The translations under genes and the position numbers were made by a program. This document shows, one piece after another, positions 1-43,622 of a stretch of 43,622 nucleotides of DNA (position 1 is its first letter; the number at the start of each line of letters is the position of its first letter). This DNA is from Chitinophagales bacterium. Its GTDB lineage: Bacteria > Bacteroidota > Bacteroidia > Chitinophagales > UBA2359. Below the pieces are notes generated by a model. The model had not been told where the DNA came from. It saw only the letters and a program-made list of their open reading frames with translations, and ran no database searches. The stretch is from contig JAHDEE010000014.1 of NCBI GenBank assembly GCA_020629005.1, forward strand, positions 12,166 to 55,787. Reading direction: 5' to 3'.

Positions 1-571
1 AGGTGGAGAGCCTGATTTTAGTGACTTCCCTTGGCTAAACGAACTCGGCCTCGATTTGGACTGTGGCCCTGGTGCCCCCACAGATGTAATCTCATATACT
101 ACAGGTGTCTATAATTATGTCTATATTGCCTATGGTGACACGAATTCGGGAGAGCTGTACTTCCAGGATGGAACCTTCTACTGTGCAGATGCGCCCGGCT
201 TTTCCTGCGTGGCGGTATATGGATTAAGTCCTTCTACTGCAGAGGTGTTGTGGTCTTGCCAGGGTAAGTCCAACGAGCAAGAAACATCCGAGATGCTAGA
301 ATCGGAAAGCAACGCTTTGAATATGCAGCTATACCCAAATCCGAGCAACGGTGCTTTTAATGTGGATGCTGATGGACTGGAAGCTGATTCTGAATACCTG
401 CTGAATATTTACGACCTTCAGGGAAGGCTAATACATAGCTCGGCTCTCGATTCGCAGCAAGGACAACTGAATCTTAGCTTCGATATGCCGGATCTAAGTA
501 TAGGTACCTATTTGGTGCAGATAATGTCCCAAAAAACGCAACTGAGCAAAAGAATACAAATCATACGATAG
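1..571 (+). CDS. T9SS-exported protein, 3' part (5' end outside window)
   Basis: The reading frame is open from the first base, so the start lies upstream and only about the last 189 residues are present. The final 80 or so residues form a type A T9SS sorting domain: a YPNPSNGAF motif, then NIYDLQGRLI, and a C-terminal GTYLVQI ... KRIQIIR strand pair. Such domains direct proteins across the outer membrane through the type IX secretion system, where they are cleaved and the cargo is released or anchored to the cell surface. The remaining upstream part has several cysteines and many aromatic residues (YNYVYIAYGD) but no domain I recognise, so the function of the cargo is unknown. A hairpin terminator follows 22 bases after the stop. 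Confidence 0.85.
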   Translation, partial: GGEPDFSDFPWLNELGLDLDCGPGAPTDVISYTTGVYNYVYIAYGDTNSGELYFQDGTFYCADAPGFSCVAVYGLSPSTAEVLWSCQGKSNEQETSEMLESESNALNMQLYPNPSNGAFNVDADGLEADSEYLLNIYDLQGRLIHSSALDSQQGQLNLSFDMPDLSIGTYLVQIMSQKTQLSKRIQIIR

Positions 572-592
572 TTATTATAGCACTATTTCGAC

Positions 593-625
593 GCCCTGCA
601 GGACTTGTTCTTGCAGGGCTTCTTT
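593..625 (+). terminator. Intrinsic terminator after T9SS cargo gene
   Basis: An 8-bp perfect stem, GCCCTGCA (593-600) with TGCAGGGC (612-619), encloses an 11-base loop and is followed by TTCTTT. It lies just after the stop of the partial T9SS gene and fits a Rho-independent terminator with a modest U tract. Confidence 0.65.
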
Positions 626-689
626 GTGCTCATGCCATGCGGAAAGAACATTTGTTGCCGGATTAGCCATAGAAATCGAAAAGATTGCC

Positions 690-870
690 CCGCTCCAAAC
701 TGAGTAAAAACCATTGACGAAGCCCACGACGGTCGCTGAGCGTAGTCGATGCGCTCGGCGTGGGCGGACTGCGGAGCGCGAGGTTAGGCTAGCGTTAACG
801 CCTTGATTATTAGTGAAATACATCCATTCTCCAATCGGTCCTTTCGGCTACGCTCAGGGTCCGATCGGCT
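690..870. repeat. GC-rich intergenic segment with CTGAGCGTAG inverted repeat
   Basis: The 438 bases between the partial T9SS gene and the methyltransferase hold no convincing gene. They do contain a GC-rich block with CTGAGCGTAG (736-745) and its exact reverse complement CTACGCTCAG (848-857) about 100 bases apart. The flanking sequence is more AT-rich. I read it as a dispersed intergenic repeat of a different family from the 175-bp repeats elsewhere in the window. An open frame on the minus strand (575-823) has low-complexity Arg/Ala content and is treated as chance. Confidence 0.35.
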
Positions 871-1009
871 CTGCACCGACAATCTCAATCTTGCTTTTTA
901 AGGCAGTGCAATAGTTTTTACCCTCTCTGGCCCTGGGGCATATTGCTTGCTTAGGCTTCAGATTCTCCTAAACTGCTCGTATTATTGTAGAGGACAAGCT
1001 CCTTTAAAC

Positions 1010-1837
1010 ATGATATCCAGAAAAATAAAGAAACACTCGCTGATACTTTCTCGCCGCATAAAAGAAGGAAGCGAGCTAAGTCGAATGAGCGAGCAGAACA
1101 GCCCCGAATTAGGTATTATTCTTTCTGCTTTTGAACAGGTCAAGAAGGCAAAATACCTGGCCTCTGATAAAGCAGCATTTGATCGATGCGAAAACTACCG
1201 AAAGGAATTGCTTCAAAATCAAGAAGAAATTACTTACGAAATCTTCAATTCGGATCACCGGGCTACAGTTCAGGACATCTGTGCCAAAGCAGCCTCCTCA
1301 TCCAGTTGGTGCCGCTTTCTCTACTTTATCGTGAAGTCAATTGCTCAGCCTGCTGTTTTGGAAATCGGAACTAATGTAGGCATGTCAGGTTCCTACATAT
1401 TGGAGGCAATGCCGGATTTCAGCGATTCGAAGTTTCGTACAATGGAGGGCTTACCGCAACTTTGTGAACTGTCCAGGAAGCAATTCGCTGTTATAAAACG
1501 CAAAGTAGACTGCAAAGTAATTCAAGGACTTTATGAAAATACTTTTCCTGATGTCTTGCAGGAAGACATTCAATTCAATGCGCTATTTATTGATGGTAAT
1601 CATCAAAAGGAACCCACACTACATTACTTCAAAGAATTGAAGAAGAAAGCAGCTAATCCCGCCATTTTCATCTTTGACGATATCAATTGGAGCGAAGGCA
1701 TGCAAGAAGCCTGGATGCAAATTCGCACAGACCCCGAAGTAAATTATTCAATTGATCTTTATGAACAAGGAATCGTAATCATCGATAAGTCGGATCAAAA
1801 CAGAAATGTGGACTTTGAGCTTCATCTGTCCTACTAG
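1010..1837 (+). CDS. Class I SAM-dependent methyltransferase
   Basis: A predicted 275-residue cytoplasmic methyltransferase of the Rossmann-fold class (similar to the Methyltransf_24 group). The SAM-binding motif I is VLEIGTNVGMSGSYIL. An acidic strand end FIDGNH follows in the place of motif IV (the residues that usually position the substrate or a metal), then IFIFDDINWSEGM. The first 90 residues are helical and charged and may form a cap. The ATG at 1010 (MISRKIKK) is preferred over an upstream in-frame start at 947, because the extra 21 residues are cysteine-rich and unlike the rest, and an AGGA-like stretch lies upstream of 1010. The substrate cannot be told from sequence. It is followed 20 bases later by the LytS kinase gene, so it may share a transcript. 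Confidence 0.8.
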   Translation: MISRKIKKHSLILSRRIKEGSELSRMSEQNSPELGIILSAFEQVKKAKYLASDKAAFDRCENYRKELLQNQEEITYEIFNSDHRATVQDICAKAASSSSWCRFLYFIVKSIAQPAVLEIGTNVGMSGSYILEAMPDFSDSKFRTMEGLPQLCELSRKQFAVIKRKVDCKVIQGLYENTFPDVLQEDIQFNALFIDGNHQKEPTLHYFKELKKKAANPAIFIFDDINWSEGMQEAWMQIRTDPEVNYSIDLYEQGIVIIDKSDQNRNVDFELHLSY

Positions 1838-1857
1838 TTCAGGTCAAACGCAAGCTT

Positions 1858-2910
1858 ATGTCCCCTCTGAAAAAATTGCTTGAAGATCGCAGGAGTCGTC
1901 TGTTAATTGAAATTTCGATTCACTTGCTGGTTTGGCTGTTCCTTTTCTCTGCTGTCAACATCAATTGGTCACAGGATTGGTTCGACATCACACTGCGTCC
2001 ACGTCGACCAGCCCCCTTGATGCTCATCGCATTTTTCCTGTTCTTTAACCTGCACACTTTCTGGCTTGTGCCAGCCTTCTTAAAAAAAGACAGGTGGCTA
2101 GCTTACATTTTCTTTTCTACCCTGTTGTTCGCTGGTTCCGAATTAGTCCGCGCGGTCCTCGTCTCAGTGTTTCGGCTTCAAACTCCATCGGCCCTATTTC
2201 CTGACACCTTGTTTACTAGAGATAGCTTTCTTTTTGGTGCCCCTGGTGCTGCATCTTATGCACTAATCCTCTCTGCCCTGTACTGGATAATTAAGGAAAT
2301 GTACCAGCACCGAATACGTTCGCAAGAATTGAAGACATTGAAGGTTTCGCGGGAGTTGGACATTCTCAAAGGGCAGATGAATCCACACTTTCTTTTCAAC
2401 AACCTAAATACCCTCGACAATCTTATTGATGATCAGAACGAAACGGCAAAAGAATACCTATACGCGCTGTCTTCGGTCTACAGAGCATACCTCAACAATA
2501 TGGGAAAGGATCTGATCCCTCTTCAGCAGGAGTGGGACTTGCTGGATGACTACCTACACCTGCTATCGATCCGTTTCCTTGATGCCTATCGCTTTGAAAA
2601 GAAAAACAATCTTGGCAGCCTGATGGATTATCAAATACCTCCAGGTACCCTGCAAGTCTTGATAGAGAATGTGATCAAACACAATCGCGGAAGCAATTCC
2701 GAACCCCTGCTATGCACCATAGACATCGATGCCAGCGGAATTACCGTTCGGAATCAGATTCGAAGCAAAGCGACAGCTCTAAAATCTGGCATAGGCTTGC
2801 AGAATATTAAGAGACGATTTCAATTGATGAGCGATGAGCAGGTCCGAATTTCGCAAGGAGATCATTTTGAAGTAGTCCTGCCCTTAATTGGAAAAAAATC
2901 TGCCAAATGA
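1858..2910 (+). CDS. LytS/YehU-type sensor histidine kinase
   Basis: Membrane histidine kinase of 350 residues that senses an unknown signal and phosphorylates the response regulator encoded next. About four hydrophobic segments lie in residues 15-150 (IEISIHLLVWLFLFSAV; LMLIAFFLFF; WLAYIFFSTLLFAG; SYALILSALYWII). The His_kinase domain follows with the family motif GQMNPHFLFNNLNTLDNLI, in which His177 is the likely phosphoacceptor. The C-terminal HATPase part shows the N box (VLIENVIKHN) and a GIGLQNIKRR glycine-rich box. The N-terminal part is a plain four-helix bundle without a periplasmic domain, as is common in Bacteroidota LytS proteins beside ABC transporters. The stop overlaps the start of the regulator gene by 4 bases (ATGA), so the two are translationally coupled. 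Confidence 0.93.
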   Translation: MSPLKKLLEDRRSRLLIEISIHLLVWLFLFSAVNINWSQDWFDITLRPRRPAPLMLIAFFLFFNLHTFWLVPAFLKKDRWLAYIFFSTLLFAGSELVRAVLVSVFRLQTPSALFPDTLFTRDSFLFGAPGAASYALILSALYWIIKEMYQHRIRSQELKTLKVSRELDILKGQMNPHFLFNNLNTLDNLIDDQNETAKEYLYALSSVYRAYLNNMGKDLIPLQQEWDLLDDYLHLLSIRFLDAYRFEKKNNLGSLMDYQIPPGTLQVLIENVIKHNRGSNSEPLLCTIDIDASGITVRNQIRSKATALKSGIGLQNIKRRFQLMSDEQVRISQGDHFEVVLPLIGKKSAK

Positions 2911-3683
2911 CAAAACTCAATGTCCTAATTCTGGAAGATGAAGACCAGGCGGCAATCAAGCTGAAAAAGATGATTGCAACATTGCCATATGAGATAGAGA
3001 TTAGCCATTTTCAATCAATCTCCGAAGCACTCGAATTCTTCAATTCAAAGCCGAATCTCGATCTGCTATTCTCCGATATCGAATTGCTCGATGGCAATGT
3101 CTTTACCCTCTACTCGCAGATCAATCCCGATTGCCCGATTATCTTTTGCACAGCCTACAACGATTTCTTTCTGGAAGCATTTGAGACCAATGGTATTGCC
3201 TATTTGTTGAAACCCTATAGCAAAAGACAATTCATGGCAGCATGGGACAAATATGTACATCTTTTCCAACCCGAAAAACCCGCCTTCGATAATCGGCAGC
3301 TACTCGCTGCCATAGCAGATATCAGCAATCGAATGGAACCCTCCTACAAAAAGCACTTTGTCCTAAAGAAAAAGAACGAAAGCTTCATCGTGGAAGCTTC
3401 AAACATCCTCTACTTCGAAGCCGATGGAGACTATGTGATCGCTTGGGACCAACAGATGAATAAAAACTTGCTTTCTCAAACCCTTACGGAAACCGAACAC
3501 TCACTCGATCCTGCTATGTTCTTTCGAATCAACCGCTCGCAATTGGTCAATTTTAACGCAATTGCAGGATTCGAACCCTATATCAAGACCCGACTAGCGA
3601 TCATATTAAAGAAGCACGACCAGAAGCTCCTTACAAGCAACAGCAGATCAGCAGCCTTCAAGCAGTGGATTGAGCAGCATTAG
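2907..3683 (+). CDS. LytTR-family response regulator
   Basis: Two-domain transcription regulator of 258 residues. The receiver domain (about residues 1-120) has the acidic pair in LEDED, the phosphoacceptor Asp57 in LLFSDIELLDG, the conserved Thr in FCTAYND and the Lys in YLLKPYS. The LytTR DNA-binding domain (about 150-258) includes HFVLKKKNESFIVEASNILY, FFRINRSQLVN and LLTSNSRSAAFKQW. LytTR domains bind pairs of short direct repeats about 21 bp apart; exactly such a pair lies 190 bases downstream, before the ABC transporter genes, making those genes the probable targets. The gene overlaps the kinase gene by 4 bases. A short TGCC-AGA-GGCA hairpin followed by a T run (3684-3704) may end the two-gene transcript. 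Confidence 0.95.
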   Translation: MTKLNVLILEDEDQAAIKLKKMIATLPYEIEISHFQSISEALEFFNSKPNLDLLFSDIELLDGNVFTLYSQINPDCPIIFCTAYNDFFLEAFETNGIAYLLKPYSKRQFMAAWDKYVHLFQPEKPAFDNRQLLAAIADISNRMEPSYKKHFVLKKKNESFIVEASNILYFEADGDYVIAWDQQMNKNLLSQTLTETEHSLDPAMFFRINRSQLVNFNAIAGFEPYIKTRLAIILKKHDQKLLTSNSRSAAFKQWIEQH

Positions 3684-3853
3684 TGCCAGAGGCATTGGTT
3701 TTTCTAATTGCTGCGTTCACATAATTCTGCTAGCATTTCAGACGGCGATAAATCCGTATTGATGGCAGTCAAGTACCCAAACGGCCTGCTCCAAAATATC
3801 TTCTGCCTCTCACCGCAAGTAAGGTTTACAGCCATCAGGAGCGCAGCATCGCT

Positions 3854-3906
3854 GTCAGCTCACTGGTAGTTTCCCAGTTCACCGATTGACCCACCCAGTT
3901 CACCGA
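3854..3906 (+). promoter_or_regulatory. Candidate LytTR operator: 13-bp direct repeat, 21-bp period
   Basis: CCCAGTTCACCGA occurs at 3873-3885 and again at 3894-3906, identical and 21 bp apart, i.e. two helical turns. A weaker third version (CAGCTCACTGG, 3856-3866) lies 19 bp further upstream. The core CCAGTTCAC resembles the 9-bp LytTR half-site known from AgrA, ComE and AlgR. The repeats end 61 bases before the ABC ATPase start and just upstream of a candidate -7 box, the usual place for an activator. Binding by the adjacent regulator is inferred. Confidence 0.6.
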
Positions 3907-3925
3907 AAACAGCTTCGCAGGCAAG

Positions 3926-3933
3926 TCTATTTG
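3926..3933 (+). promoter_or_regulatory. Candidate -7 promoter box of ABC operon
   Basis: TCTATTTG differs at one base from the Bacteroidota -7 consensus TAnnTTTG. It lies 20 bases downstream of the second direct repeat and 34 bases before the ATPase start codon. No good -33 TTTG is seen, which would fit a promoter needing an activator bound to the repeats. Confidence 0.35.
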
Positions 3934-3966
3934 TCGCAAATTTGGATTAAACAAAAACGAAATCCA

Positions 3967-4839
3967 ATGTTGCTACAAATCAATAAGCTAAGTAAGACCT
4001 ACCCAAATGGTGTAAAATGCCTGAATGAAGTAGACTTATCGATCTCCAAAGGAATGTTTGGACTTCTCGGACCAAACGGTGCGGGCAAGTCCTCTCTAAT
4101 GCGAACAATCGCAACGCTTCAGCTACCAGACTCAGGTAAGGTAATCTTTGACGGTATTGACGTTCATCAAAATGAAATGCAGCTTCGAATGACCCTTGGA
4201 TACCTACCACAGCAATTTGGAGTATATCCTAAGCAATCTGCCGTTCAACTACTAGATTATTTCGCCATTCTAAAAGGCTTGTCTTCAAAAAAACAACGTG
4301 CAGCGAGAATCGACGAATTACTTCACCTGACAAATCTGTACGGTGATCGTCACAGAGCTGTCAGTTCCTATTCAGGTGGTATGAAGCAGCGCTTCGGCAT
4401 CGCCCAAATGCTCTTGAATAAACCCCGTCTGATAATCGTAGATGAGCCTACCGCCGGCCTCGACCCCGCCGAAAGAAGACGTTTTCTGAACGTACTACGC
4501 GAAATCGGACAAGACAACATCGTCATATTCTCCACCCACCTGGTTGATGATGTACAGGAACTCTGTTCACAACTAGCGATCATCCAAAAGGGAACCATCC
4601 TCAAGGTGGGGTCGCCAACAGATTGTATAGATCAGCTTCGAAACAAGGTCTACCAAACAACCATCAAATCTGACCAATTGCAGGAATTGAAAGATCATCT
4701 ATTGGTGTTGTCGACCAGTTTTGATGAAGAGTCGAATTTAGTTGCCCGAGTCTTCTGCGAACATAAACCTGATGCTGCATACAAAGCCTGCGATCCCACT
4801 CTGGAAGATGCCTATTTCTGGAATCTGAACCGTGCCTAA
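3967..4839 (+). CDS. ABC transporter ATP-binding protein
   Basis: Cytoplasmic ATPase subunit of 290 residues. Walker A is GPNGAGKSS (residues 35-43), the Q-loop is in YLPQQFG, the ABC signature is YSGGMKQR (about 135) and Walker B is LIIVDEPTAGLD (about 155). These are followed by the H-loop in FSTHLVDD. A 70-residue C-terminal extension after the H-loop is typical of ABC-2 type exporters of the CcmA/NatA group. The ATG at 3967 is chosen because MLLQINKLSKTY matches the usual N terminus; an in-frame ATG at 3886 would add 27 atypical residues and overlap the second candidate operator repeat. It pairs with the large permease-peptidase gene 42 bases downstream. Confidence 0.93.
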   Translation: MLLQINKLSKTYPNGVKCLNEVDLSISKGMFGLLGPNGAGKSSLMRTIATLQLPDSGKVIFDGIDVHQNEMQLRMTLGYLPQQFGVYPKQSAVQLLDYFAILKGLSSKKQRAARIDELLHLTNLYGDRHRAVSSYSGGMKQRFGIAQMLLNKPRLIIVDEPTAGLDPAERRRFLNVLREIGQDNIVIFSTHLVDDVQELCSQLAIIQKGTILKVGSPTDCIDQLRNKVYQTTIKSDQLQELKDHLLVLSTSFDEESNLVARVFCEHKPDAAYKACDPTLEDAYFWNLNRA

Positions 4840-4881
4840 GCCTTCTCTTTCTGAACATTACTAACCCTGAAGCTAAAAACT

Positions 4882-7800
4882 ATGTTAAAGCAAATCTTCT
4901 CCTACGAATTCAAGCTCTTGATGAAGAGCCTTTCTACATACATTTACACGGCATGCTTTGCCGGATTGGCGATGTTGATGCTGCTAGGCACTGCCGGTTT
5001 TTTTGATGGTCCTGCTGCAAGCGGTGAAGTCTCGCGATTTCTTAATTCCCCTTATGAAATCAATTTCATCCTGAAGTACTTCAACAAATTTTTCCTCTTC
5101 TTGCTACCGGCAATCGTAGGTACAACCCTTTACAAGGATTTCAAAAGCGGTACCCATCAATTGCTTTATTCCTTTCCCCTAAAGAAGTCATCATATTTGT
5201 TTGGCAAGTTTTTCAGCGCAATATGTACGGTACTGCTCATTACGCTCACAGTTCCACTTGCATTGATCGGCGCAGAACTGATCCTTACAACAGCCAATCC
5301 GAACATTGGTCCTATGACGCTCTCGGCTTACGCTCGCAGCTACACAGCTTTCGTGCTTCCCAATATGCTGTTCTATGGAGCAATCGTTTTCGCACTGACA
5401 AGCAAATTTAGAAGCGTGTACGCGGGCTTCATCTTCGTATTGGTCCTGTTTCTTCTGCAAATTATCGTTCAAAACTTGTTTGCAAGCGATCTCTGGCTTC
5501 TCGCCCTTCTCGATCCCTTTGCTGACTATGCAGTCGACTATGAAACTGCACTCTGGACAGTAAATCAAAAGAATCAGCTTCATATTCCACTGACAGGTGC
5601 CGTCTTACGCAATAGATTGTTTTGGGGAAGCACTTGCCTTGCCGTCTTTCTCGTATTCTACAAGCGCTTTACATTTCGACAGGAAAGTCTATCCGGAGTT
5701 GGCTTGTTCAGCAGAAAAAATAAGATTTCGCAAACTTCCGAAGCTACTGGCATCAGCTACCAGAATAGCGACGTCAAGCTGCAATTTGATTTTTGGCATC
5801 AGCTGAAGACCACCTTTGCATTGGCTCAAAACGATTTCAAATACATCGTCAGCAACAAGATGTTCCTGTTCTTTCTCGCCTTCGGAATACTGGCCATCAT
5901 ATTTGCGCTGGGAAAAGTAACCAATACCGGTTCTTTGATTCTGATGCCAGCTACTCGAATTGTCCTCACTGTACCCCTATTGTTCTTCAAGGCAATCATT
6001 GCTGTCATTACCTTCCTATTTACTGGCATGTTGATGCACAGGGCTAGGACCGTATCTATGCACCAGCTCATCGGAGCAACCGCAGCGAAAAACTGGACAC
6101 TGATAGCCTCGAAGTTGATGGCAATGGTTCAGGTACAAGCACTGCTATTGTTGATCATGATGATTTGTGGCATCTGCTTGCAAGTCTACAACGGGTATTA
6201 TCATTTCGAATTCGGTCTATACATTTACCACCTGTTTTGCCTGGTCCTACCTTCGCTGTTTGTCTGGGCCCTACTATCAGTTTTCATCCACACATTTGCG
6301 CCAAATCCCTACGTAGGAATTTTTGTGCTACTGCTTATATGGGTGGGCAAAGATATGCTGCCGGAAGCTGGAATCAACACGCAGTTGCTAGCCTTCAATG
6401 CTGCGCCGATGATGAAGTACAGTGATCTAAATGGATACGGATCAGCTTTAGCAGGTCATCTCTTGATGTTGGCATATTGGCTGTCGGTGACAGCAGGTCT
6501 AGGGCTAATTGCCTACCTGTTCATGAAGCGACAGGAAACAAACACATTCAAAGAACGATTCCAAATTGCAAAAACGAGAATCTCTAAGTCAACGATTTTG
6601 GCCTTTGCACTAGGTACAACAATGGTAGCTGTCTTAGGTCTTAAGATTGCCAAGGAAGAAGCCTTAGCTGCTGTACGAACGGAAAGCAAAATGGTCCTTA
6701 CTCAATTTCAAGAGCAGTTCGGACACTACGAAGGATTTAACTTGCCAAAAATAATCGATGTAAAACTTGAACTCGACCTCTTCCCAGAACAACAATCATT
6801 CTCTGCCAAAGGCAGCTATACCTTGGTCAACAAAAGCCAAGCTGCAATCGATACCTTGTTGGTCAAAACAGGATATGATGAAATGACTGACTATACTATC
6901 AACATTCCTACACAATTAATCGAGCAACACGAGCAAATGCAATTTCAGGTCTTGCACTTGGAGCAGAGCCTGCTACCGGGAGACAGCTTGAAGATGGAAT
7001 TTGAAATCGCAAGTCGGCCAAATACGCTCTTCGAACGCAACAATGCAGTGCTTAGCAATGGAACATTCTTGCAAGAAGACATTTTGCCAAGATTCGGCTA
7101 CTTCATGGAAGAAGAGCATATGCATCCATCTTCGGCTTGCGCAAAGCACCACAAATACAGTAGCCCGGATGCAGATTTAGTGAACATTGAGACCATCATT
7201 TCAACCTCGAAAGGCCAAACTGCTATTGCAACGGGAGTTCGAATGGAAGACTGGATTACAGAAGACCGTCATTATTTCAGATATAAATCAGATCAGCCGC
7301 TCAAATTCGCTTTTGCCTTTAACTCCGGCAGCTTCGATACACATGTGGAACAATACAATGGAAGAACGCTCGAAGTCTTTTATCATCCCACCCATACCTA
7401 CAATCTCACAAAGATGATTGCAGGACTAAAGGCAGCTATCGACTACAATGAGCAGCACTTCACGGAGTATCAACATCAAGAAACACGTATCATCGAGTTT
7501 CCAATCTCAGAAGGCACACTTGCTACTCTGATGGCCAATTCGATCCCAACTTCAGAAGCCCGATTCCTCATCAATCAAAAAGACGACGACGAGAAGATAG
7601 ACCTGTCATTTTACGTGCCTGCACATGAGCTTACCCACCAATGGTTTGGAAACCAATTGGCTCCTTCTGCGGCTCTTGGTGCCAAGGTCCTTACAGAGAG
7701 CATTACCGAATACATCACCTTGCAAATCTATCGCAACCACTATGGTACTGCCAAAGCCCTAAGTTTCCTAAACCAACAGCACCTGCGATATCTAAAAGGA

Positions 7801-8376
7801 AGAACAAGGACGAAAAGCCCGGAGGTGCCACTTTATCTGGCAGCTTCTGAAGATCAGTACCTGGCATATGGCAAAGGTACCATCGCCTTAAATGCAATCA
7901 AGCACTACATAGGAGAAGAAAAACTCAATGCCGCTATAAAGGAATTGCTTGTTCAATATCAGTTCCGCACCGATCAATATCCCGGCTCATTGGATCTAAT
8001 AAGCATTCTGGAGAAGCATATGCCGCAAAAATATCAATACCTATTGGAGGATTACTTCAAGGCCATTACTTTCTATGATGCTAAGATTGACAATGCCAGC
8101 CTTAGAGAATCTGAGAATACGTATCAGTTGGAACTGGACCTGCACCTGCAAAAATATCGCGAACAGGAAATCCAGGAGCAGCTTGAATTGAACGACTTTA
8201 TCCAAATTGCCTGCTACGATGAGAAAGGCAACATGCTGGCAGTGCACACTCTTGAGATCAGCGAAAACCTCAGTAGCTTGAAATTCAACACCGAAGTAAA
8301 ACCCGCCAAAATTGTCCTTGATCCGAATCGATTGATCATTGATAAAGATCAAAAAGACAATACAATCATACTTTGA
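4882..8376 (+). CDS. ABC-2 permease fused to M1-family aminopeptidase
   Basis: A 1,164-residue fusion. Residues 1-270 and about 310-590 each hold a set of membrane helices of the ABC-2 type, so one chain could supply both halves of the transport channel for the ATPase upstream. After the last helix (about 575-592) comes an extracytoplasmic gluzincin domain. Its zinc motif is HELTHQWFGNQ (His915, Glu916, His919), with Glu939 in LTESITEY as third ligand. The spacing from the second His to this Glu is 19 residues rather than the 18 of soluble M1 enzymes, and the usual GAMEN exopeptidase loop is replaced by something like EGTLATLMANS. The peptidase may process the exported substrate or a peptide the system responds to; which one is unknown. 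The ending is clean, followed by a strong bidirectional terminator. Confidence 0.88.
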   Translation: MLKQIFSYEFKLLMKSLSTYIYTACFAGLAMLMLLGTAGFFDGPAASGEVSRFLNSPYEINFILKYFNKFFLFLLPAIVGTTLYKDFKSGTHQLLYSFPLKKSSYLFGKFFSAICTVLLITLTVPLALIGAELILTTANPNIGPMTLSAYARSYTAFVLPNMLFYGAIVFALTSKFRSVYAGFIFVLVLFLLQIIVQNLFASDLWLLALLDPFADYAVDYETALWTVNQKNQLHIPLTGAVLRNRLFWGSTCLAVFLVFYKRFTFRQESLSGVGLFSRKNKISQTSEATGISYQNSDVKLQFDFWHQLKTTFALAQNDFKYIVSNKMFLFFLAFGILAIIFALGKVTNTGSLILMPATRIVLTVPLLFFKAIIAVITFLFTGMLMHRARTVSMHQLIGATAAKNWTLIASKLMAMVQVQALLLLIMMICGICLQVYNGYYHFEFGLYIYHLFCLVLPSLFVWALLSVFIHTFAPNPYVGIFVLLLIWVGKDMLPEAGINTQLLAFNAAPMMKYSDLNGYGSALAGHLLMLAYWLSVTAGLGLIAYLFMKRQETNTFKERFQIAKTRISKSTILAFALGTTMVAVLGLKIAKEEALAAVRTESKMVLTQFQEQFGHYEGFNLPKIIDVKLELDLFPEQQSFSAKGSYTLVNKSQAAIDTLLVKTGYDEMTDYTINIPTQLIEQHEQMQFQVLHLEQSLLPGDSLKMEFEIASRPNTLFERNNAVLSNGTFLQEDILPRFGYFMEEEHMHPSSACAKHHKYSSPDADLVNIETIISTSKGQTAIATGVRMEDWITEDRHYFRYKSDQPLKFAFAFNSGSFDTHVEQYNGRTLEVFYHPTHTYNLTKMIAGLKAAIDYNEQHFTEYQHQETRIIEFPISEGTLATLMANSIPTSEARFLINQKDDDEKIDLSFYVPAHELTHQWFGNQLAPSAALGAKVLTESITEYITLQIYRNHYGTAKALSFLNQQHLRYLKGRTRTKSPEVPLYLAASEDQYLAYGKGTIALNAIKHYIGEEKLNAAIKELLVQYQFRTDQYPGSLDLISILEKHMPQKYQYLLEDYFKAITFYDAKIDNASLRESENTYQLELDLHLQKYREQEIQEQLELNDFIQIACYDEKGNMLAVHTLEISENLSSLKFNTEVKPAKIVLDPNRLIIDKDQKDNTIIL

Positions 8377-8396
8377 TTCCTTACCCTACAGACACG

Positions 8397-8425
8397 AAAA
8401 AAGCCGGAGGCCAAAACCTCCGGCT
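8397..8425. terminator. Bidirectional intrinsic terminator
   Basis: AGCCGGAGG (8402-8410) pairs perfectly with CCTCCGGCT (8417-8425) around a 6-base loop. The six A residues at 8397-8402 become a U tract on the minus strand, so it is best suited to end the minus-strand T9SS gene, and it also separates it from the converging ABC operon. Confidence 0.85.
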
Positions 8426-8464
8426 AATTTCATCAAACAAACTTAATTCTATGCATTCTTTGCT

Positions 8465-9304
8465 TTACAGTACAATCATACTATTTGAAGCGATCTGCTC
8501 ACCATCAACCACCAAATTGTAATGATACATTCCGGCAAACAAATCCGTAGCATCAAAAGTAACCTCTTGCTTTCCCGCCTCAAAACGATCCTGAGCAACT
8601 TCCATCACAACTCTTCCCTGTGCATCAAACAATTGAATATTCACATCAGCAGCATCGACCAGCACAAAACTGATAGTAGTACTTGCGCTAACTGGATTCG
8701 GGTAATTGCTAATTTCAGCAGACTGAGCAAGATCCGAGGTCTTGTCAGCATAAGTGTAGACTGTTCTCATGGTACGAGTTTGTCCGGATGTATAAGAGCT
8801 GATCACCGATTCTAGAGGATTTCCTTCCGCGTCGTAGCTGGTAGTTACAGCTTGCGTATGATCATACTCAACGGAGGATTTGGCTGTGTTTCGATTTGCA
8901 GCTTCGTTCTGTTCCCAATCGCTTTTGGAAGCATTCCAAACATAAACCTCCTTGCTTTCGGCATCAAATTCTACACGCTGCACTTTGTTCCAGCTACCGC
9001 GAAACTGATCCCAAACCTTTGTCTCTTTGCTTTCTAATTCTCCAGAGAAATCATATTCGCTCGAGGTGCTGGCAAATGCCGTCCAGTCCTGCAGGTCCTG
9101 ATCCCATATCTTGGAAATCGTCTCAACTACGTCGCCCTGCTCATTATATGCAAAAGATAGTTCCTGAATTTTTTCCCACTCACCGCTAATCGGACTAAGG
9201 CGCTCCGTTTGACTGCTGACTGGAGATTGACTCTGTGCACTGAGGCTCGCAGCGCAGAAAAAGGTAAAAGTAATTGCGGAAAGAAGTGATTTTAGACTCG
9301 TCAT
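8465..9304 (-). CDS. T9SS-exported protein with Trp-rich repeats
   Basis: Predicted secreted protein of 279 residues. The start at 9304 gives a clear signal peptide (MTSLKSLLSAITFTFFCAA, cleavage near SLSAQ); an in-frame start at 9349 would place 15 polar residues ahead of it and is rejected. The middle holds imperfect repeats of about 30 residues built around W-D-x-x-x-x-x-W (SKIWDQDLQDW, TKVWDQFRGSW, VYVWNASKSDW), likely beta-strand pairs. The last 80 residues are a T9SS type A sorting domain (ISNYPNPVSASTTISF, IQLFDAQGRVV, GMYHYNLV). Its role is unknown: either a released protein or a surface-held one. It converges with the ABC operon through a shared terminator and has a long AT-rich upstream region. 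Confidence 0.85.
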   Translation of the reverse strand: MTSLKSLLSAITFTFFCAASLSAQSQSPVSSQTERLSPISGEWEKIQELSFAYNEQGDVVETISKIWDQDLQDWTAFASTSSEYDFSGELESKETKVWDQFRGSWNKVQRVEFDAESKEVYVWNASKSDWEQNEAANRNTAKSSVEYDHTQAVTTSYDAEGNPLESVISSYTSGQTRTMRTVYTYADKTSDLAQSAEISNYPNPVSASTTISFVLVDAADVNIQLFDAQGRVVMEVAQDRFEAGKQEVTFDATDLFAGMYHYNLVVDGEQIASNSMIVL

Positions 9305-9644
9305 GTTACCTGCTTTTATGTGTTGAATTGCGACCAACAATTCATTCACGTTTCAAATCGGCTACATGGTGGGGGGCTGTAGTGCTTTTGTCGTACTTAC
9401 GGAATTGAGACCCTACCTACTACAAAAAGTCATCTGTGAATCATCAAAAAGATGACCAATTTTAACCCAACAGTAGCTATTCAATTCATAATCAAAGCCT
9501 TGGTATTTAAAAATTGTTTCATTGAATAAATGGCAGCATTCTACAAGAAAAATAAAGTTTGATCTAAGAGGCTAGTTGGCAAGATACTTACAATTATTTC
9601 CACCCTTTTTGCCTTCAATTTCTGGTCTTCTGTTTCTGAAAATT

Positions 9645-9821
9645 GGAGCGACACAATTCTGCTTCGTGGCAACTTCTGTCCGGCTCTTCGCTATTATTCC
9701 TGCCGCTGCTGCCTGCTTCAGCTTCTGCTATCGGGTCTCTCCGCAGGCTCCGAGCCCCCATAGCAGAGCTTTCGCCACGGCATCATCGGCACTCATAGCC
9801 GCTTCGATCCGGGCTATTTTG
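9645..9821 (+). repeat. 175-bp structured intergenic repeat, copy A
   Basis: One of five copies in the window. It begins GGAGCG and ends GGGCTATTTTG. An inner stem pairs TCTGCTATCGGG (9724-9735) with CCCCATAGCAGA (9756-9767), one mismatch, closing a loop that contains the conserved GGGTCTC and GAGCCCC blocks. Together with a mobile element (9879-10034) it fills most of the 771-base gap before the next gene; nothing coding is supported here. Confidence 0.75.
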
Positions 9822-9875
9822 CCACGACCAGCTCCGTAGAGATTTTTTTATCTTGTCGCAATTTACTTTCTTAGT

Positions 9876-10037
9876 CTAGGGATAGCGAATCAATAGCTGT
9901 CTGATTTTGACGCCGCTAGGAATGATTTAGACGAGGCATTTTTTGACAGCATCCTTGTTGGCTGGTGGAGAAAAATAACGAAGGATAAATCATTTCTAGC
10001 AAGTCAAAATGGACAGTTATTGATTCACTATCCCCTA
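9876..10037 (-). mobile_element. 156-bp MITE-like element, copy 1
   Basis: The element proper is 9879-10034 (156 bp), flanked on both sides by the direct repeat CTA (9876-9878 and 10035-10037). Its ends are near-perfect inverted repeats of about 50 bases (GGGATAGCGAATCAAT at left, ATTGATTCACTATCCC at right) around a core of roughly 54 bases. It has no room for a transposase, so it must be mobilised in trans. It is the reverse complement of the copy at 25341-25496, with about 11 mismatches counted by eye (93% identity). It ends 41 bases before the TIGR00266 gene and may therefore influence that gene's transcript. Confidence 0.85.
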
Positions 10038-10075
10038 ATGAGAGACATGATTGATAACCAAACGAACAGAAAAGC

Positions 10076-10873
10076 ATGAACACGCACGAAATAGACTACG
10101 AAATTTTTGGGGAAGAAATGCAGTATGTCGAGATCGAACTTGACCCACAGGAAACTGTCATTGCCGAACCTGGAAGCTTCATGATGATGCATCAAGACAT
10201 CGTAATGAAGACAATTTTTGGCGACGGCTCTGGAGAAGAACAATCCTTTTGGGGGAAAATGGTTTCCGCCGGAAAAAGAGCACTAACAGGTGAAAGCATC
10301 TTTATGACTGCTTACACTCATCAGGGTGCCGGTAAGCAAACAGTTAGTTTTGCCGCGCCCTATCCTGGCAAAATTATCCCGCTTGATTTGTCCGAGCTAG
10401 GTGGCAAAGTCATTTGCCAAAAAGATGCTTTTCTATGTGCGGCCCAGGGCACAGCAGTAGGCATCGAGTTTTCCAGAAAGTTAGGACGTGGCTTCTTTGG
10501 TGGTGAAGGATTCATCATGCAGAAAGTGGAGGGAGATGGAATGGCATTCCTTCATGCCGGTGGACATGTGCTCGAAAGGACCCTGGAAGTCGGCGAAAGA
10601 CTAAGAGTTGATACTGGCTGTCTGGTGGGCCACGTTGGAACAGTCAATTACGATATAGAAATGGTGAAGGGGGTCAAGAATAAAATGTTTGGAGGAGAGG
10701 GTTTCTTTTACGCCAGTCTGACTGGCCCGGGAAAGGTCTGGATTCAAACACTGCCATTTGCTAGATTGGCCAATCGGGTGGTTCAAAATGCAAGACATTT
10801 GTTTGGAAGTGGAAAGGGCGAGGGCAGTGTTTTAGGTGGCCTGGGCAACTTGTTGGATGGTGATGGATTCTAG
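10076..10873 (+). CDS. TIGR00266/AIM24 family protein
   Basis: A 265-residue soluble protein of the AIM24 (TIGR00266) family, beta-rich proteins with no agreed biochemical role in bacteria. Family signs: the N-terminal YVEIELDPQETVIAEPGSFM segment, the pair of glycine-rich turns FWGKMVSAGKRALTGES and RGFFGGEGFIMQ, VDTGCLVGHVGTVNYDI, and the near-repeat KNKMFGGEGFFYASLTGPG. It is full length; no signal peptide or membrane helix is present. The ATG at 10076 is the only plausible start. The 5' region is unusual because a MITE-like element ends 41 bases upstream, so the promoter is either inside that element or upstream of it. Confidence 0.88.
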   Translation: MNTHEIDYEIFGEEMQYVEIELDPQETVIAEPGSFMMMHQDIVMKTIFGDGSGEEQSFWGKMVSAGKRALTGESIFMTAYTHQGAGKQTVSFAAPYPGKIIPLDLSELGGKVICQKDAFLCAAQGTAVGIEFSRKLGRGFFGGEGFIMQKVEGDGMAFLHAGGHVLERTLEVGERLRVDTGCLVGHVGTVNYDIEMVKGVKNKMFGGEGFFYASLTGPGKVWIQTLPFARLANRVVQNARHLFGSGKGEGSVLGGLGNLLDGDGF

Positions 10874-10907
10874 ATTAATTTAAATTCTTTTTTCGAGTTA
10901 TTTGGAC

Positions 10908-10915
10908 TACTTTTG
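10908..10915 (+). promoter_or_regulatory. Candidate -7 promoter box of lysyl oxidase gene
   Basis: TACTTTTG matches the Bacteroidota -7 consensus TAnnTTTG in full. It would start a transcript near 10922, about 39 bases before the lysyl oxidase ATG. The -33 element is not clear. Confidence 0.45.
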
Positions 10916-10960
10916 CTTATCTACTGATCCTATGGCCCTTACCTCCTTAAGCAAAATCCC

Positions 10961-13759
10961 ATGAGAACAAAATGTAAGATGTGGATCCTGGCGATCCTCC
11001 CGCTGCTATGCGCTACACAATTGACTTCGGAAGCCCAATGTCTCACCTCAGAAGTAGAGGTAATCGTAGAGATTGAAAATGATGTTTTCGCACCTAGCGA
11101 AACTTCATGGACAATCCACGATTCTAATGCAAATCTCATTGCTTCTGGCGCCCCAGATGGAACCACATTATGCGTGGATGCTAGTCTATGTCTTACATTT
11201 ACGATTCGAGACACAGGTGGAGATGGATTATCTAGCAACTTCCTATCCTCTTTCCCTGGCTCATTTACGGTCTATTACGACGGAAATTTGATAAGTACCG
11301 GTGTTGATTTTGGATTTGAAGCAACAGCCGATATGGGCACTTGCTTACCGGGAAGTTCATGCAGTAGCCCCATTCAGGTTACGGAAAACAACACCTACAC
11401 AGCCGCTCCGCCTAACACCTGGTACGAATTCACGGTCTCACAATCCGGCATGTATGAAGTAAGCACTTGTGATCAGGGAAACAGCTGTGACACCCGAATC
11501 TACATGTATGACTACTGCCAAAATCTGCTCTGGCAAGATAACCAGCAAGGCACGATGGCCTATGCAGATGATGTTTGCGGTTTGCTTGCCAAATCCTCAG
11601 TTGCGCTTGCAGCAGGTGATGTGATCTACATTAGAATTGCAGATGATTTAGGCGATTGTGGAATCATCCCGATTGATTGGACTTTGAAATACCAGGGAGC
11701 GATTAGTGGCTGTATGGATGCTTCTTCTTGCACATTCAACCCAATGGCTACCGTTTCTGATCCCAGCAGCTGCCTGTATCCTCCAGATTGCCCTGATGGT
11801 CCCGATCTTGCTGTTGATGAGCAGCAATTGATAGCGACTATATTCTACGAAACCAGATCAAACAGCGATGGCTGCTTCGTGGCTGAAGGCTGCATGAACG
11901 GTTACGGCACCCGAGAAATCCTTCGATTTACTACCAAGATTGACAACATCGGAAATCAGGATTTTTACATAGGACAAACCCCTGCCTCTACTACTGCTAC
12001 GGACCCTCTCTGGGAGTGGGACAATTGTCACTCGCATTGGCACTATGAAGGCTACGCCGAATACGTCTTATACGACGCTGCTGGAAATCTGATACCAATC
12101 GGTTTCAAAAATGGCTTCTGTGTAATGGATCTTTCCTGCGACGGGGGAGGAGTGGCTAAATATCATTGCACAAATCAGGGTATTAGTGCTGGTTGTGAAG
12201 ACTTCTATGACTATGGTTTGGATTGCCAGTGGATTGATATCACGGATGTGGCCGATGGCCAATACACGCTGGTGGTTCGAGTGAACTGGAATCAAAAGGC
12301 TGATGCGCTGGGAAGACAGGAATTGACGTTCAGTAACAATTGGGGGCAAGTGTGCATTGACATTGATCGGACCAATCCAGGGGTTTTGACAGTAATAAAT
12401 ACCTGTTCACCATATGTAGATTGTGCTGGAGACATCTACGGATCTGCGGAGCTGGATTGCAACGGTGTTTGTAACGGGCTGGCTCATCCTGGCGACCTGG
12501 ATGGCGATTATCTTTATACACAAGATGATATCGATTCCTACATCAATGAAATTCTTTACCCTTACATTGCTGCCAGTGCCTGTACCGATCTCGATTCTGA
12601 CGGACAAATTGATTTGAACGATGCTGCGCAAGTGGCTGCTTGCAAAGTAGTCAATGAGAGCAATAACAATACTACTGACCACGACCATTGTAATCTGCCG
12701 ACTACAGAAGTCTACAACCCAAATCAATTGGCCACTTTTAGTATAGGAGATCATGACCCTGTCAATCAATATGTTGACATATATCTTACAAATCCAGGCG
12801 CTCCATTGTTTGCCTACCAATTGCAAATTTCCGGCCTCGAAATCCAGAGCATTAGCTCGATATTGAACGAACCTGGCTACGATATGACCTATGGCTTTAA
12901 CGCCGATGGAGAATTGGTGGCTGTATCGCCCTCCGAAACTCCTACAGGCATGTATGCCACACCAGAACCGCTGATTCGAATTTATTACACAAGCCTGACC
13001 GCTTCTGATGTATGCATAACCGCTGCTCCCGCTGCTATCAATGCTTTGAGAGAAGAAATTGAAACGGATTTCGGAGATTGCCTCTCTGTAAATGGAGTGC
13101 AGTTTCATCTAAAAGTCCTGCTGGAGGGTCCATATTTGTCTACTTCAGCGAGCATGTCCAGTGCATACTTATACTATGGCCTTCTGCCTGTAAATCAACC
13201 CTTTAGCCAGGCCCCTTGGAACTATTCAGGACTGGAACAGGTGCCTGATCCATTGACGCTGCCCTCAGCAATCGTAGATTGGGTACTGGTGGAAATCTGG
13301 GATGACAATGGACTGGTAGATCGTGTGGCAGCGGTAGTATTACAAGATGGCACAGTGACAGATGTTGATGGGGTTGCAAATGGAGTTGACTTCAACTTTG
13401 TAACACAGGGAAGCTATTATGTGGTCGTTCGAAGCAGAAACCACCTGGACCAAAGATCCAACAACATGGTAACGGTCAACAATGCAGCAAATATATTCGA
13501 CTTTAGCCAGGGTGACGTCGCTGGAGGAATGACTTCCTTGACAGAGTTATCGCCAGGAGTTTATGGAATGGCTGCTGGCGACTTTGATGCAAATGGAGTG
13601 ATCAATTTCGTGGACTTCAATCAATACTTGTCAAATAGTTCGGGCCTCCTGTCTTATGACAACGAGGATTGCAATCTGGATAGTCATGTGACAGTCATTG
13701 ATTACAATCTTTATCGCAAGAACAGTAGCAAGATCGCTAGTCCGGAATTGAGATTTTGA
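10961..13759 (+). CDS. Secreted lysyl oxidase with dockerin-like repeats
   Basis: An exported 932-residue protein (signal peptide MRTKCKMWILAILPLLCATQ). The lysyl oxidase domain spans about residues 285-470. The copper ligands are in CHSHWHYEGY (His357, His359, His361). Lys383 in GFKNGFCVMD and Tyr416 in CEDFYDYGLDCQWIDITDV line up with the human LOX residues that form the lysine tyrosylquinone cofactor, and several cysteines around them are also kept. LOX enzymes oxidise protein lysines to aldehydes that crosslink fibrous proteins. Upstream is a beta domain with a GDGLSSNF calcium-type loop. Two EF-hand/dockerin-like pairs follow (GDLDGDYLYTQDD with DLDSDGQIDLND, near 510-560; DFDANGVINFVDF with DCNLDSHVTVIDY, at the C terminus). 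No T9SS sorting domain is seen, so the final export route is uncertain. The bacterial substrate is unknown. Confidence 0.88.
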   Translation: MRTKCKMWILAILPLLCATQLTSEAQCLTSEVEVIVEIENDVFAPSETSWTIHDSNANLIASGAPDGTTLCVDASLCLTFTIRDTGGDGLSSNFLSSFPGSFTVYYDGNLISTGVDFGFEATADMGTCLPGSSCSSPIQVTENNTYTAAPPNTWYEFTVSQSGMYEVSTCDQGNSCDTRIYMYDYCQNLLWQDNQQGTMAYADDVCGLLAKSSVALAAGDVIYIRIADDLGDCGIIPIDWTLKYQGAISGCMDASSCTFNPMATVSDPSSCLYPPDCPDGPDLAVDEQQLIATIFYETRSNSDGCFVAEGCMNGYGTREILRFTTKIDNIGNQDFYIGQTPASTTATDPLWEWDNCHSHWHYEGYAEYVLYDAAGNLIPIGFKNGFCVMDLSCDGGGVAKYHCTNQGISAGCEDFYDYGLDCQWIDITDVADGQYTLVVRVNWNQKADALGRQELTFSNNWGQVCIDIDRTNPGVLTVINTCSPYVDCAGDIYGSAELDCNGVCNGLAHPGDLDGDYLYTQDDIDSYINEILYPYIAASACTDLDSDGQIDLNDAAQVAACKVVNESNNNTTDHDHCNLPTTEVYNPNQLATFSIGDHDPVNQYVDIYLTNPGAPLFAYQLQISGLEIQSISSILNEPGYDMTYGFNADGELVAVSPSETPTGMYATPEPLIRIYYTSLTASDVCITAAPAAINALREEIETDFGDCLSVNGVQFHLKVLLEGPYLSTSASMSSAYLYYGLLPVNQPFSQAPWNYSGLEQVPDPLTLPSAIVDWVLVEIWDDNGLVDRVAAVVLQDGTVTDVDGVANGVDFNFVTQGSYYVVVRSRNHLDQRSNNMVTVNNAANIFDFSQGDVAGGMTSLTELSPGVYGMAAGDFDANGVINFVDFNQYLSNSSGLLSYDNEDCNLDSHVTVIDYNLYRKNSSKIASPELRF

Positions 13760-13890
13760 TGTCTTTTTGCTGGCATGTTTTTTCCTGATCTGCTCGAAGC
13801 AAAGTGCTCAAACTGTTAAATTTGGCCGCTCCATCTACGCAGGGAAAGTAGCTCCTTGAAAAGCGTCACCTGATGCGGAAAGTTTACGGC

Positions 13891-15372
13891 TCATGCCTTT
13901 GGTGCAGAAAGCAATCTATGCAATAGCGCCACTGCTTCAGTCATCTCCTCCTCATTCATCCTTGCAAATCCTAATCGAGACCCGAAAGTTCCAGAATGAG
14001 GTGCGACCACCTGTGGCTTTGCAATGAATAGTCCCAGGGCTGCTGCGCGTTCGCTCAGCTGCTCAATGTTAGCTCTTTGCCTGTATGTTACCCATACGGC
14101 CATGCCGCCTTCTGGCTTCTTGAATTCAACCAGTTCGCTGAGTTGCTGCTGAAGAAGGCAACAAAGGTGATCCCTCCGTTTTCTATAGACTATCAGGGCC
14201 TTTCTAAGGTGGCGCTTGAGCTCACCTTCCTCCATCATCATTGCCAAGGCCCTTTCCATTAGACGGTTCCCCTGCCGATCTATAAAGCGACGTGAATAAG
14301 CTAGGCGATTGATAACATTTTCGGCAGCTATGAGATAGCCAATCCTGAATGCCGGCAGAAGGCATTTGCTAAACGATCCTGTATACACTACAGAACCTTC
14401 GGTATCAGAACTCATCAATGGAAGGATCGGGCTACTCCTGTAATGAAAATCGAAATCGTAGTCGTCTTCAAGAATGGCAAAACGGAATCGGTTGGCGAGC
14501 ATAATCAGTTTCATTCGCCGCTCACAACTAAGGGATACTGTGGTAGGATGATGATGATGTGGAATGATGTAGACTGCTCTGATTTTCTGCTTTTCGCAGG
14601 CTTCTTCCAGCATGTCAATGTCCAGCCCCTCTTCATCGACAGGAATGCGCACCAGCTGTCCACCAAAACTCTCTATAATCGTATTAACTGCCTGGTAGTT
14701 ATTAGAAGCCACAGCAACCTTTTCGCCCGGTTTGAGCAAGCATTTGAAAAATAAGTAAAAGCCCATTATACTCCCTCTGCTGATCAAAACGTTTTCCGGA
14801 TTTACATTGATTCCTCTTGTTTCGGACAAATGTTTGCAAAGCTGTTCTACTAGCATTGGGTCCCCCTTGATATTCCAGGTATATTGAAATTTTCTTCGCG
14901 ATTTGCTCTTCAGCAGACTTCGTAGATGTCTTCCAATTTCTTCTACCGGAGCTAGACGCTCATCAGGGCAGCCATCGTCCAGATTTAGTCTAAACTCGCC
15001 CTGTCTTCCTATGCCCAGATCAGTCGGAATCGAAGAGTCTTCCATTTCGAAGGCAGAAACTTTGAGGGGCGAATGAAAGCGCTTGGCAGGGCGTATTCTT
15101 CTTGCCTTTGCAAGTGGAAGGTCTTCTTTCACAAAATTTCCTTTAGCAGGAACACTGATCAGCCAACCTTGTGACTGCAGCTCTTCATAACTGGCAATAA
15201 TGGTATTTCTATGAACTCCTAACTGGTTAGCAAGACTCCTGGATCCCGGCAATCTCAATCCTGGCTTTACTGCGCCATTTAGAATCTGGCGAATAATGGA
15301 GTTAGCAATTTGAATGTAGACAGGCATTCTACTTGCTTCGTCGATGGATATCATTGTCGCATAAGGTAGCAT
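13891..15372 (-). CDS. MocR/PdxR-type GntR regulator with aminotransferase-like domain
   Basis: A 493-residue MocR-family regulator. The N-terminal GntR winged helix (about residues 12-80: VYIQIANSIIRQILNGAVKPG, LPGSRSLANQLGVHRNTI) is joined by a linker to a fold-type I PLP domain. Around residue 333 the sequence SVVYTGSFSKCLLPAFRIGY carries the Lys that would bind PLP. MocR proteins sense PLP or a PLP-reactive metabolite and often control the neighbouring divergent gene. The ATG at 15372 (MLPYAT) is kept because MLPY followed by PVYIQI is the usual beginning in relatives; a start six codons later is possible. It is divergent from the GNAT gene at 15507, and an inverted repeat lies between them. 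There is no pyridoxine biosynthesis gene next door, so its target is not evident. Confidence 0.92.
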   Translation of the reverse strand: MLPYATMISIDEASRMPVYIQIANSIIRQILNGAVKPGLRLPGSRSLANQLGVHRNTIIASYEELQSQGWLISVPAKGNFVKEDLPLAKARRIRPAKRFHSPLKVSAFEMEDSSIPTDLGIGRQGEFRLNLDDGCPDERLAPVEEIGRHLRSLLKSKSRRKFQYTWNIKGDPMLVEQLCKHLSETRGINVNPENVLISRGSIMGFYLFFKCLLKPGEKVAVASNNYQAVNTIIESFGGQLVRIPVDEEGLDIDMLEEACEKQKIRAVYIIPHHHHPTTVSLSCERRMKLIMLANRFRFAILEDDYDFDFHYRSSPILPLMSSDTEGSVVYTGSFSKCLLPAFRIGYLIAAENVINRLAYSRRFIDRQGNRLMERALAMMMEEGELKRHLRKALIVYRKRRDHLCCLLQQQLSELVEFKKPEGGMAVWVTYRQRANIEQLSERAAALGLFIAKPQVVAPHSGTFGSRLGFARMNEEEMTEAVALLHRLLSAPKA

Positions 15373-15375
15373 AAC

Positions 15376-15417
15376 TGGTCTGTTCGTTTTGTAGAAACTG
15401 GAGTATTTGACAGACCA
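15376..15417. promoter_or_regulatory. Candidate operator: inverted repeat TGGTCTGT / ACAGACCA
   Basis: A perfect 8-bp inverted repeat (15376-15383 and 15410-15417), centres 34 bp apart, lies in the 134-base region between the divergent MocR and acetyltransferase genes, starting three bases from the regulator's start codon. GntR-type domains bind such sites, so autoregulation or control of the acetyltransferase is plausible but not shown. Confidence 0.4.
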
Positions 15418-15506
15418 CTAATTTACTAGCTTTGATAAAGCAAAACAAACATCTTTGCCTACCCACCAAATGCCTTTTTGAAATTTAAAACGAAAATGAT
15501 AAGCAC

Positions 15507-16118
15507 ATGGAAAAGCTGGATTTCAACAAGAACTATACGCTCGAAAATTACAGGGTACTTCTTCGACCACTGGAGCAGGGTGATTTTGAGCATCTTTTGC
15601 CTTTTGCAATTAAAGAACCCAAACTCTGGACCTATTCACTCAAATCGGCCGGAAGTAGAGAGGATTTGGAACGCTACTTTACCGCTGCCTTTGAGATGAG
15701 GGCCCGAAAAACCGCCTACCCTTTTATTGTGTTTGACAAGCATACCGCTGAATATGCTGGATGTACCAGATTCTACGACTTTAGTCAGGAGCATCTGCAT
15801 GCCGATATTGGATATACCTGGTACGGAAAGAAGTTTTGGGGGACTAAGCTAAACAAGAACTGCAAATTCCTCCTGCTTCAATTCGCCTTCGAGCGTCTAG
15901 GTCTCAAAAGAGTAGGATTTCGGGCTGACCAAGACAATAAACGAAGCATTGCGGCCATGAAGAGCATTGGTTGCACAGTAGAGGGCGTTATGCGAAGTCA
16001 TTTCGAGGGGCAAAGAGGAAGACGAAACAGTATTGTATTAAGCATCCTGAACCATGAATGGGATTTCGAAGTAAGAGATAGCCTTGCTTCCAAGATTGCT
16101 GTAGATCAATTGGTGTAA
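15507..16118 (+). CDS. GNAT-family N-acetyltransferase (RimJ/RimL type)
   Basis: A 203-residue cytoplasmic acetyltransferase of the Acetyltransf_3 type. It shows the N-terminal LENYRVLLRPLEQGDFEHLLPF block, strand 4 (AGCTRFYDFSQEHLHADIGYTWYGKKFWG), the region that binds acetyl-CoA (GTKLNKNCKFLLLQFAFERLG), and the RVGFRADQDNKRSIAAMKSI segment that marks RimJ/RimL relatives, ending with EGVMRSHF. In this subfamily the acetyl group goes to an amino group of a ribosomal protein, amino acid or drug; the substrate is not predictable here. It is divergent from the MocR gene and may be its target. The start at 15507 (MEKLDFNKNYTLEN) fits relatives. Confidence 0.88.
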   Translation: MEKLDFNKNYTLENYRVLLRPLEQGDFEHLLPFAIKEPKLWTYSLKSAGSREDLERYFTAAFEMRARKTAYPFIVFDKHTAEYAGCTRFYDFSQEHLHADIGYTWYGKKFWGTKLNKNCKFLLLQFAFERLGLKRVGFRADQDNKRSIAAMKSIGCTVEGVMRSHFEGQRGRRNSIVLSILNHEWDFEVRDSLASKIAVDQLV

Positions 16119-16140
16119 TCCCGAATTTTTTTCATCACAA

Positions 16141-16172
16141 TTTGCATCTTTTACAGGAAGCTTATATCTTGG
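16141..16172 (+). promoter_or_regulatory. Promoter of the poly-Cys leader / peroxiredoxin transcript
   Basis: TTTG (16141-16144), a 20-base gap and TATCTTGG (16165-16172; one mismatch to TAnnTTTG) form a good Bacteroidota promoter. Transcription would start within a few bases of 16179, the leader ATG, so the leader may be translated from a message with almost no 5' untranslated region. Confidence 0.6.
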
Positions 16173-16178
16173 TGCTAT

Positions 16179-16253
16179 ATGAAAACGCAATTGAGCTACA
16201 TGTCCTGTTGTTGTTGTTTCTGCTTGCAGAACAAAACAGGAAGAGTGTGCTGA
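16179..16253 (+). CDS. Poly-cysteine leader peptide (24 aa)
   Basis: A short gene encoding MKTQLSYMSCCCC followed by FCLQNKTGRVC. Six of 24 residues are Cys, including four consecutive TGT codons (16206-16217). It sits between a good promoter and a strong intrinsic terminator upstream of the peroxiredoxin gene, the layout of a ribosome-mediated attenuator. Cysteine-rich leader ORFs that sense charged tRNA-Cys are known in mycobacteria and Bordetella. Here, GAAGAG at the end of the ORF (16240-16245) could pair with CTCTTC (16286-16291) in the 5' arm of the terminator. A ribosome stalled on the Cys codons would leave that segment free and block termination, whereas one reaching the stop would cover it. 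The peptide itself may have no function. The mechanism is inferred; the ORF, codons and hairpin are seen directly. Confidence 0.75.
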   Translation: MKTQLSYMSCCCCFCLQNKTGRVC

Positions 16254-16281
16254 TTGCTTAGGTGAAAATAAATTAATTATA

Positions 16282-16312
16282 AAGGCTCTTCTGATAGGAA
16301 GGGCCTTTTTTT
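16282..16312 (+). terminator. Attenuator terminator before peroxiredoxin gene
   Basis: AAGGCTCTTC (16282-16291) and GAAGGGCCTT (16298-16307) form a 10-bp stem with one G-U pair and a 6-base loop, followed directly by a run of seven T (16306-16312). It lies between the leader stop and the peroxiredoxin ATG at 16360, with no obvious promoter in between, so it likely works as a conditional terminator. Confidence 0.85.
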
Positions 16313-16359
16313 GTGCCTGCTCCTGTTGATGAGTCTATAACCATCAAAAAGACATTGTT

Positions 16360-16998
16360 ATGCCAATCAAACTAGGAGATGTAGCACCAAATTTCACAGC
16401 ACTTACTTCCCAGGGTCAAATAGATTTTCACGAATATCTAGGAGAAGGATGGGGAGTACTATTTGCTCATCCTGCCGATTTTACTCCGGTCTGTACCACC
16501 GAATTGGGAGCAGTTGCAAAGCTGGCTGACGAATTTGCTAAACGCAATACCAAAGTCATAGCAGTATCGGTAGATCCGATTGGAGATCACCACCAGTGGA
16601 TCAAGGACATCAATCGGACCCAAAACACAGAAGTAAACTACCCGCTTATTGCGGATCATGATAAAAAGGTAGCAGAGCTGTATGAGATGATCGCACCGGG
16701 AGTGAGCGTCAAGGCTACAGTTCGATCCGTTTTTGTCGTTGGCCCAGACAAAAAGGTAAAACTGACTTTGACTTACCCTCCTTCAACCGGCCGCAATTTC
16801 GATGAGATATTGAGAGTTATCGACAGTTTGCAGCTTACGGCAAACTATTCTGTCGCTACTCCTGCCGATTGGAAACAGGGCGATGATGTGATAATCTCTC
16901 CTTCAATCAGCAATGAGGAGGCAGAAAAGAAATTTGACAAGGGATTTACCAGCGTAACTGATTACATCAGAGTGACGCCACAACCAGATTTAGTCTAA
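16360..16998 (+). CDS. 1-Cys peroxiredoxin (Prx6 type)
   Basis: A 212-residue thiol peroxidase that reduces hydrogen peroxide and organic peroxides. The peroxidatic Cys45 is in PADFTPVCTTELG, and the catalytic Arg is probably in VKATVRSVFVVGP. The C-terminal domain (TPADWKQGDDVIISPSIS) is the one of the Prx6 subfamily, and no resolving Cys is present: Cys45 is the only Cys in the chain, so an outside thiol is needed for recycling. It is a single gene, preceded by the poly-Cys leader and terminator and followed by its own terminator. Linking a cysteine-sensing attenuator to a thiol peroxidase would tie peroxide defence to cysteine or sulfur supply; that link is inferred from position. Confidence 0.94.
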   Translation: MPIKLGDVAPNFTALTSQGQIDFHEYLGEGWGVLFAHPADFTPVCTTELGAVAKLADEFAKRNTKVIAVSVDPIGDHHQWIKDINRTQNTEVNYPLIADHDKKVAELYEMIAPGVSVKATVRSVFVVGPDKKVKLTLTYPPSTGRNFDEILRVIDSLQLTANYSVATPADWKQGDDVIISPSISNEEAEKKFDKGFTSVTDYIRVTPQPDLV

Positions 16999-17025
16999 GA
17001 TTAATGTTATAAATTATCGTGTGAG

Positions 17026-17067
17026 ATAAGGGTGCTCAGGCTTTACCGGGGTACCCTTATTTTTTTG
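17026..17067 (+). terminator. Intrinsic terminator after peroxiredoxin gene
   Basis: ATAAGGGT (17026-17033) pairs with ACCCTTAT (17053-17060); a few more wobble pairs extend the stem inward. A run of T follows to 17066. It lies 28 bases after the peroxiredoxin stop. Confidence 0.85.
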
Positions 17068-17128
17068 TTAGTGCTAATTTGGAATCAAAAAGTGCCACTT
17101 ATTCCACAAAATATGTGAATTTAGCGGC

Positions 17129-18037
17129 ATGGAGATACGAATTTTGCCGGTCATTCTACTTATGCTGCTTTTGAGGTCGACTTCTGCTCAGAATGTTGAT
17201 TCCCAAAATACACCTCCTCAAGGTAATGATCTGACCAGACTGCTGTTTGAACAGATGTATGTGCAGGGCATTGATTTATCCAAACCCTTAACTTTTGGAT
17301 ATTTCTTCTTTGATGCACAACAAGAAGATTTAAAGTCTCTTTCCGATATGCTGCAATCTGAAGGCTATACCCAGATCAACCTCTCGAAAGCAGAGGATGA
17401 ACAGTACAGCTTACATATGCAAAAAGCAGAAGCCCTGGATGGATCTTCAATGGTGGAACGTGGAAACTGGCTAAGGTCTCTTGCACAAAAACATAAGGTT
17501 GCCTTATATGATGGTTGGGATGTAGGCGCTCTGGATACGACTAAGCCCTTGACAACAGACGCAGCATTCCAGGATGCAATCAAAAAGTTAGCAGATGAGG
17601 ATTTGTTTGCCCGAGCCCAACGGCTTTATGACTTTGATATGTTCGAGCAAGCTTTGTTCGCGTTCAATTTGTGTATTGACAAAGGCTTGGTTCTCGATAC
17701 TTCATACTACAAGAGAGGCTTTTGCCTGCGACAATTAAGAGAACCGCAACAGAGTCTCAGCAGCTATTTACAGGCGCTCAAGACAAATCCAAATTATCTC
17801 AAAGCAGCCTTTAACGCAGCAGCCACTTACTACAATTTGGCTGACTACCAAAACTGTATTAAATACTATCAGAAAGTGTTGTCACTAGACGAAAACAATG
17901 ATCAGGCATGGTACGGAATAGCAGCAGCACAATACGCTCTGGAAGATCGAGAAGCATCAAAACAGAGCTGCAATAAAGCGCTGGAGATAAATCCCGACAA
18001 CCAGATGGCCCGTCAAATGCTGAAGTATTTCAAATAA
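17129..18037 (+). CDS. Exported RraB-like domain plus TPR repeats
   Basis: A 302-residue protein with a signal peptide (MEIRILPVILLMLLLRSTSAQ), so probably periplasmic. Residues 40-140 resemble the RraB fold: LTFGYFFFDAQQEDLKSLSDM, then MVERGNWLRSLAQKHKVALY and the hallmark DGWDVG. In Gammaproteobacteria RraB is a cytoplasmic inhibitor of RNase E; here export makes that role unlikely, and the domain may simply share the fold. Residues 160-300 hold about four tetratricopeptide repeats (SYYKRGFCLRQLREPQQSL, NYLKAAFNAAATYYNLADY, QAWYGIAAAQYALEDRE), usually protein-binding. It lies alone between the peroxiredoxin terminator and the converging permease gene. The RraB call rests on motif recognition and should be treated as likely, not certain. 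Confidence 0.7.
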   Translation: MEIRILPVILLMLLLRSTSAQNVDSQNTPPQGNDLTRLLFEQMYVQGIDLSKPLTFGYFFFDAQQEDLKSLSDMLQSEGYTQINLSKAEDEQYSLHMQKAEALDGSSMVERGNWLRSLAQKHKVALYDGWDVGALDTTKPLTTDAAFQDAIKKLADEDLFARAQRLYDFDMFEQALFAFNLCIDKGLVLDTSYYKRGFCLRQLREPQQSLSSYLQALKTNPNYLKAAFNAAATYYNLADYQNCIKYYQKVLSLDENNDQAWYGIAAAQYALEDREASKQSCNKALEINPDNQMARQMLKYFK

Positions 18038-18078
18038 GGTTCCGTAAAAGCAATTGAAATAGAACTGCGGCACTTTTT

Positions 18079-20610
18079 CTATAGCTCATTTCGTAGCACC
18101 TCTAGCGGAGGCTTGTTAAGCACTTCTCTACTATTCAGCAATCCGATCAGCACCGTCAATCCGACAACCAATACAAATACCCAAAAGATTGGCCACCAGT
18201 TGAGCTGGTATTTGAGATTGAGCTGAAAAGTCGCTAGAAGATAGCTCCCAATTACAGAGATTAAAATGCCAGTTGCGGCCGAAAGGGCCCCAATCATCAA
18301 ATACTCAACAGCATTGATTTTGAGAATTTGACTTCGCGAAGCTCCGATCGTACGCAGCAACACGCTCTCTCTAATTCGTTGAAACTTACTCAACATCAGA
18401 GAGCTGAGCAACACAATCAGTCCCGTCAAAATGCTAAAGCCAGCCATAAATTGGATGATATAGGAAACCTTTGAAACAATGGTATTGGCAGCTTTCAATA
18501 TGGAACCCAGATCAACCACAGAAACATTGGGAAATGCTTTGACTACACTCGATCGGTAAGCTGCCATCGTTTCCGTATCAGGGGTTTTGGTGACCAATAC
18601 TTGAAACTGCGGAGCCTCCTCTAACACTCCCGTAGGAAAGACAATGAAAAATCGAGCCTGCATATTTCGAAAATCAATTCTTCGTATGCTACTTACATAA
18701 GTAGCAATTCGAGTGCCCTGCACATTATAAACAACCTCATCGCCTATATCGACGTCCAGACCATCGGCATAACGCTCGTCCAGGGAGACGAAGATGCTGT
18801 CATCCCCTTCATGGTATTCCCCGACAAAGTTTCCACGCAGCAACTCTTCGAATTGATCAATGCTGTCTCGGTAGGTTACACGTGCCTCTCGATTTATCAC
18901 CCAGTCTTCTACATTACTAGTGCTGTCTGCCATCCACTGCGATTTGCTTCTGCCTTTCCATTCGCTCAGTTCAACCGTCACGATCGGCACCTGCTGAATC
19001 AATGGCAGACCCATTTGCGTTGTCATTTTTGCCAGATCCTCTTGCTGCTCGCTTTCAATGCCGTACAGAATCATATTAGGTTGGTTCCCGGCATCCATCT
19101 GCGCAACATTTTCAAGCAACAAACCCTGTATGATGAAGAGTGTTGTTAAAACAGCTGTCCCAAGCCCAATAGAAACCAGCAATGTTTGAGTCTGATTATT
19201 GGGACGATAGAGGTTTGCCAAACCCTGACGCATTACAAAGCTCCATCCGGTAGGGAAGAAGCGTCTCACCATCCACATGATCAGCTTTGAAACCAGGAAC
19301 AACAATGCAAAGGAAGCCAGCAGACCCAGGGTGAATATACCCGCTTCAATGGGTCCTGAAGTGAGTTTCCAAAGAAAAAAGAAAATGCTAAGTACAATCG
19401 CCACATAGCTTAGATACTGCAGCAGGTCTCGCCGATTTACATCCTCTTCGTAGGAGGCACGTAGGGTTCGCAGCGGACTGATGTTTCGAACTGCCAGCAA
19501 TGGAACAAGAGCAAACAAAGCAGTAACTATCGTGCCGATCAACAGACCTTCCGCGATTGCCTGCCAGGAGATGCTACTGGTCACCTGCACCGGAAGAAAA
19601 TCGCTCAGTATCATCGGAAGAATGAATTGGATCAGGGATCCAAGCCCAGCGCCAATCAGGACGCTCACAAAACCAAGGGCCAATATCTGCAGGAAGTAGA
19701 TCGTGAAAGCCTCGCTTCCCTTCATACCCAAACATCGGAATACGGCAATGGACGAAATCTTGTTCTTAATATAAATCAGTACAGAGCTGGCGACGCCAAT
19801 ACAACCTAGCAACAAAGAAACCAATGCAACCAGATTCAAGAAATAATTTAAGAATTGGAAAGCCCTGGCCAAAGACTGTTTCCTTCTTTCAACCGTTTCC
19901 AAACGATAGTCCGCCTTGCGAAACTCCTTGAAACGCTTTTTGGTCCAGGCATCTATATTATAGGTCTCTGGGACTTTATAGTAGTAGGCATAATCCACTA
20001 AACTACCGGGTTGTATCAGGCCAGTGCCCTCAAGGGCATTCAAAGGCATATAGATCGGAGGAGCAAATGCAGCTCCGACTGCCGCTGTACCAAATGAATT
20101 CAGCAGGATTCCCCCTATGGGAAAAGTGCTGTTGCCCAGTTTGATACTATCACCAATTTCCAAATCATATTGAATCATGATGCCCTTATCTACAAGGACA
20201 GTATTCTTTTTCTGGAAGTCCTGTGCTGCCTCAACTGGCTCAGTCAGTAATTTCCCATAGAAAGGAAATTTGCCTTGCAGCGCTTTAACTCTCGAAAATT
20301 GTGTTTCCTCCGTTTCTGGAATCAGAGCCATGGAGAGAAGCTCAACAGCCTGGGCTTTGGAACCGGGTAGAGAATCCGCCATAGCGAGGGCAAACTCGCT
20401 CAATGGGGCATTACCTGTAATTGCCAGATCTGCGCCGAGTAGGGTAGCGGCCTCTCTGTCTACATCTTTAAGCAAATTGTAGTTAAAGGAGTTGATGGCA
20501 ACCAGTGCAGCAATTCCCAGTATTATCGAAGACATGAACAGAAATAGCTTTCCCCGGTTTCTTCGACTGTCTCGTCTGGCGGTTTGCAGAAGAAAGCTAA
20601 ACTTGCTCAT
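18079..20610 (-). CDS. ABC transporter permease, FtsX/YbbP type
   Basis: An 843-residue inner-membrane permease of the FtsX superfamily. It has an N-terminal helix (LFLFMSSIILGIAALVAINS), a large periplasmic MacB-like domain (about 50-240) and three helices with the FtsX core (SVLIYIKNKISSIAVFRCLGM). Two further helices follow (near 400-440), then a helix, a second periplasmic domain and a second FtsX core (ESVLLRTIGASRSQILKINAV) ending in PPLEVLRNEL. This doubled layout with about ten helices matches E. coli YbbP. Such proteins act as mechanotransmitters or lipid/lipoprotein exporters with an ATPase partner. Its start overlaps the ATPase gene by 14 bases, so the two form an operon; however, that ATPase gene carries a frameshift. 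Confidence 0.9.
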   Translation of the reverse strand: MSKFSFLLQTARRDSRRNRGKLFLFMSSIILGIAALVAINSFNYNLLKDVDREAATLLGADLAITGNAPLSEFALAMADSLPGSKAQAVELLSMALIPETEETQFSRVKALQGKFPFYGKLLTEPVEAAQDFQKKNTVLVDKGIMIQYDLEIGDSIKLGNSTFPIGGILLNSFGTAAVGAAFAPPIYMPLNALEGTGLIQPGSLVDYAYYYKVPETYNIDAWTKKRFKEFRKADYRLETVERRKQSLARAFQFLNYFLNLVALVSLLLGCIGVASSVLIYIKNKISSIAVFRCLGMKGSEAFTIYFLQILALGFVSVLIGAGLGSLIQFILPMILSDFLPVQVTSSISWQAIAEGLLIGTIVTALFALVPLLAVRNISPLRTLRASYEEDVNRRDLLQYLSYVAIVLSIFFFLWKLTSGPIEAGIFTLGLLASFALLFLVSKLIMWMVRRFFPTGWSFVMRQGLANLYRPNNQTQTLLVSIGLGTAVLTTLFIIQGLLLENVAQMDAGNQPNMILYGIESEQQEDLAKMTTQMGLPLIQQVPIVTVELSEWKGRSKSQWMADSTSNVEDWVINREARVTYRDSIDQFEELLRGNFVGEYHEGDDSIFVSLDERYADGLDVDIGDEVVYNVQGTRIATYVSSIRRIDFRNMQARFFIVFPTGVLEEAPQFQVLVTKTPDTETMAAYRSSVVKAFPNVSVVDLGSILKAANTIVSKVSYIIQFMAGFSILTGLIVLLSSLMLSKFQRIRESVLLRTIGASRSQILKINAVEYLMIGALSAATGILISVIGSYLLATFQLNLKYQLNWWPIFWVFVLVVGLTVLIGLLNSREVLNKPPLEVLRNEL

Positions 20611-21305
20611 CCACTATTTTTTGTTGGCTGTAAGTGCCGGGATCGTCAGCGACTACCTGTCCTCCCTTCAGTTGAATGATGCGCTGAGTTTTTTGTGCCA
20701 GTTCAAGGTCATGCGTCACGATCACGAGTGTTGTCCCTTGTTCACGATTGAGCTCAAACATCAAGTCCTCAATGGTTTGGCTGGTTTCATCGTCCAAATT
20801 ACCAGTCGGCTCATCAGCAAAGAGAATCTTGGGCGCATTGCTGAAAGCTCTGGCGAGTGAAACCCTTTGCTGCTCACCACCTGAAAGCTGATTTGGATAA
20901 TGATGGTGTCGGTCTGCAAGACCGACCCGTTGCAGAAGATCAAGTGCTGTCTGCTTTGCTCCGGATTTGCCATGCAATTCCATTGGAATCATTATGTTCT
21001 CAAGAGCGCTTAGCGTAGGAATGAGCTGAAAATTCTGAAAAATAAAACCGACATATTGATTTCTCAGTTCTGCTCGCTGATCTTCACTCAGATCATTGAG
21101 CAACTTGCCGCAAAGGCTCACTGTTCCTGAACTTGCCTTATCCAATCCTGCACAAAGTCCTAACAAAGTAGTCTTGCCGCTTCCAGATGAGCCCACTATA
21201 GAAACGATATCACCTTCCTCGATCGACAAATCCTTGCAGAACCGTAAGACTTCTCTCGCTGCTTCGATAAGTCTTGGTTAGGTTCTCTACTGTCAAAATA
21301 CTCAT
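20597..21305 (-). pseudogene. ABC ATPase, YbbA/LolD type, with N-terminal frameshift
   Basis: The domain is complete from residue 26 on: Walker A (GSSGSGKTTL), Q-loop (FIFQNFQ), signature (LSGGEQQR), Walker B (ILFADEPTGNLD) and H-loop (VTHDLE). The true start appears to be the ATG at 21305, preceded by GGAGG and beginning MSILTVENLTKTYRSSERS. That frame runs to VLQG and then meets a stop after six codons, while the rest of the gene is in another frame from 21229 (LSIEEGDIVSI). Relatives have two residues between VLxG and LSI. An ancestral GGATTTGATTTGTCG that lost one unit of a GATTT tandem repeat (5 bases) would give exactly the present GGATTTGTCG. Either the gene is broken, it starts at the internal TTG at 21229, or the assembly has an error here. 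Confidence 0.8.
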
Positions 21306-21750
21306 ATTCCTCCCGGTTTTATCATGGCCGGTTCTGCCATATTGCTCGCCATTATCAAAGTCAAACAACAAAGCTACGCTTTAGTTGACTTAACTGTCTA
21401 TAACAGAGCTGTTGCGGTAAGTTTTAACAAGATTTAAGGTATGAAACTTGATAGTTGACCAATCAAATGCTCTATTTTTGGATCCTATTGTAAGATTTGC
21501 GACTGAAATTCGATATTAGTGGCATTTTTTGATCGGTCCAAGGATAGTCGCTTCAGTTAATGATCTAATGCTAGAATTGTATGTTAAATTAGCGAAAGCA
21601 CTACTTCGAGAATAGTCGGTTTAGGCCACTGATGTGGGAATCAGTGTCCAGGCTATAGCAGTAAGATGATTTTGGGGGCCGAGGGTGATTTTTTTTTTAA
21701 AAAAAGGTCAAGTCACCTGTTTACCTTATCCCAATCTTAACTATTAAGAG
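21306..21750. other. 445-base intergenic region before ECF sigma gene
   Basis: No gene is supported. It holds the promoters of the divergent ABC pair and sigma operon, a perfect 7-bp inverted repeat CACTGAT-6-ATCAGTG (21627-21646), and a run of ten T followed by seven A (about 21690-21707) framed by GGTGA and TCACC (21686-21717). The sequence is AT-rich. No clear TAnnTTTG box was found. Confidence 0.4.
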
Positions 21751-22332
21751 ATGAAAGAGTTGCGGAGACATGATGATGAGGTCTGGATTGAACGCCTGCG
21801 TTCGCAGCCAGATAGCACGCTTAAAGAGCTGTACAAGATGTTTAAAGGAGAGTTTCAACAATGGTCTGGCGACAAATTTGGCTTGAATGTCGAAGAGTCA
21901 TTGGATGTTTTTCAGGAAACAATGTTGGCGCTCTACCAAAACGTCAAAACTGAAAAGCTGTCAGAGCTAAGGAGTACCATCAAAACTTACATTTTCGCCA
22001 TAGGTAGGAATCAAGCAATTAATTACCTGAGAAAGTACGGCAGAGATGTTCAGTTGGATGAAGAAGCTTATCAGAACAAGTCGGATCATGAGGTAGCACT
22101 AAGTTACCTGAATCGTAGCGAAGGTCTGGAGAACGAAAGAGTTGATAAGATTAAAACCTTGCTCAGCAAACTAAGAGACCCTTGCAAGACCATCATTATG
22201 GCATTCTACTTTCATAGACTAAACATGGAGCAGATCGCCGAGCAACTTAACTACAGCGGTGCAAACGTTGCCAAAGCACAGAAGTACCGATGTATGTCCA
22301 AATTTCTAGGGTATATAACTAAGAAGCAATGA
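21751..22332 (+). CDS. ECF-type sigma-70 family RNA polymerase sigma factor
   Basis: A 193-residue sigma factor that would direct RNA polymerase to a set of unknown promoters. Region 2 covers about residues 18-100 (LKELYKMFKGEFQQW, ESLDVFQETMLALYQNVKT, TYIFAIGRNQAINYLRKYGR). Region 4 covers about 140-190 (KIKTLLSKLRDPCKTIIMAFYF, LNMEQIAEQLNYSGANVAKAQKYRC), its helix-turn-helix ending in a short basic tail. The DVFQETM segment corresponds to the usual DxxQ(D/E)xF of region 2.2. It overlaps the next gene by 4 bases, in the position normally taken by an anti-sigma factor, but that protein has no membrane helix. Confidence 0.93.
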   Translation: MKELRRHDDEVWIERLRSQPDSTLKELYKMFKGEFQQWSGDKFGLNVEESLDVFQETMLALYQNVKTEKLSELRSTIKTYIFAIGRNQAINYLRKYGRDVQLDEEAYQNKSDHEVALSYLNRSEGLENERVDKIKTLLSKLRDPCKTIIMAFYFHRLNMEQIAEQLNYSGANVAKAQKYRCMSKFLGYITKKQ

Positions 22333-22940
22333 AGCCGGAATTAATTGAGAAAGTCGAAAAACTGTTAGGCCTTAGCCCAGCTACGGATCTAGAGCTATCC
22401 TACCTAAAGAAGGATCCGGAAGTAACCGCCCAGGCTGCGGTGATGAAGGACTTCATGACCGCTGTGAACGAATTCGGGAATTCAGAACTGAAGAAACAAA
22501 TGCAGGAGTGGGACGAGGAAAATGAAGATTCGCAGCAGGAAGGCCATAGAGCTCCTATGGGCGACGACGACCCCGCCAGTATTCCTCATGCTGTTTTGGA
22601 ACAATATTTTGCACCAAACCCTAGTTACGAAGTGAATATAGGTGCTGCTATGAGAGGATCAAGCCCAGTGCTGGAAGTGCCGCCAAATGAGTTTGACTGG
22701 GACGAACCGACACGACTTTTCAAATTTAATGCTGCCTTAAAAGAAGGGACCAGATACAGAATAGAAAACAATCGATCTGATGTACTGCAAGAGGGTAGCA
22801 TGGATGCCCAAAAAGAAGTAAGTATTGATTTTCCTGTTAGCAAAATGCTGCCTGGAAGATATTACCTGAAAATTTACGATAGCAAAGACACCAGGTTTGT
22901 CGCTTTCTTTGTCAGAAGAGACTTGCTAAACAAAAAATAG
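22329..22940 (+). CDS. Soluble partner of the ECF sigma factor, unknown function
   Basis: A 203-residue protein whose start overlaps the sigma gene stop (ATGA), so the two are made together. Residues 1-65 are helical and charged (LIEKVEKLLGLSPATDLELSYL), followed by an acidic stretch (QEWDEENEDSQQEG). Residues 120-200 look like a beta-sandwich (TRLFKFNAALKEGTRYRIEN, KMLPGRYYLKIYDSKDTRFVAFFVRR) and resemble the Ig-like end of T9SS proteins, but no signal peptide or membrane helix is present. It may bind and restrain the sigma factor from the cytoplasm, by position only. I do not recognise a named family. Confidence 0.7.
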   Translation: MKPELIEKVEKLLGLSPATDLELSYLKKDPEVTAQAAVMKDFMTAVNEFGNSELKKQMQEWDEENEDSQQEGHRAPMGDDDPASIPHAVLEQYFAPNPSYEVNIGAAMRGSSPVLEVPPNEFDWDEPTRLFKFNAALKEGTRYRIENNRSDVLQEGSMDAQKEVSIDFPVSKMLPGRYYLKIYDSKDTRFVAFFVRRDLLNKK

Positions 22941-22965
22941 CCAACTGCCCGCTCGCTTCAAAAAT

Positions 22966-23008
22966 GCCAGGGCATGACAGTTCAAGTTTGGAATTGTCAT
23001 GCCCTGGC
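22966..23008. terminator. 18-bp hairpin between converging genes
   Basis: Bases 22966-22983 (GCCAGGGCATGACAGTTC) pair along their whole length with 22991-23008 (one G-U pair) around a 7-base loop. On the minus strand the hairpin is followed by ATTTTTG, so it best serves the DUF937 gene; on the plus strand there is no T run. Likely a terminator, possibly bidirectional. Confidence 0.7.
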
Positions 23009-23035
23009 CACATAGCGAAGTTTAAGATTTCTTGC

Positions 23036-23668
23036 CTACTTCTTTAGTATCTTCATTCCAATATCCAAAAGATCGTCCATGGCGCTACCGTCCCCATCGC
23101 GATCAAGCAGCTTACCAAAGAGGCCACCTCCACCACCGCGACGTGGCTGTTGGCGTTGCTGAGTCGGCTGGTTTTGCTGACGCTGTCCACCCCCAAGCAG
23201 TATTTCTGCAAGTCCACCTAGATCCAAACCATTGGATTGTCGCTTCTGTCCTACGATGCCCATCACAATCGGTGCTATCAATTGCATCAAAACCCCGGAC
23301 TTGAAAATGTGCAGGCCAGTATGCTGACTGATCACCTGAGCAGCTTCCAATTGCTGCTTCCCTAATAGGTGCGTCACGATACCTTCACCATTCATCGTTT
23401 TATTATTGTTCACCTGCTTCTTTCCGGCCAACACTTCAACCAGGTTACCCAGTATCCCGCCATCGTGATCTCGCTCAAGGGCTCCCATCAGACCACCCCC
23501 GCTCTGCTGATCACCAGCCTGATTGGATATGGCATCCATCAGGAGCTCACCAATCACCAAAGAAGCAGACTTCACCTGATTAGGATCCTGCGCACCAACC
23601 TGTCGAGTTAGTTGGATCACCACATCATCCGTAAGATGCCTGTTAAATTCGTTCATTAAGTTCGACAT
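23036..23668 (-). CDS. DUF937 family protein
   Basis: A 210-residue soluble protein of the DUF937 family, whose role is not established (a relative of YidB-like proteins). It has the family features: two helical repeats rich in Gly (VIGELLMDAISNQAGDQQSGG; LGNLVEVLAGKKQ), the GEGIVTHLLGKQQLEAAQVIS segment, and a Gly/Gln-rich linker (GGGQRQQNQPTQQRQQPRRG). It ends in LFGKLLDRDGDGSAMDDLLDIG, an EF-hand-like acidic loop. The start at 23668 (MSNLMNEFNRHL) is chosen over 23731, whose extra 21 residues are unlike the family. It converges with the sigma-partner gene over a strong hairpin. Confidence 0.85.
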   Translation of the reverse strand: MSNLMNEFNRHLTDDVVIQLTRQVGAQDPNQVKSASLVIGELLMDAISNQAGDQQSGGGLMGALERDHDGGILGNLVEVLAGKKQVNNNKTMNGEGIVTHLLGKQQLEAAQVISQHTGLHIFKSGVLMQLIAPIVMGIVGQKRQSNGLDLGGLAEILLGGGQRQQNQPTQQRQQPRRGGGGGLFGKLLDRDGDGSAMDDLLDIGMKILKK

Positions 23669-23812
23669 AAGAGAATTCTTTTTAGTGGAAAATTGCCCAT
23701 CATCGGGCCGCCCCAAGTTATCATTTCTCATGGATTTTTGAGGCCAAAAGTTTCTCTAAAGGCACTTTTGTAGCTATTTCTATATTAGACAAGGATTTAT
23801 AGATAATGTTTT

Positions 23813-23984
23813 GGAGCGAAACCTTGGTCTTTCGCGTTGGCTCCAGTCCCGCTTTCCGTTGCAATGCGGGTACGCTTCGCAGCTTCCTGCATCCCCTTGT
23901 AGGGTCTCCTTTGGGAGCCCCTACAAGGGGCGCAGTCAGTCTGCTCAGCGCACCCACATTTTCACTTCAATCGGGGCTATTTTG
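23813..23984 (+). repeat. 175-bp structured intergenic repeat, copy B
   Basis: Begins GGAGCG, ends GGGGCTATTTTG (172 bp). Inner stem: CCCCTTGTAGGG (23893-23904) with CCCTACAAGGGG (23919-23930), 12 perfect pairs around the conserved GGTCTC/GGGAG loop. Outer stem: AATGCGGGTACGC (23863-23875) with GCGCACCCACATT (23948-23960), two mismatches. Occupies most of the gap upstream of the small T9SS relic. Confidence 0.8.
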
Positions 23985-24081
23985 ATCGGCCTCTCGTCCG
24001 CGCCAACAAGCTCTGGGGCCGAGTACCCCAATTTCGGCTCGCAATGCGTATCTTAGAAAATCAAGCATAAATCCATTCAAT

Positions 24082-24312
24082 ATGTTAAACCGAATAAGTA
24101 CCGCACTCCTTGCTTTCTTCATTCCCGCTTTGATTGCCGCACAATGTGATCTGCTCTGCACTTTCGAACACCTCAACTCAACGCTCGGAGTGAAAGATAT
24201 CGAGCAGATCGCTGATGAGCGACTTGATCTTCTGGGCTTTGCGCCAGGTCTTTATATTCTGGAACTAAGAGTTGCAGAAAGGAGTGTAATCAAGCGACTG
24301 TTAGTCGAGTAA
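24082..24312 (+). pseudogene. Miniature T9SS protein: signal peptide joined to sorting-domain tail
   Basis: An intact 76-residue frame: a signal peptide (MLNRISTALLAFFIPALIAAQ), about 30 residues without a recognisable domain, and then GLYILELRVAERSVIKRLLVE, the last two strands of a T9SS sorting domain. A normal cargo would have hundreds of residues between these parts and the full 80-residue domain including YPNP. I read it as a relic left by an internal deletion of a larger T9SS gene; a genuine tiny secreted peptide is the alternative. It lies between copies B and C of the 175-bp repeat, which face opposite ways. Confidence 0.5.
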
Positions 24313-24505
24313 TCTAACTTAATAGTTGCAAGTGCCAGGCTGTTACTAAACTACGATTTTGAACACATATACCCCTTCCACTATGACATCATCCTACATC
24401 AGGGCAAAGAGGCGCTAAGGCGTTTTATAGAGATGTAATAGCCCTTGTCAGACGGTAGTCTGCCATTTTAAAAGGAAAGAAATGTTGCAACGAGCAAGGC
24501 AGTGG

Positions 24506-24678
24506 CAAAATAGCCGGGGCCGCAGCGGTACAGGCTGCCTGTATGCGCCAGTGACTGCCAGCGCATGCTAGCTCGACGATAGGAGAGATGGCAGGCGCTG
24601 AGCAGGAACAAGCAGATAGGTAGCCTGTATTAGCGGAGGACGCGACAGGAGTTTCCACGACCGGATTCGCTTCGCTCC
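24506..24678 (-). repeat. 175-bp structured intergenic repeat, copy C
   Basis: Inverted copy (173 bp): CAAAATAGCC at 24506 and CGCTCC at 24673-24678 are the reverse of the family ends. The outer stem pairs TACAGGCT (24529-24536) with AGCCTGTA (24622-24629) without mismatch. The inner part is the most diverged of the five copies, with a separate local hairpin near ATGCGC/GCGCAT. No gene is supported in the remaining bases between 24313 and 24805. Confidence 0.65.
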
Positions 24679-24805
24679 TAAAAAAAATTAAATAGCAATT
24701 GCCTTTATTGTTTACATGGTCTGTTATGCCGCTGTATGCCTCGGAAGAAGAGGTAAAATTTGCTATTATTGTACACAGATCTTTACCGCCACTTTAATTG
24801 TCCCT

Positions 24806-26422
24806 ATGAAAGTCGCATCGGATGAATTGTATCGGCTCATACAGTCTATGAGTCCAGGAGAGAAACGATATTTCTCTTCGAATTTTTTGACTACGGACAA
24901 TCAACAGACGAAGCTGTTTCATTTTCTTAACCAACTTGAAGAGTATAGCGACGTGGCAGTGAAGCAGCGTTTCGAAGGTCAGATGATTGCCAAGAATCTA
25001 AAGGTATATAAGAATCAACTGAAGGAGCGGTTGCTTGCCAGTCTTGCTTTTCAATCTGCTAAGACCAATCCTGTGACTGCGATGCATTTGGAGATGATGA
25101 AACTGCGGGTTCTGCAGGACAAGCATTTGCTCACTTCTGCTTTGCGAAAGGCACGTAAAGGCTTAGCGCAAACCAGGCAGTTTGGACTGCATGCGCTGCA
25201 GCTGGACTTTCTTGATTTAGAGCATAAGATCATTCATCAGAGCGGTGGGCTTGAAATTGATTTGGAATCAAAAGAAAGTCTAAATGCTTTTGAGGCTGCG
25301 CTGGAGTTGAACCGATTCATTAACGATGATATTCTGCTTAGGGACAGCGAATCAATAAATGTCCATTTTGACTTGCTGGAAATGATTTATCCATCGTTAT
25401 TTTTCTCCACCAGCCAACAAGGATGCTGTCAAAAAATGCCTCGTCTAAATCATTTCCAGCGACGTCAAAATCGGACAGTTATTGATTCCCTATCCCTTAA
25501 GCGATTGAGCGTCGAGCTACTGAAGTATTATAGAGACTTGCAAATCTCAGGGCCAGAGGTCGCGCAGCTCCCTGATTTGCATGATCTCGATCGACAATAT
25601 GTTAATGCGGATCCGATTCTGCAGTTTGTGCTCGATTTCAGAGTTAGCAGTTGTCGCTTTCTGCAATTTTGTGCTGCTCGCGACTGGGATGCGGCCTTTG
25701 AGCATTCTGAAAAAATGCTACATTTAACAAGGCATTTTCCAGATCATCAATTGTCTACCTACAACTACATGAGTGTTGTGGCCAATTATATTTCTTTGGC
25801 GATTCGGATTGGTAAGGAAGACAAGCTGGGAGAACTGGTGGCAGAAGCGGAGCAGCATTGTAGAAAACATCCACAGTTTGCTGCCTCTATGTTGAGCATT
25901 TATACCCATCAATTGAGCCATTACACTGCTAAGCGCATGTTTGAGACAGTACGGTTTCACAGCGCAGGTACGATTCAATTCATGGAGAAGTTTAAACGGG
26001 ATTCCAGCATTTTGGCAGCACATATATACTGCTACATTGCCACTGCAGAGCTTGCCCTTGGCAATCATTCGAGAGCTGGCGAAATTTGTCAATTGATCGT
26101 AAAGCGAAAAACAGCTACACCAAAGCACTGCGAGCTATTTGCAGCCATGGCCATCACAACTATGCATTTGGAATCGGGAAGTCATCGAAAGTTACAACGG
26201 CATATACGCTCGGTTGAAAAGCGTTTGAACGAGGACAATTCCCCTTTTTTGCAATCGTTCCACGATACGATCTTAAAGATGAGTAAGGCTATACCGGCCC
26301 AACAAAAAATGTTGGTACAAGAACTTGTGGAGGAATCAAATACCCTTGAGGCGGACGACGCCTTACAGGTGTTTCAGACCTACCATCTGGGGGAATGCTT
26401 GATGCGCTATGTTGCCGAGTGA
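24806..26422 (+). CDS. Helical protein of unknown function carrying an in-frame MITE insertion
   Basis: A 538-residue soluble, mostly helical protein resembling a TPR-like superhelix; I do not recognise a named family. The start at 24806 (MKVASDELYRLIQSMSPGEKRY) is chosen over 24716, whose extra 30 residues are Cys-rich. Residues 179-231 are encoded by a 156-bp mobile element plus its 3-bp target duplication (25341-25496). The insertion adds exactly 53 codons without a stop, reading INVHFDLLEMIYPSL ... NRTVIDSLSL. Removing it gives NDDILLKRLSVELLKYYRDL, a smooth continuous helix and a 485-residue ancestor. Whether the product still folds is unknown; later parts (AARDWDAAFEHSEKMLHL, TAELALGNHSRAGEICQLI) keep helical-repeat character and show no further damage. 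Confidence 0.75.
   Translation: MKVASDELYRLIQSMSPGEKRYFSSNFLTTDNQQTKLFHFLNQLEEYSDVAVKQRFEGQMIAKNLKVYKNQLKERLLASLAFQSAKTNPVTAMHLEMMKLRVLQDKHLLTSALRKARKGLAQTRQFGLHALQLDFLDLEHKIIHQSGGLEIDLESKESLNAFEAALELNRFINDDILLRDSESINVHFDLLEMIYPSLFFSTSQQGCCQKMPRLNHFQRRQNRTVIDSLSLKRLSVELLKYYRDLQISGPEVAQLPDLHDLDRQYVNADPILQFVLDFRVSSCRFLQFCAARDWDAAFEHSEKMLHLTRHFPDHQLSTYNYMSVVANYISLAIRIGKEDKLGELVAEAEQHCRKHPQFAASMLSIYTHQLSHYTAKRMFETVRFHSAGTIQFMEKFKRDSSILAAHIYCYIATAELALGNHSRAGEICQLIVKRKTATPKHCELFAAMAITTMHLESGSHRKLQRHIRSVEKRLNEDNSPFLQSFHDTILKMSKAIPAQQKMLVQELVEESNTLEADDALQVFQTYHLGECLMRYVAE
25338..25499 (+). mobile_element. 156-bp MITE-like element, copy 2, inside a gene
   Basis: The element is 25341-25496, flanked by TTA on both sides (25338-25340, 25497-25499). 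Terminal inverted repeats of about 50 bases run from GGGACAGCGAATCAAT to ATTGATTCCCTATCCC, with matching inner blocks (CTGGAAATGATTTA / TAAATCATTTCCAG). It is 93% identical by eye to the reverse complement of the copy at 9879-10034. Of its six frames only one lacks stops, and that is the frame of the host gene; the other copy has TAG in this frame where this one has CAG. Confidence 0.88.
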
Positions 26423-26554
26423 AAGAAGGTCCCACACGCCTCCGATCTAAAATCGCTGTTTGATCACCGTATATTCATGCTCTTCAAGTCTAGTTGAACT
26501 GCTGCCAAATGCATGGGATAGAGCATGCTTCTCTGTCAATCAAGATAGGAATAA

Positions 26555-26729
26555 GGAGCGACACTGACAACAACGCGCTAGCGGGCTACTCGCTATCCGT
26601 TCCAATGCAGGCACCCTTCGCTGCTGCCTGTATCCGTCGCTGTGGTCTCAGCTTAGGGCTGAGCCCCCATCGTCGGCACAGGCAGGCGCTCAGTGCACCT
26701 ACATTTCCTCTGCTATCGAGGCTATTTTG
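26555..26729 (+). repeat. 175-bp structured intergenic repeat, copy D
   Basis: Begins GGAGCG, ends GAGGCTATTTTG (175 bp). It shares TCCGTTCCAATGC (26596-26608) with copies B and E, and CGCTCAGTGCACCTACATTT near the end. The apical hairpin pairs CTCAGC (26647-26652) with GCTGAG (26658-26663). It occupies the middle of the 499-base gap after the helical-protein gene; nothing else is supported there. Confidence 0.75.
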
Positions 26730-26921
26730 AAACTTCAGTGACCCGCAAAAGAATAAAGGAGATTGTGCTTATTGCTCCGTCAACAGACAATGCTTGCAAT
26801 CGTCGAGACGCACCGCGTAAGTCTTATTGCGGCCATGTGCAATGGCCAAAATCGTCGATCGTAGAGTGATAGCCCCTTCGTTGTTCCCCGTCCATTGGCT
26901 TATTACCTCTTATCTCCGCTA

Positions 26922-27614
26922 CTACGATAGTTGCCAGGGTCGAAGGGCAAGTAACTGGTCATCATACTTGCTGGCGCACAGTACAAAATCAAAGGCATCC
27001 AGCTTTAGACAACAGTCAAAATCATATTGTGGAAATTGTGGTTGTTCGGGATCAAAGAATTTTCCTCCGGCCGACACTCGCAGCTCCTCTTTAAGCTTGT
27101 TAAAATCTACTGCTTTGCCCTTTAGCCTGGAGTGAAGGTAATGTGCCAGAGCAGTGTCTTCGGCAGCTTCTTCAATTCCAGCCCTGCCCATTGCAACTAA
27201 CGAAAGACGTTCCGGATTGATCTGCTCAATATAACTGACGATAGCATTGGCATTGACAAAACTGCCCGCTATGAGGCTGTCCGCATCAATCGCATTTGCA
27301 AAGCCCTGAGTGCCTGCGCTTGTGGTTTGAATGATATTCTTGTTAGCAAAATCGATTCCCTGGATTTGGCTGGGAGAATTGCCATGATCAAAATTCGGCA
27401 AGATGATTCCATGTCTTTCACCCATCAATACATAATCTGGATGCAGCTCTTTGAGTTTGTAAGCGATTTCCTTTTTCCCAACTGGAATAACCATTTTGGC
27501 CCCTTGCGAAACGGCATAGCAAGCTGTTGAAAAGGCCCGAAATACATCGATGATCACTGCCAGTCCTCTTGCCTCTTTTGCCCCCTCAATCCCCTGCAAT
27601 ATTTCGATCTGCAT
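26922..27614 (-). CDS. comB: 2-phosphosulfolactate phosphatase (ComB) family
   Basis: A 230-residue cytoplasmic enzyme of the ComB family, which removes phosphate from 2-phosphosulfolactate to give sulfolactate, a step first known from coenzyme M synthesis. Family motifs: LAVIIDVFRAFSTACYAVSQG near the N terminus, LMGERHG, NFDHGNSPSQI, the TTSAGTQGF active-site loop, SFVNANAIVSYI, and the late AGRAGIEEAAEDTALAHYL (here MGRAGIEEAAED). Length is normal. The Bacteroidota role is not known from sequence: no other coenzyme M or sulfolactate gene lies nearby. The neighbouring GNAT gene (60 bases upstream, same strand) could be cotranscribed. Confidence 0.88.
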   Translation of the reverse strand: MQIEILQGIEGAKEARGLAVIIDVFRAFSTACYAVSQGAKMVIPVGKKEIAYKLKELHPDYVLMGERHGIILPNFDHGNSPSQIQGIDFANKNIIQTTSAGTQGFANAIDADSLIAGSFVNANAIVSYIEQINPERLSLVAMGRAGIEEAAEDTALAHYLHSRLKGKAVDFNKLKEELRVSAGGKFFDPEQPQFPQYDFDCCLKLDAFDFVLCASKYDDQLLALRPWQLS

Positions 27615-27673
27615 GTTGCATTCAATTTCGCTCTACAGAAGAGCTACATTCAAGTAATTTGATTTAAATCATG

Positions 27674-28213
27674 CTAAGCCAAATCAGGTGGGCCTGCTTT
27701 GAGATCCTTCTTAATAAGGTTGAATCGATAAGTTCCATTGTGTTGGCCTTTTGAAACCTCGTAGCCAAACTTTCGAAACAGGCCTTTCACTGGTCTGTTG
27801 CTAGTATGCGAATGCGCAATTACATATGCAACATTCCTTTTCTTCCACCACTTTTCAGCTTCTTCAAGCAATTGACTTGCTACTCCGGTTCTGCGGTACT
27901 TCGGCTCAACATAACGCGAGAAGCACAGGCCATAACTAACCCCATTTGTGTCCTTTTTGATGGCCACGATTGAATGTCCCAACACCTTGCCCTTTTCATT
28001 TTCCGCAACCAGGATTTTGTGGTTCCGCTTCTTTGCCTCTACAGCGATTTGCCGGCTCAAGTCCTTCGGAGAAAATTGTGCAAATCGCTTCTTGACTGCC
28101 CTCCGGTTATTATCGAATTCTGGAATAGTCTCCAACACTGTTTTGATACAGCGCTTCGCTACAAGATCAAGAATCTTGTCTTCACCAGCCTTCAAGTTTC
28201 GTATTGAGATCAT
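27674..28213 (-). CDS. GNAT-family N-acetyltransferase
   Basis: A 179-residue acetyltransferase. The GNAT core spans about residues 60-150: ILVAENEKGKVLGHSIVAI (strands 2-4), then the acetyl-CoA loop in VEPKYRRTGVASQLLEEAEKWW, where RRTGVA matches the Q/R-x-x-G-x-A/G motif, and a final KGLFRKFGYEVSKGQHN, the usual LYxKxGF region. The first 55 residues (TVLETIPEFDNNRRAVKKRF) are an N-terminal helical part. The substrate cannot be told. The start MISIRNLKAGED at 28213 is the only good one. It lies in tandem with the M23 peptidase gene and the ComB gene. Confidence 0.85.
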   Translation of the reverse strand: MISIRNLKAGEDKILDLVAKRCIKTVLETIPEFDNNRRAVKKRFAQFSPKDLSRQIAVEAKKRNHKILVAENEKGKVLGHSIVAIKKDTNGVSYGLCFSRYVEPKYRRTGVASQLLEEAEKWWKKRNVAYVIAHSHTSNRPVKGLFRKFGYEVSKGQHNGTYRFNLIKKDLKAGPPDLA

Positions 28214-28248
28214 GTTAGTGGATTTCTGTTGTTAGTTCAAATCTACGC

Positions 28249-30306
28249 TCAAAGTTTGACCAATTCAAAAACCTCTAGCACTTTTCCGTTTGCATCTCGA
28301 ACCTGCATGATGTAATGTCCTGGATTCCAGAGAGACTCAGCATGCAAATACCCAGAACTGTTTAGCTCGAAACGTTCAAGTTCTTGGCCAGCAGTGTTGA
28401 AGACGACACACTGCATTTTCTGCGCTTCACCATTCGATTGCAAGAAGAAACGGTCGCTTGTGGGATTTGGGAAAATGGACAATGACTGCCTGGCTGAGGC
28501 TGCTATGCTGGTGGGGATTTCTGGGTTATTGCGAATCTTGATCAAGACCTGAACAGTCGTAGCATTTGCTGCAGCGTCTTCTGCCGTGATAAACAAGAGG
28601 TAATCTCCATCGGGAAACTGGGTGGTGTCGAAAGTCGCTTCTAGATCATCCTCCGTTATTCCATCAACACCATCGGTAGCAGACACGTTCTGGAAGTAGT
28701 TACGTACAGAATAGTTGGCTTCTGAAAAGTAAGGGAAATTCATCGAATAGATAATATCCCTGACTTGATTTGTGTACGGCGTCTCCGTGAGATAAGTGTC
28801 AATGGGGAAGTTGTAACTGGTACCCGGCATTTGGTATATGATCGTTTCAGGCGCTTCTACAGCCGCAATCTTGTACTCCAATTTCTTGATGTCCAAACGC
28901 CAGTCTGTATTACTGTAGTCATAGGCGGAGCATACTAAGCGCAAGGAACCATAAAGACTATCAGGCTGGATAAAGTACGCATCCTCAATCGAATAGAAGT
29001 CAGCCCAATGTCCGTTATTCAGCAGTTCAAAAGCGGGTGAGCTGTCATCCTCAAAGTTTGTAACATCCGAGAGTACATCACCAGTTGTCCACCATTGTCC
29101 ATCCCAGTATTGGCCACTTGCTTTGATTCTGGCGAAATGGCAATGGTGAAAATCACTGGTTGGCCAGGCTACCAATTCACCCAAATAGGCTCCTTTTTCC
29201 ACATAATCCCCCTCCACGTAGGGGATGCTTGTTTCCACCAAATGAGCATACAGGTAGCCCTCTTGCTCTTCAGCAATGTCCTCGATTCCGATAGCGATCC
29301 GCCAATGTAAATCCGCACTAATTGTCAAAATGCTTTTTACATATCCTGACTGTACTGCATAGACAGGGGCGCCAATTGGCCCCATAAAGTCGACACCTGG
29401 ATGCAGGTAGGGCTCACCTCCATAGTTTTGTATGGCACCGTAGCTATTGCCAATCGGCAGCGGCGCGCTTTCAGAGTTGATATCAAGAGGGCTCAGAATA
29501 GGATTTCCATCCCGCATTTGGGGATCGCTTTTGACAGTTCTCGACTGCAATTCGAGCTGCCTTTCCTGGATAAGTAGGGGGCGCCTGGTCTCATCCAGCT
29601 TTTTGTGCAAAAATTGAAAGCCTTTACTGGATTCCAGTTTCTCCGTCCAATGCATCACCCCGCTAGCAAGGGTTAAGTCGAACAGTGCGCCTTCGAGTGG
29701 CACTTCTACAACGTTCGGTTCACTAAGATTGAACAAAACAATCTGGTCTTTGTAACCGACGATCAATTCCTGCTCGGTAGCCTCTAAAATACCAGGGCGC
29801 TCCGGGCAGTTGATTGGGTTGTTGTGATTGGCAAAGACAATTTGATTTTCATTCCAGTAGCACAATGATCCAGTTTCCAAAAACGTAAACAGTCTGCTGG
29901 AAGCAAAGCGATCTTTGACATTTCCATTCATATCGATATGAACCAGCTCTTTCCCATCATGGAAAGCAAATGATTTCTCGTCATTGGCGATTTGCATGCT
30001 GGTAATCTTGGGATATCGTTGCACATTGATCAGCGAGCCCCGCGAATCATATATTCTAAGATCACAAGACCCGTCGTGCCCAACCGCATCTACTGTCAGG
30101 TTAGTATCTTTTAGTTTCCAAAAACCATTTCCAATCATCTTTGTTTTGTGGCTAGAAAGCAATTCATGATCATTGAGGCGTTGAAAACTCTGTGTTTCTG
30201 CATCAGGTTCAAAGATCAGGTGCCCGTACTCATTCATTGATTGTGCCACAGCCAACTGCGTGAAGAGGCTGAAAAGCAAGCAGTAAGAAAGGAGAAATTT
30301 TTTCAT
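28249..30306 (-). CDS. T9SS-exported M23-family metallopeptidase
   Basis: A 685-residue secreted protein: signal peptide MKKFLLSYCLLFSLFTQLAVAQ, an N-terminal beta region of about 250 residues with repeated short strands (likely propeller-like), then an M23 (LytM) fold. Its zinc site is given by YLHPGVDFMGPIGAPVYAV (His and Asp about residue 300) and FHHCHF (HxH near 388), with QEGYLYAHLV between. A further beta region follows, and the T9SS sorting domain closes the protein (LSIFPNPTSDRFFLQ, CVVFNTAGQELERF, GHYIMQVRDANGKVLE). M23 enzymes cut peptide bridges of peptidoglycan or other glycine-rich proteins; outside the outer membrane it may act on competitors, prey or host protein. Divergent from the LolA-like operon. 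Confidence 0.88.
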   Translation of the reverse strand: MKKFLLSYCLLFSLFTQLAVAQSMNEYGHLIFEPDAETQSFQRLNDHELLSSHKTKMIGNGFWKLKDTNLTVDAVGHDGSCDLRIYDSRGSLINVQRYPKITSMQIANDEKSFAFHDGKELVHIDMNGNVKDRFASSRLFTFLETGSLCYWNENQIVFANHNNPINCPERPGILEATEQELIVGYKDQIVLFNLSEPNVVEVPLEGALFDLTLASGVMHWTEKLESSKGFQFLHKKLDETRRPLLIQERQLELQSRTVKSDPQMRDGNPILSPLDINSESAPLPIGNSYGAIQNYGGEPYLHPGVDFMGPIGAPVYAVQSGYVKSILTISADLHWRIAIGIEDIAEEQEGYLYAHLVETSIPYVEGDYVEKGAYLGELVAWPTSDFHHCHFARIKASGQYWDGQWWTTGDVLSDVTNFEDDSSPAFELLNNGHWADFYSIEDAYFIQPDSLYGSLRLVCSAYDYSNTDWRLDIKKLEYKIAAVEAPETIIYQMPGTSYNFPIDTYLTETPYTNQVRDIIYSMNFPYFSEANYSVRNYFQNVSATDGVDGITEDDLEATFDTTQFPDGDYLLFITAEDAAANATTVQVLIKIRNNPEIPTSIAASARQSLSIFPNPTSDRFFLQSNGEAQKMQCVVFNTAGQELERFELNSSGYLHAESLWNPGHYIMQVRDANGKVLEVFELVKL

Positions 30307-30403
30307 TGTATCCTGAATTCATTTGCTAGACCAGCTAATTTAAACAAAATTGTATAGCTCTGCATCTAATAGTGTGGTCAAGTACAAAAACGAAACTGAA
30401 ATT

Positions 30404-31153
30404 ATGAAATCAATAATGTTGCTGATGTTGGCTTTTCTGCTGGCAGCTCCTTCGCCAGAAACGGAGGATGCAAAGGAGATTATAAGAAAAGCCGATCAGG
30501 TGATGAGGGGAACGACAGCTCAGGCAAGCATGAACATGCAAATCATCCGACCGGATTACACCAGAGAAATGTCCATGAAGAGCTGGTCTTTGGAGGACGA
30601 CTTTGCACTTGTTGTGATTACGGCACCAGCCAGAGACCGTGGTACCGCCTTTCTAAAAAGGGAGAAGGAAATTTGGAACTGGCAGCCATCTATCGATCGT
30701 GTGGTGAAAATGCCTCCATCAATGATGATGCAATCCTGGATGGGTAGCGATTTTACAAATGATGATTTGGTGCAACAAAGCTCCATAGTCGATGATTTTA
30801 GTCATCGAATTATCGAGGAGCAGCTCATTCAGGAAAGAGAATGCTACGTGATTGAGCTGATTCCCAAAGAAGATGCTGCAGTTGTGTGGGGCAAGATCAT
30901 TCATTGGGTTGATAAGGAGGCATCACTGATTCTGAAAAGCGAATTTTTCGATGAAGATGATTACCTGATCAACACCATGAATTGCAAGGAAATCCGGGAA
31001 TTAGACGACAGGACCATAGCTAGTGTCCTGGAGATTATTCCCGCCGAAGCTGAGGGAGAAAGAACAATCATTGAATACAGTGACATTGCTTTTGATGTGG
31101 ATCTGGATGAAGGATTTTTTTCTATCCAGAATTTGAAACGAATCCGATATTAG
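30404..31153 (+). CDS. LolA-like outer-membrane lipoprotein-sorting protein
   Basis: A 249-residue periplasmic protein of the LolA-like group (PF17131 type) that carries lipidated cargo or lipid in a half-open beta barrel. Seen: a hydrophobic N terminus MKSIMLLMLAFLLAAPSP, then a DAKEIIRKADQVMRG helix, a series of strands (MQIIRPDYTREMSMKSW, AFLKREKEIWNWQPSIDRVVKMP), and the MMMQSWMGSDFTNDDLV loop typical of this group. The start at 30404 gives the signal peptide; an in-frame ATG at 30350 would put a polar stretch before it. First of five tightly packed genes (6 bases to the next), with two FtsX-type permeases, an ATPase and an outer-membrane barrel. Confidence 0.85.
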   Translation: MKSIMLLMLAFLLAAPSPETEDAKEIIRKADQVMRGTTAQASMNMQIIRPDYTREMSMKSWSLEDDFALVVITAPARDRGTAFLKREKEIWNWQPSIDRVVKMPPSMMMQSWMGSDFTNDDLVQQSSIVDDFSHRIIEEQLIQERECYVIELIPKEDAAVVWGKIIHWVDKEASLILKSEFFDEDDYLINTMNCKEIRELDDRTIASVLEIIPAEAEGERTIIEYSDIAFDVDLDEGFFSIQNLKRIRY

Positions 31154-31159
31154 AATCCT

Positions 31160-32389
31160 ATGGGAGCCATTTCTTCACTCTTGGTGCTTTCCTGGCGTAA
31201 TATCTGGAGAAACAAACGTCGGACAGCCATCACGATTGCCTCTATTGCCTTCGCGGTATTCTTTGCCACCATATTGGGGTCTATACAAAAAGGCGCCTGG
31301 GATAACACGGTGGATAATGTAGTGAAGTTTTTTCATGGATATCTTCAAGTGCATAAAGAGGGGTATTCGGAAGATCGTACCATCAACAAGGCATTTCCCT
31401 TAACTGAAGAATTGCTTCAAGCGGGATCGATGGACGGGATAGATGGAACTGCCCCGAGATTAGAGTCATTTGCACTTGCCTCCTACAAACAATACACAAA
31501 AGGAGCATTGGTCATTGGTACTGATCCCACCAATGAGGATAAAATGACAGACTTGAAGAACAGGCTTGTTGAGGGACAATACTTTGACAAGTCCAGGGAC
31601 GAGGCTATGATCGGTGAGGGCCTGGCTAAGTACCTCAATATGGGTGTCGGAGATACGCTGGTACTAATAGGACAAGGTTATCATGGTGCCAACGCCGCAG
31701 GAAAGTATCCGATAGTTGGTCTGCTAAAATTTGGATCTCCTGAGTTGAATAAACGGATGGTGTACCTGCCGCTTTCCACTGCCCAGTATTTATATTCCGC
31801 TGATGGTTTGGTGACCTCTCTTGCCTTAATTCCGAGCTCCCGGGAGGTAGCAGAAAGGTTAGAACCAGGTTTGAAAAGCAAGCTGTCGGAAATAGGATAT
31901 GAGGTAGAAGGCTGGCAAGATATGATCCCGGAATTGGTACAGGTCCGTGAGCTGGATACCATCGGTGCCATCGTCATCACCATGATTCTGTACGCAATCA
32001 TTGCATTTGGTATTTTTGGTACTATATTGATGATGACCGCGGAACGTAGATATGAGTTTGGCGTATTGGTCTCAATCGGCATGAGACGCTGGAAACTCGC
32101 ATTGATGGTGTGGATGGAGATTATCTTCTTGGCCCTTATTGGGGTATTAATAGGTTTTTTGCTCAGCTACCCAGTTGTACTTTATCTACATCACTATCCA
32201 ATTACTTTCACGGGCGAAGCTGCCGCTGCTTTTGAGAAATTCGGAACAGAGCCGATCATGCCAGCCTCTCTTTCCCTTTCGGTGTTTGTTCGTCAGGTTT
32301 TGGTAGTCTTCTTGGTAACTGCTGTGTTAGCATGCTACCCGATCATCAATATTAATAGGCTCAAAGTTGTGGAAGCAATGCGATCCTAA
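31160..32389 (+). CDS. ABC transporter permease, LolC/FtsX type (first)
   Basis: A 409-residue inner-membrane protein with four helices: one near the N terminus (AITIASIAFAVFFATILGS, preceded by the family start LSWRNIWRNKRRT), then a periplasmic MacB-like domain (about 45-260), and three helices at the end (TIGAIVITMILYAIIAFGIFG, ALIGVLIGFLLSYPVVLYL, VLVVFLVTAVLACYPIININ). Between the second and third is the FtsX core motif FGVLVSIGMRRWKLALMVWMEI. It pairs with the similar gene 18 bases downstream to make a heterodimeric permease like LolC/LolE. Ends RLKVVEAMRS, the usual FtsX tail. Confidence 0.92.
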   Translation: MGAISSLLVLSWRNIWRNKRRTAITIASIAFAVFFATILGSIQKGAWDNTVDNVVKFFHGYLQVHKEGYSEDRTINKAFPLTEELLQAGSMDGIDGTAPRLESFALASYKQYTKGALVIGTDPTNEDKMTDLKNRLVEGQYFDKSRDEAMIGEGLAKYLNMGVGDTLVLIGQGYHGANAAGKYPIVGLLKFGSPELNKRMVYLPLSTAQYLYSADGLVTSLALIPSSREVAERLEPGLKSKLSEIGYEVEGWQDMIPELVQVRELDTIGAIVITMILYAIIAFGIFGTILMMTAERRYEFGVLVSIGMRRWKLALMVWMEIIFLALIGVLIGFLLSYPVVLYLHHYPITFTGEAAAAFEKFGTEPIMPASLSLSVFVRQVLVVFLVTAVLACYPIININRLKVVEAMRS

Positions 32390-32406
32390 GAACTTAAGCA
32401 GAAATT

Positions 32407-33615
32407 ATGCTTGCTAGAGTAGCATGGAGGAATATTTGGAGGAACAAGTCCAGAAGCATGGTAGTCATCACTGCAATGGCTCTGGGGATTTGGTCGCTTT
32501 TGTTTATTCTTGGATTTTCCCATGGCATTGCAGGTTCCTACATGCGCAACACCATAGACACACAAACCTCGCATGTACAGGTTCATCATCCTGACTGGAA
32601 GGAAGACAATGAGGTAAAGTATAGCATCGCACTGCCTGCAGATGTGCAGAGCGAAATGGAGAAACTGCAACTGCAAACCTGTTCCCGTATCATTGCAAAC
32701 GGGATGATTGCAAGCTCCAGGCAGGCCAGAGCAATTCAGGTACGTGGTATAGATCCGAAAGATGAAGCACTGGTTACCGGTCTGCAAAACTTTATGGTAG
32801 AAGGCTCCTATTTTGAAAAGAAGACCAGAAATCCCATACTGATCAGCACCCGAATGGCCGAGCTGCTAAAACTCAAAATTCGCTCGAAACCGGTCATTAC
32901 ACTGACCACTATGGACGGTGAAATCACGGCAAATGCTTTCAAGGTTGTGGGAATATTCGATTACAAAAACACGATGTTAAATGAGGCGCTTGTTTTTGTC
33001 CTGAACAAAGATCTCGATCCTATACTTGGAATGAATGGAAAGGTGCATGAGATGGCAGCTAAAGGTGAAGATAGTGCGCTAGCAAAACAGTATCGTGATG
33101 CGCTTAAGTCAGGTTTGCCGGGATTACTTGTCGAAAGTTTTGAAGAAGTGGCTCCAGAGTTGGCAATGTTTAGAACACAGATGATGCAGAATACAGCCAT
33201 TCTTACTTCAATTGTTATGCTTGCCTTGATTTTCGGCATCATTAATACCATGCTAATGGCAGTCTTGGAACGTCAAAGAGAATTAGGCGTTTTGATGGCC
33301 GTGGGAATGAAGAAGGGAAATGTATTCCTGATGGTGATGCTGGAAACCGTATTTCTTGCGCTCATTGCCTTACCAATCGGTTTGCTAATTGCATTTGCTA
33401 CGGTTAGCTGGCTAGGTAAGGTTGGAGTCGATCTTAGCAGATACTCGGATGGACTAAAGAACTTTGGTATGAGCGCAGTGATTCATCCGGAATTGGGTCT
33501 GCACATGTACATCTATATCGGTTTGGCAGTAGTAGTCACTGCATTAATTGGAGCTATTTACCCCTCTCTAAAGGCCATTCGATTGCGTCCCGTTGAGGCA
33601 ATCAGGAAGGTCTAA
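32407..33615 (+). CDS. ABC transporter permease, LolE/FtsX type (second)
   Basis: A 402-residue partner of the preceding permease with the same plan: WRNIWRNKSRSMVVITAMAL start, periplasmic domain (about 45-250), then helices TAILTSIVMLALIFGIINTM, TVFLALIALPIGLLIAF and YIGLAVVVTALIGAIYP. The FtsX core is ELGVLMAVGMKKGNVFLMVM and the tail is LRPVEAIRKV. The two permeases share the starting motif but have diverged in the periplasmic part, suggesting an old duplication. Follows the first permease by 18 bases and the ATPase follows 24 bases after it. Confidence 0.92.
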   Translation: MLARVAWRNIWRNKSRSMVVITAMALGIWSLLFILGFSHGIAGSYMRNTIDTQTSHVQVHHPDWKEDNEVKYSIALPADVQSEMEKLQLQTCSRIIANGMIASSRQARAIQVRGIDPKDEALVTGLQNFMVEGSYFEKKTRNPILISTRMAELLKLKIRSKPVITLTTMDGEITANAFKVVGIFDYKNTMLNEALVFVLNKDLDPILGMNGKVHEMAAKGEDSALAKQYRDALKSGLPGLLVESFEEVAPELAMFRTQMMQNTAILTSIVMLALIFGIINTMLMAVLERQRELGVLMAVGMKKGNVFLMVMLETVFLALIALPIGLLIAFATVSWLGKVGVDLSRYSDGLKNFGMSAVIHPELGLHMYIYIGLAVVVTALIGAIYPSLKAIRLRPVEAIRKV

Positions 33616-33639
33616 AATTGACCAAAAAAATTAGGAGAA

Positions 33640-34332
33640 ATGAGTGTAGTGATTGAAACCAAGGCCCTGGAAAAGATCTACAGCGAAAGTAAATTTCCGG
33701 TTCATGCCCTGCGAGGGGTAGATCTGCAAGTGCATAAAGGTGAGTTTACGGCAATTGTAGGGCCATCAGGCTCCGGCAAAACAACGCTGCTCAACATCAT
33801 CGGTGGATTGGATCGACCGACTAAAGGTCGAATCTCAGTTGGAGGGGTGGATATAGCTCATCTCAGCGACAATGAACTCATCGAATTTCGACAGAAGAAT
33901 ATTGGCTTTGTGTTCCAATCCTACAATTTGATTCCAGTGCTTACTGCAAAGGAAAACGTCGAGTTTATCATGTTGTTGCAAAACAGGTCAAAAGAAGAGC
34001 GGATCAGGCGAACGGAATCCCTTTTGAATAGAGTGGGACTCGGTGATAGGATGGATAATAGACCAGGAGAGATGTCTGGCGGTCAACAACAAAGGGTGGC
34101 AGTGGCCAGAGCCCTCGCAAGTTCTCCTCAATTTATCCTGGCCGATGAACCTACTGCGAACCTGGACTCGAAAACCGCAGGAAGCTTGTTGGATATGATG
34201 TTGGAAATGAACAGGGAAGAAGGAACCACCTTTGTTTTTTCGACACATGATAGTCGAGTGATTCGAAGGGCAAGACGCGTAATCACACTTGTAGACGGGC
34301 TTATTGACTCTGACGAAATTCGGGAACAATGA
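33640..34332 (+). CDS. ABC transporter ATP-binding protein, LolD/MacB type
   Basis: A 230-residue ATPase: Walker A GPSGSGKTTLL (residues 43-53), Q-loop VFQSYNLIP, signature MSGGQQQRVAVARAL, Walker B FILADEPTANLD and H-loop FSTHD. The LolD/MacB group is marked by ALRGVDLQVHKGEF near the start and by the short C terminus. It would energise the two FtsX permeases upstream. Its stop (34330-34332) overlaps the next gene's ATG (34329), so translation of the barrel protein is coupled to it. Confidence 0.93.
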   Translation: MSVVIETKALEKIYSESKFPVHALRGVDLQVHKGEFTAIVGPSGSGKTTLLNIIGGLDRPTKGRISVGGVDIAHLSDNELIEFRQKNIGFVFQSYNLIPVLTAKENVEFIMLLQNRSKEERIRRTESLLNRVGLGDRMDNRPGEMSGGQQQRVAVARALASSPQFILADEPTANLDSKTAGSLLDMMLEMNREEGTTFVFSTHDSRVIRRARRVITLVDGLIDSDEIREQ

Positions 34333-35486
34333 TGAAGGTCTTATTCTTCTTTGTCGCACTTTTGTTAGCTTCTGCTTCGTATGCACAGGAGCCTTCCAAG
34401 TTTCTTGTCGGCGGTTATATCAAGTATATGCAAACGCTCGGCATTCAATCCTGGGACAATATAGAAGTCGATAACTTGTTGCATCATCGATTGAACCTTA
34501 GCTACTTTCCCTCAGATAATGTCACCCTTAAGGCTGCATTGAGAAACCGGCTGATTTACGGAGACAGTCCAAAGCGTTATCACTCGCTAGGTTTGAGCTA
34601 TGCCAGTCTGATCGATGAACCGGCAGATGATTTCTTTCCTCTGTCCAGAGTTTTGGTAGAAAGAGAGCCTTTTCTTCTCCATACTGTTATAGATCGATTG
34701 AATGTCGATTTTGCCTGGAAAGATTGGCAGATAACTGTGGGAAGGCAACGGATTAATTGGGGAGTAAATCTCGCCTGGAACCCCAATGATCTTTTTAATG
34801 CCTATAGCTTTTTCGATTTTGATTACGAGGAAAGACCTGGGAGTGATGCTGTTCGAGTGCAATACTTTCCTTCGTATACAAGCAGCCTGGAGTTTGCAGT
34901 GAAAGCGGCTGATTCGGTTGATGAGGCAGTGGCAGCCTTGCTCTGGAGGACAAACAAATGGTCTTACGATTTTCAGCTGCTTTCGGGCTATTTCAAGCAG
35001 GATTTTGTGTTAGGTGGAGCCTGGGCAGGCCAGCTGAAAAATGCAGGCTTCAAAGGCGAATGGAGCCTGTTTACACCGCTGAATTCTGATAGCACACGTC
35101 AAACCAAATGTACCGCTGCTCTCAGTGTGGATCACATGTTCCAAAACAGTTTATTCCTATCAGGCTCTGTGCTGTACAACAGCGATGCGGGAGATGCATC
35201 CCTTTTTAGTCTCTTTGTTACTGAGATCAGCGCGCGTAATGTGTTTCCCTTCGAATATTCCATGTTGGTGCTGGCTCAGTATCCTGTTCGAGACAGACTT
35301 AATGTTTCATTTTCCAGCATCTATAGTCCTGGAAATCTCGACCTTTTGTTTATAAACCCTGGCCTCAGCTTCTCGATTAGAGACAATTGGGACCTCGATT
35401 TCATTGCACAACTCGCCTGGGCCAGAGTAATCACCTATGATGATTTGGCCAAGAATTTTTATCTACGGCTTAAATGGAGCTATTAG
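34329..35486 (+). CDS. Predicted outer-membrane beta-barrel protein
   Basis: A 385-residue protein with a signal peptide (MMKVLFFFVALLLASASYAQ) and many alternating hydrophobic/aromatic strands about ten residues long (LNLSYFPSDNVTLKAALRNRL; WQITVGRQRINWG; WSYDFQLLSGYFKQDFVLGG). It ends with LAWARVITYDDLAKNFYLRLKWSY, where the terminal aromatic is the usual barrel-assembly signal. It resembles DUF1302-like porins that accompany LolA-like proteins elsewhere. As the last gene of the LolA / ABC operon it would be the outer-membrane end of the pathway. The ATG at 34329 or 34332 may be used; both give the same signal peptide. Confidence 0.75.
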   Translation: MMKVLFFFVALLLASASYAQEPSKFLVGGYIKYMQTLGIQSWDNIEVDNLLHHRLNLSYFPSDNVTLKAALRNRLIYGDSPKRYHSLGLSYASLIDEPADDFFPLSRVLVEREPFLLHTVIDRLNVDFAWKDWQITVGRQRINWGVNLAWNPNDLFNAYSFFDFDYEERPGSDAVRVQYFPSYTSSLEFAVKAADSVDEAVAALLWRTNKWSYDFQLLSGYFKQDFVLGGAWAGQLKNAGFKGEWSLFTPLNSDSTRQTKCTAALSVDHMFQNSLFLSGSVLYNSDAGDASLFSLFVTEISARNVFPFEYSMLVLAQYPVRDRLNVSFSSIYSPGNLDLLFINPGLSFSIRDNWDLDFIAQLAWARVITYDDLAKNFYLRLKWSY

Positions 35487-35557
35487 TCCAGGAGCTTAAG
35501 ATAACTCAGAATTGATGCTAAAGGTAGAAGCTTTCCCGTCAAACCTTTTGGCGATAA

Positions 35558-36769
35558 TTATTTGAGTTCTTTTTCGATGCGTCGAAGCAATCGCTTAGTA
35601 TCGGTTGGTTCCATGTCCTGAGCTTCCGCAAGCGAGATGGCTGTCTTTGCCCATTTCTTTGCTTTTTTCAAACGACCCATTTTATAGAGCAAAGCTGCAT
35701 AGGTATCTGTGTTGTAGTAGTTCTTGTCTAGTTTGATGGATCTTTTCGCCCACTGTGCGGCTTGTGCAATATGGCCTTTGTCCTCAACTTGCTCATAAAA
35801 GGTCCATGCCGTGGCGTTCAGTTCCTGCCAATCGTCAATGTGCTTGCCTTTGCCGTAATGGGTGCTGGCAAGGTCAGCATATTTGTCCCATTGCTGGCTT
35901 CGCTGGTAGTACTGTAAGTTGAGCATAGGATTGATTTCCTCCGCGTATTCGGGCATATTCTTTTTCACGAAGTCCAATATGTCTTGCACTCTGTTGTCGT
36001 CTTTAGCATGTGAAGCGGAGATGATGTCTCGCAGCAAAACTTCCTGCAAAGAGCCGTGTACTTCTTCTTTACCATAGCGTTCGATATACTTATCCTGGTC
36101 CTTTACAAAACGGTCAAAGGAGGGGCTGCCGAAGCCGGTGGATAAGGTCTGCATGACAAAATCCATCGCATCGGGTTTTGCCCAATCCGACTCAGATAAG
36201 CTGCTTACATAGGATGCAGTGGCAGACTCCATGAGATCAAAGAGATTTGCTCCGTAAGCCGACAAAGCAAGATTACGAGACACTTTGCTGTCCTCAGGAT
36301 CTTTCTCATATCGCTCAAGCAGAGTGAAAACCTGTCTGTCGGGATTCATGGCGTTTTTGCCGTCTTCGATGAAATCCTCTCCAGGTTTGTAGCCAGCGCC
36401 TTGATGAACTGCATTGCCGTCGCTGCCGATGTAAAGATAGGTCGGATAAAACTGTACAGAATATTTCTCAGCCAATCCGGGTCCTTCACCTTTCTCCATG
36501 TCCATCTTCACATTGATGAAGTTGTCATTATAGAAGTTTCCAACATCTTCTAGTGGGAAGATTTCAGCTGCCATCATTTTGCAGGGGCCACACCAGGAGG
36601 CGTAGGCATCAAGAAAGATAAGTTTATTGGAATTTTTAGCTTCGGCAAGGGCTTCATCAAAGCTGCCTTCAAAGAATTGGATCCCTTCCTGAGCATTGAC
36701 CATGTTTCCAGGAAAGAGATATAGCAGCGACAAAAGGGCTGATAGGGAAAGAAGCTTGAGACTGTTCAT
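35558..36769 (-). CDS. Exported thioredoxin-fold protein with TPR-like tail
   Basis: A 403-residue protein with a signal peptide (MNSLKLLSLSALLSLLYLFPG) and a thioredoxin domain (about 25-145), whose active site is YASWCGPCKMM. The cis-Pro loop is QFYPTYLYIG. The rest (about 180-400) is helical, with a TPR-like end (AQWAKRSIKLDKNYYNTDTYAALLYKMGRLKKAKKW). Periplasmic thioredoxins of this type, in Bacteroidota often fused to helical repeats, keep envelope cysteines reduced or help cytochrome assembly. The start at 36769 is chosen because the 49 residues ahead of it are not a signal peptide. A tiny ORF lies upstream on the same strand (36883-36996). Confidence 0.9.
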   Translation of the reverse strand: MNSLKLLSLSALLSLLYLFPGNMVNAQEGIQFFEGSFDEALAEAKNSNKLIFLDAYASWCGPCKMMAAEIFPLEDVGNFYNDNFINVKMDMEKGEGPGLAEKYSVQFYPTYLYIGSDGNAVHQGAGYKPGEDFIEDGKNAMNPDRQVFTLLERYEKDPEDSKVSRNLALSAYGANLFDLMESATASYVSSLSESDWAKPDAMDFVMQTLSTGFGSPSFDRFVKDQDKYIERYGKEEVHGSLQEVLLRDIISASHAKDDNRVQDILDFVKKNMPEYAEEINPMLNLQYYQRSQQWDKYADLASTHYGKGKHIDDWQELNATAWTFYEQVEDKGHIAQAAQWAKRSIKLDKNYYNTDTYAALLYKMGRLKKAKKWAKTAISLAEAQDMEPTDTKRLLRRIEKELK

Positions 36770-36882
36770 TGGCCTTATCGGTTTCTGGTTTGTAATTGAG
36801 CACAAGGTAATTATAACCTTGCTAATGCTATTAACAAACGGAAGGCCTGTTGGTGCTTTATCACGCCGACATCCAGGGCATT

Positions 36883-36996
36883 TTACAATACAATACCCAT
36901 GATTAAGTACAGCCAATTGAGCATCCCATAAAGGGACAACATCATCACCATCAAAATTGTATAGAGCTTAAGAATTTTTAATAGTCTGGCTTCCAT
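36883..36996 (-). CDS. Possible 37-residue membrane peptide
   Basis: An ATG at 36996 opens a 37-codon frame: MEARLLKILKLYTILMVMML then SLYGMLNWLYLIMGIVL. The N terminus is basic and the remainder is almost wholly hydrophobic, enough for one or two membrane helices. It lies between the thioredoxin-TPR gene and the glycosyltransferase gene, on the same strand as both. No homology is known to me; composition and position are the only support. Confidence 0.35.
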   Translation of the reverse strand: MEARLLKILKLYTILMVMMLSLYGMLNWLYLIMGIVL

Positions 36997-37171
36997 AGCA
37001 TGGGGTTAGAGGGTTGTAAAATTTATTTCATTCGCTGGTTATCGATTAGTGTTTGCTGTGTTTCGCTTTGCTAATTGGTGCTTTAGACGCTAAAAAGAGA
37101 TCAAAGATTATTCCATTGAACGGCAATAATCTATAAATATGACGCCTATACAATGTTAAACGCTGCCTGAC

Positions 37172-37201
37172 GCCAAAATGATTCCATTTTTGGCTTTTTT
37201 T
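37172..37201 (+). terminator. Orphan plus-strand terminator-like hairpin
   Basis: GCCAAAATG (37172-37180) pairs with CATTTTTGGC (37185-37194; one bulge) and is followed by a run of T. There is no plus-strand gene for 1.7 kb upstream, so either it ends an unannotated short RNA or it is a chance structure. Confidence 0.45.
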
Positions 37202-37305
37202 CGCGACATAGTAGAGCTAATGTAGTGCGATGTTAAAAGGCCTACGATCGCAACGTCAATTTAAAGGACTATTTGTGGCCTGAAATTCGGAAAGTTTGAA
37301 GGAAA

Positions 37306-38808
37306 TTAGGGCTCCTGGGATGGGCTAAAGGGCAACTTCCACAGTGAGCAACCCCTGTCTGAGAGCACTAGCTCTGCCTTGTGCGTTTGCATAAGTAGCT
37401 GATCAATTCTGTGCTTGTCTCTTCTAGGCATGTTGGTGTATAGAATCCAGAAAGGCTCCTCTCGCTCCGCTAAGTATGGTTCAAAGTTAGCGCGCTGGTC
37501 TTCCCAATTTGCCTTAATTACTGGCGCAAATTTGTATTGGGTAGAATCATCGTGATAATGATTGTAAAAGCTGTAGACTGGAACGGCTCCATGATGCAGA
37601 ATTACTTTTTCTCGCTCTGTCTTATGGTCGTGCAGGTATTTTAGAGCTGCTCTGGCTTCCTCACGCTTCAGAGGGGTGGTTAAGTACTGTAGATCGAGAT
37701 TTAGGGCAGCGGTAATCAGCATCCAGACTATGAGTAGATAGGTCGACCACTTTTTTCCCCTTTCCCAAAGCATCTGGCATCCTAAGAGCGCTATGATCCA
37801 CAGGAAAGGCAGAAAGAAGAAAGTAAGTCGTGGCATTAAGGAGTATTGTTTTAGTCCTGCAGCCAAAAGGCAGAGTATGACTGGACTTGCCAGTAGTAAG
37901 AATCTCGATCCGGACCATAGCAACTTCCATAATCCCGTTGCCATGAACAGCGCTAAGCCAACAATTGGGATAGCTTTAAATCCTACCAGTGATCCAAGTA
38001 TACCTTGAAGACGCTTTGCCCATTGCTTAAGCTCCCACAAGTTGGTAGGTGGAAGGTCGAGGAAGTAACCTTGGTGGGTATTTGCGAGGTAATCGGTGCC
38101 GATGTCTTTGTTGAGGATGAGCAGGTAGTAAGCTAAAAAGCTCAGTAGCCAACATAGAATTGCGCCCGAAATTTGCAAATGACTTTTCAAAATGCGTTTT
38201 GTACCGAAGGAAGCAAGGTAATAGAACCCAACCCCGGCAAGTACAAACACAGACGGCATCGATATCCAGGGTGCGATTACTCCTATAAACAACCATACCA
38301 GACCGTGTTTGCTATCAAATTCCTTCGGTTTTATCTTCAGTGCAAGCAACAAGAGCAGCTGAGAAATTAGCAGGTCTGTGGTATATTGTTTTAGCTCTGA
38401 AGCATAAAGAAAAAAGAACTCAGTAAATCCCATGAGCGTAAGTGGGAACCAAGCCCAATGCGATAGCTTGAGCTCTAGGGTGATGCGGTAGAAGACAAGT
38501 AGTCCAAGGATAGATGCTATCAAGGGCCAAAGTCTCAGGGCATATTCATTCATCCCTAGTAGGTAGACAATAAAATCCTGCAAACATAGAAAGAGGGGAG
38601 GGGCGTATTGTTCGTAATCAAGAGGCTTGAAAAAATCAATTGGCCCTCTTTCCGCAAGATTCCTTGCAATGTTGCACTCATCGATAAACAAGGTTCTGTT
38701 TTGCAAGTAGATGACTAGCCTGTACAGAGATGCCAAGACAATTATCAGCAGTGCCAGTGGTCTGGCAATCAGATGTAGCCAATTGTGAAGTGCTTTTGAG
38801 GTTCTCAA
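37306..38808 (-). CDS. Family-39-like membrane glycosyltransferase
   Basis: A 500-residue integral membrane protein resembling the PMT/ArnT (GT39/GT83) superfamily, which transfers sugars from polyprenyl-phosphate donors to lipids or proteins on the outer face of the inner membrane. The N-terminal helix is followed by the first loop with acidic residues (LFIDECNIARNLAERGPIDFF, DYEQYAPPLFL), where D/E residues are catalytic in this family. About ten further helices follow (LYWLIASILGL-like segments; LFIGVIAPWISM; LFFLPFLWIIALLGC), and a C-terminal soluble domain (about 380-500). The acceptor and donor are unknown; no sugar-synthesis genes lie nearby. Confidence 0.8.
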   Translation of the reverse strand: MRTSKALHNWLHLIARPLALLIIVLASLYRLVIYLQNRTLFIDECNIARNLAERGPIDFFKPLDYEQYAPPLFLCLQDFIVYLLGMNEYALRLWPLIASILGLLVFYRITLELKLSHWAWFPLTLMGFTEFFFLYASELKQYTTDLLISQLLLLLALKIKPKEFDSKHGLVWLFIGVIAPWISMPSVFVLAGVGFYYLASFGTKRILKSHLQISGAILCWLLSFLAYYLLILNKDIGTDYLANTHQGYFLDLPPTNLWELKQWAKRLQGILGSLVGFKAIPIVGLALFMATGLWKLLWSGSRFLLLASPVILCLLAAGLKQYSLMPRLTFFFLPFLWIIALLGCQMLWERGKKWSTYLLIVWMLITAALNLDLQYLTTPLKREEARAALKYLHDHKTEREKVILHHGAVPVYSFYNHYHDDSTQYKFAPVIKANWEDQRANFEPYLAEREEPFWILYTNMPRRDKHRIDQLLMQTHKAELVLSDRGCSLWKLPFSPSQEP

Positions 38809-38973
38809 GTGACAAATCTAAGGCTCCATGCCGGAATGAGCAACTGAAGTTGTGATTCAAGCATTATGAAAAGCTTCTGAGTAGGCAGCGGTGAGCGGCT
38901 TGCTCCATGGAATTGCTGTAAGAAATTTTGGATTAGCCTGACAATTGGCTTGGTTCTACGGAGCAAATTGCTG

Positions 38974-39149
38974 CAGAATAGCCCTGATGGAAGAGGAAAT
39001 AGAGGCACTGTGCAGGAACTGAGCGCCCGGCAGTAGGGGCTGTGAGTTTCGAGCAGACCCTAATGCCGGTGCAGCGAAGCTCCTGCACAGTGCCTCTATT
39101 GGAACGGACAGCAGGTACTTCGCTGCCACGCCGAAGTATGCTGCGCTCC
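38974..39149 (-). repeat. 175-bp structured intergenic repeat, copy E
   Basis: Inverted copy (176 bp) with CAGAATAGCC at 38974 and CGCTCC at 39144-39149. It has the strongest structure of the five: a perfect 20-bp outer stem, AATAGAGGCACTGTGCAGGA (38998-39017) with its exact complement at 39081-39100, and an inner stem CCGGCAGTAGGG (39027-39038) with CCCTAATGCCGG (39058-39069), one mismatch. No gene is supported in the 364-base gap. Confidence 0.85.
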
Positions 39150-39172
39150 TAAATTTCAAAAAACTTTTGATT

Positions 39173-40045
39173 TTATCGGGAGGCCGGAAATTTTGTGGAC
39201 ACTGCCGATAGGTCAGCAGCGAGAAATTCGTCTACTTTTTTCTTTAAGTCGATGCCCTCAAGATTTGCGAGATCTTGTGCTTCCTGGAAAGTTGGGCGAA
39301 GTCGGATATGGTATCGTTCCTGGTAGGAAGGCAGCAGTGCCGCGATGCGCTCGCGAATATGCCTCTTTTGTGGGGCAAGAAAGGCGACCAACAGTGCTGC
39401 ATGACGGTCATAAAAGAATTCGTCTTCCAATTCTTCCCGAACCTGTAGCTCTCGGGAATTCATTCTGGTGCTGCCTTCTTCGCATTCGAGCAGGTCAAAT
39501 TCATATTTCGATCCCGTCCACTGGTATTTGATCCCAATTTTTACAAAATCAGGTTCGCCAGGGCTGTCAAAAAGGCTTTCGACGTGATGAATGCGGGAGC
39601 GCACGAAGTGAAGCGCATAGATACTTCCGATTATCCGACTCTCCTCCTCGGATCGCAGATTTCTGAGGAGAAAGAGGGATACTTGTTCCTCTCCAGCAAT
39701 GCGACAACAGTCGGTGATAACTCGTTCCAGGCGGTGCCAATATTGCGGTTGAATAGCAGCCTCAAGGATTGCATGAAGCAATCGATAGGGCACCCCTTCC
39801 AGTACGCGTAGTAAGGACATAAGGAAGCCTGTGCCATCTTCGGTCTGAAGAAGCTGCATCCAATCATTGCACTGTGCTTCCGGAATATGCTTGTGAAGCT
39901 TGTTTCTTATTTCCACAAGAATATCCGAAACTGCAGCTGCACTGCTTGTTGGTATTTCCTGACTTGCTCTCGGTATATTGTGTTTTAAGTACTCCAAAAA
40001 GCAAAGCTCCGCGAAGCTGCTGCTTAGATTAGAATTTTGTCCCAT
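39173..40045 (-). CDS. Hypothetical helical protein
   Basis: A 290-residue predicted cytoplasmic protein, mainly helical, with no signal peptide and no membrane helix. I do not recognise a family. The N-terminal half has LEYLKHNIPRASQEIP and a run of helices (LLQTEDGTGFLMSLLRVLEG, LERVITDCCRIAGEEQVSL); the middle has beta-like KIGIKYQWTGSKYEFDLLE; the C terminus has charged helices (HIRERIAALLPSYQERYHI, DLKKKVDEFLAAD). It is preceded upstream by an inverted-repeat-rich region that probably holds its promoter. Length and codon use look like the neighbouring genes, so it is a real gene of unknown function. Confidence 0.7.
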   Translation of the reverse strand: MGQNSNLSSSFAELCFLEYLKHNIPRASQEIPTSSAAAVSDILVEIRNKLHKHIPEAQCNDWMQLLQTEDGTGFLMSLLRVLEGVPYRLLHAILEAAIQPQYWHRLERVITDCCRIAGEEQVSLFLLRNLRSEEESRIIGSIYALHFVRSRIHHVESLFDSPGEPDFVKIGIKYQWTGSKYEFDLLECEEGSTRMNSRELQVREELEDEFFYDRHAALLVAFLAPQKRHIRERIAALLPSYQERYHIRLRPTFQEAQDLANLEGIDLKKKVDEFLAADLSAVSTKFPASR

Positions 40046-40144
40046 AGTGATACGCTGAATTTCAGTAAATTATTGACAGTTCCTTGTTCTAAGAGGGCCT
40101 GCCTGATTCAACGTAGTGTGTTTCCGTGTAATGTCTTATGGTGT

Positions 40145-40336
40145 TGCGACAGGACTGGTTTTATCACTGTCGCAGATAAGTGTGAAAGCTAGCTATGGAG
40201 TGTAGACATAGCTAACAATCAGTGTGCTTTTGTAGCCGCAATACTACAAATACCCTACCGAAATTTAAAAGAATGAAAAATGGTCTGTCGGGTATTTGCC
40301 TTAACTACACAATGTTATTTTAGTTTCGTGTAGTTA
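40145..40336. other. Intergenic region with four inverted repeats
   Basis: The 325-base gap upstream of the hypothetical gene holds four inverted repeats in a row: TGCGACAG/CTGTCGCA (40145-40174), TAGCTATG/CATAGCTA (40190-40214), CAAATACCC...CGA/TCGGGTATTTG (about 40244-40298), and TAACTACAC/GTGTAGTTA (40302-40336), three of them perfect over 8-9 bp. This could be a structured RNA leader, operators or a decayed mobile element; no ORF is supported. Confidence 0.4.
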
Positions 40337-40370
40337 TATCTGTTCCTGTCGTTATTTGATGCTCAAGGAC

Positions 40371-40736
40371 TTAGCTGCTGCTAAGTATTTCAGCCCTTGC
40401 TTTTTCCTGGTCATGCATCTCTTTTCCTTTACGCCAGCAGTCAATAATAAGCTCTACGACCTGGTCTTTTTTATTGTCTTTTACAAAGCTGTAGACTCCT
40501 CCTTTTCTTCGCCCAACAAAAGATTTCACTTTTTTTGCATCCTTTTCAAATCCCAATTCCAGAAGCTTTGTGGCTACTTTATGATACACATTTCCGATTT
40601 CCTGGATGTCTTTTCCATAAATTAGGTTCATTCGGAGTGCGATAAGTTTGCTTAGAATAATTCCGTAGTCTCTTGATCCCACTTTTCTACGGTTCCCGGG
40701 ATAGTTCTTGCGTTTTCTTGGTGCTTGACTAATCAT
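40371..40736 (-). CDS. Small basic hypothetical protein
   Basis: A 121-residue basic, helical protein starting MISQAPRKRKNYPGNRRKV (ATG at 40736; an ATG at 40805 would add 23 residues with little support). It has a possible helical repeat (GKDIQEIGNVYHKVATKLLE) and KKVKSFVGRRKGGVYSFVKDNKKD, with many Lys and Arg that suggest nucleic-acid binding; no domain is recognised. It is single, with repeat-rich gaps on both sides. Confidence 0.5.
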   Translation of the reverse strand: MISQAPRKRKNYPGNRRKVGSRDYGIILSKLIALRMNLIYGKDIQEIGNVYHKVATKLLELGFEKDAKKVKSFVGRRKGGVYSFVKDNKKDQVVELIIDCWRKGKEMHDQEKARAEILSSS

Positions 40737-41324
40737 TTGTGTATTGTTCTTTTGATAGTGTACAAAATATGTAGTTATGGTACTTTGCTGCGGTGTAAAG
40801 CGCACAGCTCTCCCCGGCCGCGCAAATCAATGGCTTACGCAGACGCCTCTCCCTTTGCTGATTTACTCAGCAACTTCGGTAAGAGTCAACAAGAAAGATG
40901 TACAGTGCTACCTGCTGTTAGCGACAGGCGAAATGCCAAAATGTGAGGCGTGTAAAACTCACATCTTGCTGAAGAAAATAGCTCGAGATCCATATAGCTT
41001 TCTGCTATTGATGGCCCGCCCTATTTGTTTCAATTCCAAAATAGTGAATTTGTAACTATTTCCAAGGTCTTATGAAAAGCGATTTTTAGTCCTGTTTTCA
41101 CATAGGAAGTGCGATTATTTGTAATGCTCTGTCGAATAGGTTGGTGTGCTTTGTTAACAGCCCAATAAATATTAAAAATAAAAATTCGACAATTTGTTTT
41201 GTTACTGTGCAATTTGCATCAAGGGCGAATAGATACAGCCTAGTCACTTTTAAGTGATGGGCGACTGTTTTTGCTATCTTGTATCGATTGCGTTAATTTT
41301 TTTTTGGTAAAAGAACTGATCTAA
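40737..41324. other. Intergenic stretch before rlmH, nothing convincing
   Basis: These 588 bases have no gene I can support; short open frames on both strands lack any sensible protein character. A near-palindrome TCACTTTTAAGTGA (about 41247-41260) and a box TATCTTGT (7 of 8 to TAnnTTTG, near 41274) sit close to the rlmH start and may belong to its promoter. Confidence 0.4.
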
Positions 41325-41798
41325 ATGAAAATTTTGTGCCTCTCTATCGGTAAATCCCATCCGGAGTTTGTTTCCAGTGCTGTTGACAATTATCATCAGC
41401 GCATGCGCAAGTATGTAGATTGTCAATGGCGATTGTTGGCTACTGTTAAAAACGCTTCAAAGCTGCCTCCACAAGAACTGAAAAAGAAGGAAGCTGATGC
41501 TTTCCTCAAGGTTATCGACAGCAGAGACCACGTTATTCTGCTGGACGAGAAAGGTAAGAGCTATCACTCTCGGCAGTTTGCTGATCAGCTTCAAAAGTTT
41601 GCAAATTTGAGTATAAAGCGACTGGTTTTTGTTATCGGAGGTGCTTATGGCTTTGGGGATCAATGTTATGAAAGAGCGGACCAAAAGATTCGACTTTCTG
41701 ACATGACTTTCTCTCACCAAATCATCCGGATTCTGTTTATGGAGCAGCTTTATCGTGCCTATACTATAATACATGGCGATCCTTATCACAATGATTAG
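41325..41798 (+). CDS. rlmH: 23S rRNA (pseudouridine1915-N3)-methyltransferase RlmH
   Basis: A 157-residue SPOUT-class enzyme of normal length that methylates pseudouridine 1915 in helix 69 of 23S rRNA, using SAM, in assembled ribosomes. Family signs: MKILCLSIGKSHPEFVSSAV at the start, HVILLDEKGKSYHSRQFADQ, the SAM-binding knot LVFVIGGAYGFG, and the C-terminal LSDMTFSHQIIRILFMEQLYRAYTIIHGDPYHND, which contains the invariant HPYH/GDPYH ending. It is a single gene, upstream of the NfeD-FloA pair with 106 bases between. Confidence 0.97.
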   Translation: MKILCLSIGKSHPEFVSSAVDNYHQRMRKYVDCQWRLLATVKNASKLPPQELKKKEADAFLKVIDSRDHVILLDEKGKSYHSRQFADQLQKFANLSIKRLVFVIGGAYGFGDQCYERADQKIRLSDMTFSHQIIRILFMEQLYRAYTIIHGDPYHND

Positions 41799-41904
41799 CT
41801 GTCTGAGGCAAAAGTTATTGCAGAAATTGAACTAATATCCGTAGCTTTAGATTACTTGTAGAGACTGCGACTATACCGTCGTAGCGACAAGAAACCAATG
41901 TTAT

Positions 41905-42378
41905 ATGGATTTACTTATTGTCTTAGGTGTAGTGCTGCTAGGAATCTTACTATTGGTCGGAGAATTTTTGATTTTGCCTGGGGCAACAGTCTTGGCTATT
42001 GCAGGCTCGGTGGTGACAATGGTTGGCATCTATCTTGGTTACTCGAGACTGGGTACAGAAGCTGGACATATGGTGCTGGTCGGCGCTCTTCTGATGATGG
42101 TGATCACTTTTTTTCTTGGCTTGAAGAGTCTTCGTTCGAAAAAAGTCTCACTGGCATACGAACTGGAGGGACATGTAAATGAAGTGGACACCACACATGA
42201 TGACGGATTTTTTGTAGGAGCAATCGGCGAGGCCTATGGCGATATACGACCAGTAGGTAAGGCTCGTATCGGCGATAAGATATATGAAGTATATTCTATG
42301 GATGGTTATCTGGAAAATGGTGCCTCCATTGTGGTAGACAGTATCGAAGGAAGTAAGATTTTTGTAAAAGCAACATAA
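41905..42378 (+). CDS. NfeD-like membrane protein, partner of FloA
   Basis: A 157-residue NfeD-family protein of the short type without a protease domain. It has two or three hydrophobic helices ([57 protein letters not shown]), then a soluble OB-fold-like beta barrel (about 95-157: [38 protein letters not shown]). NfeD proteins are nearly always coded next to flotillin-like proteins and are thought to help place them in membrane microdomains; the FloA gene starts 23 bases downstream. Confidence 0.9.
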
Positions 42379-42401
42379 CCCCAGTTTCAAAAGACCAACA
42401 T

Positions 42402-43385
42402 ATGCAACAACTTATTTTTGTAATCGTACTCTGCGTAATTGCAATCGGGGTATTTCTGTATTACGTTCCCCTCGGGCTCTGGCTCTCTGCAATGGTGTCG
42501 GGAGTACGAATTTCCCTCCTACAGCTGATCTTGATGCGCGTGAGAAAAGTGCCGCCGCAGGTGATTGTCAATGCGCTGATCAACGCCAACAAAGCAGGTA
42601 TCCATCTGGAACGGGATCAGTTGGAAGCCCACTTCCTGGCTGGAGGAAAAGTTCATACGGTGGTAAATGCTCTCATCTCTGCGGAGAAGGCCAATATAGA
42701 TTTGGATTTCAAAGCTGCAACCGCCATCGATTTGGCGGGACGAGACGTATTTGAGGCAGTGCAGGTATCTGTAAATCCCCGTGTGATCAACACTCCGGCG
42801 GTAGCTGCTATGGCAAAAGATGGTATTCAGCTAATCGCCAAAGCGAGAGTGACCGTTCGGGCAAACATCACCCGTTTGGTGGGTGGTGCCGGGGAAGAAA
42901 CTATTCTCGCCAGGGTAGGTGAGGGGATCGTTTCCTCAATTGGTTCTGCCGATAGCCACAAAGCCGTTCTGGAGAATCCGGACAACATCTCTAAACTCGT
43001 GTTGATGAAAGGTCTGGATGCAGGTACAGCCTTCGAGATTTTGTCTATTGATATTGCCGATATTGATGTTGGGAAAAATATCGGTGCTGAATTGCAGATA
43101 GATCAAGCCGAGGCAGATAAGAACATTGCTCAGGCAAAAGCAGAGGAGCGACGCGCAATGGCGATCGCCAATGAGCAAGAAATGAGGGCAAAGGCAGAAG
43201 AGGCACGTGCACAAGTAATTGCTGCTGAAGCGGAGATTCCCAAGGCTATATCCGAGGCTTTCCGTTCTGGCAATATGGGCATTATGGATTACTACCGGTA
43301 CAAGAATCTGAAAGCTGATACGGAAATGCGGGATAGCATATCAAAATCGCAGTTGGATGATATTGACAATACTCCGGATACTTAG
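42402..43385 (+). CDS. floA: Flotillin-like protein FloA (UPF0365)
   Basis: A 327-residue FloA-type membrane scaffold of full length. An N-terminal hydrophobic hairpin ([22 protein letters not shown]) is followed by [33 protein letters not shown], the SPFH-like domain ([28 protein letters not shown]) and a C-terminal coiled coil rich in Ala-Glu ([40 protein letters not shown]). FloA oligomerises at the inner membrane in patches that influence membrane fluidity and signalling complexes. It is cotranscribed with the NfeD-like gene just upstream. Confidence 0.96.
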
Positions 43386-43550
43386 GGTTGGATTACGGAT
43401 TACGGAATTGGACTTGTGGATCTATTGGGACAATCATTTTCCGAATTCATTTTCAGACAGTTGCGCAGGTGATATGTTGAGACGCAAAACTTTTTCAGAG
43501 TCGACAAATTATTTCCGCCACTTGCACCTAGAATATACAAATGAAAAGCG

Positions 43551-43558
43551 TATCTTTG
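43551..43558 (+). promoter_or_regulatory. -7 promoter box of tRNA-Arg
   Basis: TATCTTTG is a full match to TAnnTTTG and lies 10 bases before the tRNA. A matching -33 element at the expected place is not evident. Typical position for a Bacteroidota tRNA promoter. Confidence 0.6.
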
Positions 43559-43568
43559 CGCTCCGACT

Positions 43569-43622
43569 GGCCTTGTAGCTCAACTGGATAGAGCACCTCA
43601 CTACGGATGAGGAGGTTTGGGG
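43569..43622 (+). tRNA. tRNA-Arg (ACG), 3' part outside window
   Basis: Acceptor 5' strand GGCCTTG (43569-43575), D arm GCTC...GAGC, and anticodon arm CCTCA-CTACGGA-TGAGG with anticodon ACG. The window ends in the variable loop/T arm, so the 3' half of the gene is not seen. tRNA-Arg(ACG) reads CGN codons after A34 is changed to inosine. Confidence 0.9.

Follow-up and report, generated by a model that had tools for sequence, protein, structure and literature searches.

The window analysed here, a 43,622-nucleotide stretch of DNA from a Chitinophagales bacterium, carries a short open reading frame (ORF) in which cysteine codons stand in a run; an intrinsic terminator and the gene for a 1-Cys peroxiredoxin (Prx) follow it. 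We consider it highly probable, from the sequence of this locus and its relatives, that the locus controls the Prx by ribosome-mediated transcription attenuation, with charged tRNA-Cys as the signal. The mechanism is classical and leaders of cysteine codons are already known; the novelty lies in a cysteine-attenuation regulon in Bacteroidota, with a peroxiredoxin as a recurrent member.

Results

The leader ORF (MKTQLSYMSCCCCFCLQNKTGRVC; 16179-16253, + strand, as are all features below) encodes 24 amino acids, six of them cysteine, and homologous poly-Cys leaders precede Prx and cysteine genes elsewhere. Its putative sensor is a run of four consecutive TGT codons (CCCC; 16206-16217), a Cys run being common to all of the leaders. 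The fifth and sixth Cys codons lie at 16221 and 16248, and the stop codon at 16251. A preliminary description of this DNA had reported a 24-residue ORF with CCCC and six cysteines in total, and its coordinates and sequence agree with ours. An in-frame internal ATG at 16200 would give the alternative product MSCCCCFCLQNKTGRVC; the true start may be either this codon or the nearly leaderless ATG at 16179, and transcription may begin very near 16179. By chance, 0.015 ORFs of at most 45 amino acids with four consecutive Cys codons are expected in a window of the same composition. In the whole 6.9-Mb genome from which the window comes, ATGNNN(TGY)4 occurs once, (TGY)4 followed downstream by a terminator-like end is present at two sites, one ahead of the Prx and the other ahead of a cysteine synthase operon, and a reversed control pattern has 0 matches.

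Ahead of the leader is a predicted promoter of the Bacteroidota type (16141-16172), made up of TTTG at -33 (16141), a 20-nt spacer and TATCTTGG at -7 (16165-16172). It matches 9 of 10 consensus bases and is the best match in 16100-16358. The preliminary description had placed a good promoter here; the place holds and the match is of the Bacteroidota type, not sigma-70, for which a scan of the locus gave nothing. Matches of 9/10 or 10/10 precede 16 of the 62 modules described below, against about 2 expected from shuffles, and across modules the -7 box of the predicted promoters often lies 5-11 nt from the first ATG, a spacing that suggests a very short 5′ UTR. The stretch from the terminator to the Prx ATG (16313-16359), where a separate promoter had been named as evidence against attenuation, contains no Bacteroidota consensus match of 7/10 or better.

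The intrinsic terminator (16281-16312; -16.5 kcal/mol) consists of a hairpin at 16281-16308, with a 4-nt loop in a 12-pair stem, and a T run, reading GGGCC and then seven T in all; it sits where the preliminary description had put a terminator with seven T ahead of the Prx. The terminator 5′ arm (16281-16292) is also the 3′ strand of the antiterminator and contains CTCTTC (16286-16291). This motif is complementary, exactly as had been claimed, to GAAGAG (16240-16245), the core of the antiterminator 5′ strand (16238-16246), which pairs with the terminator 5′ arm in a duplex test. In the minimum free energy fold, when the leader is free, the Cys-codon region pairs with AACAAAACAGG in a protector stem (16204-16239). 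Folding the window's leader with a ribosome footprint on the Cys run leaves GAAGAG free, and a ribosome at the stop codon covers it. The antiterminator pairing, at -11.7 kcal/mol, is weaker than the locus's own terminator and is equalled by 6 of 61 foreign leaders. Judged by itself, the pairing in the window is real and moderately special, not exceptional, and the inference is carried by the family.

Members of this family were sought with a pattern of four Cys codons and a terminator-like end 60-90 nt further on, which matched 41 of 199 and 74 of 398 genomes of the order, the reversed control pattern being far rarer. In a phylum-wide scan 25 of 395 genomes matched, many of the matches being coding repeats; convincing loci from outside the order were few, with L168 and L177 appearing genuine. 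Alanine-rich gene ends (GCTGCTGCT) were false matches and were discarded. The resulting set comprises at least 62 modules, spread over 47 loci whose downstream gene could be classified; they come from this bacterial order, with a few from elsewhere. The terminator in every module is part of the search pattern; antiterminator complementarity was not used to select loci. Nitrite/sulfite reductase genes lie downstream of 26 modules, cysteine synthase genes of 22, Prx genes of nine, ATP-grasp genes of three and O-acetylhomoserine sulfhydrylase genes of two. CysM-type cysteine synthase operons are among the targets, as is CysH, behind Prx. Leaving aside Prx and the ATP-grasp protein, every target either makes or uses cysteine or the sulfur precursors of it; CysM, sulfite reductase (SiR), MetY, CysH and tRNA-Cys are related to the sensed amino acid, and Prx is the odd one.

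The Cys run varies from 3 to 10 codons, with TGT and TGC both in use (255:116), and the remaining peptide is not conserved, so that what has been kept is the decoding of Cys codons rather than a peptide or DNA motif. Lack of conservation of the leader codons in relatives had been named as a ground for rejecting attenuation, and we find the Cys codons kept wherever the leader exists. Two complete modules stand in series within one promoter region, about 120-260 nt apart, at 15 of the 47 loci (L099, L133, L134, L150, L151, L153, L154, L213 and L215-L221), for example before Prx in G009 and before sulfite reductase in G017. A pair arranged like this would be expected to have a combined read-through equal to the product of the two, and hence to give a sharper response. 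The ATP-grasp protein, which is RimK/glutathione-synthetase-like, lies behind poly-Cys leaders at L116 (G025), L146 (G198) and L177 (G337), one of which belongs to a more distant lineage; it may be the ligase for some metabolite that contains cysteine.

The second module in the window's own genome precedes an operon of a CysM-like synthase, a JAMM protease, a ThiS/CysO-like carrier and a MoeZ-like E1-rhodanese protein. This operon resembles the sulfur-carrier cysteine pathway (CysM-CysO-Mec-MoeZ) of M. tuberculosis, whose CysM works with O-phosphoserine and CysO (PMC11361707). A search of the same genome for sulfite reductase (PF01077) found none, so some regulon members are absent from it. 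A third candidate there (G000:C155, CCCYC-like) was rejected, as no leader-terminator structure passed the script.

Across the 62 modules, the mean antiterminator pairing was -13.1 kcal/mol for each locus's own strands, -8.3 kcal/mol when strands were swapped between loci and -6.8 kcal/mol when they were shuffled. The difference between own and swapped pairing corresponds to z=-16.5, and 0 of 5000 permutations came near it; with similar sequences removed (51 modules) the value was z=-14.7. The excess of own over swapped pairing shows a locus-specific antiterminator that co-evolves with its terminator. The protector stem behaves likewise, the Cys-codon region preferring its own downstream strand (own versus swapped z=-6.0, family-wide). 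With a ribosome footprint on the Cys run, at least five antiterminator pairs form in 59 of 62 modules, compared with 10 of 62 when the footprint is at the stop codon. The family presents the features of an attenuator: a leader Cys run, an intrinsic terminator, a competing antiterminator, the appropriate ribosome geometry and related targets.

The window Prx (16360-16998) is of the Prx6 type, with AhpC-TSA and 1-cysPrx_C domains and a single cysteine, the peroxidatic residue 45, in PVCTTE. A long hairpin followed by T7 (17022-17067) forms a terminator-like end behind it, so the gene is probably monocistronic. Directly after it, 17129-18037 encodes a protein in which TPR repeats are joined to an RraB domain (regulator of RNase activity B).

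Prx orthologues were taken from public genomes and relatives and their upstream regions were read. Besides the window, at least 13 Prx loci in two Prx subfamilies carry the poly-Cys leader: L002 (a Saprospiraceae MAG), G050, G062, G192, G009, G040 and G053, and further G116, G648, G662, G588, G580, G608 and G598, the leader in the last four being assigned from the ORF alone. Of the 106 upstream regions sampled, about 13 have a leader and about 90 have none; L002 and G062 were added by other routes. The preliminary description had proposed a comparison of orthologous Prx and cysteine-gene upstream regions for the same leader and terminator. These are indeed shared, together with a co-varying antiterminator, across many genomes; for Prx in particular the architecture recurs, but in a minority of the sampled orthologues.

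On a tree of 57 Prx proteins, in which the two subfamilies are about 45% identical, the distribution of the leader calls for at least five gains or losses. CysM or CysH follows Prx in 7 of 11 leader-bearing loci, compared with 3 of 38 leaderless ones that have such a neighbour (Fisher p=3.5e-4), and in several loci JAMM/CysO lies alongside the CysM. Prx is alone under the leader in the window, L002 and L234, which form one supported clade; the predicted cysteine control there is thus independent of any surviving larger operon. In two other genomes (G046 and G116) tRNA-Cys lies directly before Prx. Through the CysM/CysH operons and these tRNA-Cys neighbours, Prx has more than one connection with cysteine supply.

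In G046 (L157, 482-4255) the order on one strand is leader, CysM, JAMM, ThiS/CysO-like, MoeZ-like, tRNA-Cys and Prx. In G116 (L238, about 1190-1500) the order is poly-Cys leader, terminator, tRNA-Cys (gca) at 1375-1447 and Prx. The G116 antiterminator (-17.7 kcal/mol) competes with a terminator of -19.3 kcal/mol, and this attenuator seems to control the very tRNA whose charging it senses. At L101 and L103 (G023 and G044), where the leader is absent, the end of a rhodanese-like gene lies just upstream of a Prx6-type gene, a further connection with sulfur.

Discussion

What is observed directly is the set of sequence parts, the fact that they recur ahead of cysteine genes and Prx orthologues, and the co-evolution of antiterminator and terminator. 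In the mechanism that we infer from them, which includes the promoter, leader translation, ribosome stalling and the direction of the response, RNA polymerase would start from the promoter at about 16141-16172 as a ribosome translates the Cys-rich peptide. When cysteine is ample, the ribosome would reach the stop codon at 16251 and cover GAAGAG (16240-16245), the terminator (16281-16312) would form and the transcript would stop before Prx. When Cys-tRNA is scarce, the ribosome would stall at 16206-16223, opening the protector stem and freeing GAAGAG to pair with CTCTTC (16286-16291); the terminator 5′ arm would be consumed and Prx transcribed. These cells would thus very probably raise Prx upon cysteine shortage.

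As to why a peroxiredoxin should be controlled in this way, we infer that it is part of the cysteine-starvation response, in which it would guard thiol-poor cells or protect the cysteine-making pathway. A more specific possibility, which we put forward tentatively, is that Prx is a working part of cysteine assimilation whose task during cysteine scarcity is to protect or recycle a sulfur intermediate prone to oxidation, such as a persulfide or the CysO thiocarboxylate, with tandem attenuators sharpening the response. Such a role would explain why Prx is found repeatedly under a poly-Cys attenuator and beside CysM-CysO-JAMM-MoeZ, CysH or tRNA-Cys.

Alternatively, the leader may be a working attenuator and the Prx a passenger left over from a broken-up ancestral Prx-CysM or Prx-CysH operon, its control being functionless in this genome. 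The enrichment of CysM/CysH operons headed by leader-bearing Prx (7/11 versus 3/38; p=3.5e-4) speaks for this, and given the 7 of 11 operons the leader may originally have been acquired for the CysM/CysH genes rather than for Prx. However, the solitary leader-Prx arrangement has been retained in the supported clade of the window, L002 and L234, where Prx is bounded by a terminator-like hairpin downstream (window and L002) or by a neighbour on the opposite strand (L234), and the antiterminator pairing is good in the window and L234. The several separate gains or losses of the leader on the Prx tree also count against a passenger, which we regard as possible yet rather doubtful.

A second alternative is that the peptide itself is the sensor, its Cys-rich nascent chain binding copper or another metal or being oxidised, as in CruR. 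An oxidation signal would suit a peroxiredoxin, and a Bordetella upstream ORF responds to copper (PMC9426467), but the remaining targets are nearly all cysteine/sulfur assimilation genes, which makes a copper- or redox-sensing peptide unlikely. Beyond the Cys run the peptide is unconserved, the run itself ranges from 3 to 10 codons and a full RNA attenuator with antiterminator is present, so we judge a peptide sensor quite improbable. It is still harder to credit that the ORF is a chance occurrence, with the terminator serving the transcript of the upstream acetyltransferase gene, which ends at 16118 and whose own terminator this could be, and Prx having its own promoter: the Prx genes of most relatives do lack a leader, but 0.015 such ORFs are expected per window, the same design recurs before Prx and cysteine genes, and the gap between terminator and Prx contains no promoter match.

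Transcription attenuation controlled by charged tRNA-Cys, the reading that we favour, has the parts of trp/his-type attenuation, namely an ORF of regulatory codons, a protector stem, an antiterminator and an intrinsic terminator, with ribosome position selecting the fold; it differs in that cysteine would be sensed and in the serial modules at 15 of 47 loci. Cys-codon leaders before cysteine/sulfur genes were first predicted in Actinobacteria, where no conserved terminator was reported (PMC1262725), and mycobacteria have polycysteine leaderless short ORFs (Canestrari 2020, as cited in PMC13236596) whose control is described as translational attenuation (PMC13236596). This is the mycobacterial precedent for Cys-rich leaders before sulfur genes that the preliminary description had invoked. 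The Bacteroidota modules share with the mycobacterial ORFs the Cys-codon runs before cysteine/sulfur genes, but have strong intrinsic terminators, a co-evolving antiterminator and Prx among their targets. Bordetella, also invoked, is not a cysteine-sensing precedent: the CruR upstream ORF likewise controls downstream genes after transcription start, but it responds to copper, not cysteine (PMC9426467). The uORFC-8-2 motif before proteobacterial cysS is a uORF with Cys codons in tandem, accompanied by hairpins and a U run, and ribosome-mediated attenuation has been proposed for it (PMC8632094); in contrast to the present family, it has two Cys codons, belongs to another phylum and targets cysS rather than a biosynthesis or Prx regulon.

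In the open-access literature that we searched we found no cysteine attenuator in Bacteroidota and none controlling a peroxiredoxin; the papers on F. psychrophilum and B. thetaiotaomicron that touch on leader-peptide attenuation do so only in a general way. Rfam returned nothing above the gathering threshold for the window region or nine related loci; a match to Phe_leader was below threshold (22.8 bits versus 55) and was discarded. The link between cysteine and Prx that had been proposed as new for Bacteroidota is borne out insofar as the leader design stands before Prx orthologues, the attenuation response itself being predicted.

The regulon can be read straight from sequence in a widespread environmental group. 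In it, a peroxide-removing enzyme is predicted to be coupled to cysteine supply via tRNA charging, and Prx is physically linked with the sulfur-carrier route to cysteine as well as with tRNA-Cys, making both the purpose of Prx and the role of serial attenuators directly testable.
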